Of a stretch of DNA of 64,000 nucleotides, positions 1 to 64,000 are shown in pieces. The notes beneath the pieces were generated by a model. That model had not been told where the DNA came from, did no database searches, and saw only the letters and a program-made list of their open reading frames with translations. The position numbers and the translations under genes are program-made. Numbering within the stretch: the stretch's first letter is position 1; every line of letters starts with the position of its first letter. Source of the DNA: Acetobacteraceae bacterium (GTDB taxonomy: Bacteria > Pseudomonadota > Alphaproteobacteria > Acetobacterales > Acetobacteraceae); contig PLSD01000052.1 in the NCBI GenBank assembly GCA_003164135.1, forward strand, positions 1 to 64,000, written 5' to 3'.

Positions 1-18
1 AATCAATGACGGACGGCA

Positions 19-51
19 CTAGAGCGTTCATCTAAATAATAAACGCTCTAG
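19..51. repeat. TAGAGC-type hairpin, copy 1
   Basis: CTAGAGCGTT (19-28) and AACGCTCTAG (42-51) are perfect 10-bp complementary arms around a 13-base AT-rich loop. Similar arms occur at 1788-1841 and 9646-9678, where they follow leftward stop codons. A bidirectional terminator or dispersed palindromic repeat is likely. There is no clear T-run. Confidence 0.55.
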
Positions 52-134
52 CTATTCTATACTTCGCGCAATTCCCTCTGAACAAATGTCAGCTCGCCGC
101 CGCTGCACGCTCTAAGACGGTCTGACGCCTATCA

Positions 135-240
135 TGTAAAATTGCGGCCAAGGGTGACCCCAGTATAGGGGTGAATTTCCCGCAAAAATCAACGAGATGC
201 ACTATTTTCAGAGAAGGTCGCCATCGGCCGCAATTTTACA
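135..240. repeat. MITE-like element with 15-bp inverted repeats, copy 1
   Basis: TGTAAAATTGCGGCC (135-149) is the exact reverse complement of GGCCGCAATTTTACA (226-240). The 106-bp element has no ORF of its own. A longer diverged copy lies at 1080-1275. The two share the left end up to GACCCC and then the stretch from AGTATAGG to the right end. The sequence between those points is missing here, so this copy looks like an internal deletion derivative of the longer one. Confidence 0.6.
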
Positions 241-373
241 TTCTTGCGGGGAGGACACATCGATCAGGCTTCCGATGCTTCTCCAGGTTTCGCCGACTGA
301 TCTTGCATCGACTTTCCGGAGCAAGGTCTTGAGCTTGGCGAACACTTGCTCCGGCTCTTGCAGAACAATCGGG

Positions 374-853
374 TCACCCGTGTTTATCGGGCGCATGTTT
401 TGGCTGCACTGACCAGGCCGCTGGCTCGTCGCCTTTGTCGGCTTCGGCCGCCGCCGCCGTCGCCTGCACCTTGTCGGGCGTGTGATGGGCGGGCGCGTAG
501 ATAGCATAGACCTGCATTGGCGTCGCGCCGATATTGGTGATGTTGTGCCAGGTCCCCGCCGGAACAAGGGCGCACCAGCCGTCTGAAACTTCCTTTTCGA
601 AAGTCAGTTTGTCCTTCGCGGCTCCCATCTGCACTCGGCCACTGCCAGCTTCGAGGCGCAGGAACTGATCGGTCTCCGGATGCGCTTCAAGGCCAATATC
701 TCCGCCAGCGGGGATCGACATCAGCGTCACTTGCAGGTAGCGCCCGCTCCAGGCGACTGAACGGTAATTTGTGTTTTCCTTCGTCGCGCGTTCAATGTCG
801 AACGATTGCGGCTGTGGCCCAATGTCTTTGATCCTGTTAGCAGTGCTGCCCAT
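374..853 (-). CDS. Cupin-domain protein
   Basis: A 159-residue protein with a single cupin barrel. A conserved HPETDQ segment (about residues 63-68) and the downstream PAGTWHN motif (about residues 104-110) are the usual positions of cupin metal-binding histidines. The C-terminal 40 residues are charged, Ala/Lys/Asp-rich and probably disordered. I placed the start at 853 because GAGGAG precedes it; the reading frame stays open 126 bases further upstream but without a comparable ribosome-binding site. The substrate cannot be read from the sequence. Small single-domain cupins of this type are often annotated as mannose-6-phosphate isomerase-like or as stress-related binding proteins. It stands alone among mobile-element debris, facing left. 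Confidence 0.8.
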   Translation of the reverse strand: MGSTANRIKDIGPQPQSFDIERATKENTNYRSVAWSGRYLQVTLMSIPAGGDIGLEAHPETDQFLRLEAGSGRVQMGAAKDKLTFEKEVSDGWCALVPAGTWHNITNIGATPMQVYAIYAPAHHTPDKVQATAAAAEADKGDEPAAWSVQPKHAPDKHG

Positions 854-1079
854 GACTGATCTCCTCAAGATTGCGGGCGATGCACTGCCTCGCATTGCCA
901 TCGGCAATTTGTTGCACATCGCGATGACAATATCGCGCCATCCTTTGACAGCGGGTAGGTTCGGAAAATACCTAGTCAATGCTGGATTCGCGGGACTGAT
1001 TGCTTCGGGATACCGGAGAGGGTTCTGTGGCTGCCGGCGCGGCTAGCAAAGGCGAAGAGTCGGGCGTGCTAGTGATAGC

Positions 1080-1275
1080 TGTAAAATGGCCGCCAAGGGC
1101 GACCCCGCCAAAAAGCAATCTAACCAATTGATGTTGTGGGAAAATATTGAATTATACTGGTGTCACTTTTCGCGCGAAAAGTGACACCAGTATAGGAGCA
1201 TATTTCCATTAAAAATCAATGAGATACACCATTTTCAGAGAGAGTCGCCATTTGCCGCAATTTTATACACAGCCT
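1080..1275. repeat. MITE-like element, copy 2, with inserted palindrome
   Basis: It begins TGTAAAATGGCCGCCAAGGG and ends near GCCGCAATTTTATACAC, matching both ends of the 135-240 element with scattered differences. About 80 extra bases lie between the shared left and right parts. They include a perfect 42-bp palindrome at 1153-1194. Confidence 0.55.
1153..1194. repeat. Perfect 42-bp palindrome
   Basis: The left arm is TATACTGGTGTCACTTTTCGC (first 20: TATACTGGTGTCACTTTTCG). The right arm, 1174-1194, is its exact reverse complement with no loop base. The structure resembles two insertion-sequence ends joined head to head, or a very large operator. Nothing coding lies nearby. Confidence 0.7.
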
Positions 1276-1787
1276 GTTGCCATGGCATTGGCACCCATTG
1301 GGCGATGTCATGGTAAGTGCCAGTTTTCCAGCAACTCCCCAGCGGCCGGCACGTGCCGCCTGATGATCGACAATCTTCTCGACACGATGGAGTTGCCCGA
1401 AAAGCTGACCGCAGCGTCGCCATTCCCGGCTCGCCTGACCCCGGACCTTCAAGCTTCACTCCGTGGGCAGAACTTTGGGAAGCGGGTCTAGGTAAACTGC
1501 CACATCACCCATCTGCGCTTCAATCCTTGTCTGCCGCAGGCCCGAGCAATCACCGCCTATCAAAAGCACAGAGTCAAACGCCTGCGCACGCAAACATTCT
1601 GACTTATCCTTACGCACGAACGTCAATCAAAATGTGACCTGTCGGCGCCGCGACGCTTACAATTCAACCGCCCAGAATTCAGGCCTCTCCCACTTTTGGC
1701 TCCATCGTGCCCAGCCCCATTCCCTCGGATAGAGCCCCATCGCTTGCTATCATTTGATGGCATGAAATTACTCACCAAGACAAAAAG

Positions 1788-1841
1788 CTAGAGCCTGATG
1801 ACACAAATAATTCGATTCAACTTCGAGTCATCAGGCTTTAG
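1788..1841. terminator. Hairpin at the end of the leftward membrane-protein gene (TAGAGC-type copy 2)
   Basis: AGCCTGATGAC (1792-1802) pairs perfectly with GTCATCAGGCT (1827-1837). A further CTA/TAG pair lies outside, separated by one mismatch. The hairpin overlaps the stop codon at 1838-1840 of the leftward gene, so it could end that transcript. It lacks a convincing T-run. Confidence 0.5.
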
Positions 1842-2749
1842 TATTCGTCGCGGATACTTCCACCAACCGCAGCCGCCACGCTGGCAACAAATGCACCGAC
1901 CAACATTGCCAGCGCGGTCGCAATGGACAGCTGCGCGGCCCGCTTCCTGGCCACATCAGCGGCTTTGCGAATTTTTTGTCCAGCATCGTTTAGCTGCGTG
2001 ACAACAGCATCAACCCGCTGCTCGGCTTCAGGTTGACTGAGACCGGTTCGCGCGGCAACCAGTTGAGCCATATAAGCTTTGTCGGCCGGTGAAGGCACTA
2101 CGTTGCCGTCATGTATGCTTCCCGTCAATATACGCGCCGTCTCCGCGCGCGATCCCGCCGTGTCGCCCTCGGCAGGGTTCGTCGATCGGAACAGCATATC
2201 CACAAAGTAACCAGAGCCATCGCTTCCTGCACCAGCACGACCGTACTGAACGTCGGCCTGAGCCGCACCCGACGCCGTCACTGCGGCGACATCTGTCGCG
2301 CCTCTGACCACCCCGCTGACGCCCGATGCTGTAACGAACGCAAACAATATTGCGCCGGCCACACTCGCTACCGACCAAGTCAAAAAGCCATGAGCAGTAT
2401 CGCGAAAGAACACCTCATGCGTATGCACACGCACCCATTTTGTCCGCAGTCGCCCTGCAAGAAAACCTCCGAGACCGGACGAAAACCATTGCACGATCAC
2501 CAACCAAATCACCGCCGAAACACCTACGGTAGCGGCAGACGCGCCCGCGCCATACCAAGGCGAGACCATGGAAAGACCAACGCCAGTGCCAAGCACGACG
2601 AGAATAATTGTAGTCGCGGTAGACGCCATCGCGCCGGCAATTATGGCTGCCCACGATACGGCGCTTCTTGTTGTGTCCTCGGCGGATAAACCGGTTTCTG
2701 CACTGACCGAGACTATGTCGCTGCCATTAACATCGAGTATCACAGCCAT
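1838..2749 (-). CDS. Uncharacterised polytopic membrane protein (PhnA-like family of some annotations)
   Basis: A 303-residue protein with predicted membrane helices at about residues 31-60, 74-98 and 120-142, and a fourth near 270-290. The middle carries the conserved RLRTKW and FFRDTAHGFL blocks, which I recognise from a family of unknown function common in Bradyrhizobium and Acetobacteraceae. A long soluble stretch (about 150-265) precedes the last helix and ends in a coiled, Ala/Arg/Lys-rich segment. The start at 2749 follows GGGGAAAGAAC; an in-frame ATG 30 bases upstream lacks a site of this kind. The gene lies 10 bp downstream of the 25-residue peptide at 2760-2837 and is probably co-transcribed with it. 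The function is unknown; a role in envelope or stress adaptation would be a guess from the neighbours. Confidence 0.75.
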   Translation of the reverse strand: MAVILDVNGSDIVSVSAETGLSAEDTTRSAVSWAAIIAGAMASTATTIILVVLGTGVGLSMVSPWYGAGASAATVGVSAVIWLVIVQWFSSGLGGFLAGRLRTKWVRVHTHEVFFRDTAHGFLTWSVASVAGAILFAFVTASGVSGVVRGATDVAAVTASGAAQADVQYGRAGAGSDGSGYFVDMLFRSTNPAEGDTAGSRAETARILTGSIHDGNVVPSPADKAYMAQLVAARTGLSQPEAEQRVDAVVTQLNDAGQKIRKAADVARKRAAQLSIATALAMLVGAFVASVAAAVGGSIRDEY

Positions 2750-2759
2750 GTTCTTTCCC

Positions 2760-2837
2760 CTAATGCCAGAAAAGCGCAAGTAAAATTACGATTGGAAGTG
2801 GCACTCCCAAAAGCAAAAGCAATATTCCGCGACCCAT
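2760..2837 (-). CDS. 25-residue hydrophobic peptide
   Basis: ATG at 2837-2835 is preceded by GGAGGA, and the frame stops at 2762-2760. The peptide starts MGRGILLLLL and ends ALFWH, a single membrane span with almost no polar residues. I recognise the pattern (MGRGILL..LG.P.PI) from tiny conserved proteins in Acetobacteraceae and Rhizobiales whose function is not known. The strong ribosome-binding site and the short gap to the membrane protein at 1838-2749 support real translation as the first gene of a two-gene unit. Confidence 0.65.
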   Translation of the reverse strand: MGRGILLLLLGVPLPIVILLALFWH

Positions 2838-3039
2838 GTCGTCCTCCATTTATCATTAGTTGATTGCGAGTTCCCGAAACACGGGTCTCAACGCACTGCC
2901 CCATATCCGCCGGCGGATGTCGAACCGGCGCGACCGACGCAATCCACATACTGCGAACGATAATAACGGTCATGCTGGCCATGGCGATGGTGAGCCGCCG
3001 CTTGGGGAGCAAGGACAGTCCAGCTCCCCACGATTGTTC

Positions 3040-3432
3040 GGGGAGTGGTGCTGTACTTGAACTCAGGAAGGTTCTTCAGCGACTCTTTCGTTGCGCCGGG
3101 AAGCACCATGTTCTTGTCACCTACTCTAAGCGCGCTGTAGGGCACCACGACGTATTTCGTACCCATACCCAGGAAGCCGCCGACCGACGGCACCGCAAAG
3201 GGCACCCTTTCGGTGGGGGTGACGATCAAATCGTCGATCATTCCCACGGTCTCATTAGCTTCGTTGACGACGGTGGCGCCCACCACCTCGGATGTCCGGT
3301 AGCCGGTGGCCAGCGACGCCGGATCGACCTTCATCAGGTCACACTCTGCGGCGTGCCCTGCGAAAAAGCGGTACCGCCCGGTACAACCGCGAGGACCGTA
3401 GTACTCGCCAGAAGTGTAATAGAACGTGTCAT
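3040..3432 (-). pseudogene. Broken PRC-barrel protein, paralogue of the gene at 5596-5985
   Basis: The signal-peptide part (start at 3432, beginning MTRSITLLAS, after AAAGG) and the barrel part (LMKVDPASLATGYR onward) are in different frames. The first frame hits TGATGA near 3335 just before the barrel begins. One missing base there explains the shift when compared with the intact paralogue. The natural stop has also changed from TGA to CGA, so the barrel frame reads on for about 50 extra residues to 2888. About 80 barrel residues are otherwise well conserved with the 5596-5985 product (VVNEANETVG, GGFLGMGTKYVVVP, VLPGATK). Decay after duplication is the simplest reading; a sequencing error would explain the frameshift but not the lost stop. 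Confidence 0.75.
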
Positions 3433-3517
3433 GGCCATTCCTTTTTGTTTGATGACTACGCACACCAGAAACACGCCGAGCCAGGAACGATCCCGGCCTG
3501 GGTGCTCCCGCGTGGCA

Positions 3518-3688
3518 TTATTTCTTTAACGCATCCTTCAACCCGCCAATGGCGTTTTGAACCTTGCCTTTGGTCTTGTCGCTCTTGCCTTCGGCGACCA
3601 ACTTGGAGTCACCTAAGACCTTGCCTGCCGCCACCTTGATAGCGCCCTTGGCCTGCTTGGCCGCGCCGGCGACACGATCTTTGTCCAT
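3518..3688 (-). CDS. CsbD-family stress protein
   Basis: A 56-residue, Lys/Ala/Gly-rich protein starting MDKDRVAGAAKQAKG and containing GKVLGDSKLVAEGKSDK and GKVQNAIGGLKD, the signature of the CsbD family. Members are small, hydrophilic and often induced by general stress; their biochemical role is not established. GGAGAG precedes the ATG at a normal distance. It sits among other small stress-type genes (PRC-barrel proteins, hydrophobic peptides), reads left and is probably transcribed alone: the broken PRC-barrel gene downstream begins 86 bp away. Confidence 0.88.
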   Translation of the reverse strand: MDKDRVAGAAKQAKGAIKVAAGKVLGDSKLVAEGKSDKTKGKVQNAIGGLKDALKK

Positions 3689-4139
3689 CTCGCTGTCTCT
3701 CCACTTGTAGAAGGTTTCACGGGCGATACCCGCGACCAGTGGCCCCGCGGATAATCCGCGTCAGTTGCCCTCTTGGCTCTCCGGCCGTTCTTGGCGATGT
3801 GACCTGCCGCCCTGAAACTGGCGAGCCAAGGTTAAATGGAGATTTGTCTTGTTGAACACTTCATCTAACCGACGCAAAAATACCCGATAACGATCCCGAG
3901 AAGCAAGATTCGGAAACTACTCAACCCTAGCTATCGCGGCGGTTACGGGGGCGGTTATAGTGACACGGTTATGGACTGCCCCCATCCCTGAGACACGGCT
4001 AATTGAGTGACACAGACTTGGGTGGTTCAATTCGCCGTGATGAGCATGTCTGACTTCGGCTTCGAACTCAATGGGCGGCTTGTGCCGATTTAGGAATGGA
4101 GCCGTCGGCCATTATGTCCACGCGTCACTTTTGTTGAGC
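3689..4139. other. Intergenic DNA with probable IS debris
   Basis: No gene seen. The segment around 3966-4010 (GGACTGCCCCCATCCC, then GAGACACGG) resembles the outer end of an IS3-type element, but no transposase is attached. The sequence then merges into the ISL3 remnant. Confidence 0.4.
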
Positions 4140-4570
4140 CGGCCGGGCCCGGGTTCGATCGCTTCTCCCGAACGACGCGTCGCGTCCGGGATCTCGTGGT
4201 GATAACCGGCCGCAGGGCGGGCGGAAGACCCGCTCAGAGGCTATTGCAACGGTTAGGGCTTCCAGGAAGTACCGATACCATTCTACGGCACCTGAAGCAG
4301 CGCGCGGCCAGGCCTGAAAGTGACCGGAAAGCCCGCGTGGTGGGGATCGATGATTGGGCCTAGCGCAAGAGATATGGCAGCTATCGCACGATTATCATTG
4401 ATCTCGAGCAGCATGAGGTGTTGGACGTCATGCAAGATCGCACAGCCGACGGCACCGCCAGCTGGTTCCGGAACCATCCAGAGGCCGAGGTCGTCAGCCG
4501 CGACCGGTGTGGCTTGTATGCGAAGGGCGCCCGCGAAGATGCACACCAAGCCATTCTCAAGACGGTGTCG
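4140..4570 (+). pseudogene. ISL3-family transposase remnant
   Basis: Conceptual translation gives a helix-turn-helix segment (LGLPGSTDTILRHLKQ), then RVVGIDDWA, an in-frame TAG where the family has Trp or a similar residue, then RKRYGSYRTIIIDLEQHEV and SRDRCGLYAKGAREDAHQAI. This is the order expected in the middle of ISL3 transposases (GIDDWA, DLE, SRDR.G.YA.GAR). The N-terminal zinc region and the C-terminal third are missing, and no terminal repeats are visible. It is an inactive relic. Confidence 0.75.
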
Positions 4571-5093
4571 GGCGTGTTGGTGGTATGTAAGCGAAATTGG
4601 CGATGCCATTATGATGCGATATCGGAACATAAAGTGTCCAGAAAACGGCCCGATGCACAGGCCCCATGTAGCTGGTCTGGGTCAAGATTTTCGACTCCAT
4701 TCACCCCGTATGCCCATATCCGTGCGTCGGGCCTGAGCCGCTCCAGTCGACTCGGCCTGGACATTGATCCATCCGGAACCGGTCCGTCGCCAGACCGAAG
4801 ATGCTCTGTTGCCATGCGTGAGATGACCGGGGCAGGTATATGAAAAAAGAGAACGCGCGGGGAAAGCCGTCGGCGCAATTATTGCACATACAACACGGCA
4901 CCAGTCGAATTGCACGGCTAGTCTGGAGATGACGGGGACTACGTAGTTTCCGAGCCTGACGGCACGTGTCCGTTCGCGGTAGTGTTTGGTCGGATGGATT
5001 GCTGGCGCAAAAGCAGTATTTCCATTCAATCGCGGGCCGCCAGAAAACGATGGTGTGATGCCCTTATCCTTATTATACAAAGGAGCTTTGAAC
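4571..5093. other. Intergenic stretch, nothing recognised
   Basis: No supportable gene or structure. ORFs on both strands lack recognisable domains. The last 100 bp presumably hold the promoter of the PRC-barrel gene at 5094. Confidence 0.5.
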
Positions 5094-5462
5094 ATGTCTG
5101 AGACCACCTCGATTACCTCCGGAACGCTGATCGCCGCAGAGAAGGTGAATGGTACGAATGTCTATAATCTGGCGGGGGACAAGCTCGGCAGCATTGATGA
5201 CATAATGATCGACAAGGTCAGCGGTCGCGCGATCTACGCGGTGATGTCGTTCGGCGGCTTTCTCGGCATCGGCAAAAAGTTCCATCCTTTGCCATGGGCG
5301 AAGCTGAAGTACGACGATCAGAAGGGTGGCTACGTCGTCAATCTGGACAAGAAGGTGCTGGAAGACGCGCCCTCCTATGACAGCGATACGGAGTTCGCCT
5401 GGACGCCCGATTATGGCCGCAAGGTCGATAGCTATTACGGGACACCCAGCTACTGGAAGTAA
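5094..5462 (+). CDS. Cytoplasmic PRC-barrel domain protein
   Basis: A 122-residue protein without a signal peptide. The PRC-barrel covers about residues 10-85, with the typical NLAGDKLGSIDDIMID, then SFGGFLGIGKKFHPLPW. The C-terminal tail is rich in Tyr and Asp (YGRKVDSYYGTPSYWK). The start at 5094 follows AAAGGAGC; an in-frame ATG 108 bases upstream has no such site. Free-standing PRC-barrel proteins of this size are common in alphaproteobacteria and usually linked to stress response or envelope homeostasis, without a known biochemical activity. It lies 133 bp before a secreted PRC-barrel gene on the same strand. Confidence 0.88.
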   Translation: MSETTSITSGTLIAAEKVNGTNVYNLAGDKLGSIDDIMIDKVSGRAIYAVMSFGGFLGIGKKFHPLPWAKLKYDDQKGGYVVNLDKKVLEDAPSYDSDTEFAWTPDYGRKVDSYYGTPSYWK

Positions 5463-5595
5463 CCGTGAATTCCCGGCTGGGTGACTAAAATTACTGAAAG
5501 AAACAGAGCGCCAGATGGGAGCGACCTGGGGGCAGCATTGATCCTGCGTCCAGGGGCTTCCAGCGCGTTTCATATCCAATCGAAAGGAGCGACCG

Positions 5596-5985
5596 ATGAC
5601 ACGTTCGATCAGAATCATGGTGGGCACTGCCCTCCTCGCGGCATCATTCAGTGGCCCGGCCTTTGCGCAGGGCGCACCTCAAACGGTCAGCTTGGTGAAA
5701 GTTGATCTAGCGACGCTGGCAACAGGCTACCGGGCGTCCAAGGTGGTGGGTAGCACTGTCGTCAACGAAGCCAACGAAACCGTGGGAACAATTGACGACC
5801 TAATCATTACACCTACCGCGAATGTACCCTTCGCGGTACTATCGGTCGGGGGTTTCCTCGGAATGGGCACGAAATATGTCGTGGTGCCGTTCAGCTCACT
5901 TCAGGTCAAGGACAAGCAAATGGTGCTCCCCGGCGCCACCAAGGATTCGCTGATGAGCCTTCCGGAGTTTAAATACAGCTCCTGA
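5596..5985 (+). CDS. Secreted PRC-barrel domain protein
   Basis: A 129-residue protein. Residues 1-24 form a signal peptide (MTRSIRIMVGTALL, cleavage after AFA), so the barrel acts in the periplasm. The PRC-barrel is at about 36-115 (SKVVGSTVVNEANETVG, LSVGGFLGMGTKYVVVP, VLPGATKDSL) and the protein stops right after it. GAAAGGAG lies in front of the ATG. A diverged, frameshifted copy lies on the other strand at 3040-3432, with CsbD, the transposase relic and the cytoplasmic PRC-barrel gene between. The two copies in opposite orientation point to inverted duplication of this small gene. Confidence 0.85.
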   Translation: MTRSIRIMVGTALLAASFSGPAFAQGAPQTVSLVKVDLATLATGYRASKVVGSTVVNEANETVGTIDDLIITPTANVPFAVLSVGGFLGMGTKYVVVPFSSLQVKDKQMVLPGATKDSLMSLPEFKYSS

Positions 5986-6113
5986 ACGATCGCAGGGAGC
6001 CTGGCCCGGCCCGGCTCCCCACGGCGTAACGATTGGCCAGCCAGCCTGAAGCAGGTTCCGCCCGGATTAGAAGCAGAGGCGGCATCAGGGATGATATATA
6101 AAGGAGTCACGCT

Positions 6114-6188
6114 GTGTACATTGGTGGTGGTCTGGTTGGATTGGTGGTGCTCGTGGTGATTGTGGTTCTCGTGATGCGAATCCTCTAG
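6114..6188 (+). CDS. 24-residue hydrophobic peptide
   Basis: AAAGGAGTCACGCT precedes a GTG start at 6114. The peptide is MYIGGGLVGLVVLVVIVVLV then MRIL, a single membrane helix with one basic residue near the end. It is short, so the call rests on the very strong ribosome-binding site and on resemblance to other tiny membrane proteins in this window (2760-2837, 51970-52125). A 34-bp perfect palindrome 67 bp downstream may end its transcript. Confidence 0.5.
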   Translation: MYIGGGLVGLVVLVVIVVLVMRIL

Positions 6189-6254
6189 ACTAGCTTGCGT
6201 TAGCACTGACTTAAGCAAACCAATCCGGCTCATTGTTTTGGTGAACATCTTAAC

Positions 6255-6288
6255 CAGCGCCCGACCTGATCGATCAGGTCGGGCGCTG
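6255..6288. terminator. Perfect 34-bp palindrome, possible terminator
   Basis: CAGCGCCCGACCTGATC is followed without a loop by GATCAGGTCGGGCGCTG. It lies between the 24-residue peptide gene and the truncated transporter. An RNA hairpin of this strength could stop transcription, although only a weak GTCTTGTT follows. It could also be a recombination site. Confidence 0.5.
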
Positions 6289-6295
6289 TCCCGTC

Positions 6296-6640
6296 TTGTT
6301 GGGCAGCCTTGCGGGCATCGGGTTCAGCTTGGCGGTGCTTGGGGCGTCATTTGCGCTGCCGCAGGGGGTCTGGCAGCCTGGCATGGATCGCGGTAGCGAG
6401 CCTCCTGGCCTATGTCCGCTCGTTCGCGATTGGATTGGGGCCGGTGGTCTGGCTGATGCTCTCGGAGATCTACCCCTTGGGCGTCCGCGGCCGTGCCGTG
6501 AGCGTCGGAACCTGCACGAACTGGAGCGCGAACCTGATCGAGGCGGTATCGTTCCTGACGCTCATCCAGTTGTTGGGTTGGCCGACCATGCTCTGGCTGT
6601 ATAGGCGGAGGTCAACGTCGGGGCACGGGTCTTCGCATTC
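6296..6640 (+). pseudogene. C-terminal fragment of an MFS sugar transporter
   Basis: Two frames together spell part of a sugar-porter MFS protein: LLGSLAGIGFSLAVLGASFA in one frame, then AWIAVASLLAYVRSFAIGLG and PVVWLMLSEIYPLGVRGRAV in another. The GP..W...SEI.P...RGRA motif is diagnostic of the sugar-porter family. The frame change lies near 6360-6390. Both the N-terminal two thirds and the last helix are absent. It starts immediately after the 34-bp palindrome, which may mark the break point. Confidence 0.75.
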
Positions 6641-7148
6641 TTTCCGGTTGGGGAAACGCCGGCTTCTCGACAATATCCCGGCTGGTCGCGATAAGCAGGT
6701 CAGATCCGTCGATCAGAAGTTTGATATCCATGGCACTTAAAGCGACTTCGAGTCGTAGGAATGTCAGGTTTTCCACTTGCGTGCCTGAAAGCAGCCAGAC
6801 CGCTCTCGAAATCCTTCACCATGGCGGTCATCACCGGGCTGCGGATTCACAACTGAAAGCGGACGTTCGGTATGGCACGAAATTCAAGGTTTAGGACGTG
6901 TCCCTCCCCTTTGCCGATACCCCCCTCACCTGGGCCGGGTATTTTCCTGCTCATTGAGGGATCGAACGAGATCGGCGTCCGGGAATTGCGGCAGATTTTG
7001 CAGCTTTTTGCAGGCATCCTGCAGTTTCAGTATTCGCTTTGTGTGTTAGCCCGGTATCAGGCCTCCGACATTGGGGGACCATCAGGCGAAGTGCGCTTAT
7101 TGTCGAGCAAAACCGAAGGCAGAGCGACAACCACCGGAAAGACTGAAA
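6641..7148. other. Intergenic stretch, no gene recognised
   Basis: About 500 bp after the transporter relic. A leftward frame at 6731-6612 encodes 39 residues starting MDIKLLIDGSDLLIATSRD but lacks a ribosome-binding site and I do not recognise it. Other ORFs are low-complexity. Confidence 0.45.
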
Positions 7149-7283
7149 ATGACAGACTCGCCATTCCCCCAAACTCAAAAAGCGGCTATTTCTTTACCAA
7201 GAGAGGTGGATTGGCCGCTCATCTGGGAAATGTCGGCTTACATAAACAACAGGCAAACTGAACATGGAGCAGGAGCCAAATGA
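7149..7283 (+). CDS. Small hypothetical protein, coupled to next gene
   Basis: A 44-residue frame starting MTDSPFPQTQKAAIS and ending RQTEHGAGAK, not recognised. Its TGA overlaps the ATG of the following gene (ATGA at 7280-7283), a typical sign of translational coupling, and GGAAAG lies about ten bases before the ATG. An upstream start at 7071 is possible but would add a basic, compositionally odd segment. Size and lack of homology keep confidence low. Confidence 0.4.
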   Translation: MTDSPFPQTQKAAISLPREVDWPLIWEMSAYINNRQTEHGAGAK

Positions 7284-7957
7284 CAGAGAAACCTGATCCT
7301 CAGATTTTCGCGGCAAATGAAGCTTCCACGCTCGGCCCGCATGAAACAATGTATACTTCGCCAAGTGAATGGCGCATCGGTGTAAACGTCCCTTGGTCGG
7401 TCGCCTGGACCGGTGAGCAGATGTTCAACTTACAAATGTCGGATCTTTTCCCAGGACGGATAGAGGTGGTTCAGGTCGAACGGCAAGGTGAAGGGGTTCC
7501 AAAATTCGCCGCGCAACATGTGACGCGGCACCGAAGGGGCATGGTAGACCATCTATGTCACGTTTGTGGCAGGCGAACCTTGAAGCGGGATAGATATATT
7601 TTCCCGGTTCAGTCTGGTGGTTTCGTAACAATGCCGGACGAAACGATGCGCTACGCCGGTAACGTGCCCCCGGTACACCTTGCGTGTGCGAGAGTTGGGC
7701 AGCGGTTATGTCCACATCTTTCCCATACGTTCGCTCAACCTGTCGCCTTTCCGTCCGAAGAGAGCAGAATAATGCCAAGGCCGGACGTCGTACCGGGCAT
7801 GGAGGCACTCGCCAAAACGCTGCCACCAAATTTGAACGTCATATTTAGTTGTTACCGACTGTACGGACCGCGCTTCACGAAGAGTGTTGAGAAACTCCGT
7901 TCAGAGCACGTCGCTCTGTTGACTAAGCACGGCACGACTGGTGGAAACAAACGATAG
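7280..7957 (+). CDS. Unrecognised protein with Cys-rich zinc-like cluster
   Basis: A 225-residue soluble protein. The middle (about residues 93-146) has CHVCGRR, then CARVGQRLCPHLSH, a spacing that suggests a bound zinc. The segment VPWSVAWTGEQ near residue 37 together with the CxxC and C..CPHL elements recalls poorly characterised phage- or plasmid-borne proteins of actinobacteria, but I cannot name a family with confidence. GGAGC precedes the ATG. Its base composition is lower in GC than the chromosomal genes around it and it sits among mobile relics, so horizontal origin is plausible. No function is proposed. Confidence 0.6.
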   Translation: MTEKPDPQIFAANEASTLGPHETMYTSPSEWRIGVNVPWSVAWTGEQMFNLQMSDLFPGRIEVVQVERQGEGVPKFAAQHVTRHRRGMVDHLCHVCGRRTLKRDRYIFPVQSGGFVTMPDETMRYAGNVPPVHLACARVGQRLCPHLSHTFAQPVAFPSEESRIMPRPDVVPGMEALAKTLPPNLNVIFSCYRLYGPRFTKSVEKLRSEHVALLTKHGTTGGNKR

Positions 7958-8672
7958 CAAGATTAATCCTTCGAGATTGTTGCGAGAGATACTCATTCTC
8001 AATCGGCAGATCTTCCCGGTTGACGGGCTATTTCTAAGCTGATGGGCTAAGTTAAAAACTGACAAAGGAGCAGCAATGTTTTTGGGCAAGTCACGCTGTT
8101 AATGAATAAACCAGATTAGAGGTCCTTTCACCAATCTACTACATCCGTCGGAGCCCAGGCTGATACTGGCACCAGCACGGTGGAGGGTCGGGACCGGGTT
8201 ACGGCGCGCGGTTAAACGTCCGCTGTTTGCCGTTCCTCGCTCCAAAGCTGCCATTCCGCTCTCGGGCCGCCTAGGCCATTCTCTCGAGGCCACTGCCGTG
8301 GGGACCACACCCCAGTTCTTCCTTTCGACGATCCCCTGAATTCCCCCCGGCCGTATTGGCCTTGATCTGTAGTCAACGGGCGCCGTCGGGCCGGCGTTTC
8401 TGCGGACCGGTCCCAGCCCAGGTCCCCAAATGTCAGTAAAAGGAGGCAAAGTGCCCCGTGGCGCAGTGTCCACGGCAGCCTTTCGACCCGCAGAACTGCA
8501 CATTCTGGCAGAGTTGGAAGCTCCAGGCGGTTTGGCAGACTGGCATTGGTTCAGGCTTTTCGTTCACATCTATCTTGTAGATGTGCCGAGAAAAATCTCA
8601 GCACTCGATCAAGCGGCGATGACCGTCACGGCTGCCCCCTCGGATCGATGGGCGAGAGGGCACACCGGCGAT
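7958..8672. other. Intergenic stretch with dispersed repeat
   Basis: About 700 bp with no supportable gene. An ATG at 8076 with AAAGGAG in front opens a frame of only eight codons, perhaps the stub of an interrupted gene. Positions 8332-8465 carry a repeat also found at 15721-15855 and, in part, at 18690-18745. Confidence 0.5.
8332..8465. repeat. Dispersed repeat, copy A
   Basis: Aligns over about 130 bp with 15721-15855: CCTGAATTCCCCCCGGCCGT versus CCCGAATTTCCCCCGATGGT, then TTGGCCTTG and AACGG blocks, and near the end GCAAAGTGCCCC versus TTAAAGAGCCCC. Neither copy encodes a recognisable protein. Probably a relic of a mobile element. Confidence 0.45.
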
Positions 8673-9542
8673 CTATGCCTCGAGGCCCTTGCGGATCGTC
8701 AGCAATTCGCGGCGGCGTGCTGGGGTGGTTTCCGGATATGACATCTTGAGGTCATCGAGGGCGTCGAGGACAATTTGGGACACGATCAATCGTGCGTTCT
8801 CTTTATCGTCGGCCGGCACGACGTACCATGGAGAATCTTTCGTGCTCGTCGCGCTCAAACATTCCTCGTAGGCCTCCATATAATGCTTCCAGAATTTCCG
8901 TTCTTCGACGTCGGCCGCGCTGAACTTCCAGTTCTTTTCCGGCTCGTCGATACGGGCGAGGAAGCGCTTGCGCTGCTCCTCCTTCGAAAGATGGAGGAAG
9001 AATTTGACGATGCGGGTTCCGTTGACGTGGAGATGCCTTTCCAGATTCGAGATCGACCGATAGCGGTCGTGCCAAAGATCCTTGTCATCATGGGGCGCAT
9101 CGGGCAGCCCCTCGCTAAGGAGAATGTCCCGATGCACCCGGACGATCAGCACCTCCTCGTAATAGGATCGATTGAAGATGCCGATCCGTCCGCGCTCCGG
9201 AAGATCCCGCGTCGTGCGCCACAGAAAATCGTGCTGCAGCTCCGTCGGGCTTGGGTGTTTGAAGCTGAATACCTGGCAGCCCTGCGGATTGACGCCGGAC
9301 ATGACGTGCCGGATCGCGCCGTCCTTACCCGCGGCATCCATGGCCTGAAACACCAGTAGGATGGCATGGCGGTTGGACGCGTAGAGGAGTTGCTGCTGAG
9401 AGCTGAGGCGCGCAACATGGTCCGTCAGCAGCTCATGGTATTGCTCTTTCGATTTGTAGACGGGATCGACCATCGTCGGCCATTTCTTGAGGTCGACGTC
9501 ATCGCCTTCCCGCACGCGGAAGTCTTTTGAACTGATCTTCAT
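8673..9542 (-). CDS. ppk2: Polyphosphate kinase 2 family phosphotransferase
   Basis: A 289-residue PPK2-domain protein that transfers phosphate between inorganic polyphosphate and nucleotides in the cytoplasm. The Walker A motif is AMDAAGKDG (about residues 68-76). It is followed by [13 protein letters not shown], the [17 protein letters not shown] block holding the Walker B-type Asp/Arg region, and the lid segment with [15 protein letters not shown]. The single-domain length fits class I/III PPK2 (polyphosphate:AMP or ADP). The start at 9542 follows GAAAGGAAC; the upstream ATG at 9557 has none. It lies downstream of the proton ATPase gene on the same strand, separated by two strong hairpins. 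Polyphosphate-driven nucleotide regeneration beside a proton pump suits acid stress. Confidence 0.93.
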
Positions 9543-9575
9543 GGTCGTTCCTTTCACAAACCGGGCGCGGCCTTA

Positions 9576-9632
9576 GAGCAATATTCAGTTGTATTGAACC
9601 GGTAGGTTCAATACAACTGAATGAAATTGCTC
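9576..9632. terminator. Long near-perfect hairpin between ATPase and ppk2
   Basis: ATTCAGTTGTATTGAACC (9583-9600) and its exact reverse complement (9605-9622) enclose the loop GGTA. Outside a three-base bulge, GAGCAAT (9576-9582) pairs with ATTGCTC (9626-9632). This gives 25 paired bases in one structure. It lies in the gap between the ATPase stop and the ppk2 start, so it could terminate, attenuate or stabilise transcripts. Confidence 0.6.
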
Positions 9633-9645
9633 GCTAAAACATAGC

Positions 9646-9678
9646 TAGAGTGTTTTTATCTTGATGAAAAACACTCTA
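9646..9678 (-). terminator. Hairpin at the ATPase stop codon (TAGAGC-type copy 3)
   Basis: TAGAGTGTTTTT (9646-9657) pairs perfectly with AAAAACACTCTA (9667-9678) around a nine-base loop. The right arm contains the ATPase stop codon. The run of T/A within the arms would act as the U-tract on either strand, as in bidirectional terminators. Confidence 0.6.
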
Positions 9679-12189
9679 AGTGATCTTGAGGCGCCGGAAT
9701 ACCGGCACCTTCACCAAATCGAGGAGGATCGCGAAGATAGCGGCGGCAGCCAGCGTGCCTGCCACCACCCGCGCCGGCAAAGGCGTCATCGCAATGCCCG
9801 CGACGGCCAAGGTCGAGGCGATCAGGAGATCGGCGACCGACGAGAGGAGAAGCCAGATGCTGGGACGGGAGGACCACAGATGGCGGCGCTCACGATTGGT
9901 ATAGGTCGTGGCCTGGTTGCCGAATACGATGACAATAAAGGCCAGCGTCTGCAGCATGCTTATCGTGAATCCCATCCGATAGGCGCCGAAGGCGAGGGTG
10001 GCCGTGCAGAACACCAGCTCGCCGATGCCCATGATGACGCCGGCGATCGTCAGGTTGCCGATCTGCCAGCCGTTCGGCATAGGCGACGGCCGGACATTGT
10101 CGGTCGTCAGCGCCATTCCGAGGAAGTCACCGGTGATCATGATCAAGACCATCAGCAGCGGCGTCAGGATCGCATGGCCGGTCATGAGCAGGCCAACCCC
10201 CAGAAACAGCACCTGCACGGTTTTCTTGGTAATGGAGTTCAGCGTGTAGCTCAGGATGCGCTGGAACGTCGCTCGCCCTTCCTTGACCGCGGCGACGATG
10301 CCGGCAAGCCCCGGCTCTGTCAGCACCATGCCGGCGGCCGATTTGGCGACGTCGGTCGCGGTCGAGACGGCAATTCCCATCTGAGCCTGGCGCAGTGCCG
10401 GCGCATCGTTGGCGCCGTCGCCGCACATCCCGACGGTGTGACCGCCTTTCTGGAATGCTTTGACGAGCTTGTACTTGTCCTCCGGCAAGACGCCGGCGAA
10501 GACCGCAAATTGCTCTGGGTGGACGGTGTCGGGGATCGGGCCGGGTGGGCAAACGGCTCCGTCAAGTCCCACCGCCTTCGCGACAATGGCTGCCGTCGCC
10601 GGGGCATCGCCCGTCACCATCACCGTGCGGACGCCCAGGCCGTGCAATTCGCTAATGAGCGCGGCCGAGTCTTTGCGAGGCGGGTCGCTGAGCGCGACGA
10701 GTCCCGCGAGCTGCATCCCCGCCGCGGGCCCCGCAGCGACCGCCAGCACCCGGAAGCCCTTGTCCTCAAGCTCCTTGGCAGCGGCGGCTGCGGTTGGCGG
10801 CGCCTGGACAAGGCCGATAACGGCCGTGTAGGCGCCCTTCACGATGCGTTGCGGATTTCCCGCCGCATCTGTTGCGGTTGCCTCGGACATCTTCTTGGCC
10901 GGATCGAAGGCGGTGAAGTTGAGCAGCTTCGGCGCGTCTGAGACCGCCTTGCTTGCAGCCGCTGCGCGTATGGCTCCGTCAACCGGGTCTTGCCCCCCAT
11001 CCGAGCTCGCGAGTGCGGCCAGCGCCAGAACGTGCTCCTCGTCGAAGCCTGGCATGGGCCGGATGGTCGTGACGGTCAGCGCGTTCTGGGTCAGCGTGCC
11101 GGTCTTGTCCGCGCATAGGACAACCATCGATGCCGCTTCATCCACGGCCGAGAGGCGTGTCGGAAGGACACCCCGTTTTGCCAGGGCACGTGCGCCGAGG
11201 GCGGACGCGAGGGTAAATGTCGCCGGAAGTGCCACAGGTATCGATGCCAGGATCGCGGTCAGAACGAGGGGTATGATGTCGCCGACCGGCATCTTGAGAT
11301 ACCAGGAGTAAGCCACCAGCAGCACGATGGTGACGCCGTTGAAGGCGGCGAGATTGCGCACCACCCGTAGGACCGCTTTCTGCTGCGTACTCACGACATG
11401 GGCGGTGCGCACGAGTTCGGCGGTACGGCCGAATTTGGTCCGTATGCCGGTTGCCGTAACTTCCGCCTCCGCCTCACCGCGCCGAACCAGGGCCCCCGCG
11501 TAGGTCTGAAGACCGGCGCTGGCTTCGATTGGCACCGATTCGCCCGTGAGCATGGACTGATCGAGAAGAACTTCCCCGCCAGTAAGCTTCACATCCGCGG
11601 CCACCACGCCGCCCAGAGACAGCTTCACCACGTCGCCCGGCACCAGCTCCGTGGCGGGTGCGGTCTTCCACACCCCGTCACGTTTGACCGATGCGGTCAG
11701 CGCGAGCCGCGACTTCAGCGCGGCAAGCGTCGCCTGGGCGCGGCTTTCCTGAAAGAGTCCGAGTGCTGCGTTGAACACCAGAAGAAGAGCAATGATCGCA
11801 GCCTCGACATATTTGCCGAGCACTAGCTCGAGAGCGATGGCGGCTTCGAGCATCCACGGCACAGGCGCCCAGAACTTCTCCAGCGCCATGCGTAGCGGAT
11901 GCACGCTCGTGTCAGGCATCGCGTTGGGGCCGCATTTTGCGAGCCGGCTGCGGGCCTCGTCGCTCGTCAAGCCGTCTGAAACGGCTTTCTGATCGCCCGT
12001 AGAACTAGCAGGGGCGGTGGTTGCCGCGGGAGGGGAACTCTGCGTCCCGGCTTGTTTGGATTCACTCGCGGCCGGCTGCAGTTTTGACGCCGGTTCCGGC
12101 TGAGGTGCAGAATTCAGCGTATTTTCCGCCTTTGTTTCCGATCCTGGGTTTGAATTCGAAGCGGTGAGCGGGTCGACACTGGCCTTCAT
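9676..12189 (-). CDS. Proton-exporting P-type ATPase (type III)
   Basis: An 837-residue plasma-membrane proton pump. The phosphorylation loop is DKTGTLTQN (about residues 361-369), the actuator motif is LTGESVP, and the membrane helix M4 carries PVALPATFTLASALGARAL, which is typical of type IIIA H+ pumps rather than metal or Ca2+ pumps. The hinge is CGDGANDAPALRQA. The first 70 residues are an unusual Ala/Pro/Ser/Thr-rich leader with no predicted structure. AGAAGGGACC lies before the ATG at 12189. It fits an acidophile that must expel protons. It faces left, with ppk2 136 bp downstream. Confidence 0.92.
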   Translation of the reverse strand: MKASVDPLTASNSNPGSETKAENTLNSAPQPEPASKLQPAASESKQAGTQSSPPAATTAPASSTGDQKAVSDGLTSDEARSRLAKCGPNAMPDTSVHPLRMALEKFWAPVPWMLEAAIALELVLGKYVEAAIIALLLVFNAALGLFQESRAQATLAALKSRLALTASVKRDGVWKTAPATELVPGDVVKLSLGGVVAADVKLTGGEVLLDQSMLTGESVPIEASAGLQTYAGALVRRGEAEAEVTATGIRTKFGRTAELVRTAHVVSTQQKAVLRVVRNLAAFNGVTIVLLVAYSWYLKMPVGDIIPLVLTAILASIPVALPATFTLASALGARALAKRGVLPTRLSAVDEAASMVVLCADKTGTLTQNALTVTTIRPMPGFDEEHVLALAALASSDGGQDPVDGAIRAAAASKAVSDAPKLLNFTAFDPAKKMSEATATDAAGNPQRIVKGAYTAVIGLVQAPPTAAAAAKELEDKGFRVLAVAAGPAAGMQLAGLVALSDPPRKDSAALISELHGLGVRTVMVTGDAPATAAIVAKAVGLDGAVCPPGPIPDTVHPEQFAVFAGVLPEDKYKLVKAFQKGGHTVGMCGDGANDAPALRQAQMGIAVSTATDVAKSAAGMVLTEPGLAGIVAAVKEGRATFQRILSYTLNSITKKTVQVLFLGVGLLMTGHAILTPLLMVLIMITGDFLGMALTTDNVRPSPMPNGWQIGNLTIAGVIMGIGELVFCTATLAFGAYRMGFTISMLQTLAFIVIVFGNQATTYTNRERRHLWSSRPSIWLLLSSVADLLIASTLAVAGIAMTPLPARVVAGTLAAAAIFAILLDLVKVPVFRRLKIT

Positions 12190-12591
12190 AGCGGATGGTC
12201 CCTTCTGTAATGCACCCTAATGACAGCAAAGCGCCGCGGAGCGCGCGCGCCACCTCTGCAAGCGGTCTCGAAGTCAGTGGATGCCGGTCACCTCGGGCTT
12301 TCAGGCCGACGCGATTCGAGCGGACGTTCAAAGGGCCGCCAGCCCCCTCCGCCGAAGTATGCAAGCAAAGGCCGACGCGGCCGAATAAGGAACCGCGTAG
12401 CTGAAACACCAAAAGGAACATTTACAGTGCAACGCGCCTAGACTCGGAAACTACTCAGGGTTGGCGCGCGCCGTTAACTCATCCAATAACCAGATAACCG
12501 GGCGGTGCGCTGGCTGAGGATACCCTTAAGCATCCGTGCAACCGCTCATTTTTCAGGGATTTTCTCCTCCGGGGAGAGAAACATGGCGTGT
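12190..12591. other. Intergenic stretch upstream of the ATPase
   Basis: About 400 bp between two leftward genes. It must contain the ATPase promoter, but no clear -35/-10 pair or operator stands out. Nothing coding is supported. Confidence 0.5.
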
Positions 12592-13293
12592 TCAGGCACC
12601 CAAAACCTTGCGGAGCGAAGCCTCGATTTGGCCACCGCAATATGCCTCTCCATAATCTTGCCGCGCCTTAGCGGCCAGCTTGGCAAGGGATGGCAGATTG
12701 GTGACCCGCCCCGTCAGGGCGGCGGTCATGGGAGCTGCGTCCTTGAGTATCGCCTCTATCTTGGGGAAGCGTTCTACCATGACCGACCATAGGGTCGCGG
12801 TCACGATGTCGGCGATTCCCAGCACCTCGCCGCCGAGCAGGAAACCGGCATCCGGCGTCAGGCCGTGGCGAGCGCCTGTCTCCTCCCAGAGCGACATCCA
12901 TTTTTTCAGGCGGGGCAGGAACTCCCCCCAACGCTTTTTCGTCCACATCTGGCGGCCGCCATCCAATGTGATCTCGTCAAGCACATCATTGGCGTCGTTG
13001 ACGATTTTGATCGTCATGGCGCGCAAAGGCGGAGCGGCTGGCATAAGGCCGAGCGTCTCTCCCAGGTAAAGGATAATGGCCGGCATCTCGGCAATAGCGA
13101 AATTCGCTTTTTTGTCGATCAGCAGAGGCGGCCCCATGAACGGGACCGGCATTTTTTCAACCCGCCCTTGCATCAACTTTGAGATTGCTTCGTCGCCGCC
13201 CTCGGTCCAGCTTTTCCCGGCATAGGCCAGGACGGCGCGCACGAACTGCCCGCGGAAGGGCACGGACCAGTAGTAGAGGTCGTAATCGGACAT
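12592..13293 (-). CDS. Glutathione S-transferase family protein
   Basis: A 233-residue protein with an N-terminal thioredoxin-fold half (YYWSVPFRGQFVRAVLAYAG, residues 7-26) and an all-helical C-terminal half containing LGGEVLGIADIVTATLWS, the usual helix-6 N-capping region with Asp. GPPLLIDKKANFAIAEMPAI corresponds to the glutathione-binding cis-Pro and SNAIL-like segment. The substrate is not predictable. GGAG precedes the ATG. It reads left, away from the ergothioneine genes 270 bp to the right; both belong to thiol-based detoxification, but no shared promoter is visible. Confidence 0.85.
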   Translation of the reverse strand: MSDYDLYYWSVPFRGQFVRAVLAYAGKSWTEGGDEAISKLMQGRVEKMPVPFMGPPLLIDKKANFAIAEMPAIILYLGETLGLMPAAPPLRAMTIKIVNDANDVLDEITLDGGRQMWTKKRWGEFLPRLKKWMSLWEETGARHGLTPDAGFLLGGEVLGIADIVTATLWSVMVERFPKIEAILKDAAPMTAALTGRVTNLPSLAKLAAKARQDYGEAYCGGQIEASLRKVLGA

Positions 13294-13562
13294 CTTAGGG
13301 CTCCAATCTATTTGCCTGGTTTATGCCATTAGCGCGGCCAGGTCCGCTCCGTCATCGTTTTCTTTATCGGCCCAGGTAGCCTATGGTGAAAGTTGGTTTT
13401 CGGCTTGGTTGCGCAAGGCACGCCAAATGCGAGGAGAGCCGTAAATAAAGCGCGCGTTACCAGAAATTGCGCAACAAAGTGGCCGGCGGGACGTTGTATC
13501 CCGCCCAGCACCGCCCAAATCTCCTTGCAAGCCGTTCGGACGCCAGAGGACAAAAATTATCC

Positions 13563-14531
13563 ATGACAAATGCCACGCTGCGCGCCACAGGCCAGGACGA
13601 CACCCAGTTCGGCATCGGTCAGGAACGGGCTTGCGCAGAGCTCGCGGCGGGGCTTACCCGCCCCCAGGCGAGCATCGCGCCAAAATATTTTTACGACACG
13701 CAGGGGTCGAAATTATTCGAGGCAATCTGCGCTTTGGATGAATATTATCCCACCCGTTCCGAGCGCGAGATTTTTCGTCTGCACGGCGCCGCCATTGCCG
13801 AAGCGGCGGGGCAAGGTGCTGTGCTCATTGATCTCGGTGCCGGCAATTGCGAGAAAGCTGCGAGCCTGTTCGGGAGCCTGCGCCCTCGAACTTACGTGCC
13901 GGTCGATATTTCTACGATTTTTCTGCAGAGTGCCGTCGCGCAGCTGCGCCAGACTTTTCCCGGCCTTGCAATTCATCCGCTCGGCATGGATTTCTCTGAG
14001 ACTCTCGCCTTGCCTGCCATCATCCAGGCGCAGCCGCAAAAGCTTTTTTTCTATCCAGGTTCTTCATTGGGCAATTTTGGTCCGCTGCAAGCACTCCGTT
14101 TTCTGCGCAACATCAGGGAGCAAGATGGGGATTTGTTGATCGGGCTGGATCTGCTCAAGGATGTAGCGATTCTGGAGGCAGCCTATGATGATGCGCTCGG
14201 CATTACGGCTGCATTCAATCTCAACAGCCTGCGCCACGTCAACCACATTTTGAAAGCTGATTTCGATCTGGGTGACTGGTCACACCAGGCATTTTTCAAC
14301 AGCGCGCAAAGCCGGATCGAGATGCATCTGTGCGCCCGCCAGGCGTGCCGCGTCAGCTGGCCCGGTGGCGCCCGGGTGTTTGAACCGTTGGAAACAATCC
14401 ATACCGAAAACAGCTATAAATTCACCCGGGATTCCGCCACGGAACTACTGCGCCGCGCCGGCTTTGCGCATATCATGAGCTGGACCGATCCACAGCAAAA
14501 CTTCCTCGTGTGTCATGCTCGAGCAGCTTGA
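13563..14531 (+). CDS. egtD: L-histidine N-alpha-methyltransferase (ergothioneine)
   Basis: A 322-residue SAM-dependent enzyme that trimethylates histidine to hercynine, the first step of ergothioneine synthesis. The family pattern is visible: PKYFYDTQGSKLFEAICALD with EYYPTRSE (about residues 40-65), the SAM site VLIDLGAGNCEK, FFYPGSSLGNF, GLDLLKD and FNLNSLRHVNHIL. The length matches typical EgtD. I chose ATG at 13563, preceded by AGAGGA at a long spacing; the frame extends further upstream without a better start. The 3' end overlaps egtB by 17 bp, so the two are one operon. Confidence 0.95.
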   Translation: MTNATLRATGQDDTQFGIGQERACAELAAGLTRPQASIAPKYFYDTQGSKLFEAICALDEYYPTRSEREIFRLHGAAIAEAAGQGAVLIDLGAGNCEKAASLFGSLRPRTYVPVDISTIFLQSAVAQLRQTFPGLAIHPLGMDFSETLALPAIIQAQPQKLFFYPGSSLGNFGPLQALRFLRNIREQDGDLLIGLDLLKDVAILEAAYDDALGITAAFNLNSLRHVNHILKADFDLGDWSHQAFFNSAQSRIEMHLCARQACRVSWPGGARVFEPLETIHTENSYKFTRDSATELLRRAGFAHIMSWTDPQQNFLVCHARAA

Positions 14532-15717
14532 ACTGCCGCCATCGGCGCTCAGTGACCGTTTTGTTAACGTACGCAAAGCATCCGTCATGCGCGCCGCACC
14601 GCTTTCTGACGAGGATTGCGCCGGACAATCCATGCCGGATGCGAGCCCAGTCAAATGGCATCTTGCCCATACGACATGGTTTTTTGAAACCTTCATCCTC
14701 GAGCGTTTTGAGCCTGGGTTCGCGCCATTCAATCCTGCTTTCCGCATGTTGTTCAACTCCTACTATAACGGCATTGGCAAGAATTATCCCCGCCCGCAAC
14801 GTGGTTTGCTCACGCGGCCGTCGCGTGCGGAAATCATGGACTACCGAACCCATGTCGATACACACATGGCGAAATTATTTGCGCAACCAGCGCCCGATGA
14901 TTTCGTCACGCTATGCGAGCTCGGGTTGCAGCATGAGCAACAGCACCAGGAGCTGATGCTGACCGACGTTCTGCATCTTCTGGCGCAAAATCCGTTATTG
15001 CCGGTCTATAGCGCGAGCGCCCCCGTACCTTCCGCCGCGTCTTGCGCAGGCTGGCAGGAATTCCCCGCCACACTCACCCAAATCGGCCATGACAGCTCGG
15101 CGTTTTGCTTTGACAATGAATTGCCCCGCCACAGGGTGTTTCTTGAATCCTACGCACTCGCGAGCCGTCTTGTAACGAATTCGGAATATTCATCCTTCGT
15201 GGAGGATGGGGGGTACCATAATCCGGAATTCTGGCTCTCCGAAGGCTGGGAATTTATCCGCGCCCAGAACATCACCCAGCCGTATAACTGGCATGAGACG
15301 AAGACGGGCTGGCAACAATTTACCCTCGCCGGGCTGCAGCCGCTCGATCCTGAGGCACCGGCGCTGCACCTCTCCTATTTCGAGGCAAGCGCCTACGCGC
15401 AATGGGCCGGCGCGCGGCTGCCCACTGAAGCGGAATGGGAACATGCCGCTCTCACTGCCCCGCGTCTGCCGCAACTATTTGGCGCAGCCTGGCAGTGGAC
15501 CAGCAGCAGCTATGCCGCCTATCCTGGGTTCCGCACGCCGCAAGGGGCTATTGGCGAGTATAATGGCAAGTTCATGGTCAACCAGTATGTTTTGCGCGGC
15601 GGCTCTCTGGCCACACCCGCAGGCCACACACGCGCCAGCTATCGCAACTTCTTTCCCGCTACCGCCCGCTGGCAATTTAGCGGGGTCCGCCTCGCTCGCG
15701 AGGGCAAGCCAGGTTAA
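14515..15717 (+). CDS. egtB: Ergothioneine sulfoxide synthase
   Basis: A 400-residue non-heme iron enzyme that joins hercynine and a thiol donor (gamma-glutamylcysteine or cysteine) with oxygen. The N-terminal DinB-like domain has the iron-binding LQHEQQHQE (HX3HXE) near residue 140. The C-terminal formylglycine-generating-enzyme-like domain contains GARLPTEAEWEHAA, WQWTSSSYAAYPGF and VLRGGSLATP, ending with FSGVRLAR. It starts inside the end of egtD. No egtA, egtC or egtE is present nearby, so the final C-S lyase step must be encoded elsewhere. A dispersed repeat begins right after its stop. Confidence 0.95.
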   Translation: MLEQLELPPSALSDRFVNVRKASVMRAAPLSDEDCAGQSMPDASPVKWHLAHTTWFFETFILERFEPGFAPFNPAFRMLFNSYYNGIGKNYPRPQRGLLTRPSRAEIMDYRTHVDTHMAKLFAQPAPDDFVTLCELGLQHEQQHQELMLTDVLHLLAQNPLLPVYSASAPVPSAASCAGWQEFPATLTQIGHDSSAFCFDNELPRHRVFLESYALASRLVTNSEYSSFVEDGGYHNPEFWLSEGWEFIRAQNITQPYNWHETKTGWQQFTLAGLQPLDPEAPALHLSYFEASAYAQWAGARLPTEAEWEHAALTAPRLPQLFGAAWQWTSSSYAAYPGFRTPQGAIGEYNGKFMVNQYVLRGGSLATPAGHTRASYRNFFPATARWQFSGVRLAREGKPG

Positions 15718-16285
15718 ACTTCCCCCCGAATTTCCCCCGATGGTATCGGCCTTGTTCCGTAGCCAACGGTAGCCGTCAGGCGGGAATATTTGCGGCTAGC
15801 CGCCCACCCCTGATCCAAAATGCCCGCAAAAAGGGTTAAAGAGCCCCATGGGTTGCGGCCATTCACCCCGGGATGGGTGGGCGTTTTGTATTGGCGCCTC
15901 CCGGTACCCCCACAAACGCGTATTTTCCGGCTGATGCATCAGGTCTCCTGGGGTAGCTGGGCGACCGTGGTTCTGTTGCGCCTAAAATTGATCTGTCACT
16001 GTCGCACCTGACCCCGCACGTCGGGAATGGCCAAAACGCATGCCGCAAAATCCTTTATTTAGTAACAAGAAGACAATATACCCCCACAATGTTGTATTGT
16101 ACTCGACGTTTTCCGAGATTAGAATGCCGCGATCGCGCGCCTGTAGAGTCGAACGACCGCACAAGATAATGCACGCGCCCCTTCCCGCGCCAGCCTGTTC
16201 CATCAGAGCGGTGCAGCGGGGGCACGGGTGTTCAACGGTCGTGAATGGCTGCCAACCGGTTCGTCAAAAGAGACAGGACAGTACG
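15718..16285. other. Intergenic stretch with dispersed repeat upstream of nrdJ
   Basis: The first 135 bp are repeat copy B. The rest must hold the nrdJ promoter. The frame of nrdJ is open back to 16040 but lacks conserved sequence there. I looked for a cobalamin riboswitch and found no convincing fold. Confidence 0.5.
15721..15855. repeat. Dispersed repeat, copy B
   Basis: Aligns with 8332-8465 over about 130 bp and with 18690-18745 over its first 50 bp (CCCCCGATGGTATCGGCC versus CCCCCGTTGGTATTGATT, then AGCCAACGGT in both). It begins directly after the egtB stop codon. Confidence 0.45.
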
Positions 16286-18592
16286 ATGGATATGATCACT
16301 GAACGCCCGCAGAACCCCACCCACGAGCGAATCGCCTCGATTTCACGCCAGATATGGGCGGACAAATACCGCCTTAAGCTCAGCGACGGCACGCCGGTCG
16401 ACGTCACGATCGAGGATAGCTGGCGCCGCATCGCCATAGCACTTGCCGCCGTCGAGGCGCAGCCGGAGCTGTGGGAGGCGCGCTTCTATGCCGCCCTGGA
16501 AGACTTCAAGTTCCTGCCCGCTGGCCGCATCATTGCAGGTGCTGGCACCGGTAGGCGCGTAACGCTGTTCAACTGCTTCGTCATGGGCGATATCGAAGAT
16601 GACCTCGGCAGCATCTTCGCGCATCTCCGAGAGGCCGCGCTGACGATGCAGCAGGGCGGCGGCATCGGCTACGATTTCTCCACCTTGCGGCCGAAAGGGG
16701 CGGTGGTGAAGGGCGTCAGCGCCGACGCATCCGGCCCGCTCTCGTTCATGGATGTGTGGGATTCGATGTGCCGCACCATTATGTCCGCCGGCGCGCGGCG
16801 TGGCGCGATGATGGCGACGATGCGCTGCGACCATCCGGATATCGAGGCCTTCATCGCCGCCAAGCGCGAACCGGGGCGGCTGCGCAACTTCAACCTGTCG
16901 GTGCTGGTTACCGACGCCTTCATGGCAGCCGTGGAGGCCGATGCCGATTGGGACCTGGTGTTCGGCGGCACCACCTACCGCACCCTGCGCGCCAGCACGT
17001 TGTGGGACAGCGTGATGCGCGCGACCTATGACTACGCCGAACCAGGCGTGCTGTTCATTGATCGCATCAATAAGCGCAACAATTTGTATTACTGCGAGAC
17101 CATCCACTCCACCAACCCCTGTGCCGAGCAGCCATTGCCGCCCTATGGCGCCTGCCTGCTGGGCTCGATCAATCTCGCGACCCTGGTGCGCGACGCGTTC
17201 ACGCCCGCCGCCCGTCTCGATGAGGATGCGCTGGCGGATCTCGTCGCCGTCGCGGTGCGCATGATGGACAACACCATCGACGTTTCGGGCTTCCCGCTGG
17301 AGGCGCAGCACAAGGAGGCCATGGCCAAGCGCCGCGTCGGCCTGGGGCTAACCGGCCTTGCCGACGCGCTGATGATGGCCGGGCTGCGCTATGGCTCGGA
17401 ACCGGCAGCGGAGGCGGCGGAGCGCTGGGCTGCCCAGGTCAATCGCGCCGCCTATATCGCCTCCGCGCAGCTCGCCGCGGAGAAATCCCCGTTCCCGTTG
17501 TTCGACCGCGAGCCCTACCTGGCCGGCGAGACCGTACGCAAGCTCGATGCGGACGTGCGGGCGCTGATCGCCGAGCATGGTATCCGCAACGCGCTGCTCA
17601 CCTCCATCGCCCCCACCGGCACGATCTCGCTGCTGGCGGATAATGTTTCGTCCGGCGTGGAGCCGGTATTTGCGCATAGTTTTATGCGCAAGGTGACCGA
17701 GCCCGACGGCTCGAAGCGCGAAGAACTGGTTGAGGACTATGCCGTACGGCTGTACCGCGCCAAGTTTGGCCAGGACGCGGAGTTGCCGGAGTATTTCGTC
17801 ACGGCGCAGACACTTACGCCGCTGGAGCATATCCGCATGCAGGCAGCCTTGCAGCGGCATGTCGACAGCGCGATCTCCAAGACCGTGAACGTACCGGAGG
17901 ACATCCCCTTCGAGACCTTCCGGGAGGTTTATCGCGAGGCCTACCGCCAGGGTTGCAAGGGCTGCACCACCTATCGGCCAAACGCCATCACCGGCTCCAT
18001 CCTGTCGGTTACGCCCGAACCCGCGACCGCGGCTGAGGCCGTGGCGGCGGCGGTAGCAATTCTGGTCGAGCCGAACCACTCACCGATCCCCCGGCCGGCC
18101 AAGCTCGTCGGCAGCACCTATAAGCTGCGCTGGCTGGACAATGAGCACGCCATGTACATCACCATCAACGACATCGAGGAAGCAGGCCGCCAGCGTCCTT
18201 TCGAGGTGTTCATCTCCTCGGCGAACATGGAGCATTTCAGCTGGGTGGTGGCGCTGACCCGGATGATCTCGGCGGTATTCCGCCGTGGTGGCGAAGTGGC
18301 GTTTGTCGCCGAGGAGCTGAAGAGCATTTTTGACCCGCGCGGTGGGCAGTGGAGCGGCGGGCGCTACGTGCCGTCGCTGATTGCCGCGATCGGCGGGATC
18401 ATCGAACAGCACATGATCGAGACAGGATTTCTGAGCGCCGGGGATACGCCCGAGCATCACCACCACGTGGCTGACATGGCCGTTCCAGCCGGCGCTCTGG
18501 GCATGCTCTGCCCGCAATGCGGCCAGCCGGGCGTAACGAAAGAAGGCGCCTGCCTAAACTGCCACCAATGCGGCTGGTCGAAATGCGGCTGA
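16286..18592 (+). CDS. nrdJ: Adenosylcobalamin-dependent ribonucleotide reductase
   Basis: A 768-residue class II enzyme that reduces ribonucleotides using vitamin B12 and needs no oxygen. Diagnostic segments are the N-terminal ARFYAALEDFKFLPAGRI, FNCFVMGD, QQGGGIGYDFS, the catalytic NPCAEQPLPPYGACLLGSIN (Cys pair and glycyl-like loop), APTGTISLLADN and GCKGCTTYRPNA. The C-terminal CPQCGQPG...CLNCHQCGWSKCG cluster supplies the thiols that re-reduce the active site. I placed the start at 16286 (AGGACAG upstream); the 82 codons before it look non-coding. It is monocistronic by spacing. Confidence 0.95.
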   Translation: MDMITERPQNPTHERIASISRQIWADKYRLKLSDGTPVDVTIEDSWRRIAIALAAVEAQPELWEARFYAALEDFKFLPAGRIIAGAGTGRRVTLFNCFVMGDIEDDLGSIFAHLREAALTMQQGGGIGYDFSTLRPKGAVVKGVSADASGPLSFMDVWDSMCRTIMSAGARRGAMMATMRCDHPDIEAFIAAKREPGRLRNFNLSVLVTDAFMAAVEADADWDLVFGGTTYRTLRASTLWDSVMRATYDYAEPGVLFIDRINKRNNLYYCETIHSTNPCAEQPLPPYGACLLGSINLATLVRDAFTPAARLDEDALADLVAVAVRMMDNTIDVSGFPLEAQHKEAMAKRRVGLGLTGLADALMMAGLRYGSEPAAEAAERWAAQVNRAAYIASAQLAAEKSPFPLFDREPYLAGETVRKLDADVRALIAEHGIRNALLTSIAPTGTISLLADNVSSGVEPVFAHSFMRKVTEPDGSKREELVEDYAVRLYRAKFGQDAELPEYFVTAQTLTPLEHIRMQAALQRHVDSAISKTVNVPEDIPFETFREVYREAYRQGCKGCTTYRPNAITGSILSVTPEPATAAEAVAAAVAILVEPNHSPIPRPAKLVGSTYKLRWLDNEHAMYITINDIEEAGRQRPFEVFISSANMEHFSWVVALTRMISAVFRRGGEVAFVAEELKSIFDPRGGQWSGGRYVPSLIAAIGGIIEQHMIETGFLSAGDTPEHHHHVADMAVPAGALGMLCPQCGQPGVTKEGACLNCHQCGWSKCG

Positions 18593-18689
18593 CCCAGGCC
18601 AAGTTTTTGAGACAAGTCAAAGAAGGCGATCAGTCGAGATTTCTTGAGGGCGCCGTCAAATGGCGTAACCATGACCAGCCCCAAAAAAG

Positions 18690-18745
18690 CGTCCCACCAA
18701 CTTCCCCCGTTGGTATTGATTGGTTTCTGGAGCCAACGGTCGCCG
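18690..18745. repeat. Dispersed repeat, partial copy C
   Basis: A short match to the first part of the copies at 8332 and 15721, between nrdJ and the leftward glycan operon. No gene is seen in the surrounding 18593-18870. Confidence 0.35.
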
Positions 18746-18870
18746 CCTCGTGGCCCTGAACGGCCAGGGCTACGCGCTGCATCACCCGACCGCAGCCTAC
18801 CGCCTCTGGCGCGCCGCGGATCAGGAGCAAGAAGCCGCGCCGTCAATAACGCCACATGCGGCCCCTCGCT

Positions 18871-19599
18871 CTACCCCAGCCGCGCGACCTGATGCGCTAA
18901 GAAGTCGATGACGGAAGGCGGCAAAAGCCGCAAGATTATTTTACGAATTCGGAATGATATCGTCGAAATATCCGCAATTTCCGCTCCCGGCGGGCTCTGG
19001 CAAGCCGAGGCCGGCCGATGTAGCTGATGAACCATATCGGATTTGACATATAAAATCATATTGTACCGATACCAGTACGGAACCTCCTCGTTCCCACGCA
19101 GGGCCGGACGCAGATAATCGCAAGCTACGTAGCCGTGTTGCGCAAATAGACCCTGCCAGAAAGCGTAGGGCCGCTCATTGCCATGGCCGACCCCTCCCTG
19201 GCCTGGGGGAGCCGCGGAAAATATCACGGTGTCCGCATGGGCCACCAAGTCCTCTACCAGCGACGCGCTGCGCGACCTGGGCAGGTGCTCCGCGACCTCG
19301 AGACACTGCACGATATCGAATCGACGACCGAGGTTGAAGGGAACGGAGAGATCGGCTGTCATAAAGCATGCCGGATCGATCAGGAGTTGATCCTGCGTCA
19401 CGAAGGGGCCGTCGATGCCGAAAACTTCATGACATCCTGCTTGCCTCCAAGCCGCCAGCCACGTTCCGCGCGCGCATCCGACATCCAAAACACTGCCAAC
19501 CTCAAGAATGGAGCCGAGGATCGAGATGATGGCACGGGCGGCGACCGCCGATTTGTCAGCGCGATCATAGAACGCGGTGTCGTATACGGGCATCGTCAT
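18871..19599 (-). CDS. SAM-dependent methyltransferase, last gene of glycan operon
   Basis: A 242-residue class I methyltransferase: motif I VLDVGCARGTWLAAW (about residues 37-51), acidic loop GIDGPF, and FDIVQCLEVAEHLP as motif IV. The C-terminal part has no membrane helix. The ATG at 19599 overlaps the TGA of the preceding gene (ATGA), and GGTGGAAAAC precedes it; an in-frame ATG six codons upstream has no such site. From the neighbours the likely acceptor is a sugar or lipid-linked glycan, but nothing in the sequence proves it. Confidence 0.8.
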   Translation of the reverse strand: MTMPVYDTAFYDRADKSAVAARAIISILGSILEVGSVLDVGCARGTWLAAWRQAGCHEVFGIDGPFVTQDQLLIDPACFMTADLSVPFNLGRRFDIVQCLEVAEHLPRSRSASLVEDLVAHADTVIFSAAPPGQGGVGHGNERPYAFWQGLFAQHGYVACDYLRPALRGNEEVPYWYRYNMILYVKSDMVHQLHRPASACQSPPGAEIADISTISFRIRKIILRLLPPSVIDFLAHQVARLG

Positions 19600-20930
19600 G
19601 TTTTCCACCGTGTCCATATATTTTCAGAAAGTATACGAAACGATGGTGTGCCGGCAAGGAAGCCAACAAGAATAGTCAAAAACAATGACATAAGACACCA
19701 CCAAACAATCTCCCTAACGCACCAAACCAAGAAATCAAACGGCTGGTCAAGAACCGAGATAAAGCCAGGTGGAGGATAATGACCGCTGACCGCAAGATGT
19801 ATCCAAAAGCGTAAAGCTTCAGCCCACATCAGCGGAGGGACACTAAATGCAGCCCACCTGGCAGCGGATGCCGCCCACCCGGCTGCGTCGTCTCGCCCAA
19901 GGGCAAACAACCCGGGCAATACGAGCAGCAGGAAGATACCTCGATATCCGACGCTTTGACCACTGAAGAAGCAGCCCAACAGAAGGAGTACGCCCGCGAA
20001 GAGGGCCAGACGGCAACGTTCGTCAAGACGGTATAGTGCAGCCGGAAGATTTGATCGACTCCAGAGCTTAACCTCCCCCCACACCAGCACCATGATCAAT
20101 AACATTGTCGCAGCGATAGCTGCATTGGCAGCATAATTTGACGAACCCGTGATGTGTCGGACAACAAGGACAATCCCAAATAGAAAATTTTTATCTCCAA
20201 ACATATCGCCAAACGGCAGACCGCTTGCGATGCTGGGAAGTCCTTCGAGGATTTGAACCGCATAGATATGGAAGAAAAACAAAAGCCCAATAATTGCGGC
20301 GATAACGGCCGGGAACAAAACACGAATTCGCTCTCGTACAATCAAGCTCAGAAGTATAAATGGATAGTATTTTATTGCGCCGGCCAGGAAGGCGATGCAA
20401 TAGGCGAGCAACCGTGCGATCAGCGATCGTCGCAGCAGGCTCAGCATCAGAATGACCAGAATGAAAATCAGCATGTCAGGGTTTGCGCGTTCAATCGCAA
20501 AAACGACCATCGTGGATAGCACGGCTGCTATTCGTAGCACCATTTCGGTTGCCGATAGCGGCGGGGGCAATGCGGAAAGCGAGACAAGAAAGCCTGTACC
20601 AAGCGCCAACCCAACGCCGACACGATCTGCACTGCCAAGCGGAATCCAATCAATTGTCATCCAGAACGGTGAATAATTGTATGGACGCTTCAAGATGTCG
20701 CACGGGTCGGAGATGATGATGTCCACGCCTCGCCTGGCACAGTCCCACGCCGCAAGTGAACCATCGATGTCAGCAAACGGAAACTGGAACGGTACAATCC
20801 CCCAAAAGCGGAGCAAATCGTCATAGGCCGAATGTACTCCACCCAGCCAAAGGCCCATAACCACGAACAACGCAGCGAGCCCCGCCAGACTGGGAGCGAT
20901 GCGCGCGAAGAGGTGTAATCTTGCCGGCAT
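19596..20930 (-). CDS. Polytopic GT-C (GT87/DUF2029-like) glycosyltransferase
   Basis: A 444-residue integral membrane protein with about ten helices. The first periplasmic loop after helix 1 carries DIDGSLAAWDCARRG and the RPYNYSPFWM segment, the arrangement seen in GT87 (DUF2029) mannosyltransferases that use polyprenyl-phosphate sugars on the outer face of the membrane. IERANPDMLIF and AFLAGAIKYYP further on also fit the family. The ATG at 20930 shares one base with the stop of the preceding methyltransferase. Together with GtrA and the GT2 enzyme it would complete a Gtr-type three-component transfer system. Sugar and acceptor are unknown. Confidence 0.75.
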   Translation of the reverse strand: MPARLHLFARIAPSLAGLAALFVVMGLWLGGVHSAYDDLLRFWGIVPFQFPFADIDGSLAAWDCARRGVDIIISDPCDILKRPYNYSPFWMTIDWIPLGSADRVGVGLALGTGFLVSLSALPPPLSATEMVLRIAAVLSTMVVFAIERANPDMLIFILVILMLSLLRRSLIARLLAYCIAFLAGAIKYYPFILLSLIVRERIRVLFPAVIAAIIGLLFFFHIYAVQILEGLPSIASGLPFGDMFGDKNFLFGIVLVVRHITGSSNYAANAAIAATMLLIMVLVWGEVKLWSRSNLPAALYRLDERCRLALFAGVLLLLGCFFSGQSVGYRGIFLLLVLPGLFALGRDDAAGWAASAARWAAFSVPPLMWAEALRFWIHLAVSGHYPPPGFISVLDQPFDFLVWCVREIVWWCLMSLFLTILVGFLAGTPSFRILSENIWTRWKT

Positions 20931-21742
20931 CAAGCTAACGGCTTCCGCCCCGTTACAGTCCAGGACATCTTATTCGTCCAGCGTGCCTCGATATCGGTCA
21001 GGCCGGCCCGTGCAAACAGGGCAATCGCCTCGGATTTCGTATAATACCTTGCGATGCGCGGGATCATATGATCAAAAACGATGGCACGGAGATGCCGGAA
21101 ACTGAACCCGCGAATCAGCCGAAAATACGGTTTGCGGGAAATGCCCGGGCGCAGCGCAAGCCATAATATGGCAGTCAGCGGTATAGAGAGAAAGTGCACG
21201 ACACCTAAAGGCAAGCGGCTGAATAACAAGCGGCGGCACGGGTTGAACAACCATATCACCCAGCCGTTATTCTCGGCCCCATAGAGCCATACCAGGACCA
21301 GCCCGCCGGGCCGCGCGGCCTGCTTCAGCCGAGCGAGAGCGGCATCCGGATCAGCCAAGTGATGCACCACGCCGATGCTAAAGACGATATCAAATGCATC
21401 AGTATCGGGAATGTCGTAAATGCTGAGGTGTCTGATTTCGGTTTGCGGAAATAGTGCCAGCGTCTGGCGCGCCCGCGCCAGCGTACGCTCATCGACATCA
21501 ATCGACACGCAAGCGGCGGCACCGTAACTGAGCGGCCAGTAGGTGTTGCGGCCCATGCCGCATCCGGCATCGAGGAATCGCTTGCCGCGCCAGTCTTCCG
21601 GCTGCAATGGCGCGGTCCAGAGACGGAATTGTTCCTCATGCTCGGGCAGCAGTTCGGCATAGTTATCCCAGGAAAAACCAAAACGCTCCGGCGAGCCACC
21701 GGCAGTGCCCGGGTCCTTTTCCGGTGGCGGCATGCGACTCAT
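20930..21742 (-). CDS. SAM-dependent methyltransferase, fourth gene of glycan operon
   Basis: A 270-residue protein with motif I RFLDAGCGMGRNTYWPLSYG (about residues 55-74), acidic SIDVDERTL, and FSIGVVHHLADPD, followed by a long C-terminal half with a hydrophobic stretch (VVHFLSIPLTAILWLAL) that may sit on the membrane near its substrate. ATG at 21742 overlaps the previous stop as ATGA. Methyltransferases of this build are common in O-antigen and glycolipid clusters. The precise acceptor is not known. Confidence 0.8.
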   Translation of the reverse strand: MSRMPPPEKDPGTAGGSPERFGFSWDNYAELLPEHEEQFRLWTAPLQPEDWRGKRFLDAGCGMGRNTYWPLSYGAAACVSIDVDERTLARARQTLALFPQTEIRHLSIYDIPDTDAFDIVFSIGVVHHLADPDAALARLKQAARPGGLVLVWLYGAENNGWVIWLFNPCRRLLFSRLPLGVVHFLSIPLTAILWLALRPGISRKPYFRLIRGFSFRHLRAIVFDHMIPRIARYYTKSEAIALFARAGLTDIEARWTNKMSWTVTGRKPLA

Positions 21743-22173
21743 GAAAACATCCTTTGGCCCCATAACCGAATTTTAAAAACCCATGTCAGATAGAGTACGA
21801 AATTCATGGCCGGAATCAATACCCAGGTCAGCGCAATGCCCCAGAGATAGGAGGCATGATAGACATGGGTAACGAGTGCCATGGCCGCGGCGGTCACGGC
21901 GAGTCCGAGAGCGTTGGTCAAAAGAAAGCGCATCCAGCTGCGTGGCTTCTGTGCCCCCTCGAGGCTGGCATCGGGATAGGTGATCGTACAATGCGTGAGA
22001 TAGCCAATTGGCTGGACCAGGCAAAAGGCAAGCATGCTGTCTCCCACCGACCCGATCGCCGCCCCCCCCCTAACAAGCACCACAACCAAGCCGCTGAAAA
22101 CAACGGAGACCAGGCACCCGGAAATGCCATAGCGGAGGATGCGTTCGAACAGAATCATCCGCCCCTCTGTCAT
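21739..22173 (-). CDS. GtrA-family flippase-like protein
   Basis: A 144-residue protein with four predicted helices. It begins with the typical ILRYGISGCLVSVVFSGLV (helix 1) and ends with PAMNFVLYLTWVFK, the GtrA signature of the last helix. GtrA proteins are thought to move polyprenyl-phosphate-linked sugars across the inner membrane. ATG at 22173 overlaps the asnB stop (ATGA). The partner GT2 enzyme that makes the lipid-linked sugar is two genes upstream in the same operon. Confidence 0.85.
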   Translation of the reverse strand: MTEGRMILFERILRYGISGCLVSVVFSGLVVVLVRGGAAIGSVGDSMLAFCLVQPIGYLTHCTITYPDASLEGAQKPRSWMRFLLTNALGLAVTAAAMALVTHVYHASYLWGIALTWVLIPAMNFVLYLTWVFKIRLWGQRMFS

Positions 22174-24026
22174 GGCTTGGCCGCTATGTGCAACAGGGAG
22201 AGATGACTCCACAGGAAGAGCCGCTCATCCTCGGTCTTGGCCCGAAAACCATGCCAGCGCGCCGCGGCGTAACCTTGCTTCATGCCTCCGGGATCGGCGC
22301 GCCCGGCGGCAGGTTGCAAGGCACCGAGCCAGTCCATCAGCGGTATGCCGAAGCCCTTCTTCCGGCGTTTCAGCACAAAATCCGGCACCACGCCGCGCAG
22401 CGCCTCCTTCAGGAGGAATTTCCGCTGGCCGTTGCGCAGTTTGTACCCGTGTGGGAGGCGCTGGCAGAAGGCGACGAGATCGCTATCCAGAAAGGGTGCG
22501 CGACACTCCAGCGAGGCGCGCATACTGGCGCGATCAGCCTTCGCGAGGATCATCTCCGGCAGATAAAAATTCGTGTAGAATTCGAGTGTGCGATCAACCG
22601 GATTGCGGCTCTCGCTTTTATCCCAGGCGTCGATTGCGTCTTCGAACAATCTTTCGGTAGGCAGCGGATTTTCAAAACAGGCGGAAAACTCCTCGGGCGC
22701 CAGCGCGCCAAGCCAGACCGGGTTCCAGAGTGCCGGCCGATGGGAGAGGCCCCGCAATAATCTGCGCAGGCGATAGTCGAAGCTCATATTGGCGTTGCCG
22801 CGCGGTAGCTTGCTGGCACCGGCGCGCAATACGCGGTGCAACGGGGCGGGCACGAAATTTTGATAATGTCTTGCGGGAGCGAGCGCGCTGAACGGATCGT
22901 AGCCGGCGAACAACTCATCGCTGCCATCGCCTGAGAGCGCAACGGTAACGTGCTCGCGCGCAAAACGGGCAAGCAGATACGTCGGCAGAATCGATGGGTC
23001 AGCGAAGGGTTCGTCGAGACTGGCCAGCAGCGCAGGAAGCTCGCGGCACGCATCGGTGATATCGATGATTCGCTCGTGATGACGGCTGCCTATACTCGCT
23101 GCGGCCTCGCGCGCGAACCGGGACTCGTCGTAGGAAGGTTCGTTGAAGCCGATGGTAAAACTATCAATCCCGGCCGGTCCACGGGCACGGGCAGCAAGAG
23201 CGAGAATAGCGGTGGAATCGATACCTCCCGAGAGATAGATGCCAAGCGGCACGTCCGCCTCCAGGCGCCGCTTGACTGCCACCGTCAGCAATGCGCGCAA
23301 TTCCTCCGCCAAGGCCGGAATCTTTTCCGCCGGCGCGTGGTCGTCCGCCTCGATTTTGAAGCGCCAGTATTGTGCCAGCCGAATGTCGTTTGCAGCCAGA
23401 TCGAACGTTACCGTACCACCAGGCGCCAGCTTGCGCACCTTGCGGTAAATCGTGCGGGGTGCCGGCACGTAGCCGTAAGCAAAAAATTTCTGCACGGCGC
23501 CGGTATCCAACTCGTCGGTCAGGCCGGAATGCGCATGCAACGCCGTTATCTCCGAGCCGAAGATAAAAAGCCCAGGCGTGATCGCGTAGTAAAACGGCTT
23601 TTCACCAAACCGGTCGCGGGCGCAAAACACCCGCCTCTGGCGAGAATTCCAGATGGCGAAAGCGAACATGCCCTCTAGATGCAGCGGCAAGGACTCACCC
23701 CATTGCGCGTAACCGTGCAGCAGCACCTCGGTGTCGGAATGGCCGGTACGGAAGCGATGGCCGTAGCCTTCAAGCTCGCGCCGAAGCGCCGCATGGTTAT
23801 AGATTTCGCCATTGAACACGACCACAAGACCGTGCTCGATGCTGTGCATCGGCTGCTTTCCGGCCTCGGGGTCGAGCACGATCAGCCGGCGGAAGCCTAA
23901 AAAAACATGGTTTTCCGTATCGATATGAAAGGCCTCATCATCCGGCCCGCGGTGCACCAGGCAGGCTGTCATCGAGCGGATATCAGCCTGCGTACCAACC
24001 CCAACGAAACCAGCGAGTCCACACAT
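22170..24026 (-). CDS. asnB: Asparagine synthase-type glutamine amidotransferase
   Basis: A 618-residue enzyme with Cys2 as the N-terminal glutaminase nucleophile (MCGLAGFVG), HRGPDDE, FNGEIYNHAALRREL, and the synthetase domain P-loop GIYLSGGIDSTAILALA (about residues 243-259) and LSGDGSDELFAGYD. Inside a polysaccharide operon such proteins usually amidate a sugar acid or peptide carboxyl group rather than make free asparagine. It begins directly after the stop codon of the GT2 gene (TGAATG). Length and all motifs are intact. Confidence 0.88.
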   Translation of the reverse strand: MCGLAGFVGVGTQADIRSMTACLVHRGPDDEAFHIDTENHVFLGFRRLIVLDPEAGKQPMHSIEHGLVVVFNGEIYNHAALRRELEGYGHRFRTGHSDTEVLLHGYAQWGESLPLHLEGMFAFAIWNSRQRRVFCARDRFGEKPFYYAITPGLFIFGSEITALHAHSGLTDELDTGAVQKFFAYGYVPAPRTIYRKVRKLAPGGTVTFDLAANDIRLAQYWRFKIEADDHAPAEKIPALAEELRALLTVAVKRRLEADVPLGIYLSGGIDSTAILALAARARGPAGIDSFTIGFNEPSYDESRFAREAAASIGSRHHERIIDITDACRELPALLASLDEPFADPSILPTYLLARFAREHVTVALSGDGSDELFAGYDPFSALAPARHYQNFVPAPLHRVLRAGASKLPRGNANMSFDYRLRRLLRGLSHRPALWNPVWLGALAPEEFSACFENPLPTERLFEDAIDAWDKSESRNPVDRTLEFYTNFYLPEMILAKADRASMRASLECRAPFLDSDLVAFCQRLPHGYKLRNGQRKFLLKEALRGVVPDFVLKRRKKGFGIPLMDWLGALQPAAGRADPGGMKQGYAAARWHGFRAKTEDERLFLWSHLSLLHIAAKP

Positions 24027-25019
24027 TCAGTTGGGACGATCGGCGATGTGGGGCACATCGGAAAGATTTGCCGTCTCGCGCGTGACATAACTCGTCCGGC
24101 TGGGCGACTCAAAATAGATGCGCACAGCAATTTCCGCGAGCAGGCCGATCAAGATACTCATAACGCCCATCATGAAGGCCATGGCTGCCAGACCCGGCAG
24201 TGGCGTAAGAATCATCGACAGATGCTGAAAGATTTTCAGGTATAAAATGTCGAGCAACGTGAGGAACGAGATGAACAGCCATAACATGCCAAAGCCGCCA
24301 AACACATAGATAGGCTTGCCGATCCAGCGATCCAGAAAGCAGACGACCATCAGATCGAGTACCACTTTGAGAATCCGGACCATCCCATAATTGGAACGGC
24401 CGAAACGCCGGGGATGGTGCGTCACCTCGATTTCGGTAATACGCGCGCCGTACCATGACGCGTAGATCGGAATGAAGCGATGCATCTCACCGTAAAGTTT
24501 AACACGCCCGATGACTGAACGGCGATAGGCTTTCAGTGAACAGCCGTAATCATGCAGCCGTACGCCCGAAAGGCGAGAGATCCCCCAGTTGGCGCAACGG
24601 CTGAGAAAATTGCGCCGGATTGCCGCATCATGCCGCGTGCGCCGCCATCCGGAGACAACATCGAACCCTTCATCCAGTTTTGCCAACAGGCGCGGAATGT
24701 CCGTCGGATCGTTTTGGAGATCGGCGTCGATCGGAATGATGATGGCGCCTCGCGAATGGTCGAAGCCCGCCATCATCGCTGCGGTTTGACCGAAATTGCG
24801 AGCGAGGGTCACCGTTATCAGGCGAGGCTCGGCATTTGCCAACTCGGCGAGGACGTCAACCGACCCGTCTGAACTGCCGTCGTCAACGGCGATGATTTCA
24901 AATTCGCGGCCGGTGCTCTCCAGGACAGAAACCAGCTTTGGCAACAACAGGCGCAGCGAAGCTTCTTCATTATAAATGGGAACAATAACCGAAACAGAGC
25001 CACTTCTATCCATCGACAT
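24027..25019 (-). CDS. GT2 polyprenyl-phosphate glycosyltransferase (GtrB/ArnC-like)
   Basis: A 330-residue enzyme. The N-terminal GT-A fold shows VSVIVPIYNEEASL, IAVDDGSSDGSVDVL and the catalytic IPIDADLQNDPTDIP, and the middle has HDYGCSLKAYRR. Two membrane helices (about residues 232-258 and 275-300) end the protein, as in dolichol/undecaprenyl-phosphate sugar synthases. It should load a sugar onto undecaprenyl phosphate at the cytoplasmic face. GAGGAT lies in front of the ATG at 25019. It is the first gene of a six-gene leftward operon whose members all overlap or abut. No promoter is obvious in the 900 bp upstream. Confidence 0.9.
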   Translation of the reverse strand: MSMDRSGSVSVIVPIYNEEASLRLLLPKLVSVLESTGREFEIIAVDDGSSDGSVDVLAELANAEPRLITVTLARNFGQTAAMMAGFDHSRGAIIIPIDADLQNDPTDIPRLLAKLDEGFDVVSGWRRTRHDAAIRRNFLSRCANWGISRLSGVRLHDYGCSLKAYRRSVIGRVKLYGEMHRFIPIYASWYGARITEIEVTHHPRRFGRSNYGMVRILKVVLDLMVVCFLDRWIGKPIYVFGGFGMLWLFISFLTLLDILYLKIFQHLSMILTPLPGLAAMAFMMGVMSILIGLLAEIAVRIYFESPSRTSYVTRETANLSDVPHIADRPN

Positions 25020-25939
25020 TGATCCTCAAATTGCCCCCGCTCAAGTCAAGCCCAGCTTCACATTGTCTAGCCCAGACCCGGCCTGAGTGAAACATCCGCC
25101 TGCGATACCAGCATTCCTGCGTAAATGGCTACGTTCCACGGCGGCAGCCTTGCCTTGCAAAACCGAGATCGAACGTAGGGTTGGCCGGCTCCCGTTAATC
25201 TGGCCTAGCGAGGACATCGGGATAAAGGCGCACCTCCTAAGGCTAACGGCGCTCAGCAAGCCTAAACTGCATATGCTCCTCCTTGAGGCCACATGTTTTG
25301 TGGCACGCCTACCTACGACACCAAAACTCGTTCAATCATCCTTGTAACTATAGGAATAGACTTGCGAGTCGTTACAACCCACAGACGCACCCCAAAATGC
25401 GCGCGTAACCGGCGCCGGGCGACACCACCGAGCCAGCGTCCCTGGCCAACCGTACCACGGCATATATACATGCGGCCCGGCCCGGCTGGGCGCCGCTGCC
25501 TGCCAGGAAGTCCACCGTGACGCCCGCACCCATGGGGGCAAGCGCTCTGTGATCGGCGGCATGCGCGGCAGTTCGCGCCACCCCGCCGCTGATGGTGATC
25601 CCGGCGTTTTTGCTCCTTCGATGTGGCCAAAGCCATTGCCGGACCTGAGGCGAGTAAGGCAGGCGAGGCCAGCCGGTGCTGCGGGCAGCGGCGGAAGGCG
25701 TGTCGCAGGGGTCAAGCGTTCAGTGGTGGTCCAGGGTTTTCACCGGCAACTCGCCACAGCATCCGTTCGGAGCGTCAGTTGATGGAACAGCTCAACTATA
25801 AAGACTCACCAGTCCGCTCCCGGTCCGAAGCTCCCTAAAACCCCACCTCATTCCTTTTCCGACACAAACCCGCACAAATTGGGGTGCAAGCAAAAAATTA
25901 AGCCATACTAACAATACGTTATAACACAATCCTCACAAG
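25020..25939. other. Long intergenic stretch between the glycan operon and kdpE
   Basis: About 900 bp without a gene I can support. The ORFs here are short, overlapping on both strands and lack domains. The right end becomes AT-rich (25890-25935) just before the parS site. The promoter for the glycan operon must lie near 25020-25150. Confidence 0.55.
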
Positions 25940-25955
25940 TGTTTCACGTGAAACA
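25940..25955. other. parS: parS-type ParB binding site
   Basis: TGTTTCACGTGAAACA is a perfect 16-bp palindrome identical to the bacterial chromosomal parS consensus (TGTTNCACGTGAAACA). It extends to an 18-bp palindrome with one more G/C pair. It lies in the gap right after the kdpE stop codon. ParB binds such sites to load SMC and drive chromosome segregation, and they usually cluster near the replication origin. Confidence 0.85.
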
Positions 25956-25959
25956 CCCC

Positions 25960-26646
25960 CTACTCCCCATCCTGCAACCTGTACCCTACCCCCGGCTCGG
26001 TCAAAATCAGCGCCGCCAATTCCGCTCCCAGTTTGCGCCGCAATTGCCCGATATACACCCGCAAATACGCCACATCCTCGGTATGCGCCGGCCCCCAGAT
26101 CGCGGTCAGAATTTGCCGGTGCGTCAGCACCCGCCCCCGGTTGCGCGCCAGCAACAAAAGCAGCGCATGTTCGCGCTTCGTCAGCGGCAAAACCTCGCCA
26201 TCCAGCGTCACTTTATGCAACACCGTGTCAATCACCAGCCCACCAATCTCCACCGGCTTCTCCGCATTATCCTGCCGCAACCGGTGCCGCAGCGCGGTAC
26301 GAATCCGCGCCAGCAACTCGCCCAAACCAAAGGGCTTTTCCACGTAATCATCCGCCCCGGCATCCAGCGCCGCGATCTTATCCGTCTCCCTGTCCCGCGC
26401 GGACAAAATAATGATCGGCACATCGGTGAATTCCCGCAATTTCGCCAACACCTCATGCCCATCCATATCCGGCAGCCCAAGGTCCAGCAAAATCGCATCC
26501 GGCGCGCGCGAAGCCGCCAGCCGCAACGCCTCCTCCCCCCGCTCCGCCCGCACCGTCTCATAGCCCGACGCCGTCAGCGCCGGGGTCAAAAACCGGTGGA
26601 TCTGCGGCTCGTCATCCACCACCAATATCCGCCCGATGGGTATCAT
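25960..26646 (-). CDS. kdpE: KDP operon response regulator
   Basis: A 228-residue OmpR-class regulator. The receiver domain has the acidic pair VVDDEP, phospho-acceptor Asp in AILLDLGLPDMDG (about residue 55) and Lys in YVEKPFG. The winged-helix output domain contains TKREHALLLLLARNRGRVLT and VYIGQLRRKLG. It activates kdp transcription at low potassium or high osmolarity. The start overlaps the kdpD stop by 4 bp. The stop is followed after 4 bp by the parS site. Confidence 0.95.
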   Translation of the reverse strand: MIPIGRILVVDDEPQIHRFLTPALTASGYETVRAERGEEALRLAASRAPDAILLDLGLPDMDGHEVLAKLREFTDVPIIILSARDRETDKIAALDAGADDYVEKPFGLGELLARIRTALRHRLRQDNAEKPVEIGGLVIDTVLHKVTLDGEVLPLTKREHALLLLLARNRGRVLTHRQILTAIWGPAHTEDVAYLRVYIGQLRRKLGAELAALILTEPGVGYRLQDGE

Positions 26647-29264
26647 GCCGCCAGCAACTCCATACTAATAATCGTCCCCGGCAGCCCATCCGCCGGCAGA
26701 TCAAGCCGCGGACTCATCGCGCGAATGCTCCCGCCCATCGCCTCGGTAAACGCTTTCGCAATCGCCAACCCCAGTCCAGTCCCCGGCGCCACCCGATCGC
26801 CGCGCGTCGCACGGAAAAAGCTATCGAACACCGCACCCAATTCATCTGGCGGAATCCCCACCCCTTCGTCAGCCACATTCACCACCACTTTCGCCCCCTG
26901 GCGCAGCCCGGAGATCGAAATCCGGCTCCCCTCCGGCGCATATTTCACCGCATTATCCAGCACATTCACCAATACCTGCTCCAGCAGCGCCGGGTCCGCC
27001 AGCACATAAGCCGCCGCCTCCGCAATATTCACGCCGGCAAACATCGCCCCCGGCACGCGCGCAATCGCCGCCTCCACCACGTCCACCAACCTCAACCGTT
27101 CCCGCCGCGCGGAAATCTCGCCGGTCTCCACCCGCGCCATTTCCATGATATTGGCAAGGAATTTCGTCATCCGTTCGGTATTCTGCCCAATGCTCGCCAG
27201 CAAATCCGCCTGCGTCGCCGCATCCAGCGCCGCCCCGGCCCGCGCCAGCGTTTCCGCCGCCCCGCGAATGGCCGTCAGCGGCGTACGCAGATCATGGCTC
27301 AATGAAGACAGCAACGCGGTGCGCAGTTTCTGGTTATCCTGCTTGGCGGCACTCTGCGCGGCTTGTGTCGCCAGGCGCACCCGCTCCAGCGCCATCGCCG
27401 TCTGGTCCGCCAGCGTGCCAAGCGTCTGCACCAGCGGCGCCGATGGCACCGTTGCCAGCCTGGCCGCCAGCACGCCAATGGCTTTACCATCGGCCCGCAG
27501 CGGCATGAACCGCCACGCCACCGAAGGCAGCGTGCCCGTACCCATGCCGGTTTCCACATCATGCCGGAACGACCACTCCGCCGCCGCCCGCGCCGCCTCG
27601 TCCAGCGCGGTTCCCATTGGCACGCCCGCGACACTCTCCAAACCATTTTTGCCCGCCAGCAGCAGCATCCCCGCACTGGTCATCCCCGCCGCTTCCTCGG
27701 CGGCATCGCGCAGCACGTCGCTCAGTGTCGCCGCACGGGAAAGCCGCTGCCCGAACAGTGAAATGCGCCGCAGCGCCTCAATCCGCGCGCTCGCCGCCTG
27801 CGCCTCTAGCCGCACCTTGCCGGCCAGCGTGCCGGTGACCACGCCAACCAGCAAAAACACCGCCAGCGCCACTACATCCCGCGGGTCGCTGACTGAAAAT
27901 GTGTAGAGTGGCCGGAAGAAAAAGAAGTTCCACAACAAGAATCCCGCAACCGCCGTGGCCAACCCGGCATTGCGCCCATAGCGGCTCGCAATCCCCGCGA
28001 TCACCCCGGTGAAAACCAGTCCCATCGCCTCCTGTGGCAAGTAGCCATTCAGCGCCAGGCCCGCCAGCGTTACCATGGTAAGCGACGCCGCGGCGGCCTG
28101 ATAAGGCTCCCACCCAAACCCCGGCCGCGCCGCCGCCACGCGCGGCATGGGGGCGGCTGGCAGCGGCACGAAGTGCAACGTAAACGCCGTCGCCTTGCGC
28201 GTCAGCACCTCACCCAACCGCTGCCCAGGCCAGCGCCACCACCCCCGCCCTTGCCCCCGGCCAACGACAATGTGGGTGATATTCTGCCGCGCCGCGTAAT
28301 CCAGCACGGCGGTGAAAACATCCGGCGCGCTCACCGTCGCCACCGTACCGCCAAGCTGCACCATCAAATCCAGCGCGTGCTGCACGCGGGCATTGTCCTC
28401 GGCGCGCTCGACATGAAACGCCACCATCGGCGCGCGCAGGGCATCCGCCAGCCGTGCCGCGTGGCGCACCACGTTCTCGGAAGAAGCATCGGGCCCCACC
28501 AGCGCCAGCACGCGCTCCGAGGCCGGCCACGGCCCGGCGATGGCGCGTGAGCGCATGTAGCTGGCCACGTCCTTGTCCACCCGCTGCGCCACGCGCCGCA
28601 GCGCCATTTCGCGCAGCGCGCCAAGGTTGCCTTCGCGGAAAAACCCTTGCAGCGCGCGCCCCGCGACATCCGGGCGGTAGATTTTTCCCTCGGTGAGGCG
28701 GGTGCGCAGTTCTGCGGCGGGCAGGTCGATGAGTTCGATGTCGTCTGCCATATCCAGCACCGTGTCGGGGATCGTTTCGGCGACCCGCACGCCGGTGATG
28801 CGCGCCACTGGGTCGTTCAGGCTTTCCAGATGTTGTACGTTCACCGTGGTCCACACATCGATCCCCGCTTCCAGAACCTCCCGCACATCCTGCCAGCGTT
28901 TCGCATGGCGCAGGCCGGGGGCGTTCGTGTGGGCGAGTTCGTCGACCAGCAGGAGTTTGGGCCGGCGTTTCAGCGCGGCGTCGAGGTCGAATTCTTCCAG
29001 CACCTGGCCGCGATAGGGCACTTGCAGCCGGGGCAGCATTTCCAGCGTGCCAAACTCCTTCAGCGTACCTTCGCGCTCGTGCGTCTCGATCATCCCGGCG
29101 ACGACATCCACCCCGGCCTGGCGTTTGGCGTTGGCGGCGACCAGCATTTCCCAGGTTTTACCGACGCCCGGCGCGGCGCCAAGGAAAATTTTCAGATGGC
29201 CGCGAAGACCCCGCTGCATGCTTTCCAGCAATGCATCGGGGTCGGGCCGGGAGTCAGACGGCAT
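26643..29264 (-). CDS. kdpD: KDP operon sensor histidine kinase
   Basis: An 873-residue membrane sensor. The N-terminal KdpD domain has Walker A GAAPGVGKT (about residues 28-36) and LVDELAHTN. A universal-stress-protein domain follows (LALVGPDASSENVVRHAARL), then four membrane helices around 400-500, a GAF-like segment, and the kinase core with phospho-His in SLSHDLRTPLTAI, N-box VLDNAVKYAP and G boxes ADEGVGIP and GTGLGLAIAKA. It sits 38 bp after kdpC and completes a full-length two-component system. Confidence 0.95.
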   Translation of the reverse strand: MPSDSRPDPDALLESMQRGLRGHLKIFLGAAPGVGKTWEMLVAANAKRQAGVDVVAGMIETHEREGTLKEFGTLEMLPRLQVPYRGQVLEEFDLDAALKRRPKLLLVDELAHTNAPGLRHAKRWQDVREVLEAGIDVWTTVNVQHLESLNDPVARITGVRVAETIPDTVLDMADDIELIDLPAAELRTRLTEGKIYRPDVAGRALQGFFREGNLGALREMALRRVAQRVDKDVASYMRSRAIAGPWPASERVLALVGPDASSENVVRHAARLADALRAPMVAFHVERAEDNARVQHALDLMVQLGGTVATVSAPDVFTAVLDYAARQNITHIVVGRGQGRGWWRWPGQRLGEVLTRKATAFTLHFVPLPAAPMPRVAAARPGFGWEPYQAAAASLTMVTLAGLALNGYLPQEAMGLVFTGVIAGIASRYGRNAGLATAVAGFLLWNFFFFRPLYTFSVSDPRDVVALAVFLLVGVVTGTLAGKVRLEAQAASARIEALRRISLFGQRLSRAATLSDVLRDAAEEAAGMTSAGMLLLAGKNGLESVAGVPMGTALDEAARAAAEWSFRHDVETGMGTGTLPSVAWRFMPLRADGKAIGVLAARLATVPSAPLVQTLGTLADQTAMALERVRLATQAAQSAAKQDNQKLRTALLSSLSHDLRTPLTAIRGAAETLARAGAALDAATQADLLASIGQNTERMTKFLANIMEMARVETGEISARRERLRLVDVVEAAIARVPGAMFAGVNIAEAAAYVLADPALLEQVLVNVLDNAVKYAPEGSRISISGLRQGAKVVVNVADEGVGIPPDELGAVFDSFFRATRGDRVAPGTGLGLAIAKAFTEAMGGSIRAMSPRLDLPADGLPGTIISMELLAA

Positions 29265-29302
29265 GCATACTCATTTCAAGGGAGCCCCAGGACAGGGCTT
29301 CT

Positions 29303-29908
29303 TTATGACGCCGGCAATTGGTCCAGGGCAAGGTTCAATTGCAGGACGTTGACGTGATCCGTGCTGACGATGCCAAGGAAGGCGTGGTGGGTCATCTCGT
29401 TGACCAGATTAACCACCGTGGCGGCGGGAACCTTGCGGGCGGCGGCGACGGCGGGGGCCTGGCGCAGCGCGTTGGCCAGCGAGATATCCGGATCGACGCC
29501 CGAGCCCGAGGCGGTGACGGCATCGGCCGGGACCGGGCCGGGGCCGAACGCTTTGGTATAGGCCGCCACGCGCTGCTGGATGCTGGTAAGCAGCGCAGCG
29601 CTGGTGGGGCCGAGGTTGGAGGCGCCGGATTCACTGGCGTCATAGGGCGTGGCGATGCTGTTGCCCTTGGCATCCGTGCCCGTGAGCGCGGAGGGGCGGG
29701 GATGGAAATATTTTGGCGAGGTAAAGTTCTGCCCGATGATCGCGGAGCCTACGACCTGACCGTTGACGGTGATGAGGCTGCCGTTGGCCTGGGAAGGCAA
29801 CGCAAGCTGCATGACGCCGGTAAACGCCTCGGGCAGCAGAAACCCGGTGAGGATGGTGAAGAGGATGACCAGCGAGAGCGCGGGCCGGAGTTCTTTGAGG
29901 AGGAACAT
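29303..29908 (-). CDS. kdpC: Potassium-transporting ATPase subunit C
   Basis: A 201-residue subunit with one N-terminal membrane helix (LSLVILFTILTGFLLPEAFTG) and a periplasmic domain holding the conserved GQNFTSPKYFHPRPSA, GASNLGPTS and PADAVTASGSGVDPDIS blocks. KdpC stabilises the KdpFABC complex and raises ATP affinity of KdpB. It follows kdpB by 26 bp and ends shortly before kdpD. Confidence 0.95.
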   Translation of the reverse strand: MFLLKELRPALSLVILFTILTGFLLPEAFTGVMQLALPSQANGSLITVNGQVVGSAIIGQNFTSPKYFHPRPSALTGTDAKGNSIATPYDASESGASNLGPTSAALLTSIQQRVAAYTKAFGPGPVPADAVTASGSGVDPDISLANALRQAPAVAAARKVPAATVVNLVNEMTHHAFLGIVSTDHVNVLQLNLALDQLPAS

Positions 29909-29934
29909 GGGATTAATCCGTTACGAAAAGACGA

Positions 29935-31974
29935 TTACGAAAAAACGTGAAAAACGCCGAGGATAAGGTCGATGGCCTTGATCCCGGCAAAGGGCGCGAT
30001 GATGCCGCCGAGACCGTAGATGACTAGGTTGCGGCGCAGCAGTGCGGCAGCACCGATGGCGCGGAATTTCACGCCGCGCAGGGCCAGCGGCACCAGGGCG
30101 ACAATGATCAGCGCGTTGAAGATGACCGCCGAGAGAATGGCGGATTCCGGGCTGCGCAGTTGCATCACATTCAGCGCCGCGAGTTGCGGGTAGGTGCCGA
30201 CGAAAATCGCAGGCAAAATGGCGAAGTATTTAGAAATATCATTGGCGATGGAAAAGGTGGTGAGCGCGCCGCGCGTGATGAGCAACTGCTTGCCGATTTC
30301 CACGATCTCGATCAGCTTGGTCGGGTCGCTGTCGAGGTCCACCATATTGCCGGCTTCGCGCGCGGCCTGGGTGCCGGTTTGCATCGCCACGCCGACATCT
30401 GCTTGCGCCAGAGCCGGTGCGTCGTTGGTACCGTCGCCGCACATCGCGACGAGACGACCCTCGGCCTGAACCTTCCTGATGTAGTCAAGCTTGTTCTGCG
30501 GCGTGGCCTCGGCGATGTACTCATCAACGCCAGCCTCGGCGGCGATGGCGGCGGCGGTGATGCGGTTGTCACCCGTGACCATGACGGTGCGAATGCCCAT
30601 GCTGCGCAGTGCGGCGAAACGCTCCTTGATGCCGGGTTTGACGATGTCCTTCAGCTCGATGACGCCGAGCAGGCGGCCATTGGCGGCAACCGCCAGCGGG
30701 GTGGAGCCGGCGCGGCCGATGCGCGAGACGGCCTCGGTGAACAGCGCGTCGCCGGTGGTGTTCAGCGCGCTCAACACGGAATCCACGGCACCTTTGCGGT
30801 AGGAGCCGGCGCTGGAGTCCACGCCCGACATGCGCGTGTTGGCGCTGAAGGGGATGATTTCCGCGCCTTCCGGCATGACCGGAACGTAGCCATATTTTTC
30901 ACGCGCCAGAGCGAGGATGGAACGGCCTTCGGGTGTGTCGTCGCCCAGGCTGGCCAGCGCGCAGGCTTGCGCAAGGTCTTGTTCCGGCACGCCCGCCACC
31001 GGATAGAAGCCCGAAGCCATGCGGTTACCAAACGTGATGGTTCCGGTTTTATCCAGCAGCAGCGCGTCGACATCGCCAGCGGCTTCCACGGCCCGGCCGG
31101 AGGTGGCGACGACGTTGAAGCGCACCAGGCGGTCCATGCCGGCGATGCCGATGGCCGAGAGCAGCCCGCCGATGGTGGTGGGGATGAGGCACACCAGCAG
31201 CGCCGCCAGCACGGGGATGGAGAAATGCGTGCCGGAATATTGGCCGAAGCCGATCAGCGTGACCACCGCGATGAGAAAGATCAAAGTGAGACCAGCGAGA
31301 AGGATATTCAGCGCGATTTCGTTGGGGGTCTTGCGGCGTTCCGCACCTTCAACCAGTGCGATCATGCGGTCGAGGAAGGTCGAGCCGGCATCGGCGGTGA
31401 TGCGCACCACCAGCCAGTCGGAAACCACCATCGTGCCACCTGTTACCGCCGAGCGGTCGCCGCCGGCTTCGCGCACCACGGGGGCGGATTCACCGGTGAT
31501 CGCACTTTCGTTCACGCTGGCAACACCTTCGATGATTTCACCATCGGAGGGTACGAGATCGCCCGATTCCACCAGCACGATGTCGCCCTTGCGCAGGTCT
31601 TCCGCATGAGTGGGAATGTAGATCACGCGGTCTTGCGGGTTGGCCAGCAATTTCGCCATGGTATCTGAACGGGCGCGTTTCAGGCTTTCCGCCCTGGCGC
31701 GGCCACGGCCTTCCGCCACGGCCTCCGCGAAGGTGGCGAACAGCACGGTGAGCCACAGCCAGGCGGCTATGGTGATGGGAAAGGCAGCGGCCCTGCCGTT
31801 AAAGATGTCCTCGCCACCGACCACGCTGACCATGAGCGCGGTGACTTCGGTAAAAAAGATCACCGGGTTGCGCATCAGGGTAACGGGGTTGAGTTTGGCA
31901 AAGGAATCCAGTGCCGCGCGGCGCATAATGGTGGCGTCGAGCAGGGAAATCACTTCAGCATTTGCAGATGTCAT
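29935..31974 (-). CDS. kdpB: Potassium-transporting ATPase ATP-binding subunit
   Basis: A 679-residue P-type ATPase subunit. Motifs in order are the actuator [11 protein letters not shown] (with the regulatory Ser in TGES), the phosphorylation site [14 protein letters not shown], the nucleotide-binding [11 protein letters not shown], and the hinge [21 protein letters not shown]. Membrane helices are at the usual positions for KdpB. It hydrolyses ATP to drive potassium uptake through KdpA. Spacing to kdpA is 11 bp. AAAGG lies before the start. Confidence 0.97.
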
Positions 31975-31985
31975 TGTCGTAACCT

Positions 31986-33683
31986 TTAAAATGTCTTGCC
32001 GGCGTAGAGCAGATAGTGCTCGGCCAAGGGCCCAAGCGTATCAGCTGGCAGGTATTGCAGGCCGCCCAGGATGACGATGACGCCAATGAGCAGGCCGATG
32101 AACAGTGGACCAGTGGTGGGAAAAGTGCCGGCACTCTCAGGCAGCTTCGGTTTTGCCGCGAGCGAGCCGGCGATGGCCAGCACCGGGATCATGAAGGCGA
32201 AACGGCCGAACAGCATGGCCGCGCCGAGGCCAAAGTCCAGCAGCGGCGTGTCGGCGGAAAGGCCCGCGAAGGCGCTGCCGTTGTTCTCGGTGGCGGAGGT
32301 CCAGCCGTAGAGCATCTCCGAGAGACCATGCGGTCCGGCGTTTGCCAGCGAGGCCACGCCCGAGGCGGTGCATAGGGAAAACCCTGCGCCGGCCAGGATG
32401 AAAAGCGTGAGGATGAGCACAGCCAGCATGGCGAGTTTGATCTCCTTCGCCTGCACTTTTTTACCGAGATATTCCGGCGTGCGCCCGACCATGAGGCCCG
32501 CGACGAACACCGAGAGCAGAGCAAAGACTATGATAGTGTAGAAGCCCGAACCGACGCCGCCTGGTGTGACTTCACCAAGCTGCATGAGGAACAAAGGAAT
32601 GGCGCCGCCAAGCGGGGTGTAGCTGTCCGTAAAGCTGTCCACAGCACCGGTGGAGGTGCCGGTGGCGGAAACGTTGAAGGTGGCGGAAGCGGGAATGCCG
32701 AAGCGGACTTCCTTGCCTTCCCAATTGCCGCCCTGCGTCGCAACACCGGCGGCAATGTGCAGCGGGTTGCCCGCGGCCTCGGCGGCATAGGTGCCGACGC
32801 AGCCCAGTGCCAGGATGATGGCCATGGCGGCCATCAGCGCGCGGCCCTGGGCTTTTTCCTTGACCATGTGGCCGAAGGCGATGGGCAGCCCAAAGCCGAT
32901 GACCAGGAGGAGGAAGTTTTCCAGCAGGTTGGTCCAGGCGTTGGGGCTCTCGAACGGATGCCCCGAGTTGGCGTTGAAGAAGCCGCCGCCGTTGGTGCCG
33001 AGTTCCTTGATGGCTTCCTGGAAGGCGACCGGGCCGATGGCGATGGTCTGGGAACCGGCGTCGAGCGTGTGCGCGGTGATGAAGGGGCCAAAAGTTTGCG
33101 GCGCGCCGGCGATGACCAGCAGCGTGGCGGCAACGAGTGCCACCGGCAGCAGCAGATAAAGCGTGACGCGGGTGAGATCGGCATAGAAATTACCGATGGA
33201 TTTGAGACCGCCCGCGGTGAAGGCGCGCATGACCGCCGCCGCCGCCGCGATGCCCGCTGCCGCCGAGATGAACATGTGCACGGCGAGGCCGAGCATTTGC
33301 GCGCCGTTGGAGATTTGCGCCTCCGGCACGTAGGCCTGCCAGTTGGTGTTAGTGGTGAAGCTGGCCGCCGTGTTGAAGGCCAGGCGCGGCGACATCGCGG
33401 TGATGTGCTGCGGGTTGAACGGCAGATAATATTGCAGGCGCAGAATGGCGTAGAGCAGGAGGAAATGGATGACGCTGAGCAGGATTAGCGCGATCGCGTA
33501 GTCCTGCCAGCGCATCGCGCGCGCCGGGTCTACCCCGGCCAGTTTGTAAAAGCCGTTTTCCAGCGGAGCGAGAAACCGCACGCGGCCTTCGAAAATCGCC
33601 GCCATATAGCGTCCCAGCGGGAAGGCGCAGCCCAGCACCAGCGCAAACGTGAGCGCGATGTAAAGCAAACCCTGAATTGTCAT
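31986..33683 (-). CDS. kdpA: Potassium-transporting ATPase channel subunit
   Basis: A 565-residue, roughly ten-helix protein carrying the four selectivity-filter repeats of the KdpA family, visible as [29 protein letters not shown] and [13 protein letters not shown] among others. It begins [18 protein letters not shown] like many KdpA proteins. It forms the K+ intake path that works with KdpB. AAGGG precedes the ATG. kdpF is 12 bp upstream. Confidence 0.97.
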
Positions 33684-33695
33684 GGAATTTAACCC

Positions 33696-33782
33696 TTAAA
33701 AATCTTCCGGGCGCAGCATCGCCCAGACAAGATACACCAGCAGACCGGCGGAAATGACGCCGCCCAGATACAGATCGAACAT
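33696..33782 (-). CDS. kdpF: KdpF-like small subunit
   Basis: A 28-residue single-span peptide starting MFDLYLGGVISAGLLVYLVW and ending MLRPEDF. Position (directly before kdpA) and the L..YL..AL..PE.F pattern are those of KdpF, the small subunit that stabilises the KdpABC complex. AAAAGG lies in front of the ATG. Confidence 0.88.
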   Translation of the reverse strand: MFDLYLGGVISAGLLVYLVWAMLRPEDF

Positions 33783-33785
33783 AAT

Positions 33786-33869
33786 TTAAACCTTTTCGCA
33801 GGCCGGAACGTAGAGAATAAGCACGGCGAAAATCACCACGCCGAATGCGATCGCCACAAAGTCACCCAT
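33786..33869 (-). CDS. Small membrane peptide at the head of the kdp operon
   Basis: A 27-residue peptide, MGDFVAIAFGVVIFAVLILY then VPACEKV, ending 3 bp before the kdpF start. GGTGGTG precedes the ATG. It has one hydrophobic span and a short tail with a Cys. Comparable tiny proteins (often ending C(D/E)(R/K)(L/V)) occur before kdpF in some proteobacteria; I do not know an experimentally assigned role. Its position as the first gene of kdpFABCDE suggests a second small accessory subunit. Confidence 0.65.
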   Translation of the reverse strand: MGDFVAIAFGVVIFAVLILYVPACEKV

Positions 33870-33927
33870 AAGGCACCACCTTTCAGTCGGCTTGTGTGCG
33901 CTCAGGCGCGTAAAGCCGCGAGACGGA

Positions 33928-33944
33928 ACGAACAGCTAGTTCGT
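33928..33944. promoter_or_regulatory. Inverted repeat upstream of the kdp operon
   Basis: ACGAAC, five bases, then GTTCGT, a perfect 6-bp inverted repeat located about 60 bp upstream of the first kdp small gene. The position is right for an operator, and KdpE is the obvious candidate, but the sequence does not match a KdpE site that I know. Confidence 0.35.
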
Positions 33945-34010
33945 AAAGGCGGTATAAAGAAATTGTTGCGGGTTATAAAGGAAATAACGCCGCCGGCTTT
34001 TGCGTGGCTT

Positions 34011-34958
34011 TTACAGTGAAAGCAAGACGCGCAGGCGGTCGGCCATGGCCCGTTGGGCGACGGTGCTGGCGGGGGCAACACGCTCGAAGGCGTGCGGGGC
34101 GCCGGGGTGGACGTGGAGCTCGGTGGGGATGCCGGCTTGGGCGAGGCGGGCGGCGTAGGCGATGGATTCGTCGCGGAAAATGTCGAGCTCGCCGACTTCG
34201 ATATAGGCGGGGGCGAGGCCGGTTAGGGTTTCGGCGCGCGCCGGGGCGGCGCTGGAGGGAACGGCGGCGGTGCCCAACAGGTCGCCAAGCAGGGCGGACC
34301 AGCCGGTAAAATTGTTGTCGTGGGTCCAGGTGGCGAAGGGGGCGAGGGCTGGGTCTGGTTCCAGGTTACGGTCGTCGAGCATGGGGTAGATGAGGATTTG
34401 GCGGGCGAGCGGAAGGTTGCGGTCGCGGGCCAGCAAGGCGGTGCCGGCGGCTAAGCCGCCGCCGGCACTGTCGCCCATGACGGCGATGCGGGTTGGGTCG
34501 GCGCCGAGTTGGGCGGCGTGGGTTAGCAGCCATTGCAGGGCGGCGGCGCAGTCTTCCACCGGGGTGGGGTGCGGGTTTTCCGGGGCCAGGCGGTAGTCGG
34601 CGGCGAGCATGGAAACGCCGGTGGCGGAGACGTAGGCGGCGACCACGGGGTCGTAGATGTCGATATTGCCGCAGATCATGCCGCCGCCGTGCAGGTAGAG
34701 CACGGCCGGGCCGGGGGTGGCGCCGGTTTTTTCGTACCAGCGCAGGCGGAGGGAGGTGCCGTCCGGCGCGGGGCAGGTGTGGTTGGTGGTGGTCACGTCC
34801 GGGAAGGACGGGGCCAGGGTGCCAAGTGCTGCCATCAAGCCGTCGATATTGGCGCGCAGGGACGCCCAGTCGCCTCGGGCGGGCGGGGTGATCTCGCCCA
34901 TGGCGGCGGCGGCGGCTTGCAGGGCGGCGGCGATTTCGGGGTCGAATGCATGGGCCAT
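34011..34958 (-). CDS. Alpha/beta hydrolase, HSL (esterase) family
   Basis: A 315-residue cytoplasmic esterase. The oxyanion-hole motif is YLHGGGMICG (about residues 87-96) and the nucleophile elbow is GDSAGGGLA with Ser near residue 157. The Asp lies in DIFRDESIAYAARLA and the catalytic His in HPGAPHAFE close to the C-terminus. GGAGC precedes the ATG. It follows the ferredoxin-NADP reductase gene by 15 bp on the same strand. The natural substrate is unknown; HSL-family members usually hydrolyse short acyl esters. Confidence 0.88.
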   Translation of the reverse strand: MAHAFDPEIAAALQAAAAAMGEITPPARGDWASLRANIDGLMAALGTLAPSFPDVTTTNHTCPAPDGTSLRLRWYEKTGATPGPAVLYLHGGGMICGNIDIYDPVVAAYVSATGVSMLAADYRLAPENPHPTPVEDCAAALQWLLTHAAQLGADPTRIAVMGDSAGGGLAAGTALLARDRNLPLARQILIYPMLDDRNLEPDPALAPFATWTHDNNFTGWSALLGDLLGTAAVPSSAAPARAETLTGLAPAYIEVGELDIFRDESIAYAARLAQAGIPTELHVHPGAPHAFERVAPASTVAQRAMADRLRVLLSL

Positions 34959-34973
34959 GCGGAGCTCCAGGTT

Positions 34974-35984
34974 TTAGGTGGGGACGCCTTTGCTGGTGGA
35001 GTATTCAAAGTGCAGCGCCACGTCCGGGTAGACGATGGGGTGGATGGCGTGCGCGGCGACGGCGGCTTCGGCGAACCCTTGCAGGATGAGTTTGAGCTTG
35101 CCGGGGTAGGTGACGATGTCGCCCACGCCGAAAATGCCGGGCATGGTGGATTCCATGCGGGCCGGGTTGACCACGACATGGTGGCGCGCAAGCTCGAACG
35201 CCCAGTCTGCCAAGGGGCCAAGTTCCATGGACAGGCCGAAGAAGGGCAGCAGCACGTCAGCCGGGATTTTGCGCGTGGCGCCGTCGAGGTCGGCGACTTC
35301 GACGGCTTCCAGCACGCCTTTTGCGCCGTGCAGGGCGTGGAGCTGGTAGGGGATGACCATGTCGATTTCGCCACGGGCGGCGGCGGCGTCGAGCTGGGCG
35401 GCGCTCTCGGGCGCGGCACGGAATTTGGGGCGGCGGTGGATGACGTGAATGGATTTGGCGATGCCGTTCAAGGCCAGCGCCCAGTCGACCGCGGAGTCAC
35501 CGCCGCCGGCGATGACGACGCGTTTGCCGCGCAGGGCCTCGCGGCGTTTGACGTAATATTGCACGGCGCCAGTGGCCTCATAGGCGGGGAGGCCCTCCAG
35601 CGGCGGGCGGTTGGGGCCGAATGCGCCGGCACCGGCGGCGACGATGACGGCTTTGGCGTGGATTGTGTTGCCGAGGCTGGTGGTGAGGGTGAAGTCGCCC
35701 TGTGACCCGGTGCAGGTTTCCACCCGCTGACCGAGCAGTTTTTGCGGCGCGAAAGGGGCGATTTGCTGTTCCAAGCGCGCGATCAGCTCGGAGGCCTCGA
35801 TGCCGGGGTGGGCGGGAATGTCGTAGATTGGCTTTTCCGGGTAGAGGGCGGCGCACTGGCCGCCGGTTTCGCCCAGGGCGTCGATGAGGACGCAGGACAT
35901 TTTCAGCATCCCGCACTCAAACACCGCAAACAGGCCGGCCGGGCCGGCGCCAATGATCGCAACATCCGTTATCAGCTTTTCCAT
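34974..35984 (-). CDS. Ferredoxin/flavodoxin-NADP+ reductase (thioredoxin-reductase-like)
   Basis: A 336-residue FAD enzyme: dinucleotide-binding IIGAGPAGLFAVFECGM at the N-terminus, GETGGQCAALYPEKPIYDIP, the NADP site VVIAGGGDSAVDWALAL (about residues 150-166), and FGVGDIVTYPGKLKLILQGF at the C-terminus. The CxxC pair of true thioredoxin reductases is absent, which places it with the TrxR-like ferredoxin-NADP reductases. AGGGGC lies in front of the ATG at 35984; the in-frame start further upstream is less likely. It is transcribed divergently from tsaE with a 59-bp gap. Confidence 0.9.
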   Translation of the reverse strand: MEKLITDVAIIGAGPAGLFAVFECGMLKMSCVLIDALGETGGQCAALYPEKPIYDIPAHPGIEASELIARLEQQIAPFAPQKLLGQRVETCTGSQGDFTLTTSLGNTIHAKAVIVAAGAGAFGPNRPPLEGLPAYEATGAVQYYVKRREALRGKRVVIAGGGDSAVDWALALNGIAKSIHVIHRRPKFRAAPESAAQLDAAAARGEIDMVIPYQLHALHGAKGVLEAVEVADLDGATRKIPADVLLPFFGLSMELGPLADWAFELARHHVVVNPARMESTMPGIFGVGDIVTYPGKLKLILQGFAEAAVAAHAIHPIVYPDVALHFEYSTSKGVPT

Positions 35985-36043
35985 GCCCCTGGCTTTGCCG
36001 CACCGCCCTTCCACAATCAAGCGCATGCCCTAAAAAGGGTGCC

Positions 36044-36481
36044 ATGCAGGTATCTCTTCCCGATGAGGCGGCGACGATTGAACTGGCCCAGAAACTCACG
36101 AAAGTGGTGCGGGCGGGGGATGTGGTATTGCTGGCCGGGCCGCTGGGGGCGGGGAAAACCAGCTTTGCCAGGGCGTTTATCCGGGCGCTGAGCGGGGATG
36201 CGGGGCTGACCGTGCCCTCCCCCACCTTTACCCTGGTGCAGCAGTATGAGGCCGGGGAGGTGACGATCTGGCATTATGATTTGTGGCGGTTGCAGGACCA
36301 TACTGCGCTGGAGGAGCTGGGCTGGGATGAGGCGCAAAGCGGGATTGTGCTGGTGGAATGGCCGGACCGGCTGGGGCCGTTGATGCCAGAGGGGGCGTTA
36401 TTTGTGACGCTGGCGCATGCGGGGGACGGGCGGGTGGCGGATTTGCAGGGACCTGACAAATTTCTGCGGGTGGCGGTATGA
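36044..36481 (+). CDS. tsaE: tRNA t6A37 biosynthesis ATPase
   Basis: A 145-residue protein with Walker A LAGPLGAGKTSFARAF (about residues 28-43), VPSPTFTLVQQY and the acidic IWHYDLWRL block of the family. TsaE works with TsaB and TsaD in making threonylcarbamoyladenosine on tRNA. Its TGA overlaps the ATG of addB. In many alphaproteobacteria tsaE sits near addB, sometimes with sugar-phosphate genes between; here the two are directly coupled. Confidence 0.95.
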   Translation: MQVSLPDEAATIELAQKLTKVVRAGDVVLLAGPLGAGKTSFARAFIRALSGDAGLTVPSPTFTLVQQYEAGEVTIWHYDLWRLQDHTALEELGWDEAQSGIVLVEWPDRLGPLMPEGALFVTLAHAGDGRVADLQGPDKFLRVAV

Positions 36482-39381
36482 AGCTCGGTGCGTTTCCGGC
36501 GGAGGCGGCGTTTTTGCCGGCGCTGGCGCGGTTGTGGCTGGAGCGCGGGGACGACTCGGCGGATGGGCTGATTTTGTTGCCCAGCCGCCGCGCGGCACAG
36601 GCGCTGGCCGGGGCGTTTTTGGAGCAGAACGGCGGCCGGGCACTGCTGCTGCCGCGCATTGTGGCGCTGGGGGCGATTGACGAGGCCGGGCTGGCGCTGG
36701 CCGGGGCGCTGGAATTGCCGCCCGCCATTGCGCCGATGCGGCGGCAGGCGATTTTGGCGCAATTGATTTTGCGGTTGAACGGCAGGGATGGCGCGCCGCG
36801 AAAGCTGCATGCGGCCTGGGTGCTGGCGGCGGAACTGGCGGCGCTGCTGGATGAGGCGGCGTATGCCGAGGTGGATCTGGCGCGGACGCTGCCTGGTGTG
36901 GTGGCGGCGGAGCTGGCCAGCCATTGGCAGACGACATTGGAATTTCTGGAAATTATTACCCATGCCTGGCCGGGGATTCTGGCGGATTTGGGCGGCATGG
37001 ACCCGGCGGCGCGGCTGGTGGCGCTGCTGGATGCGCAAGAGGCGGCTTGGGCGGCAAAACCGCCGGAGCATCGGGTGTGGATGGTGGCGGCGGAGGGGAA
37101 TCCGGCGATCGCGCGGCTGGCGCGGCGTGTGGCGGGGTTGCCGCAGGGATTTTTACTGCTACCGGGTTATGATTCCGAGCTGAGCGATGACGCCTGGGAG
37201 GCGCTCGACGACAGCCATGCGCAGGGGGGGATTGCGCGGCTGCTGGGGGAGATCGGCGCGCGGCGCGAGGAAGTGGTGCGGCTGCCCGCACCTGACTCGC
37301 GCGTGCCGGAGGGGCGGAGCCGGGTGTTTTCGCGTGCGTTGCTACCTTCGGCCTGCCTGGGGGTGTGGCAGGAAAAGGTGGAACTGCAACTGGCGGGGTT
37401 GAGCCGGTTGGAGGCGCCCGATGAGGCGCAGAATGCGACGGCGATTGCGATGATTTTGCGTGATGCGCTGGAAGTGCCGGGGCGCACGGCGGCGCTGGTG
37501 ACGCCCGACCGGGGCCTCGCGGCGCGGGTGACGGCGGCGTTGAAACGCTTTGGCATTACCGCCGATGACAGCGCCGGAGAGCCGCTGGCGCAGACGCCGC
37601 CGGCGATTTTGCTGCGGCTGCTGGCGCGCGCGGTGGTGAGTGAGTTTGCGCCGTTGCCTTTACTGGCGCTGCTGAAACATCCGTTGGCGGCGGCGGGGTT
37701 GCCGCCGGAAGTTTGCCGCGAACATGCGCGGGGCTTGGAAAAATATGCGCTGCGCGGGCCACGGCCAGGGCCGGGGTTTGATGATGTGAAATTCCGGCTG
37801 AAGGATGAAAAACTTTCGGCGCTGGTGGTGTTTTTGGAGCGCTTGGAGGCGATGTTGCGCCCGGCAGCTTTGGCGGAACGGAGTGATCCGGCTGCAGCGT
37901 TGCGGCGGTTGATTGGCGTGGCAGAGGCGTTGTGTACGACGCCCGATGAGGCTGGGGCGGCACGGTTGTGGCCAGGTGAGGCGGGGACGGCGCTTTCGGA
38001 TATCTTGTTGCAGGCGCTGGAGGTTTTGGAGGGGCTGCCGGATATTGGCGGCAATGAGATCGCGGATTTGCTGGATGCGGTGCTGAGCGGGGCGGTGGTG
38101 CGGCGGCCGCGGACGAAGGATGGGCATCCACGCGTGGCGATTTGGGGGTTGCAGGAAGCGGCGTTGCAGAGCGTGGATGTGGCGGTGCTGGGCGGCCTGG
38201 TGGAAGGCGTGTGGCCGGCACCCGCGGAGCCGGGGCCATGGCTGAGCCGGCCGATGCGGCGGTTGGCGGGGCTGCCATCACCGGAACAGAAAATTGGCAT
38301 GGCGGCGCATGGGTTTTTCTCATTGGCGGCGTGTTGCGAGACTGTTGTGCTGGCGGCACCGGCACGGCGGGAGCGGGCACCGGCGGTGCCGGCGCGGTGG
38401 CTGACGCGGTTGCAGGCGATGCTGGGCGGCGGCGGGTTGAAGGCGCATGAGGCTGCCTCCTGGGCGTTGCAGTTGGACCAGCCGGAGCGGCTGGAGCGGC
38501 GGGAGCGGCCGTATCCGCGCCCGCCGGCAGCGGTGCGGCCGGTGCGGTTGAGTATTTCGGATTTTGCCACGCTGATGGCTGATCCGTATGCAATTTATGC
38601 CTCGAAAATTCTGCGGATTCGGGAAATTGATGCGCTGGATGAGGAGAGCGACCAGAGTCTGTTCGGCGAGATTGTGCATAAGGGGTTGGAAGAGTTTTTT
38701 AAGCTGCCGGAGAATTTTGCGGCGGCGGATGCGCGGGCGCGGTTGGCGCTGGCGTTGCAAAGCGCGATGCGCGAGCGGCGGCCGCGTGCGGCGCTGGAAC
38801 ATTGGTGGATGGCGCGGCTGGAGCGCATCGCGGACTGGGTGCTGGAGACCGAGACGGTGCGGCGCGGCGAGCATGGCGCGCCAGTGGAGTTGGACTTGGA
38901 GGTGAAGGCCGAACTGGCGGTGCCGGGCGGGTTTGTGTTGAGCGGGCGGGCGGATCGAATCGAAAGCCGCATGGATGGGACTGTGGCGATTCTGGATTAC
39001 AAAACTGGTGATGCGCCGGGGAATCCGAAGGTGGAGGAAGGCAGCGCGCCGCAATTGCCGCTGGAGGCGGTGATGGCGCAGGCGGGTTGTTTTGGCGAGG
39101 CGTTTACCGGCGAGGTGGCGGAGCTGGTGTATTGGAAGATTTCCGGCCGGCACGAGGCGGGCAAGGAACAGGTGGTGAAACCGAAAAAACCGAGGGTGCT
39201 GCGCGAGGTAATTGAGGATGCCGCGCGGGCGCTGCCGGAGACGTTCGCAAAATTTGCCGATGAGGCGACAGCGTATCTGGCGAGTCCACATCCCGGGCGC
39301 GTGAATAAGTACGATGTGTACGCCGGGGTTTCCCGCCGGGCGGAATGGGCCGGGGAGGATGACGCCAATGACGGTGATTGA
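36478..39381 (+). CDS. addB: Double-strand break repair protein AddB
   Basis: A 967-residue subunit of the AddAB helicase-nuclease that resects DNA ends for RecA. The N-terminal part is an inactivated helicase-like region (FPAEAAFLPALARLWLERG, LLPSRRAAQALAGAFLE). The C-terminal nuclease has LSISDFATLMADPYAIYASK, GEIVHKGLEEFF and the catalytic VAILDYKTGDAPG (about residues 838-850). The start overlaps tsaE by 4 bp and the end overlaps addA by 14 bp, so all three are translated from one message. Confidence 0.95.
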   Translation: MKLGAFPAEAAFLPALARLWLERGDDSADGLILLPSRRAAQALAGAFLEQNGGRALLLPRIVALGAIDEAGLALAGALELPPAIAPMRRQAILAQLILRLNGRDGAPRKLHAAWVLAAELAALLDEAAYAEVDLARTLPGVVAAELASHWQTTLEFLEIITHAWPGILADLGGMDPAARLVALLDAQEAAWAAKPPEHRVWMVAAEGNPAIARLARRVAGLPQGFLLLPGYDSELSDDAWEALDDSHAQGGIARLLGEIGARREEVVRLPAPDSRVPEGRSRVFSRALLPSACLGVWQEKVELQLAGLSRLEAPDEAQNATAIAMILRDALEVPGRTAALVTPDRGLAARVTAALKRFGITADDSAGEPLAQTPPAILLRLLARAVVSEFAPLPLLALLKHPLAAAGLPPEVCREHARGLEKYALRGPRPGPGFDDVKFRLKDEKLSALVVFLERLEAMLRPAALAERSDPAAALRRLIGVAEALCTTPDEAGAARLWPGEAGTALSDILLQALEVLEGLPDIGGNEIADLLDAVLSGAVVRRPRTKDGHPRVAIWGLQEAALQSVDVAVLGGLVEGVWPAPAEPGPWLSRPMRRLAGLPSPEQKIGMAAHGFFSLAACCETVVLAAPARRERAPAVPARWLTRLQAMLGGGGLKAHEAASWALQLDQPERLERRERPYPRPPAAVRPVRLSISDFATLMADPYAIYASKILRIREIDALDEESDQSLFGEIVHKGLEEFFKLPENFAAADARARLALALQSAMRERRPRAALEHWWMARLERIADWVLETETVRRGEHGAPVELDLEVKAELAVPGGFVLSGRADRIESRMDGTVAILDYKTGDAPGNPKVEEGSAPQLPLEAVMAQAGCFGEAFTGEVAELVYWKISGRHEAGKEQVVKPKKPRVLREVIEDAARALPETFAKFADEATAYLASPHPGRVNKYDVYAGVSRRAEWAGEDDANDGD

Positions 39382-42300
39382 GATTGCCAATGCGCAGCAG
39401 CGCGAGGCCTCCGACCCTAAAGTTTCGGCGTTTGTCGCGGCCTCGGCGGGGAGCGGCAAGACCAAGCTTCTGACCGATAGGCTGTTGCGATTGATGCTGG
39501 CGGGAACGGCGCCGGATAAGATTTTGTGTCTGACGTACACCAAGGCGGCGGCGGCGGAAATGACCATTCGGCTGAACAAGCGGCTGGGCGAATGGGTGGT
39601 GATGCCGCGCGTGGGGCTGGAGGCGGCGCTGCGCGGGCTGGATGTGCTGGTGAGCGAGCGCAATTTGGCGCTGGCGCGAAAGCTGTTTGCGGATGTGCTG
39701 GATTTGCCGGGAGGAATGCGGATCGAGACGATTCATGCGTTCTGCCAATCGCTGTTGCGGCGGTTTCCGTTGGAGGCGGGGTTGTCGCCGCATTTTGAGG
39801 TGGCGGACGAGGTGGAGGAGAGCCGCCGCTTGCGTGAGGCGCGCGAGGATGTGCTGGCCCAGGTGGGGCATGAGGCGGCTGTGTATACTCTGGCCGGGGA
39901 GACCGATGAGCCGGCGTTTGCCGCGCTGACGAAGACGTTTGTGCAAGGACCGAGTGCGGTGCTGCATGCTTATGAACCCGCGCGAATTGCGGAGATGCAG
40001 CGGGAGGCGCTGGGCGCGGGGGAGGATAGCGAGGAGGTGCTACGCGCGGGCGCCGTGGTGCTGCCGCGTGAGGAAAAATTGCGGGCGGGGCTGCGGTTGT
40101 TGGCGGAGCGGGGGAATAAGTCTGGGCAGGCTTGGGCGTACCGGGCGCTGGACTGGCTGGCGTTGCCGCGAGAGGCACGCGCTGCGCGTTGGGATGAGTG
40201 GGCGGCGGTGCATTATACCGACAAGGGGAAAGGCACGCCGCTGACGCTGCATAATTTCTTCGGCAAAGGGCTGGTGGCGGAGGAGCCGGGGATTCGTGAT
40301 GAGGTTACGGCGGAGTGCATGCGCATTGCGGCGGTGCAGGAGGAAATCCGCGCGGCGCGGCTGGCGGCGTTGAATGCGAGCCTGGTGCAGCTGGTGGCGC
40401 CGATTGTGAGGAACGAAGCGTCGCAGAAGCAGTTGGCGGCGCATTTAAGTTATGGCGATCTGGTGCGCTATACTGGGAAATTGTTTGAGGACCCCGGTGC
40501 GTCCTGGATTCTTTATAAGCTGGATGGCGGCATTGAGCATTTGTTGCTGGACGAAGTGCAGGATACGGCGCCGGCGCAGTGGGAAATTGCCGCGAAAATT
40601 GCCGATGAGTTTTTTGCGGGAGAAGGTGCGCGCGAGGGCGGGCGGACGATTTTCGCGGTGGGGGATGCGAAGCAGTCGATCTTCTCGTTTCAGGGCGCGG
40701 ATCTGGAAAGCTTCGTGGCGTATCAGGCAAAGTTTCGCGAGAAGGTGAAGGCGGCGGGGGAGCGCTGGGTGGATGGGAAGCTATCCGTCTCGTTCCGCTC
40801 GGCAGCGCCGGTGCTGGCGCTGGTGGATGCGGTGTTTGCGCAAGGTCCGGCGCGGGCGGGCGTGTGCCAGGGCGCGGAGGTGCTGAAGCATGAGGTGAGC
40901 CGCGCGGGGCAGGCCGGGTGGGTGGAGTTGTGGCCGGTGACCGAGGCAGTGTTGCCGGCGGAACTGACTGCCTGGGCGGTGCCCGATGAGTATGAGGGGG
41001 CGGATTCGGCGAAGGGGATTTTGGCGCGCAAGATTGCTCTGGATATTAAAAAGCGGCTGGATGGCCTGGAAATTTTGCAAAGCCGGGGGCGTGCGGTGCG
41101 GCCGGGGGATTTTTTGATTCTGGTGCGTAGCCGCGATGCGCTGGTGAGTGCGATTACGCGCGAATGCAAGGCGTTGAAAATTCCAGTGGCGGGGCTGGAC
41201 CGCATGGTGCTGACCGAGCAGCTGGCGGTGAGCGACCTGCTGGCGCTGTGCGATGCGCTACTGCTTGGCGATGATGATCTAGCATTCGCGCAGTACCTGG
41301 TGTCGCCGCTGGGGGGCTTGAGCGATGAAAGCTTGATGGCGCTGGCGATGGGGCGGCGCGGGAGCCTGCTGGCGGCGTTGTATGCGCGGCATGGCGAGCG
41401 GGCGGAGTGGACGGCGGCGAAGGAATTCTTTGAGGCGTTGCGCCGGAAAGCAGATTTCCTCTCACCGTTTGCGTTGCTGAGCGAGGCGCTGGGGCCGTTG
41501 GGCGGGCGGAGTAGAATTCTGCGACGGCTGGGGCCGGAGGCGGCGGAGCCGGTGGATGAGCTTTTGTCCGAGGCGTTGAAGTTCACGCAAAGCGAACCGG
41601 GGGCGTTGCAGGTTTTTGTGCATCAACTGCGCCAGTCCGGGGCGCAGATTAAGCGCGAGGCGGAGGCGGGTGGTGACCTGGTGCGGATTATGACCGTGCA
41701 CGGGGCGAAGGGTTTGCAGGCGCCGATTGTGATTTTGCCCGATACGACGACGCTGCCGGGTGGAGCGCAGAAGGAGACTTTGTTCTGGCTGCCTGTACCG
41801 GGGGAAAAGGACGTGAGCGTGCCGATTTTCTGCCCTCGTACGGCGTTGCGCTCCGAGGCGGTGGCCGCCGCCGCCGCGAGTGCCGCAGCCGCGCAGGGGG
41901 AGGAGTATAACCGGCTGCTGTATGTGGCGCTGACGCGGGCGGAGGATGGACTGATTGTGTGCGGTGCCAAGGGCAAGAATAATGTGCCGGAGGCGAGCTG
42001 GTATGAGCTGGCGCGGACCGGGTTCGAGCGCCTGCAGGAGGTGATGGACGTGGACGGGCGGCTGATTCATGCCTGTGCCCAGAGTGCGGACCCGGACGGC
42101 AAGATGGAACACAGGCAAGTGCATGAGGCGGCGTTGCCCGCGTGGGCGGGGGCGGCGCCGGGCTGGGTGGCTTGCCCGCCAGGGGCCGAGACGACGCGGC
42201 CGGAGCGGTTGGCGCCGAGCCGGGGGGTGGAGGATACGGCCAAGCAGGCGATGGCGGCGAGTCCGCTGGGGGCCGGCCTGGCGCAGGCACGCGAGGCGCG

Positions 42301-42796
42301 GGCGGCGGCGATGGCGAAGGGCCGGGCCGTGCATGCGTTGTTACAGCATCTGCCGGATTTGGAGCCGCAGGTGCGGGCGGCGGCGGCGCGGCGGTTTATT
42401 GCCGCCATGCCGGAACTGGCGGACGGCGGCGCGGACATCTGCGATTCGGTGCTGGCGATTTTGCAGAATCCGGCGTTGGCGGGGCTGTTTGGGCCGGGCA
42501 GCCGGGCGGAAGTGCCGCTGGCGGGCGTGGTGGGGGATGTGGAAATCGGCGGTCTGGTAGACCGTCTGGCGGTGACTGCAAGCACGGTGATGATTGCCGA
42601 TTACAAGACCGACCGCGCGCCGCCGGATGCGCCGGCGCTGATTCCGCCTGGGTATTTGCGGCAGTTGGCGGCTTATAGGGCGATTTTGGCGCTTATTTAC
42701 CCGGAGCGGGCGGTGGAGTGCCTGCTGATATGGACGCAAACCGCCGCGGTGATGCCGGTGCCGGGGGGAATGCTGGATGCGCATGCCCCGGCTTGA
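39368..42796 (+). CDS. addA: Double-strand break repair helicase AddA
   Basis: A 1142-residue UvrD/RecB-type helicase with a C-terminal nuclease. Walker A is FVAASAGSGKTKLLTDRLL (about residues 19-37), motif II LLLDEVQDTAPAQWE, motif III FAVGDAKQSIFSFQGAD, motif V VHGAKGLQAPIVILPD and motif VI LLYVALTRAEDGL. The nuclease motif near the end is MIADYKTDRAPPD. I chose ATG at 39368 (MTVIEIANAQQ), nine bases after GGAGG, rather than the earlier in-frame ATG at 39359. It overlaps the end of addB. Confidence 0.95.
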   Translation: MTVIEIANAQQREASDPKVSAFVAASAGSGKTKLLTDRLLRLMLAGTAPDKILCLTYTKAAAAEMTIRLNKRLGEWVVMPRVGLEAALRGLDVLVSERNLALARKLFADVLDLPGGMRIETIHAFCQSLLRRFPLEAGLSPHFEVADEVEESRRLREAREDVLAQVGHEAAVYTLAGETDEPAFAALTKTFVQGPSAVLHAYEPARIAEMQREALGAGEDSEEVLRAGAVVLPREEKLRAGLRLLAERGNKSGQAWAYRALDWLALPREARAARWDEWAAVHYTDKGKGTPLTLHNFFGKGLVAEEPGIRDEVTAECMRIAAVQEEIRAARLAALNASLVQLVAPIVRNEASQKQLAAHLSYGDLVRYTGKLFEDPGASWILYKLDGGIEHLLLDEVQDTAPAQWEIAAKIADEFFAGEGAREGGRTIFAVGDAKQSIFSFQGADLESFVAYQAKFREKVKAAGERWVDGKLSVSFRSAAPVLALVDAVFAQGPARAGVCQGAEVLKHEVSRAGQAGWVELWPVTEAVLPAELTAWAVPDEYEGADSAKGILARKIALDIKKRLDGLEILQSRGRAVRPGDFLILVRSRDALVSAITRECKALKIPVAGLDRMVLTEQLAVSDLLALCDALLLGDDDLAFAQYLVSPLGGLSDESLMALAMGRRGSLLAALYARHGERAEWTAAKEFFEALRRKADFLSPFALLSEALGPLGGRSRILRRLGPEAAEPVDELLSEALKFTQSEPGALQVFVHQLRQSGAQIKREAEAGGDLVRIMTVHGAKGLQAPIVILPDTTTLPGGAQKETLFWLPVPGEKDVSVPIFCPRTALRSEAVAAAAASAAAAQGEEYNRLLYVALTRAEDGLIVCGAKGKNNVPEASWYELARTGFERLQEVMDVDGRLIHACAQSADPDGKMEHRQVHEAALPAWAGAAPGWVACPPGAETTRPERLAPSRGVEDTAKQAMAASPLGAGLAQAREARAAAMAKGRAVHALLQHLPDLEPQVRAAAARRFIAAMPELADGGADICDSVLAILQNPALAGLFGPGSRAEVPLAGVVGDVEIGGLVDRLAVTASTVMIADYKTDRAPPDAPALIPPGYLRQLAAYRAILALIYPERAVECLLIWTQTAAVMPVPGGMLDAHAPA

Positions 42797-42848
42797 TTAG
42801 GGCGGGTTTCACCGCCATGTTGCCCGCAACTACTTTAAAGGATTTGTC

Positions 42849-43166
42849 ATGAGCAAGGCTGTTACCGACGAGACGTTTGCCGTGGATGTGCTGAAGTCCG
42901 GCTCCCCGGTGCTGGTGGATTTCTGGGCTGAATGGTGTGGTCCGTGCCGGACGATTGCGCCCTCGCTGGAAGAGCTGAGCAAGGAATACGAGGGCCGGTT
43001 GCAGGTGGTGAAGGTGAACATCGACGAGAACCCGATGACGCCGTCGCAGTTTGGCGTGCGCGGCATCCCGACGCTGCTTATCTTCAAGGACGGCAAAGTG
43101 GCGGCGACCCAGGTGGGGGCCGCGCCGAAATCGGCGTTGAAAGCCTGGATCGAGAAGAGCCTGTAA
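42849..43166 (+). CDS. trxA: Thioredoxin
   Basis: A 105-residue cytoplasmic thioredoxin. The active site is FWAEWCGPC (Cys at about 33 and 36), with conserved Asp in LVDFWAEW, cis-Pro in [12 protein letters not shown] and a final helix that fits. It reduces protein disulfides and donates electrons to ribonucleotide reductase and others. AAAGGA precedes the ATG. It follows addA by 52 bp, a conserved neighbourhood in alphaproteobacteria. Confidence 0.97.
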
Positions 43167-43167
43167 C

Positions 43168-43575
43168 TTGAACACGGTTGTGCCGGCCGAGCAGCCGCCG
43201 GCGGGCACGCCGATGATCCGCACGATCGCCATGCCGGCGGATTCCAATCCGGATGGCGATATTTTTGGCGGCTGGCTGATGAGCCAGATGGATCTGGCCG
43301 CCGGTAATCTGGCGGCACGGGTGGCGCGCGGGCGCTGCGTGACGGTTTCCGCCGATGCCATGAACTTTTTGCGGCCGGTGAAAATCGGCGACGAAGTGAG
43401 CGTGTATTGCGAGCTGCTCTCGACCGGGCGGACCTCGCTGAAAATTAACGTGGAAGCCTGGCGGCGGACACGCAATACGCGCGAGGAATTCCGCGTGACG
43501 CGGGCAGTGTTCACCTTTGTCGCCATTGATGCCGAGGGCAACCCGCGGCCGGTTAATCCGCCAGGAACACCGTAG
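43168..43575 (+). CDS. Acyl-CoA thioesterase, hotdog fold (YciA-like)
   Basis: A 135-residue single hotdog domain: NPDGDIFGGWLMSQMDLAAG (about residues 28-47), with the Asp and Gly of the active-site helix, and VTVSADAMNFLRPVKIGDEV. Such enzymes hydrolyse acyl-CoA to free acid and CoA. No ATG is available; TTG at 43168, one base after the trxA stop, is the probable start, with GTG at 43180 an alternative. The 3' end overlaps the oppositely facing hydrolase by 23 bp. Confidence 0.85.
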   Translation: MNTVVPAEQPPAGTPMIRTIAMPADSNPDGDIFGGWLMSQMDLAAGNLAARVARGRCVTVSADAMNFLRPVKIGDEVSVYCELLSTGRTSLKINVEAWRRTRNTREEFRVTRAVFTFVAIDAEGNPRPVNPPGTP

Positions 43576-44536
43576 CCGCACTGGGGGCTGAGGACGGCAC
43601 GCCGGTGCCCAGGATGTAGCCGAGGATGTCGGCATTGGGTGTCGCGCGTTCCAGGTCTCGTGGAATTAGGTGATAATCGGGCGGGTAGTAGGCCAAAGTG
43701 ACAGGCGCGCCGGTCGGGATGGCCTGCCAGCAGGTGCGCATGGAGGCGGGCGGGATGAGTTCGTCGTGGCCGCCGTAAAGCATTAGGGCTGGTTCGTGGA
43801 ATCGCGCGCAGGCGGCTTGGGCCTGGGCCATGAGGGTGACGAGGCCGGCGACGTTGTCCACCCGTGGGGCGTGGATGGTGAGTGGGTCTTCCCCAAAGGC
43901 GATGAGGGCGGCGGTGTTGTCGCTGGCGTGGATTTTAACCGAGCGGCCTGTGAGGCGTTTGGCGGGGATGGTGGCGTCCGCCAGGGTGAGCACCGCGTGG
44001 TAGGCGGGGTTGACGCGCCAGACGGCAGGGGCGGAGAGGACATAGGCATCCACCGGCGGCGGGTTGGGTGAGGCGCCGAGCAGGATGCCAATGGCGCCGC
44101 CCATGCTTTCCCCCATGAGGACGAGTTTGGTGTGCGGGTATTGGGTGTGGAGCTGGATGGCCATGTCGCGGGCTTCATCGACCAGCGTGGCGGTGCCCGG
44201 CCAGGTGCCGCGATTGCTGGTGGCGCCGAAGCCGGATTGGTCCGGGGCGTAAATGGCGATGCCCTGCGGGTTGAGGGTTTGCGCCAGGATCACCCAGCCG
44301 TCCCGGCTGTCAGTGTAGCCATGCAGGGCCAGGACCACGGCTTTGACCGGGCCTTGCGCGGGGTAGAGGCGGTAGGGGAGATGCCCGCCGTCCGGCAGGG
44401 TGAAATAGCCGGAGGTGATGATGGTGTGGCCCGGATGGGATTTGGGAACGCCAAAGGGGATGGCCGCGCAGCCGGTAAGGGCCAGGGCCAGCAGCAGGCG
44501 CAATAGCTTGGGCTTCCGGGAAAATACCGCTATCAT
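43553..44536 (-). CDS. Alpha/beta hydrolase lipoprotein (lysophospholipase-like)
   Basis: A 327-residue protein with an N-terminal lipoprotein signal (lipobox ALTGC, Cys at residue 23), so it is anchored in the envelope. The fold shows the oxyanion region VVLALHGYTDSRDGW, APDQSGFGATSNRG, nucleophile elbow LMGESMGGAIG (Ser near 143), Asp in LMLYGGHDELIPP and His in PPDYHLIPRDL. This order matches monoacylglycerol lipase/lysophospholipase-type Hydrolase_4 proteins. It converges on the thioesterase gene. Confidence 0.88.
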   Translation of the reverse strand: MIAVFSRKPKLLRLLLALALTGCAAIPFGVPKSHPGHTIITSGYFTLPDGGHLPYRLYPAQGPVKAVVLALHGYTDSRDGWVILAQTLNPQGIAIYAPDQSGFGATSNRGTWPGTATLVDEARDMAIQLHTQYPHTKLVLMGESMGGAIGILLGASPNPPPVDAYVLSAPAVWRVNPAYHAVLTLADATIPAKRLTGRSVKIHASDNTAALIAFGEDPLTIHAPRVDNVAGLVTLMAQAQAACARFHEPALMLYGGHDELIPPASMRTCWQAIPTGAPVTLAYYPPDYHLIPRDLERATPNADILGYILGTGVPSSAPSAATVFLAD

Positions 44537-44568
44537 CGGGCAGGACTTCTCATTGTAAGGCAGGACAG

Positions 44569-44760
44569 ATGGACGGCAGCACCAACAAAACCCCCAGCGA
44601 AATCATCCATGTGAAGAGCAATTCCGTATCCTGCGACGGCGGCGTGGGGCCGCTGGGTCATCCAAAGGTGTATCTCAAGATCACCGGAACACAAATTATG
44701 TGCCCGTATTGCTCGCGGCTGTTTGTGGTGGAGCCTGGGACCACGGATGGCGGGCATTGA
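44569..44760 (+). CDS. CHCC-type zinc-finger protein
   Basis: A 63-residue protein with SCDGGVGPLGHPKVYLKI then MCPYCSRLFV: C-x8-H-x12-C-x2-C, the zf-CHCC domain found in the NDUFS6 accessory subunit of complex I and in free-standing alphaproteobacterial proteins. It probably binds one zinc. AGGAC precedes the ATG. Its 3' end lies just before or overlaps polA, depending on the polA start. A direct link to complex I in this organism cannot be shown here. Confidence 0.88.
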   Translation: MDGSTNKTPSEIIHVKSNSVSCDGGVGPLGHPKVYLKITGTQIMCPYCSRLFVVEPGTTDGGH

Positions 44761-47482
44761 TCGTACGCGCATGAGGCTCGTACTCGTCGACGGGTCCGGG
44801 TTCATCTTCCGGGCGTTCCATGCGATCCCTGACATGACGCGGCCGGATGGCGTGCATGTGAACGCGGTGTTCGGCTTCTGCAATATGATCTCGCGGCTGA
44901 TGAAGGACCATACGGGGTCGCATCTGGCTGTGATTTTTGATGCGGGACGGATGACGTTCCGAAACCGGATGTATGAACCGTATAAGGCGCACCGGCCGGA
45001 GGCGCCGCCGGAGCTGGTGCCGCAGTTTGCGCTGATCCGCGAGGCGACGAAGGCTTTCGGTTTACCGAGCATTGAGCTGGATGATTGGGAAGCCGACGAT
45101 CTGATCGCGGCGTATGCGAAGGCGGCGGTTGAGGCTGGGGGCGAGGCGGTGATTGTGTCCTCCGACAAGGATTTGATGCAGCTGATCCGCCCTGGCGTGA
45201 CGATGCTTGACCCAATGAAGAACGTGCCGATCGGCGAGGCCGAGGTGGCGGCCAAGTTTGGCGTGACGCCGGATAAGGTGATTGAGGTGCAGGCGCTGAT
45301 TGGCGATTCCGTGGACAACGTGCCGGGTGTGCGCGGCATTGGCCCGAAGGGGGCGGCGGAGCTGATTGGGGAATACGGCAATTTGGAAGCGGTGCTGGAG
45401 GCCGCGCGCAGTGGCGCGATGAAGCCGGGCAAACGCCGCGACATGCTGGTAGAGTTTGCGGAAAATGCACTGATTTCCAAGGAGCTTGTGAAGCTGCGCG
45501 ATGATGCGCCACTGCCGGAACCGATTGAGGATTTGGCGCTGCGGCATTGGGACGACGCGGTGCTGTCGGCATTTTTGGACGCAAATAATTTTAAGAGCAT
45601 CAAGCAGCGGCTGAGTTTGAGCGATGCGCCGCGGGCTGAAGCCGCGGCGCCGAAGGCCGAGGCGGCGGCGTTTGGGGGCTATGAGACGGTGACATCAGCG
45701 GCCGCACTTGCGGCGTTGGTGGAGGCGGCGCGGCGGGTTGGGTATGTGGCCGTGGATGTGCAGGCGGATGACCGCAACTCGCTGCATGGGAATTTGCTGG
45801 GCATTGCGCTGGCGGTGGCACCGGGGCGGGCCGCGTATGTGCCGCTGGGGCATAATTTGGGGTTGGAGGATACGCCGCAATTATTGTGGCCCGATGTGCG
45901 GGGCGTGCTGGGTGAATTGTTCAGCGATGTTTCCGTGCTGAAGATTTTCCATGATGCGAAATACAACCTGGAAGTTTTGACGCGTGCTGGCTTGGCAGAG
46001 GTGGTGCCGCTGGATGATGTGATGCTGATTTCCTACGCGCAGGATGCTGGGAATTTCAGCCATGACCGCGAGACGCTGGCGCAAAAGCACCTGGCGCATG
46101 AGTTGAAGACTTTCGACTCGGTCGCGGGCAGCGGGCGGGGCCGGTTAAATTTTGCGAATGTGCCGATGGCTGGCGCGACGGCGTTTGCGGCGGAAGCCGC
46201 GGATGTGACGCTGCGGTTGTGGGCGATGCTGAAGCCGCTGTTGCGGGTGAATAAGTCGCTGGCTTTATATGAGCTGGTGGAGAAGAAACTGATCCCGGTG
46301 CTGACCGCCATGGAGTTGTATGGCGTGATGGTGGATCGCGATGATCTGCGGGCAATGTCGGTAGAGTTTGAAGGCCGGATGGCGGAGATTCAGAAGGATC
46401 TTCACCGGCTGGCGGGCCAGGAGTTTAATGTCGGCAGCCCGAAGCAGTTGGGTGAAATTCTGTTCGAGAAGATGGGGCTGCCAGGGGGCAAGCGCGGCAA
46501 GGCCGGGGCTTGGGGGACGGATTCTTCCGTGCTCGAAGGGCTGGCGGAACAAGGGATAGATATTGCGCAACGCGTTATGGATTGGCGGCAGTTGGCGAAG
46601 CTGAAGTCAACCTATGCGGATGCGTTGATTGGCCAGGCGGATGAGAACGGGCGGGTGCATACCAGCTTCCAGATGGCGGTGGCGGCGACCGGGCGGCTGT
46701 CCTCAACGGACCCGAATTTGCAGAATATACCTGTAAGAACCGTGGAAGGGGCGCGGATTCGCAAGGCGTTTATCGCGGCACCTGGGTGCAGTTTGATCTC
46801 GGCGGATTACGGGCAGATCGAGCTACGGCTGCTGGCGCATGTGGCGAATATCCCGGCGTTGAAGGAGAGTTTTGCTCGGGCTGAGGATATTCACGCGCGC
46901 ACGGCGTCCGAGGTGTTCGGCGTGCCGATGGCGGGGATGGATGCGGCGACGCGGCGGCGGGCGAAGGCGATTAACTTTGGCATTATTTACGGGATTTCCG
47001 CGTTTGGGCTGGGGCGGCAGTTGGGCATAGGTGCTGGCGATGCCAAGGCTTATATCGATTTGTATTTCAAACGCTATCCGGAAATCCGCACCTATATGGA
47101 AATGGCGAAAGAGCAGGCGCGGACGCATGGGTATGTGCTGACGCCATTCGGCCGGCGCTGCTGGATACCGCGGATAAAGGACAAAATGCCGCAGCTGCGG
47201 GCGTATGCGGAGCGGCAGGCGATTAACGCGCCGCTGCAGGGTGGGGCCGCGGATATTATCAAACGGGCGATGGTGAAGTTGCCGAAAGCGATGGCGGATG
47301 CCGGGCTTTCGGCACGGCTGATTTTGCAGGTACATGACGAATTGTTGTTCGAGGCGCCGGATGCCGAGGCAGAGCGCGTGGCGGCGATGGCGCGGGAGTT
47401 GATGCAGGCGGCGGCGGTGGAAATCTCCGTGCCGGTGACGGTGGAAACGGGGATTGGGAAGAATTGGGGGCAGGCGCATTGA
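44747..47482 (+). CDS. polA: DNA polymerase I, proofreading site degenerate
   Basis: About 911 residues. The 5'-3' exonuclease domain (LVLVDGSGFIFRAFHA, DWEADDLIAAYA) and polymerase domain (motif A SADYGQIELRLLAH, motif B RRRAKAINFGIIYGIS, motif C QVHDELLFEAP) are intact. The middle 3'-5' exonuclease domain is present, but its metal-binding residues are replaced: the DTE of E. coli reads DVQ, KYD reads KYN and YAAED reads FAAEA. Proofreading should be lost. The start is uncertain: ATG at 44747 (weak GGGA) or at 44771 (MRLVLVDG). It overlaps the zinc-finger gene if the earlier start is used. Confidence 0.95.
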   Translation: MAGIDRTRMRLVLVDGSGFIFRAFHAIPDMTRPDGVHVNAVFGFCNMISRLMKDHTGSHLAVIFDAGRMTFRNRMYEPYKAHRPEAPPELVPQFALIREATKAFGLPSIELDDWEADDLIAAYAKAAVEAGGEAVIVSSDKDLMQLIRPGVTMLDPMKNVPIGEAEVAAKFGVTPDKVIEVQALIGDSVDNVPGVRGIGPKGAAELIGEYGNLEAVLEAARSGAMKPGKRRDMLVEFAENALISKELVKLRDDAPLPEPIEDLALRHWDDAVLSAFLDANNFKSIKQRLSLSDAPRAEAAAPKAEAAAFGGYETVTSAAALAALVEAARRVGYVAVDVQADDRNSLHGNLLGIALAVAPGRAAYVPLGHNLGLEDTPQLLWPDVRGVLGELFSDVSVLKIFHDAKYNLEVLTRAGLAEVVPLDDVMLISYAQDAGNFSHDRETLAQKHLAHELKTFDSVAGSGRGRLNFANVPMAGATAFAAEAADVTLRLWAMLKPLLRVNKSLALYELVEKKLIPVLTAMELYGVMVDRDDLRAMSVEFEGRMAEIQKDLHRLAGQEFNVGSPKQLGEILFEKMGLPGGKRGKAGAWGTDSSVLEGLAEQGIDIAQRVMDWRQLAKLKSTYADALIGQADENGRVHTSFQMAVAATGRLSSTDPNLQNIPVRTVEGARIRKAFIAAPGCSLISADYGQIELRLLAHVANIPALKESFARAEDIHARTASEVFGVPMAGMDAATRRRAKAINFGIIYGISAFGLGRQLGIGAGDAKAYIDLYFKRYPEIRTYMEMAKEQARTHGYVLTPFGRRCWIPRIKDKMPQLRAYAERQAINAPLQGGAADIIKRAMVKLPKAMADAGLSARLILQVHDELLFEAPDAEAERVAAMARELMQAAAVEISVPVTVETGIGKNWGQAH

Positions 47483-48612
47483 ACCGGCGCGCCATCCAGA
47501 AAGTTTTGGACGATGCCGTGGCGGCGGGCACCCTGCCCGGGGTGGCGGCGGCGGTGACGGGCGCGGACGGGACGCTGTTTGAGGCGGCGGCGGGGGTGAC
47601 CGTGCTGGGCGGCGGGCAGAAGGTGAATGCGGACACGCTGTTCTGGATTGCCTCGATGACCAAGCCGGTGACGTCCTTGGCGGCGATGCAACTGGTGGAA
47701 CAGGGGCGGTTGGACCTGGATGCGCCGGTGGGGGATTTGCTGCCGGAGTTGAAAAATCCGCAAATTCTGGAAGGCGGCAAGCTGCGGCCGGCGACCAAGG
47801 CGATCACGTTAAAGCATTTGCTGACGCATACGGCGGGGTTTTCCTACTCATTCGCCAGTGCGGAATATGCGGCGTATTTCGCGGCGGCGGAGAACCCGCC
47901 GGTGTTTGGCACGCGGGCGGCGCTGGATGCGCCGTTGTTGTTCGAGCCGGGCGAGCGCTGGGAATATGGGCTGAGCACGGATTGGGTGGGGCTGGCGGTG
48001 GAGGCGGTCTCCGGGCTGACGCTGGAGGCGTATTTCCGCAAGCATATATTTGCGCCGCTGGGCATGGCGGATACGGAGTTTTTGCCGAGCGCGGAGCAGA
48101 TGAGCCGCCGCGCGCTGGTGCATCAGCGGCAGGCGGATGGCAGCCTGGTGGCAATGCCCCCTGCCCCGCTGGCGGTGCCGGAAGTGTTTTCCGGCGGTGG
48201 CGGGCTGTATTCGACGTTGCGCGATTACCAGAAATTCATGCGAGTGTTCCTGAATGCGGGGGCGGGAATTGTGGCGCCCGCGACTGTTACAAATATGTCG
48301 CGCAACCATATTGGAGGGTTGCGGGCTGGGTATCTCCCCTCTGCGAATCCAGCATTGTTCGTGGGCGCGGATGTGAATCCGGGGCAGCACAGCCAGTGGG
48401 GTCTGGGGTTTTTGATTTATCCCGAGACGGGAAGATTTGGCCGTAATGCAGGAAGTTTCGGCTGGGCGGGGATGGCGAATACTTATTTCTGGGTGGACCC
48501 CGTGGTTAACCAGGCAGCAGTGATTATGATGCAGATACTGCCCTCGGGCGATGTTGGGGCCATGAAAACCTTGTTCGGGTTTGAAAAGGCTGTGTATGCC
48601 GCGCCGCAGTAA
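47479..48612 (+). CDS. Beta-lactamase-fold serine hydrolase
   Basis: About 377 residues in the class C beta-lactamase/esterase (EstB-like) family. The catalytic SxxK is SMTKPVTSLAAMQLVEQG (about residues 61-78), followed by LLTHTAGFSYSF and YGLSTDWVGLAVEAVSG, the usual place of the catalytic Tyr. There is no signal peptide, so a cytoplasmic esterase or transesterase is more likely than antibiotic resistance. The start is a TTG overlapping the polA TGA (TTGA), giving MNRRAIQKVLDD; another TTG lies five codons upstream. Confidence 0.85.
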   Translation: MNRRAIQKVLDDAVAAGTLPGVAAAVTGADGTLFEAAAGVTVLGGGQKVNADTLFWIASMTKPVTSLAAMQLVEQGRLDLDAPVGDLLPELKNPQILEGGKLRPATKAITLKHLLTHTAGFSYSFASAEYAAYFAAAENPPVFGTRAALDAPLLFEPGERWEYGLSTDWVGLAVEAVSGLTLEAYFRKHIFAPLGMADTEFLPSAEQMSRRALVHQRQADGSLVAMPPAPLAVPEVFSGGGGLYSTLRDYQKFMRVFLNAGAGIVAPATVTNMSRNHIGGLRAGYLPSANPALFVGADVNPGQHSQWGLGFLIYPETGRFGRNAGSFGWAGMANTYFWVDPVVNQAAVIMMQILPSGDVGAMKTLFGFEKAVYAAPQ

Positions 48613-48651
48613 CTTGCTATAGATTTGCCGCCACATTCCGGGAAGCCAAAA

Positions 48652-50130
48652 ATGGATGCCACCGCCGCGACTGTCACGAAAACCAAGGTAACAGCTTTGC
48701 CGGGGGACGGTATCGGCCCCGAGGTGATGGCCGCAACCATGCGCATTCTGGAGGCTGCCAACGCGCCGGTGGAATGGGAAATGGTCGAGGGTGGGGCTGA
48801 GGTTTTCAAAAAAGGTATCATCACCGGCGTGCCACGCGAGACGCTGGACAGCATCGCCCGTAACGGGCTGGCGCTGAAAAGCCCGCTGGAGACGCCGGTG
48901 GGATTTGGCGGTAAATCTGCCAACGTAACGCTGCGCAAGCATTTCGAGCTGTATGCGAATATCCGCCCGGTGCGCGAGTTGCCTGGAATTACCACGCCTT
49001 ATACGGGCCGCGGCATCGACATGGTGATTGTGCGTGAGAACGTGGAAGACGTGTACGCCGGTATTGAGCATATGCAGACCACCACCGTGGCGCAGTGCTT
49101 GAAGCTGATGACCGCCCCCGGCTGCGAGCGTATTATCCGCGCCGCCTATGGGCTGGCGCTGGCGGAAGAACGCAAGAAGGTGACGACCGCGACCAAGGCG
49201 AACATCATGAAGCTCACCGAAGGGCTGATGAAGCGCGTGGCCGAAATGGTCGGGCCGGAGTTTCCGACTATCAAATCCGAGCACATTATTATCGACAATT
49301 GCGCGCACCAGTTGGTCGTTAAGCCCGAAGCGTTCGACGTGATCGTGACCTCCAACATGAACGGCGACATCATCTCCGACCTCGCGGCCGGGCTGGTGGG
49401 CGGGCTGGGCATCGCGCCTTCGTCCAACCTCGGCGACCATGCCGCGATGTTCGAGGCGGTGCATGGCTCGGCGCCGGATATTGCCGGTAAGGGGCTGGCG
49501 AACCCGACGGCTCTGCTTTCCGCCGCGATTATGCTGCTGCGCCATATTGGCGCATTCGAAGTGGCGGCGACGGTGGAACAGGCGCTGTTCATTACCCTAG
49601 CCGAGGGTAAGAATTTGACCGGTGATTTGTCGCCGCGCGGGCATGGCGTGGGGACGCAGGCCTATACGGACCAGATCATCGCGAACCTGGGCCGTACCTC
49701 CAACCTGCCCTCGCGTCATTACAAAAAGCTGGAGCTGAAGACCTGGCCGGAACTGACTGCGCATAGCGAGCCCAACACGCGTGAGCTGGTGGGTATCGAC
49801 GTGTTCCTGGAAACCGCGCTTGGAGCTGAGGAACTGGGCAAGGCGTTGGAAGCGATCGCGCAGGACAGCCCGTTTGTGCTGAACGGCGTTTCCAACCGTG
49901 GCGTGCAAGTGTACCCGCCGAATGAGGGGCAGCAGACGTTCCTGGTTGACCATTTCGCCAGCCGCTTCATGTTCAAAACGCCGATCCCGCTGTCGGCTTC
50001 CAAATCCGAGGGGCAGCCGGAGATCAGCTATCTGGTGCAGCGCATCGGGGCGAAGTTCACATGGATGCATATTGAGAAGCTGCAGCGGTTTGACGGCAAG
50101 GACGCGTTTGAGCGGCCGCAGGGGGCTTAA
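48652..50130 (+). CDS. icd: NADP-dependent isocitrate dehydrogenase
   Basis: A 492-residue enzyme of the TCA cycle, of the long form known from Thermus with an extra C-terminal domain. Visible elements are LPGDGIGPEVMAATMRI, the substrate loop LKSPLETPVGFGGKSANVTL, LYANIRPVRELPG, IVRENVEDVYAGIEH, VTSNMNGDIISDLAAGLVGG (metal-binding Asp), and HGSAPDIAGKGLANPTAL of the cofactor site. GGGAAG lies before ATG at 48652; an in-frame ATG upstream is less likely. It converges with the DUF2147 gene. Confidence 0.93.
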   Translation: MDATAATVTKTKVTALPGDGIGPEVMAATMRILEAANAPVEWEMVEGGAEVFKKGIITGVPRETLDSIARNGLALKSPLETPVGFGGKSANVTLRKHFELYANIRPVRELPGITTPYTGRGIDMVIVRENVEDVYAGIEHMQTTTVAQCLKLMTAPGCERIIRAAYGLALAEERKKVTTATKANIMKLTEGLMKRVAEMVGPEFPTIKSEHIIIDNCAHQLVVKPEAFDVIVTSNMNGDIISDLAAGLVGGLGIAPSSNLGDHAAMFEAVHGSAPDIAGKGLANPTALLSAAIMLLRHIGAFEVAATVEQALFITLAEGKNLTGDLSPRGHGVGTQAYTDQIIANLGRTSNLPSRHYKKLELKTWPELTAHSEPNTRELVGIDVFLETALGAEELGKALEAIAQDSPFVLNGVSNRGVQVYPPNEGQQTFLVDHFASRFMFKTPIPLSASKSEGQPEISYLVQRIGAKFTWMHIEKLQRFDGKDAFERPQGA

Positions 50131-50146
50131 AGCTAAGCGCGGGGGG

Positions 50147-50674
50147 TTACGGGGGTTCGCCTCCGGTCCCCACGGCGTCGGTTGGTGAGCAACGGTTGAT
50201 CGGACCTGTCTCGCGGGTAAATGTTTCGTCGCGGCCAAACCAGGAAATAAGGATATAGCCGCGGACTTTAAGCGTGTCCGGCCCGTCGAGCCACATCCGG
50301 CCGGCGTAGGTTTCGCCGTTCTGCGGATTGTAGACCCAGCCACCTTCCCAGGTATCGGGATCATCTGCCGACGGCGTAAAACCGCCCATCAGGATCAGGC
50401 CGCATAAAGGCCGGTTACGCTGGCCCGGGTCGACGTTATGCACATCTATTCGCAATGCGTCGGGCCGGGAGCTTTTGCTCAGGCCGACCAGTTGACCGCA
50501 GAAGCCGCCAAGGCATGGGCTGATCTGCACAATCCAATTGCCATCGCCAACCACCCAGAAGCCGTTGAGAGGGGATTGCTCCGCCGTGCCAGGCGAACTT
50601 GCGGCGGCGCGTACTGCCGGAGGCATGATAGCCGCAACAGCTTGGCACAACATAAAAGCCAGCAACGTGCGCAT
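50147..50674 (-). CDS. DUF2147-family secreted protein
   Basis: A 175-residue protein with a signal peptide (MRTLLAFMLCQAVAAIMPPA, cleavage near AVRAAA). The mature part shows GFWVVGDGNWIVQISPC, GQLVGL, LCGLILMGGF, WEGGWVYNPQNGETYAGRMW and LKVRGYILISWFGRDETFTR, the DUF2147 pattern, a small periplasmic beta-barrel of unknown role. I chose ATG at 50674 for its signal peptide; the frame extends 23 codons upstream but these residues are basic and atypical. Confidence 0.85.
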   Translation of the reverse strand: MRTLLAFMLCQAVAAIMPPAVRAAASSPGTAEQSPLNGFWVVGDGNWIVQISPCLGGFCGQLVGLSKSSRPDALRIDVHNVDPGQRNRPLCGLILMGGFTPSADDPDTWEGGWVYNPQNGETYAGRMWLDGPDTLKVRGYILISWFGRDETFTRETGPINRCSPTDAVGTGGEPP

Positions 50675-51039
50675 GATGGCGTGCGCTTTCAGCCGGCGCC
50701 GTATATGTTTTTGGAAGGCAAAACTCAGGACCACACCAACCACCTAAAACTGCATTTTGAGAAAGACCCTGAGCAAGCTGATAAATTCAGGTCCGCACAA
50801 ATAAATAGACAACGCATCACAAAACCAACCTCTTGTCGCGTATTGTGGCAGATGCGTTCGATAAGACATTTTTTTATATTATTATTGCAAGTTTTTAACT
50901 CTTTCCCCAGTGTTATTTTCTCTCCATCTTTATGTCCAGCAAGGTGTAAAAAAATATTAGTGGCAAAGCTGAAGCACCAGAGCCGCAAAAAGCAAAATGA
51001 ATAGACAGTTAAATTATAGAATGTTAGATATAACTGGCC

Positions 51040-51053
51040 TTGATCCCGATCAA
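51040..51053 (+). promoter_or_regulatory. FNR/FixK-type box, distal
   Basis: TTGATCCCGATCAA matches the TTGAT-N4-ATCAA consensus of FNR/FixK/Dnr regulators at all ten defined positions. Its centre is 55 bp upstream of a second perfect box. Confidence 0.7.
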
Positions 51054-51094
51054 TGGCGGACAAGCGCGCCAGTGGCGGCTTGATTAGTTTTGAT

Positions 51095-51108
51095 TTGATC
51101 TGAATCAA
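51095..51108 (+). promoter_or_regulatory. FNR/FixK-type box, proximal, with -10 element
   Basis: TTGATCTGAATCAA is again a perfect consensus match. A CATAAT/ATAATA hexamer lies at 51130-51136, which puts the predicted transcription start near 51143 and the box centre at about -41. That is the geometry of a class II FNR-activated promoter. The downstream gene is the entericidin-like lipoprotein at 51185. Confidence 0.72.
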
Positions 51109-51184
51109 TGACAGTTTAGCAAGAATATCCATAATAATTAGCGTGTGAGTAATAGGTACACATTTTGTTCCCGAGGAGCCTGAA

Positions 51185-51352
51185 ATGTCAAAATTATTTC
51201 GCTTAGCCTTAACGATGGCGGTGCTGTTTGGTACTGTTCCGCTGTTGGCTGCATGCCATACAACTGCCGGAGTTGGCCAGGATGTGTCACAGGGTGGCCA
51301 TGCATTGACCAACAGCGCAAATGCGAATGCGCCCACCACACCTCCTCCTTAA
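51185..51352 (+). CDS. Entericidin-like small lipoprotein
   Basis: A 55-residue lipoprotein. The signal sequence ends LLAAC with Cys at residue 24, followed by HTTAGVGQDVSQGGHALTNS, the entericidin A/B core (TxxGxGxDxxxxGxxL). The tail is short and Pro/Thr-rich. Entericidins are small envelope lipoproteins; in E. coli the EcnA/EcnB pair acts as antidote and bacteriolytic toxin. Only one member is present here. GAGGAG precedes the ATG. Upstream lie two perfect FNR/FixK boxes, so expression probably rises when oxygen is low. Confidence 0.85.
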   Translation: MSKLFRLALTMAVLFGTVPLLAACHTTAGVGQDVSQGGHALTNSANANAPTTPPP

Positions 51353-51436
51353 GGGAGGGGCGGGCTTGCTGAGTTCTAGGGTTTCCGGCGCACTTTTGAT
51401 ATTGTGAGGTCGTTTTGTGGAATAAGGGTGTGAATC

Positions 51437-51802
51437 ATGAATATGAAAGAATTGGAAGTTAAACTTCCATCCCGCTTAAACTCGGCGGCCGCTAGTTTCG
51501 AAGACGGATTGGTGGAGGGTAGGTGCTTGAAATGCGCCTGTTTACGTGAACACCGCGATTTAATTTGGCGGGAGGCTGTTGTCAGTCATTTCGTCGGTTT
51601 GACCATGCGGCAGCGTGAGGTTCTGGAGAGGGTTCTCGCGGGGCGACCTAGCAAGGTTATCGCGGCGGATCTTGGTATCAGCCAACGCACGGTGGAGAAC
51701 CATCGTGCGAAAATCATGCAGAGAACAGGCTCGAAGTCTATTCCAGCGTTAGCCCGGTTGGCGGTTATTGCTGAGTGGAGTGGTGATACTGACCTGCACT
51801 AG
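51437..51802 (+). CDS. Short LuxR-type DNA-binding regulator with Cys cluster
   Basis: A 121-residue protein with a C-terminal LuxR/FixJ helix-turn-helix (LTMRQREVLERVLAGRPSKV then IAADLGISQRTVENHRAKIM, about residues 55-95). There is no receiver domain. Instead the short N-terminus carries C30-x2-C33-x-C35 followed by His39, which could bind metal or sense redox state. The frame begins 84 bp after the entericidin-like gene on the same strand. AAGGGTG lies in front of the ATG. Targets are unknown. Confidence 0.8.
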   Translation: MNMKELEVKLPSRLNSAAASFEDGLVEGRCLKCACLREHRDLIWREAVVSHFVGLTMRQREVLERVLAGRPSKVIAADLGISQRTVENHRAKIMQRTGSKSIPALARLAVIAEWSGDTDLH

Positions 51803-51969
51803 GGCGATGTGAGTGCCCACAGCGGTACTGCCGGTTGGCAGGGCAGGGCAATAGCCTAAATCCCGGCTGGGGCGGAGCTTTTGGCCTGTTACTTGTGTGC
51901 GGCCGGGTCCGCAGAAAGCTCACATGAAGTACGATACCATCTCGTAATCTGAACCGAAAGAGGCGTGTG

Positions 51970-52125
51970 ATGCTTGGAATAATCCTTCTCGTGGTCCTTA
52001 TTCTGATTTTGATCGGAAGCGTGCCGACGTGGCCGCATAGCCGCGATTGGGGTTATTATCCTAGCGGCGGGGTCGGACTTATTCTGATTATCGTGGTTAT
52101 TCTATTGATCATGGGGCGGATTTAG
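51970..52125 (+). CDS. DUF3309-type small membrane protein
   Basis: A 51-residue peptide: MLGIILLVVLILILIGSVPT, WPHSRDWGYYPSG, then GVGLILIIVVILLIMGRI. Two hydrophobic segments flank the WPHSRDWGYYPSGG stretch, the pattern of DUF3309. These small proteins are frequent in alpha- and betaproteobacteria; the function is unknown. AAGAGG precedes the ATG. Confidence 0.82.
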   Translation: MLGIILLVVLILILIGSVPTWPHSRDWGYYPSGGVGLILIIVVILLIMGRI

Positions 52126-52195
52126 CGCGCCACAGCCATAGATTGAGATTTGCCGCACACTTGCGTCTGCGCGGCTTGATCCTCAAAAAGCTTGC

Positions 52196-52834
52196 ATGAT
52201 GACCCAGGATTGGACCGAAGCTACCGCCCCCAATGGCGTCGCCAGCCGCGAGGATGTTGAAACTGCGCTGCATCTGACGCAACGGCCGGTGCGGTTCACC
52301 GGCTGGCTTCTGGCTGGGGCAGAATTGTATGGGTTGGATTTTCAACGTTGCGCGTTTTTGCGCTGCCGGGGTGGGGCGGCGGATTTTTCCTCTTGCGACC
52401 TGACCGAGGCGCGGTTTGCCGGCTGTGATTTTAATAATGCCCGGTGGCGGGGGGCGACGCTGAGTTCGGCCGTGTTCCAGGATTGTAAATTGACCGGGGC
52501 GCAGATTGTGGATGCGCGCACGCTGGGGCTGAAATTCGAGCGGTGCCTGCTGGTCAGCGCCCTACTGCACGGGCTCTCCTTCCGCCGGGAGGTGCTGGAG
52601 CAACTGGATTTTCAGGGCGCGGACCTGTCCGAGGCGGATTTCCGTGAGGCGGAGCTGGTGGGGTGCGATCTGCGCGGGGCCAATGTGACGCATGCGCGGT
52701 TTGAGGGCGCGGATTTGCGCGGGGCGGATTTAGGCAATTTGCGCATCGCGGATGCGGGGCGGTTTAAAGGCGCGATCATCTCGAAAGACCAGGCCGCGGC
52801 GTTGGTGCGTGGTTTGGGGCTGAAGATCGGCTAA
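52196..52834 (+). CDS. Pentapeptide-repeat protein
   Basis: A 212-residue protein in which A(D/N)LXX-type pentapeptides run from about residue 40 to 190 in two blocks (for example LAGAELYGLDF, CDLTEARFAGCDF, then FQGADLSEADFREAELVGCD and FEGADLRGADLGNL). Such repeats fold into a square beta-helix. It has no signal peptide or membrane helix. The relation to quinolone-resistance Qnr proteins is only structural. Two adjacent ATG codons (52196, 52199) are possible starts. Confidence 0.85.
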   Translation: MMTQDWTEATAPNGVASREDVETALHLTQRPVRFTGWLLAGAELYGLDFQRCAFLRCRGGAADFSSCDLTEARFAGCDFNNARWRGATLSSAVFQDCKLTGAQIVDARTLGLKFERCLLVSALLHGLSFRREVLEQLDFQGADLSEADFREAELVGCDLRGANVTHARFEGADLRGADLGNLRIADAGRFKGAIISKDQAAALVRGLGLKIG

Positions 52835-52885
52835 AGAGCCCCTCCCCGGCCTTTATCCCGCTGCCGGGTTCGGCTAAAGCGGGGC

Positions 52886-54103
52886 ATGAACGAGATTATC
52901 CCCAATTCTTTGCGTAATGGCCCGGATGGGCGTGGCCGGTTTGGCGAATTTGGCGGGCGGTTTGTCGCCGAGACGCTGATGCCGCTGATTTTGGAGCTGG
53001 AGACGGCGTATGAGGCGGCGAAGGCCGACCCTACGTTCCAGACCGAGCTGGATTATTACCTGAAGCATTATGTGGGACGGCCGAGCGCGCTGTGGTTTGC
53101 CGAGCGGCTGACCAAGGAGCTTGGGGGCGCAAAGGTTTATTTTAAGCGCGACGAGCTGAACCATACCGGGGCGCATAAGATCAACAACTGCCTGGGCCAG
53201 ATTTTGCTGGCGCGGCGGATGGGCAAGACGCGGATTATCGCGGAGACGGGCGCTGGGCAGCATGGCGTGGCGACCGCGACGGTGTGCGCGCTGTTTGGCC
53301 TGCCGTGCACGGTTTACATGGGCGCGGTCGACGTGGAGCGGCAGAAGCCGAATGTGTTCCGCATGAAGCTGCTGGGGGCGGAGGTGATTCCGGTGAGTTC
53401 GGGCGCCGCGACGCTGAAGGATGCGATGAACGACGCCATGCGCGACTGGGTGGCGAATGTGAACGACACTTTTTATATTATCGGGACTGCCGCTGGACCT
53501 CACCCGTATCCGGCGATGGTGCGCGATTTTCAGTGTGTTATCGGCGTTGAGGCGAAGGCGCAGATGCAGGAGGCCGAAGGGCGGCTGCCGGATGTGGCGA
53601 TTGCGGCCATCGGCGGCGGGAGCAATGCCATTGGGCTGTTTCACCCGTTCCTGGACGATGCCTCGGTGCGGCTGATCGGCGTGGAAGCGGCGGGGCATGG
53701 GCTGGATTCTGGCGAGCACGCGGCGTCGCTCAGCCGTGGCCGGCCGGGGGTGCTGCATGGCAACCGCACGTATTTGCTGCAGAACGAGGACGGGCAGATC
53801 CAGGAGGCGCATTCGATTTCCGCCGGGCTGGATTATCCGGGGATCGGGCCGGAGCATAGCTGGCTGCATGACATCGGCCGCGTGGAATATGTGGCGATAA
53901 CGGATAAGGAGGCGCTGGCCGCCTTCCAGCTTTGCACGCGTACCGAGGGGATTATTCCCGCCCTGGAGCCGAGCCACGCGCTGGCGCATGTGGCGAAGAT
54001 TGCGGGCGGGATGAGCAAGGATAAAATTGTGCTGATGAACCTGTGCGGGCGGGGGGATAAGGATATCTTTGCCGTGGCGCAGCATCTGGGAGTTGAGCTG
54101 TGA
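52886..54103 (+). CDS. trpB: Tryptophan synthase beta chain
   Basis: A 405-residue PLP enzyme that joins indole and serine. The PLP lysine is in [14 protein letters not shown] (about residues 87-100), with the phosphate-binding [13 protein letters not shown] and [20 protein letters not shown]. The COMM-domain region LNHTGAHK and the C-terminal [11 protein letters not shown] also fit. Length is normal. Its stop overlaps the GTG start of trpA by 4 bp. Confidence 0.97.
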
Positions 54104-54903
54104 GCCGGATTGCGGGGGTTTTTGCCGGGCTGAAGCAAGCCGGGTGCGCGGCGCTGATCCCGTTTGTGGAGGCGTATGATCCGGACCGGGCGACGTCGCT
54201 CGCCTTGCTGAAGGGCATGGCGGCTTCGGGTGCGGATATTATTGAAATCGGCGTGCCGTTTACCGACCCGATGGCCGATGGGCCAACGATTCAGGCGGCG
54301 GGGCGGCGAGCACTGGAGGCGGGTGCGAGCCTGGCCGGGGTGCTGGGGCTGGTGCAGGACTTCCGCGCTGGCAATGCCGCGACGCCGCTGGTGCTGATGG
54401 GGTATTTGAACCCGATCCTCTCCTACGGGGTGGCGCGGTTTTGCGCGGATGCTGAAGAAGCTGGCGTGGATGGGCTGATTGTGGTCGATCTGCCGACGGA
54501 GGAAGCGGATTTGCTGCTGCCGGATGCGGCGAAGCATGGGCTGGATGTGATCCGGTTGATTGCGCCGACGACGTCCGACGCGAGGCTGCCGCTGGTTTTG
54601 GCCGGGTCGTCAGGCTTTGTGTATTATGTGAGCATTACCGGGATTACCGGGACGCGTACGGCTTCGGCGGCGGATCTGGCGCGGGATATTCCGCGGATTC
54701 GCGCCGTGACGGATTTGCCGATTGCGGTGGGGTTTGGCGTGCGTACGCCCGAACAGGCCGCCGTGGTGGCGAAGTATGCGGACGCGGCAATCGTGGCCTC
54801 GGCGCTGATTGAGAAATTGTTCAAGAGCGATGTGCCGACGGTGCTGGCCGATGTGGCGGCGCTGGCGGCGGGGGTACGGGGGGCGCGGAAGGTGGAGGCG
54901 TAA
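54100..54903 (+). CDS. trpA: Tryptophan synthase alpha chain
   Basis: A 267-residue TIM barrel that cleaves indole-3-glycerol phosphate. The catalytic Glu is in [20 protein letters not shown] (about residues 46-65), and [15 protein letters not shown] and [15 protein letters not shown] (phosphate loop side) are conserved. The start is GTG overlapping the trpB stop. trpF and the rest of the pathway are not next to it. It ends 37 bp before an oppositely oriented lipoprotein gene. Confidence 0.96.
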
Positions 54904-54940
54904 GAACTCCTCCACCTATGCATTTAACCCTGCAACACTA

Positions 54941-55147
54941 CTAAGGGTGGTTGTACCCGCCGGGCCCAGGACCTGGGCCCGGATGCCCGTAGTAACCAGA
55001 ACCTGGCCCAGGACCGGGGCCAGGACCAGGATGCCCGTAGTAACCAGGATGATCATTATAGCCACCGCCGGGGCCGTACCAGACACATCCGGAGAGGCCG
55101 AGAGCAAAGAGGAAAAGGACTGCGGGAACGGCGCGGAAAATTTTCAT
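54941..55147 (-). CDS. Gly/Pro/Tyr/His-rich small lipoprotein
   Basis: A 68-residue lipoprotein with lipobox GLSGC (Cys21). The mature part is almost entirely repeats of GYYGHPGPGPGPG, present about twice. It looks like a surface-exposed, extended, possibly metal-binding tail (His and Tyr regularly spaced). No family assignment beyond low-complexity lipoprotein. A second lipoprotein with a related composition follows to the right on the same strand. Confidence 0.75.
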   Translation of the reverse strand: MKIFRAVPAVLFLFALGLSGCVWYGPGGGYNDHPGYYGHPGPGPGPGPGSGYYGHPGPGPGPGGYNHP

Positions 55148-55242
55148 GGGTTATATTTGGTCATGGTGGCGAATCGTAACAATGCTTGGTTGGTGGCGAG
55201 AAAATTAACTTATCGCAAGGCCCTGCCTAACACTGGTCGGTC

Positions 55243-55276
55243 TGTAGTGGGTTAGACTGTGCTAACCCACCCTACA
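55243..55276. repeat. REP-like hairpin between two lipoprotein genes
   Basis: GTGGGTTAG (55247-55255) and CTAACCCAC (55262-55270) pair perfectly around a six-base loop, with TGTAG and CTACA outside. The GTAGGGTGGGTTAG...CTAACCCACCCTAC pattern is widespread in bacteria as a REP-type palindrome. It lies just downstream of the leftward lipoprotein gene at 55282, where it may also protect or end the mRNA. Confidence 0.6.
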
Positions 55277-55281
55277 CTTGT

Positions 55282-55809
55282 TTATTGCTGCCAGCTATGC
55301 GGGCTGTGGTTGGGAACATTCTGGCCGCGGTTTTCCTGCTGGTCCTGGTGAGGTGGTTGCGGTGCGGGGACAGGCTGCGGATGCTGCCAGCCGCCGCCTG
55401 CCGGCGCGGGGGCCTCGTGATTCTGGCCCTGGGTTTGCTGCTGCCCTTGGCCGTGCTGCTGGCCCTGCCAACCGCCGCCCTGGCTACCACCTTGGTCGTG
55501 CTGCTGGCCCCCGTTGTCGTGTTGTTGGCCTTGCCAGCCACCACCATTACCGCCGCCATGCCAGCCGCCGTTGCCGTCCTGGTTATCGTGGTCGTGGTAT
55601 CCGCCGCCGCCGCCAATGCCGATGACGATGCTGGGCGCGGGTACGTATTCCGGCTCGGGCTGGTAGTAGCTTGGGGCCGGGGCATATTCGGGCGCCGGGG
55701 CGGCGTAATAGCCGGGCCCGCCGCCGCCGTAGCCGTAGCCGGCGGTGCCGCTGTAGACGCAGCCAGTAAGGCCGAGGGAGAGAACCGTGGAGAGGAGGAG
55801 CTTTTTCAT
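55282..55809 (-). CDS. Low-complexity lipoprotein rich in Gly, Gln, His and Pro
   Basis: A 175-residue lipoprotein with lipobox GLTGC (Cys17). The mature protein begins with Tyr/Pro repeats (YAPAPSYYQPEPEYVPAPS), a short hydrophobic IVIGIGGGGG, and then a long Gly/Gln/His/Asn-rich tail (GGGWQGQQHDNGG repeated) ending in HSPHSWQQ. Likely an unstructured envelope protein; the His-rich tail could bind metal. The N-terminal YXYGGGGPGYY part recalls other Acetobacteraceae lipoproteins, but no function is known. Confidence 0.75.
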   Translation of the reverse strand: MKKLLLSTVLSLGLTGCVYSGTAGYGYGGGGPGYYAAPAPEYAPAPSYYQPEPEYVPAPSIVIGIGGGGGYHDHDNQDGNGGWHGGGNGGGWQGQQHDNGGQQHDQGGSQGGGWQGQQHGQGQQQTQGQNHEAPAPAGGGWQHPQPVPAPQPPHQDQQENRGQNVPNHSPHSWQQ

Positions 55810-55856
55810 GTTGGTCGTTTCCTACGCTTGGATCGTGGCGTCATTACGGCAGTGAA

Positions 55857-56618
55857 TTAGCGCAACCCCCAGGCGTAGAAATTGGGGTTTTCCCAGCCGG
55901 GTTTGCCGTAGCGCAAGGGGGCGCCGTCTTCCGTGAGGACGTGGCCGCCGGCGGCTTCGAGCACCGCCTGGGGGGCGGCGGTGTCCCATTCCATGGTGCG
56001 GCCGAGGCGGGGGTAGAAATCCGCTGCACCTTCGGCCAGGCGCAGAAATTTAAGGGCCGAGCCGATGTTCGTGAGGGCGGCGACGTTGAGCTTGGCCAGC
56101 AGGGTGGCCAGCGCGGGGTCGTCCGCGTAGTGGCGCGACGCGAAGACAGTGAGGCCTTGCGGCTGGGGGCGGCGGCCGCGGATTTGTACGGTCTCCGTGC
56201 CGCGCCGGCGCCAAGCCCCCTGCCCTACCAGGCCGTAGTGGATTTCCCCAAAGGCGGGGGAGCCGACGGCGCCGAGCACCGGGGCGCCGTTGCGGATGAG
56301 GCCGATGTTGACGGCGAACTCTTTACGCCCGGCGGCGAATTCACGGGTGCCGTCCAGCGGGTCTACCAGCCAGTATTCCGCCGTGGGGGCGGTGATGCGG
56401 CCGCCGGCGACTTCTTCCTCGGCGATGACCGGGATGTGCGGGGCGGCGGCGCGCAGGCCTTGCACGATGATGGCTTCGGCCTGGGTGTCCGCCACCGTGA
56501 CGGGGGTGGAGTCGGATTTGGCGTCCACGGTGAACCCGGCGTCGCGCACGGCGAGGATTTGCGCGGCGGCCTGGGCGACGAGGGAGACGGCGAGGTCGAG
56601 GAGGGAGGAATCGTTCAT
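55857..56618 (-). CDS. cysQ: 3'(2'),5'-bisphosphate nucleotidase
   Basis: A 253-residue inositol-monophosphatase-fold enzyme that removes the 3' phosphate from PAP, recycling a by-product of sulfate assimilation. Motifs in order are DSTPVTVADTQAEA, IAEEEVA, WLVDPLDGTREFAAGRKEF (metal site) and EWDTAAPQAVLEAAGGHVL. The start at 56618 gives MNDSSLLDLA; the frame extends much further upstream through sequence with no similarity, overlapping the pepA promoter. It is divergent from pepA. Confidence 0.9.
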   Translation of the reverse strand: MNDSSLLDLAVSLVAQAAAQILAVRDAGFTVDAKSDSTPVTVADTQAEAIIVQGLRAAAPHIPVIAEEEVAGGRITAPTAEYWLVDPLDGTREFAAGRKEFAVNIGLIRNGAPVLGAVGSPAFGEIHYGLVGQGAWRRRGTETVQIRGRRPQPQGLTVFASRHYADDPALATLLAKLNVAALTNIGSALKFLRLAEGAADFYPRLGRTMEWDTAAPQAVLEAAGGHVLTEDGAPLRYGKPGWENPNFYAWGLR

Positions 56619-56703
56619 GCCGGCTGGTGTAGACCCGAGGCCGATACTGGCCAAGCGGAGCAAGACTGATATGGTGACTTCAGATTGATGATAGGAGTTC
56701 AAA

Positions 56704-58215
56704 ATGCTCGACGTTGCGTTTGCCAAAGCCGTGTTGCCGAAATCCGGCGTGCTGGTGGTGCCGCTGGCGGAAGGGGCAGCGTTGAGCGGGATGGCCCTGG
56801 CGCTGGATAAAGCGCTGACGGGCGGGCTGAAGCGGGCGATGGAGGCCAGCGAATTTACCGGCAAAAAGGGAAGCCAGGCGAGCCTGCTGGCACCCAAGCC
56901 AGGGTTCAAACGGGTACTGGTGCTGGGCACCGGCAAGGCGGAGGGGTTTGACGCGCGCCGGGCCGAGGAGCTGGGCGGGGCGATCGCTTCCAGCCTAGCT
57001 AAAGAGGCCGAGGTGGTGGTGCTGGGTGAAGGGTTGGACCCGGCGCTGGCGGCGCATGTGGGGCTGGGGGCACGGTTGCGGGCCTATAGGTTCGACAAAT
57101 ACCGCACGACGCAAAAAGAGGACGAGAAGGCGAAGTTTACCAAGCTGACCATTCTGGCGGCCGATGCGGTGAAGTCGCGCGCGATTTATGCGCCGCTGGC
57201 CGCGGTGGCCGATGGCGTTGAACTGACGCGCGATTTGGTGACCGAGCCCGCGAATGTGCTGTATCCGGCGGAATTCGCCGAGCGGGTGGAGGGGCTGCGC
57301 AAGCTTGGCGTTAAGGTCGAGGTGTTTGACAAAAAGGACCTGGAGAAACTGGGGTTTGGCTCGCTGTTGAGCGTGAGCTGGGGCAGTGCCCGCGAGCCGC
57401 GCATGGTGGTGATGCAGTGGCTGGGGGCTTCCGGCGGCGTGGGGCCGGATGGCAAGAAGGTGAAGAAGGCGAAGGAGCCGATTGCGTTTATCGGCAAAGG
57501 TGTGACGTTCGATTCCGGCGGAATTTCGATAAAGCCAGCCGCCGGCATGGAAGATATGAAATGGGACATGGCCGGTGCGGGCACGGTGGCAGGGCTGATG
57601 GCGGCACTCGCGGGGCGCAAGGCGCGCGTGGATGCGGTGGGGTTGATCGGGCTGGTGGAGAACATGCCATCGGGCAGCGCCGTGCGGCCGGGCGATGTGG
57701 TTAAAAGTTATTCAGGCCAGACCATTGAAATTTTGAACACGGATGCGGAAGGAAGATTGGTGCTGGCGGATGTGCTGTATTATGCGCAGGAGCGTTTTGC
57801 GCCAAAGTATATGATTGATCTGGCGACGCTGACGGGCGCGATCATCGTTGGGCTGGGGCATGAGTATGCGGGACTTTTCAGCAATAGTGATGAACTTTGC
57901 GAAAAACTGATCGCGGCTGGCAAGGCCACCGGCGAGCAGCTGTGGCGCATGCCGCTGGCGGCACTTGGCGAGAGCTATGACAAGAATTTGAAGTCCCCGA
58001 TTGCCGATATGCAGAATATCGGCGGCGGGCGGGCTGGTGGTTCCATTACCGCCGCGCAGTTTTTGCAGCGGTTCGTGAACGGCAAGTCCTGGGCGCATCT
58101 GGACATTGCCGGGATGGCCTGGGCCACGAAGGATCTGCCCACCACCCCGAAGGGCGCCACTGCTTATGGCGTGCGGCTGCTCGACCGGCTGGTGGCGGAT
58201 AATTTCGAGGGATAG
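56704..58215 (+). CDS. pepA: Leucyl aminopeptidase (M17)
   Basis: A 503-residue cytoplasmic aminopeptidase. The C-terminal catalytic domain has the metal ligands in GKGVTFDSGGISIKPAAGME (about residues 260-279), DMAGAGTVAGLM and the family signature NTDAEGRLVLADVLYY, then ATLTGAIIVGLG. ATAGGAG lies in front of the ATG. PepA can also bind DNA in some bacteria; nothing here indicates that. In many alphaproteobacteria holC follows, but it does not here. Confidence 0.96.
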   Translation: MLDVAFAKAVLPKSGVLVVPLAEGAALSGMALALDKALTGGLKRAMEASEFTGKKGSQASLLAPKPGFKRVLVLGTGKAEGFDARRAEELGGAIASSLAKEAEVVVLGEGLDPALAAHVGLGARLRAYRFDKYRTTQKEDEKAKFTKLTILAADAVKSRAIYAPLAAVADGVELTRDLVTEPANVLYPAEFAERVEGLRKLGVKVEVFDKKDLEKLGFGSLLSVSWGSAREPRMVVMQWLGASGGVGPDGKKVKKAKEPIAFIGKGVTFDSGGISIKPAAGMEDMKWDMAGAGTVAGLMAALAGRKARVDAVGLIGLVENMPSGSAVRPGDVVKSYSGQTIEILNTDAEGRLVLADVLYYAQERFAPKYMIDLATLTGAIIVGLGHEYAGLFSNSDELCEKLIAAGKATGEQLWRMPLAALGESYDKNLKSPIADMQNIGGGRAGGSITAAQFLQRFVNGKSWAHLDIAGMAWATKDLPTTPKGATAYGVRLLDRLVADNFEG

Positions 58216-58223
58216 CACCCGCC

Positions 58224-58451
58224 TTAACATAGCGGCGCCAGGGTGATCTGCTTGCCAGCACCGGTGACCGTGGTGATGGTGCCGCCCTCTGCGGCGGTGA
58301 GCATGACCATGTCGCCGGCGGCCATGAGGTCCGCGGCGTCGGCGAAGAAGCCGGCTTGGCGGGCCTGTGCCAAGGCGCCGGCTTTGTAGTGCCACAGGGT
58401 GAAGCCGTTGGCATAGGCGAGGACGGAGAGGTTACGCAGTGAGAAAGTCAT
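58224..58451 (-). CDS. Small conserved-type hypothetical protein
   Basis: A 75-residue protein, MTFSLRNLSVLAYANGFTLW then HYKAGALAQARQAGFFADAA, with MAAGDMVMLTAAEGGTITTV. I recognise the sequence type (short proteins with a FFADAADLMAAGD segment) as conserved in acetic-acid-type bacteria and some phages but know no function. AAAGGAAC precedes the ATG. It diverges from the S24 regulator across a 195-bp AT-rich gap that contains a LexA-type box, so it may be under repressor control. Confidence 0.7.
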   Translation of the reverse strand: MTFSLRNLSVLAYANGFTLWHYKAGALAQARQAGFFADAADLMAAGDMVMLTAAEGGTITTVTGAGKQITLAPLC

Positions 58452-58525
58452 GGGCAGTGTTCCTTTTGTGCGGTCTGTTGATTACTTAAGGTTGTGTTGC
58501 GTTCAGGCTTATATTCCTACACATC

Positions 58526-58540
58526 GAACATAACAAGAAC
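58526..58540. promoter_or_regulatory. Candidate alphaproteobacterial LexA (SOS) box
   Basis: GAAC-ATAACAA-GAAC is the complement of the GTTC-N7-GTTC direct repeat bound by alphaproteobacterial LexA. It sits between the divergent genes at 58224-58451 and 58647-59291. About two such matches are expected by chance in a window of this size, so location is the main support. A separate 10-bp palindrome TTCTGCAGAA lies at 58595-58604. Confidence 0.45.
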
Positions 58541-58594
58541 AAACAACCCCTCATGACATAATTTTTACGAAAAAATTCCTATTTTACCGTTTTG

Positions 58595-58604
58595 TTCTGC
58601 AGAA
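58595..58604. promoter_or_regulatory. Palindrome TTCTGCAGAA before the S24 regulator
   Basis: A perfect 10-bp palindrome within GTTTTGTTCTGCAGAAAACT, about 45 bp upstream of the regulator start. It is a possible autoregulatory operator for the S24 protein. Confidence 0.4.
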
Positions 58605-58646
58605 AACTGTGTAAACTGCTGAAATTACGGGATTGGCAACTTTAGG

Positions 58647-59291
58647 ATGCGGCACGAGGATATTTGGCGGGCAATTGATACCCTGGCGGCGGAGCATGGG
58701 CTCTCGCCCTCGGGCCTTGCGCGCCGGGCCGGGCTGGATCCGACCAGTTTTAATATCTCCAAACGGCGGAGTGCCGAGGGCAAGTCGCGCTGGCCTTCCA
58801 CCGAGAGCCTGGCGAAAGTTTTCCTGGCGACCGGTGCGGGCATGGAGGATTTTACCGCGCTGGTGATGGGTGCACGGGCGATGCCCGAGGCACGGCCGAA
58901 GGGGCGCAACAGGATACCGCTGATCGGCATGGCGCAGGCGGGGGCCGAAGGGTTTTTCGACGATGGCGGGTATCCGGCGGGGGCCGGGTGGGATGAGGTG
59001 GAACTGCCGAGCACGGCGGATGCCAATGCCTATGCGCTTTCCATTGCCGGGGATTCGATGGAGCCGGTGTACCGTGCGGGGGATTCGATTATCGTGTCCC
59101 CGGCAGCGCCCGTGCGGGTGGGTGACAGGGTGGTGGCGCGCGCGATGGATGGCGCGGTGATGGCGAAACTGTTGTCTCGCCGCACGGCGAGCCGGATTGA
59201 GTTGACGAGTTTGAACCCGGCGTATCCGGATTTACGCTTTGCGGTGCAGGAGATTATGTGGATGCACCGGATTGTTTGGGCCAGCCAGTAG
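58647..59291 (+). CDS. HTH/S24 LexA-like transcriptional regulator
   Basis: A 214-residue protein. The N-terminal helix-turn-helix contains HGLSPSGLARRAGLDPTSFN (about residues 17-36). The C-terminal S24 domain has the serine in AGDSMEPVYRAGD (Ser137) and the lysine in DGAVMAKLL (Lys174); AQAG at about 96-99 is a plausible self-cleavage site. It is not LexA itself, whose N-terminus differs. Similar stand-alone S24 regulators are conserved in alphaproteobacteria. The 107-121 bp upstream contain a LexA-type box. The ribosome-binding site is weak (TTTAGG next to the ATG). Confidence 0.88.
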   Translation: MRHEDIWRAIDTLAAEHGLSPSGLARRAGLDPTSFNISKRRSAEGKSRWPSTESLAKVFLATGAGMEDFTALVMGARAMPEARPKGRNRIPLIGMAQAGAEGFFDDGGYPAGAGWDEVELPSTADANAYALSIAGDSMEPVYRAGDSIIVSPAAPVRVGDRVVARAMDGAVMAKLLSRRTASRIELTSLNPAYPDLRFAVQEIMWMHRIVWASQ

Positions 59292-59411
59292 AGGGTAATT
59301 CGAAGAAGGTTTAGGGGGCGGTGGCAGGCGCTATGCAGTGGGGGTTGGGTTCTGTATGTCTCTTTGCTGTAATAATAATGCGTCTCCTGGAGTCGAACGT
59401 TCAAACCGCTC

Positions 59412-59879
59412 ATGTCAAAATTAAAAACAGCGAAGAAGGCCCGGCCGGCCAGTAAGAGTTTGCAGTATGCCGCCCTGCCCGTGCGCCTGACCGGGGACGG
59501 CGCGGTGGAGGTGTTGCTGGTTACGTCGCGGGAGACCAAGCGGTGGATCATCCCGAAAGGCTGGCCCATCCGCAAGCTGACGCCCGGCGGCGCGGCGGCG
59601 CATGAGGCTTATGAGGAGGCGGGAGTCCAGGGCGTGATCCGGCCCGCCACGCCTGTCGGCAAATACACCTATGCGAAGAATACCGGGACGAGCGAACTGC
59701 CCCTGAAGGTCAAAGTCTTCCTGCTGCATGTGGAGCGCCAACTGGCCAAATGGCCCGAGCAGGCGCAGCGGGAGACGCGCTGGTTCAACCCGGCAGAGGC
59801 GGCGGGGCTGGTGGCGGAGCCTAAATTGGCGGCGATTTTACGCAAGCTTCCAGAACTTGTTGCACTGGTGAATACGTAA
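59412..59879 (+). CDS. Nudix hydrolase (DIPP/MutT-type)
   Basis: A 155-residue protein with a Lys/Ala/Arg-rich N-terminus, WIIPKGWPIRKLTPGGAAAH and the Nudix box core EAYEEAGV (about residues 62-69; the usual Arg before Glu is replaced, as in the DIPP-like subfamily). FLLHVERQLAKWPEQAQRET continues the family pattern. Likely substrates are dinucleoside or inositol polyphosphates; inference only. No good ribosome-binding site is seen before ATG at 59412. Confidence 0.85.
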   Translation: MSKLKTAKKARPASKSLQYAALPVRLTGDGAVEVLLVTSRETKRWIIPKGWPIRKLTPGGAAAHEAYEEAGVQGVIRPATPVGKYTYAKNTGTSELPLKVKVFLLHVERQLAKWPEQAQRETRWFNPAEAAGLVAEPKLAAILRKLPELVALVNT

Positions 59880-60004
59880 AACGCGGCAAGATTTGCTCGG
59901 CGGCATGTGCCTGCCCGCAAATTTCCGTTTGTAAAAAGGTAAAACCCGGCTAGTTGTTTTGTTGGGCGGGCAGTTGAACCGCCCGATCGCGAAAGGCAGC
60001 CTGG

Positions 60005-60346
60005 ATGTTCCGCAACTTACTGATGGCTGGTCTCCTGTTTGCGGCGGTACGGCCCGCGCACGCAAATGACTGGTACGAAATTAATGCCGGCAACACGCAG
60101 TGCATGGATATGGCGGCCGAGGCACCCGCCGTAGGTAACCCGCAACTGGCCACACCGAGCGGCACCCAGACGCTTTACCAGTCAGTGGGGGAAGTGGTTG
60201 CCCAAACGCAGGTGAAAGATGCAACCGGCGCGCCGATTGTCGTCATGCACATTAAGGATACAAACGGGACGCCGTTTCTGGATTTCACCTTTTATCCGTC
60301 GCAGGCCGATTGCCAGTACGTGCTGGCGCAGACGGCGGCACACTGA
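60005..60346 (+). CDS. Secreted hypothetical protein
   Basis: A 113-residue protein with a signal peptide (MFRNLLMAGLLFAAVRPAHA, cleavage near residue 20). The mature part has three Cys residues at most and no motif that I recognise (DWYEINAGNTQCMDMAAEAP at the start, TPFLDFTFYPSQADC near the end). GAAAGG precedes the ATG. No functional neighbour. Confidence 0.7.
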   Translation: MFRNLLMAGLLFAAVRPAHANDWYEINAGNTQCMDMAAEAPAVGNPQLATPSGTQTLYQSVGEVVAQTQVKDATGAPIVVMHIKDTNGTPFLDFTFYPSQADCQYVLAQTAAH

Positions 60347-60416
60347 GGCGGGTGTTTGAGGCGGATGTTGCGGGATTCCTGGACGGTTGGCCTGTTATAG
60401 TCTCGCCCCGGCAACA

Positions 60417-61145
60417 TCAATGGGTAATGGGCAGTCCCTCGGTTACGGCGTAGCCGGCCTCGGCGGGAATGCGCACGCGCGGGCCGTCATCCGTCTGCAC
60501 CATGACGGGCTGGGTGATGAAGGCCGGGCGGGCGCGGGCGGCGTCGATGGCCTCCTGCGCGCTGGCGCTTTCGGCGAGGCGTTGCAGGTTCAGCTTGGTG
60601 GGGAAGGCGACCATGCGCGGGCCGGAAAGCGGGAGTTCCAGCGCCGTGGCCGCGGCGACCCATTCCAGGCGCACCGTCTCCACGCCGTCGCACACGGCAT
60701 CATGGCCCTCTGGCTCGTGGCAGATATAAAACCGCGTGTCGAAGCGTTTGGGCACCCCCACGGGCGTGACCCAGTGGGCGAAGGGGTGCAGCGCATCCAG
60801 CCGTAGCTTGCCACCGCTGGTGCGGATCATCTCGAAGAAATCCAGCGCCGGGTTAACGTTGTGCGCGGGTATGGTGGCCAGGAGGATTGCCACCTCCTCG
60901 AACAGCTCCCGGCAGGCGCCGATTCGCGAGGCGCGTTCGGCGTCGGCGAGACCCTGCGCACCTTCAAGGTAGGGAAGCCAGTCCGGCGACCAATCTGGCT
61001 TGTCCACCACGCCGCCTGGGAACACCATGGCCGAGCCGTGGAAGGCTTTGGCGTGGCGCTCGACCATAAGCACCGCGAAGGGGTTGTCACGTACGAGGAG
61101 CACGGTGGCGGCCTGGCGAACGGGGACTGCGTCCTGATTGGTCAT
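60417..61145 (-). CDS. Nudix hydrolase, NUDT19-like long form
   Basis: A 242-residue protein. The Nudix box is split by an insertion: HGSAMVFPGGVVDKPDW starts it and CRELFEEVAILLA closes it near residue 80. The rest resembles NUDT7/19-type CoA or NDP-sugar hydrolases (FAHWVTPVGVPKRFDTRFYI). AGGGGAC is found 12 bp before ATG at 61145; the frame can be read further but runs into the tRNA gene, so the later start is right. The 3' end lies 70 bp from the secreted protein gene, converging on it. Confidence 0.85.
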   Translation of the reverse strand: MTNQDAVPVRQAATVLLVRDNPFAVLMVERHAKAFHGSAMVFPGGVVDKPDWSPDWLPYLEGAQGLADAERASRIGACRELFEEVAILLATIPAHNVNPALDFFEMIRTSGGKLRLDALHPFAHWVTPVGVPKRFDTRFYICHEPEGHDAVCDGVETVRLEWVAAATALELPLSGPRMVAFPTKLNLQRLAESASAQEAIDAARARPAFITQPVMVQTDDGPRVRIPAEAGYAVTEGLPITH

Positions 61146-61223
61146 ATGGATTTTGTCCCCTCGAGAGTCCGGCTGGATTGGTTTTTTGTGCCACGAAAAG
61201 CCCGGATTTATCAGGGATTTAAG

Positions 61224-61298
61224 TGGTGGGCGCGACAGGGATTGAACCTGTGACCCCCACCATGTCAAGGTGGTGCTCTACCGCTGCGCTACGCGCCC
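61224..61298 (-). tRNA. tRNA-Val (anticodon GAC)
   Basis: On the minus strand the gene reads GGGCGCG for the acceptor arm, D arm GCGC...GAGC, anticodon stem CCACC/GGTGG with loop TTGACAT (anticodon GAC), T arm ACAGG-TTCAATC-CCTGT and acceptor CGCGCCC, followed by discriminator A and encoded CCA. All stems pair. It sits between the prolyl oligopeptidase and the Nudix gene. Confidence 0.97.
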
Positions 61299-61360
61299 AT
61301 ATCCGCGGCGGTGTGTAGCCGTGTTGCGTTTTGGAGGCAAGTACCCCCGGCGGGCAGTTG

Positions 61361-63526
61361 TCATTCCGGCTGATACCGCGGATCACCCGTCCGCCACAGG
61401 ATGAAGGCCATGATGTCCGCCGTTTCCGCATCGCGCTGGGCGCGGGTGGAGCCGATGCCGTGGCCGGCGTCGCCTTCCACGCGCAATAAAATGGGGTTGG
61501 TGGAGGCCGTGGCGGCTTGCAGGCGCGCGGCCATTTTTGTGGGCTCCCACGAGGACACACGCGGGTCGTGCAGGCCGGTGGTGAGCAGGACGGAGGGGTA
61601 TTTCACGTCGTCGTGGACGTGCTGGTAGGCGTCCATGGCATATAGGCCGAGAAAACCCTCGTGCGTGGTGACGCTACCGAATTCGGGGATGTTGGGCGGG
61701 CCGTTGGGGGAGAATTCGCTGCGCAATGCGTCTGACACGCCGACCTCGGAGATGACCACGGCGGCGAGGTCCGGGCGCTCGGTGAGTAGCCGCCCGGCCG
61801 TGATGCCGCCGGCGGAGCCGCCGATGACGGCGAGGTGTTTGTGCGAGGTCCAGTGCTCACTGATGAGGTATTCCGCGCAGTCGATGGTGTCTTCCCAGGT
61901 GTGGAATTTTTTCAGTTTCTGGCCCGCGAGGTGCCAGTCCTCGCCCAGCTCGCCGCCGCCGCGCACGTGCGCCACCGCGAACACGCCGCCGAGGTCCAGG
62001 AAGGGCAGCCAGCGCGCGAGGAAAGCGGGGTCGAGCGTGATGCCGTAGGCGCCGTAGGCTTCCAGCAGCAAGGGCGCCTGGCCGTTGCGTTTGAGGCCCT
62101 TGCGGTAGACCAGCGATAACGGAATTTTGGTGCCGTCGCGCGCGGGGGCGGAAATTTCTTCCGAGGTGTAGGGCGCAAGGTTGATGGGCGGCAGGGGGGC
62201 GATATTGGTTTGGATGACCGTGCCGTCGGAACCGAGATGGCAGACCACCGGCGGGTGGACCCAGCCTTCCAGGATAAACCAGGCGCCGTCATGCGCGGTG
62301 TCGGCATAGAAGGCGTCTTCGTCGATGGCGCCAGCGAAGGGGAGTTTGATGCTGGTAATTTTGCCGTCCGGGGTTAAGCGGCGGACGCCGGCGATGCCGG
62401 CATCGAGGTCCAGGATGTAAAGTGCGTCGCGCGCGGCGGCGATGGCGCGGATGACGGCGGCGGATTGCGGCACGACCTCCACCGCTTGCGCGATGCCGGG
62501 AGCGGCAGCCGTGGTTTTGACGATTTTGTAGCGCGGGGCGTGCTGGTGCGTGAGCAGGTAGATATCGGTGCCATGGAGCGCATAGGCGGTGACGTTGTCG
62601 GCCGGGGCGCAGATTTCAACCCATGGCGGCGGGCCCGCGGCGGCGGCGGCCAGGGGGGCGGCGTAGAGCGAGAGTTCATTCTGTACGCCCGCGGCCAGGG
62701 TTCCGACGGCGATGGGCGAACCGGAAGCGGCGGTGACGCTGGGGAAGTCGATGTCCTGGGCTTTAACGGCGGGGTTGAGGCTCTGGCCCATGATTTTGAT
62801 GTCGGTGGCCGGGTCCGCGCCGAGTTTGTGCAGCCAGCAGAGGCTTTTTTCCTCGTACTCCACGCTATCGGGCGGCACATCCTGATAGCGGTTGTAGAAC
62901 AGGCCGGAGCCATCGGGCAGCCAGCTTGGGCTGGCCTCGGCGGTGCGGTCTATGCCCTCGGGCAGCAGGGCGCCGGTGTCCGTGACCAGTATGCGCAGGG
63001 TGGATTGCTCGGAACCGCCGGTGGAAATGCCGAATACGACATGGCTGCCGTCCGGCGAGGGCGCCCACCAGTCCAGCGCGGCGTGGCTGGTGGCGGTGGC
63101 GAAGGTGGCGGGGTCGATGAGCAGGCGGTTGGGACTGGTGAGGCTGTCACGCACAAAGAGTTGCGAGAGCGCGGCGCCGGCTGGGCGGATTTCCGCGAAG
63201 ATTTTATCCCCGCCGGTCTGAATTGAGATGACGGACACGAGCTGGCTGGTATTGCGCGAAATGGCCGCGGCGAGGGCGTCCCGGCCTGGAATTTTTGCCA
63301 GCGCTTGCGCGGTGTAGGCGCCCTGGGCGTGGACATAGGCCTGCCATTCCGGGGATTCAGATTCCATCCAGCGGTAGCGGTCGGTGACTTTCTCGCCCCA
63401 CAAGATCTCCGTGACGGGGCGGACGGGGGCCACGGGTGGGGTGGCGGCGGCTGCAAAGGACAGGCGGGGGGCGGCCAGAACGGCGGCGGTGGAGGCTAGC
63501 AGGGCGCGGCGCGTCAGATGGGGCAT
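61361..63526 (-). CDS. Prolyl oligopeptidase family serine peptidase (S9), Tat-type leader
   Basis: A 721-residue enzyme. The N-terminus has TRRALLASTAAVLAAP, a twin-arginine signal, so it is exported folded. An N-terminal beta-propeller (VTDRYRWMESESPEWQAYV at its start) is followed by an alpha/beta hydrolase domain with AHVRGGGELGEDWHLAGQ, the nucleophile in VIGGSAGGITAGRLL (Ser near 590), Asp in TTGLHDPRVSSWEP and His in GDAGHGIGSTRAQ. It cleaves peptides after proline in the family norm. It diverges from nothing; dnaE lies 71 bp upstream on the same strand. Confidence 0.92.
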   Translation of the reverse strand: MPHLTRRALLASTAAVLAAPRLSFAAAATPPVAPVRPVTEILWGEKVTDRYRWMESESPEWQAYVHAQGAYTAQALAKIPGRDALAAAISRNTSQLVSVISIQTGGDKIFAEIRPAGAALSQLFVRDSLTSPNRLLIDPATFATATSHAALDWWAPSPDGSHVVFGISTGGSEQSTLRILVTDTGALLPEGIDRTAEASPSWLPDGSGLFYNRYQDVPPDSVEYEEKSLCWLHKLGADPATDIKIMGQSLNPAVKAQDIDFPSVTAASGSPIAVGTLAAGVQNELSLYAAPLAAAAAGPPPWVEICAPADNVTAYALHGTDIYLLTHQHAPRYKIVKTTAAAPGIAQAVEVVPQSAAVIRAIAAARDALYILDLDAGIAGVRRLTPDGKITSIKLPFAGAIDEDAFYADTAHDGAWFILEGWVHPPVVCHLGSDGTVIQTNIAPLPPINLAPYTSEEISAPARDGTKIPLSLVYRKGLKRNGQAPLLLEAYGAYGITLDPAFLARWLPFLDLGGVFAVAHVRGGGELGEDWHLAGQKLKKFHTWEDTIDCAEYLISEHWTSHKHLAVIGGSAGGITAGRLLTERPDLAAVVISEVGVSDALRSEFSPNGPPNIPEFGSVTTHEGFLGLYAMDAYQHVHDDVKYPSVLLTTGLHDPRVSSWEPTKMAARLQAATASTNPILLRVEGDAGHGIGSTRAQRDAETADIMAFILWRTGDPRYQPE

Positions 63527-63597
63527 GGTTATCCTTGAGGTCCGTCGGCGGCATCATCCCCGGATGCCGCCCTGGGTCAAGGCGCGGCGGCTGAATT

Positions 63598-64000
63598 TTA
63601 CATATCCTCGACCAGTTCCACCCCCGGCACCAATTTCATCGCCTGCGCGAGTTTGGCGGTGACGTTGAAGCCGCCGGGGAGGATGACGTCGAGGTTGCGC
63701 TCCAGCCCGGTTTTTGGAACCAGCGTGACGCGGCCGCGGCCTTTGCCTTCGCGGTCGAGCAGCGCGCGGATATGCGGTAGCGCCTCGGTGCGGTCGAGCC
63801 AAATGCGTAAACTGGCACCGGCTTTGGCGGCGGCGTCATCGAGCATGGTGACATCCGAGGCGGTGATGCGCAAGGATTCGCCTTCGATTTTGACGTCGGC
63901 GGTGACGAGGAGGGCGGTGCCTTCCACCAGGATTTCACGCACGCGGCTTAAAACTTCGGAAAAGAGCGTGACCTCGAAACTGCCTTCCATGTCCGACAGC
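63598..64000 (-). CDS. dnaE: DNA polymerase III alpha subunit, C-terminal fragment (runs off window)
   Basis: The frame is open to the window edge. The visible 134 residues (LSDMEGSFEVTLFSEVLSRV, TADVKIEGESLRITASDV, DAAAKAGASLRIWLD, then KLVPGVELVEDM) match the OB-fold and C-terminal end of alphaproteobacterial DnaE. The stop lies just before the 71-bp gap to the peptidase gene. The catalytic parts are outside the window. Confidence 0.9.
   Translation of the reverse strand, partial: LSDMEGSFEVTLFSEVLSRVREILVEGTALLVTADVKIEGESLRITASDVTMLDDAAAKAGASLRIWLDRTEALPHIRALLDREGKGRGRVTLVPKTGLERNLDVILPGGFNVTAKLAQAMKLVPGVELVEDM

What the first reader, a model, noticed from the sequence alone, without database searches (positions are those of the whole stretch)
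25940..25955. Perfect parS site just after kdpE
TGTTTCACGTGAAACA is identical to the conserved ParB-binding parS consensus. A chance exact match is very unlikely in 64 kb (one fixed 16-mer in about 4 billion positions). parS sites cluster near oriC, so this window may be origin-proximal or belong to a replicon with its own ParABS. Its place in the short space right behind a stop codon, next to a 900-bp gene-free stretch, is also typical of a selected site.
Basis: partly seen in the sequence, partly recalled or inferred. Interest (0 to 1): 0.75.

Follow-up and report, generated by a model that had tools for sequence, protein, structure and literature searches.

The report
Composite parS sites scattered genome-wide
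The 16-base site is a chromosome-segregation (parS) sequence, but it is one end of a roughly 112-base element found about 36 times around the genome of an Acidocella-like bacterium, so it does not by itself mark the replication origin, and it pairs with a second binding site whose protein is unknown.

Summary
In detail: TGTTTCACGTGAAACA lies at 25940-25955, 4 bp behind a kdpE-like stop codon. The genome has 16 exact copies, one 11 bp behind parB, so a ParB site is very likely. "Origin-proximal" is not supported. The 15 other exact copies each end a composite element: 92 bp of conserved, fixed-spacing sequence, parS, CCCC. I count 36 copies on 26 contigs holding 42% of the assembly, as expected for genome-wide scatter. 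The left block was found in 6 of 38 genomes of the genus, many copies at orthologous loci. parS and ParB change together: base 14 is A in 30 of 34 G000 copies and G in 68 of 68 copies of five relatives; ParB residue 192 (K/R) tracks parS base 5 in 29 of 30 genomes. A dyad, TAAC-N5-GTTA, sits beside parS in 76 of 115 element copies and near 18 of 25 parS candidates of eight other genomes, and is rare elsewhere. Best reading: dispersed ParB-loading stations that need a partner protein. ParB binding, partner and role are not shown. New variant of a known kind.

The parts
25940..25955 (.). parS, TGTTTCACGTGAAACA
   Evidence: the 14-bp core GYTYCACGTGRARC is exact in 101 of 115 aligned copies of the element
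25848..25939 (+). 92-bp conserved left module of the composite element
   Evidence: information per base is about 0.1 bit left of -120 and right of about +40 of parS and mostly 1-2 bits between; 30 G000 copies and 54 copies of six genomes, 115 copies
25848..25890 (+). left block TCATTCCTTTTCCGACACAAACCCGCACAAATTGGGGTGCAAG, with GCAC-N8-GTGC
   Evidence: in 60 orthologous pairs 431 of 2580 positions differ
25892..25901 (+). A/T tract AAAAAATTAA
25909..25921 (.). partner dyad TAAC-N5-GTTA, the only one in the 64-kb window
   Evidence: in G000 regions 23 of 25 such dyads lie within 70 bp of parS
25931..25938 (+). CCTCACAA block beside parS
25956..25959 (+). CCCC right edge of the element
   Evidence: strong in G000, weaker over all six genomes
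25960..26646 (-). kdpE-like gene ending at the element
   Evidence: Pfam response regulator; KdpE best NCBIfam model, below cut-off
25966..34980 (.). kdpE, kdpD, kdpC, kdpB, kdpA and an alpha/beta hydrolase, absent between the same neighbouring gene and the matching element in G023
   Evidence: G023:C7 aligns to window 44974-34981 (79.5% over 10,009 columns) and then, 5 bases on, to 25965-25848 (76.7%, 120 columns)
34974..36026 (-). thioredoxin-reductase-like gene (below NCBIfam cut-off) that directly precedes the matching element in G023

Best explanation
The site is a ParB-loading site (parS) built into a composite element of about 112 bp: left block, A/T tract, partner dyad TAAC-N5-GTTA, CCTCACAA, parS, CCCC. 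About 36 such elements are scattered over the genome of this Acidocella-like species, mostly close behind genes. Most likely working (inferred): ParB-CTP loads at parS as elsewhere, but at these dispersed sites loading or retention depends on a second sequence-specific protein on the neighbouring dyad, held at a fixed distance by the invariant spacing. The elements then act as satellite ParB (and perhaps condensin) loading stations along the arms, while the plain parS behind parB serves the origin. When ParB's recognition surface changed, the sites changed with it. Shown here: sequence, copy number, spacing, orthology, clade limits by sequence search, dyad association, co-variation with ParB. 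Inferred: ParB binding, a partner protein, and the role.
For: 16 exact parS, one 11 bp behind parB. All 15 exact copies away from parB carry the 92-bp module in the same register. Of 115 aligned copies from six genomes, 101 keep the exact 14-bp parS core at the fixed offset. 19 orthologous groups join G000 copies to copies of other species. In 60 orthologous pairs CACGTG differs at 11 of 360 positions, the left block at 431 of 2580, the linker at 289 of 540, ungapped flanks at 2176 of 3600 and 2632 of 3618: blocks are kept while the spacer drifts. Concerted change: among copies with an intact core, base 14 is A in 30 of 34 in G000 and G in 68 of 68 in five relatives; the site behind parB, which lacks the module, changed the same way. 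ParB residue 192 (equivalent to Caulobacter R204, named as a parS contact in PMC7383237) is K in 15 of 16 genomes with C at base 5 and R in 14 of 14 with T or A; the tree needs 7 changes of base 5. Dyad: 18 of 25 parS candidates away from parB in eight other genomes have TAAC-N5-GTTA within about 65 bp (10 of 11 perfect-consensus sites, 8 of 14 with one mismatch), background 3 in 126,433 bp. In regions around parS of five genomes 41 of 46 such dyads lie within 70 bp of parS, 23 of 25 in 587 kb of G000. Scatter.
Against: No binding data; the partner is not identified. Many copies in G011, G023 and G002 have altered outer bases and six of them have CCCGTG instead of CACGTG, so some may be inactive. 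A left block with no palindrome at its place was seen in two copies (G009:C65, G011:C65). A genome-wide station role is unusual: in reviewed species most parS sites lie in the ori domain (PMC7022226, passages), and in P. aeruginosa parS must lie within a region of about 650 kb around oriC (PMC5098823, abstract). The left block is limited to six genomes, which also suits a repeat that spread. 15 of 35 G000 copies found no orthologue beyond those joined later. G020 breaks the residue-192 rule. The 18 dyad-positive sites are about 11 independent loci by shared flanks (my reading). The dyad is inexact in 39 of 115 element copies. The even spacing (none closer than 20 kb; P 0.008 for the minimum, 0.044 for the median) was noticed afterwards. 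The spread test simulated the sizes of 46 contigs. The assembly has 5.43% estimated contamination.
Confidence: 0.6

Rival explanations
1. A lineage-specific intergenic repeat (REP- or MITE-like) spread in the ancestor of six species and carries parS at one end; ParB may bind, but the dispersed copies have no segregation role.
For: Left block in 6 of 38 genus genomes and at control level (0-3 hits at up to 3 mismatches) in the other 32; in a family sample of 200 genomes, 7 besides G000 have one hit each at up to 2 mismatches; some 14-36 copies per genome; many G000 copies without a found orthologue.
Against: No inverted repeat of 8 bp or more between the element's ends; the only one reported is parS itself. 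No relative found in IMG/VR (exact 20-mer), plasmids or phages (the phage hits are 21-bp stretches). Residence at orthologous loci with drifting spacers but kept blocks and register. The parS-dyad pairing also exists in genomes without the left block.
Confidence: 0.2
2. ParB plus the partner act locally, as a transcription terminator, insulator or regulator behind genes, rather than in segregation.
For: In 23 of 35 G000 copies the longest opposite-strand frame ends within 30 bp of parS; the parB-linked site lies in a longer palindrome whose arms change together (GGGGGG/CCCCCC, GGGGTA/TACCCC); alignment folding of 40 of 113 copies on the gene-sense strand gives two hairpins, z about -22 against shuffled columns.
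Against: No T-run directly follows either hairpin (read); no Rfam match; column shuffling destroys any palindrome, so that z says little; in the second stem the varied pair -66/-55 is mostly not compensated; the neighbouring proteins look unrelated (by eye).
Confidence: 0.2
3. An ordinary origin-proximal parS.
For: Exact consensus and a parAB locus; in two of five single-contig family genomes 5 of 11 and 4 of 10 marker genes lie near parB.
Against: 36 copies over 26 contigs and 42% of the assembly; fixed composite module; 0 of 12, 1 of 10 and 1 of 11 markers near parB in the other three genomes.
Confidence: 0.05
4. The palindrome is read by a protein other than the chromosomal ParB, for example a ParB paralogue or a CACGTG-binding regulator.
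For: G000 holds six further ParB-family hits, two of them beside frames that look like repABC plasmid genes (recognised by eye).
Against: The parB-linked site changes sequence in step with the dispersed sites, and ParB's contact residues follow.
Confidence: 0.05

Closest known systems
Chromosomal parS / ParABS (Caulobacter crescentus, Bacillus subtilis and others)
   Same: 16-bp palindrome; ParB with GERRWRA motif and HTH by alignment; parA-parB behind a gidB-like gene with a parS behind parB.
   Different: About 36 copies scattered over the genome; the species rows of PMC7022226's table that I saw list 2-21 sites, all or most in the ori domain (B. subtilis 8 of 10). P. aeruginosa has ten reported sites, four near oriC (PMC9178275, passage). 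Here the sites sit in a fixed composite module and their outer bases switch between sister species.
ParB/Noc specificity divergence (Jalal et al. 2020, PMC7383237)
   Same: DNA specificity of the ParB fold changes through a few residues at the DNA interface.
   Different: There R204 and N178 are listed as conserved contacts and the specificity positions as 173, 179, 184 and 201; here the positions equivalent to 174, 177, 178 and 204 vary within one genus with bases 3 and 5 of parS.
CtrA full site of alphaproteobacteria, TTAAC-N5-GTTAAC (PMC7232146, passage)
   Same: The partner dyad has the same TAAC-N5-GTTA core and spacing.
   Different: The base before TAAC is mostly C here (77 of 115); CtrA gene and binding not tested. 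LysR-type PcaQ sites (ATAAC-N5-GTTAT, PMC3572157, passage) share the core too.
Plasmid centromeres with an accessory protein, such as P1 parS with IHF (recalled)
   Same: ParB site combined with a second architectural or regulatory site.
   Different: Here chromosomal and many copies; the recalled IHF consensus WATCARNNNNTTR fits strictly in only 4 of 115 copies, and the symmetric dyad in other genomes argues against IHF.

Membership tests
Chromosomal parS (ParB-binding site) | 16-bp palindrome matching TGTTNCACGTGNAACA | tested here: met
Chromosomal parS (ParB-binding site) | Cognate ParA/ParB encoded in the genome, with the same site at the par locus | tested here: met
Chromosomal parS (ParB-binding site) | Bound by ParB in vivo | not testable with these tools
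   no ChIP data; co-variation with ParB is indirect
[quoted passage not shown]
   for the set of 36 copies; the position of this one copy is unknown
CtrA binding site | TTAA-N7-TTAA (recalled) or TTAAC-N5-GTTAAC, and a CtrA that binds it | tested here: inconclusive
   core TAAC-N5-GTTA at the fixed place in 76 of 115 copies, outer bases differ; a motif scan for CtrA in fetched loci found none, the genome was not searched
IHF site | WATCARNNNNTTR (recalled) | tested here: not met
   4 of 115 copies strict, 89 of 115 with A allowed at base 3
MITE or terminal-inverted-repeat element | Terminal inverted repeats | tested here: not met
   arms of 8 bp or more, window copy only
Known structured RNA | Match to an Rfam family | tested here: not met
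   window 25000-26700, E up to 1: none

The most novel reading that the evidence does not exclude
Acidocella chromosomes carry a network of satellite centromere-like elements in which ParB loading is licensed by a cell-cycle regulator of CtrA type bound to the adjacent TAAC-N5-GTTA dyad, so that ParB/condensin stations along the arms are switched with the cell cycle; the whole network has re-coded its parS sequence with ParB several times within one genus.
Probability: 0.2. Interest if true: 0.92.

Novelty: new variant of a known kind. Interest (0 to 1): 0.75.

Why it matters
parS is generally treated as nearly invariant and origin-bound. Here one genus offers a natural series in which parS and ParB change together at many loci, giving residue-to-base predictions that can be tested in vitro, and a composite, scattered form of parS with a dedicated neighbouring dyad, which points to an unknown ParB partner. 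It also warns against using a single perfect parS as evidence of origin proximity.

Tried and rejected
Origin-proximal reading: not borne out by the spread of the copies. parS tied to kdpE: 0 of 80 kdpE loci from other genomes hold a match to TGTTNCACGTGNAACA with up to 2 mismatches; of six kdpE loci of genus members fetched, five were scanned and have no parS palindrome (L228 of G002 was not scanned). In G023 the element sits beside the same neighbouring gene but without the kdp block. IHF reading of the dyad: considered, then dropped when CTAAC-N5-GTTAG appeared beside parS in other genomes. RNA element: no Rfam hit; hairpins largely restate the palindromes. Strand-polar replication signal: copies on one contig point both ways (C31 -,+,-; C90 +,-,-); the GC-skew bias is confounded by gene direction, and that script stopped on an error before its last rows. 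Mobile or viral origin: searches gave nothing of use. One group merges two loci (C133 and C56) through similar right flanks, so group counts are approximate.

Of 118 copies in register, G000:C76, G009:C24 and G009:C65 were dropped before the counts on 115. For the dyad test, five of the loci delivered and 20 places chosen from its shown list were used; L028 and L031 (beside parB), L029 and L033 were not.

Literature: no report of parS in Acidocella or Acetobacteraceae turned up (0 papers each), nor of a dispersed intergenic parS repeat (0 papers). The library is open-access only. Livny et al. 2007 is not held and is known only as a reference entry and from memory. Seen: PMC7383237 outline, sections 8, 9, 12 and one passage of section 10; PMC5098823 abstract and outline; PMC7022226, PMC7232146, PMC3572157 and PMC9178275 passages only; all other papers only as search listings.

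Full report
What was checked. The 16-mer TGTTTCACGTGAAACA is at 25940-25955. A KdpE-like gene (25960-26646, minus strand) ends 4 bp to its right; kdpD, kdpC and an E1-E2 ATPase in the kdpB place follow by Pfam and kdpA by NCBIfam. KdpE is the best NCBIfam model for the first gene, below its cut-off. The genome, G000, is 4.415 Mb in 137 contigs, 100% complete with 5.43% contamination, and holds 16 exact copies on 14 contigs with none for the reversed control. The nearest named KdpE relatives are Acidocella, and contig C3 of same-genus genome G061 has the same length (322,054) as a scaffold of Acidocella facilis ATCC 35904, so I take the genus to be Acidocella; that is inference.

ParABS is present. 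parB and parA lie together on contig C55, with a gidB-like gene next to them (named from sequence and position, recalled) and a parS 11 bp behind the parB stop. Six more ParB-family hits exist; two lie beside frames that look like repABC plasmid genes (recognised by eye).

The site is part of a larger element. In 30 G000 copies laid in register, information per base is mostly 1-2 bits from -92 to +19 relative to parS, with poorly conserved stretches at the dyad's middle and the linker, and about 0.1-0.3 bit outside. The consensus reads TC[AG]TT..TTTTCCGACACAAACCCGCACAAATTGGGGTGCAAG, an A/T tract, ACTAACA-NNN-[TG]GTTA, a linker, CCTCACAA, parS, CCCC. All 15 exact TGTTTCACGTGAAACA copies outside the parB locus have it. 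A search with the left block alone gave 35 copies at up to 2 mismatches in G000; with one more copy (C76) cut by a contig end I count 36. In the relatives it gave 16 copies in G009, 19 in G011, 20 in G023 and 14 in G016 at up to 2 mismatches, and 16 in G002 at up to 3 (the list for G002 was cut short). The other 32 genus genomes have 0-3 at up to 3 mismatches; the reversed control gives 0-4. In a family sample of 200 genomes, 7 besides G000 have one hit each. A strongly diverged left block would escape this search. Of 118 copies in register, 115 were aligned and 101 have the exact 14-bp parS core. The other 14 are six with CCCGTG, one with CATGTG, one with a changed second base, two with one changed right-half base, one with N, two interrupted by small palindromic insertions, and one without a palindrome.

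Orthology and selection. Linking copies by the gene on the parS side gives 45 groups, 22 of them spanning at least two genomes; with four links groups contain G000 and another species with an intact core. In 60 orthologous pairs (groups) the CACGTG core differs at 11 of 360 positions, the left block at 431 of 2580, the tract-plus-dyad part at 470 of 1794, the CCTCACAA part at 201 of 540, the linker at 289 of 540, and ungapped flanks at 2632 of 3618 (left) and 2176 of 3600 (right). Blocks and spacing are kept while the linker drifts; recent copying of whole elements would not give that.

The window copy in particular. G023 contig C7 aligns with window 44974-34981 at 79.5% over 10,009 columns and then, 5 bases further on, with 25965-25848 at 76.7%. 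There the element directly follows the oxidoreductase gene that lies at 34974-36026 in the window, so the kdp genes and a hydrolase gene lie between gene and element in G000 but not in G023, through insertion in one or loss in the other. 0 of 80 other kdpE loci carry a parS-like site at up to 2 mismatches.

parS and ParB change together. None of 36 other genomes of the genus has TGTTTCACGTGAAACA, although five have ParB 91-94% identical to G000's. At the site behind parB, G009 has TGCTTCACGTGAAGCA, and G011, G023, G002 and G016 have TGCTCCACGTGGAGCA; other genomes have TGTTCC, TGTGTC, CGTTAC and other halves. At dispersed elements with an intact core, base 14 is A in 30 of 34 G000 copies and G in 68 of 68 copies of the five relatives; base 3 is T in 18 of 34 and C in 68 of 68; base 5 is T in 11 of 14 G009 copies and C in 53 of 54 copies of G011, G023, G002 and G016, while G000 is mixed (19 T, 15 C). 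G000 thus looks part-way through a change. ParB residue 192 (Caulobacter R204) is K in 15 of 16 genomes with C at base 5 and R in 14 of 14 with T or A. The tree was built on ParB without its HTH region, with Caulobacter added; it needs 7 changes of base 5, of which well-supported branches force at least 3 for the C state. In the segment GKSRVHINNTLRVLKLP, G000 and G009 differ only at residue 162, V to G. Jalal et al. [quoted passage not shown] For two of the 30 genomes (G010, G032) base 5 was read from a less regular site. The searches listed no report of such re-coding within a genus.

A partner dyad. TAAC-N5-GTTA is at a fixed place (-31) in 76 of 115 element copies, and in 88 with one mismatch allowed. 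Of 25 parS or near-parS sites examined in eight genus members outside the six, 18 have it within about 65 bp, at a few preferred distances on either side: 10 of 11 sites that match TGTTNCACGTGNAACA exactly and 8 of 14 with one mismatch. The one exact site without it is 1.6 kb from parB. The background is 3 in 126,433 bp. The 25 came from the shown part's list. By shared flanks the 18 represent about 11 loci (my reading), and the five middle bases vary between orthologues while TAAC and GTTA stay. The scan of the 30 parB loci reported no dyad within 120 bp of a parS. In 587 kb of G000, 23 of 25 such dyads lie within 70 bp of parS, and control dyads occur 0-4 times away from parS; in the fetched regions of G009, G016, G011 and G023 it is 5 of 6, 7 of 8, 4 of 4 and 2 of 3 (all these regions were chosen around parS). 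The core matches the CtrA full site quoted in PMC7232146 and also a LysR-type site in PMC3572157; which protein binds is open.

Where the copies lie. 36 copies fall on 26 contigs holding 42% of the assembly; random scatter gives 40% (32-47%), and confinement to 20% of the genome gives 14-20% (46 contig sizes totalling 1.0 Mb were simulated). In five single-contig family genomes, of the orthologues of genes that carry or flank the element in G000, 0 of 12, 5 of 11, 1 of 10, 1 of 11 and 4 of 10 lie within 0.2 of the half-genome from parB, so two of the five lean towards parB. No two copies on a contig are closer than 20 kb (P 0.008 against uniform placement, noticed afterwards). In 23 of 35 copies the longest opposite-strand frame ends within 30 bp of parS.

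How it most likely works. ParB nucleation at parS is established in other species (PMC7022226, passages). That dispersed loading here depends on a second protein at the dyad is inferred from the near-exclusive pairing and fixed register; that the elements serve as chromosome-arm stations is inferred from their scatter. The main rivals are a spread repeat carrying parS and a 3'-end regulatory element.

Noticed in passing
G000:C20:77787 (L118): A further copy of the element lies beside what looks like a decayed 3' end of kdpE (by eye), suggesting an older or duplicated kdp locus.
   Followed up: partly
G000:C52:42852 and C47:2955 (L006, L007): ParB-family genes beside frames that look like repABC genes: perhaps two secondary replicons.
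   Followed up: partly
L150, L151, L153, L157, L158, L160, L163: In TGTTCC-type genomes parS stands in 2-4 tandem copies at 35-48 bp steps directly behind parB.
   Followed up: no
L316 (G002:C23), L324 (G002:C28): Two element copies are interrupted by small palindromic insertions.
   Followed up: no
L165, L166 (G010, G032): Behind parB stands GGGTACACGTGTAACA, an asymmetric parS with A at base 5; ParB there has Q at the position of Caulobacter N178.
   Followed up: no
window 25020-25847: Stretch of about 830 bp left of the element with only short overlapping frames; may hold a decayed gene.
   Followed up: no
window 25939-27009, plus strand: The mechanical ORF that begins MFHVKH is the parS palindrome read through antisense to the kdpE-like gene.
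   Followed up: partly
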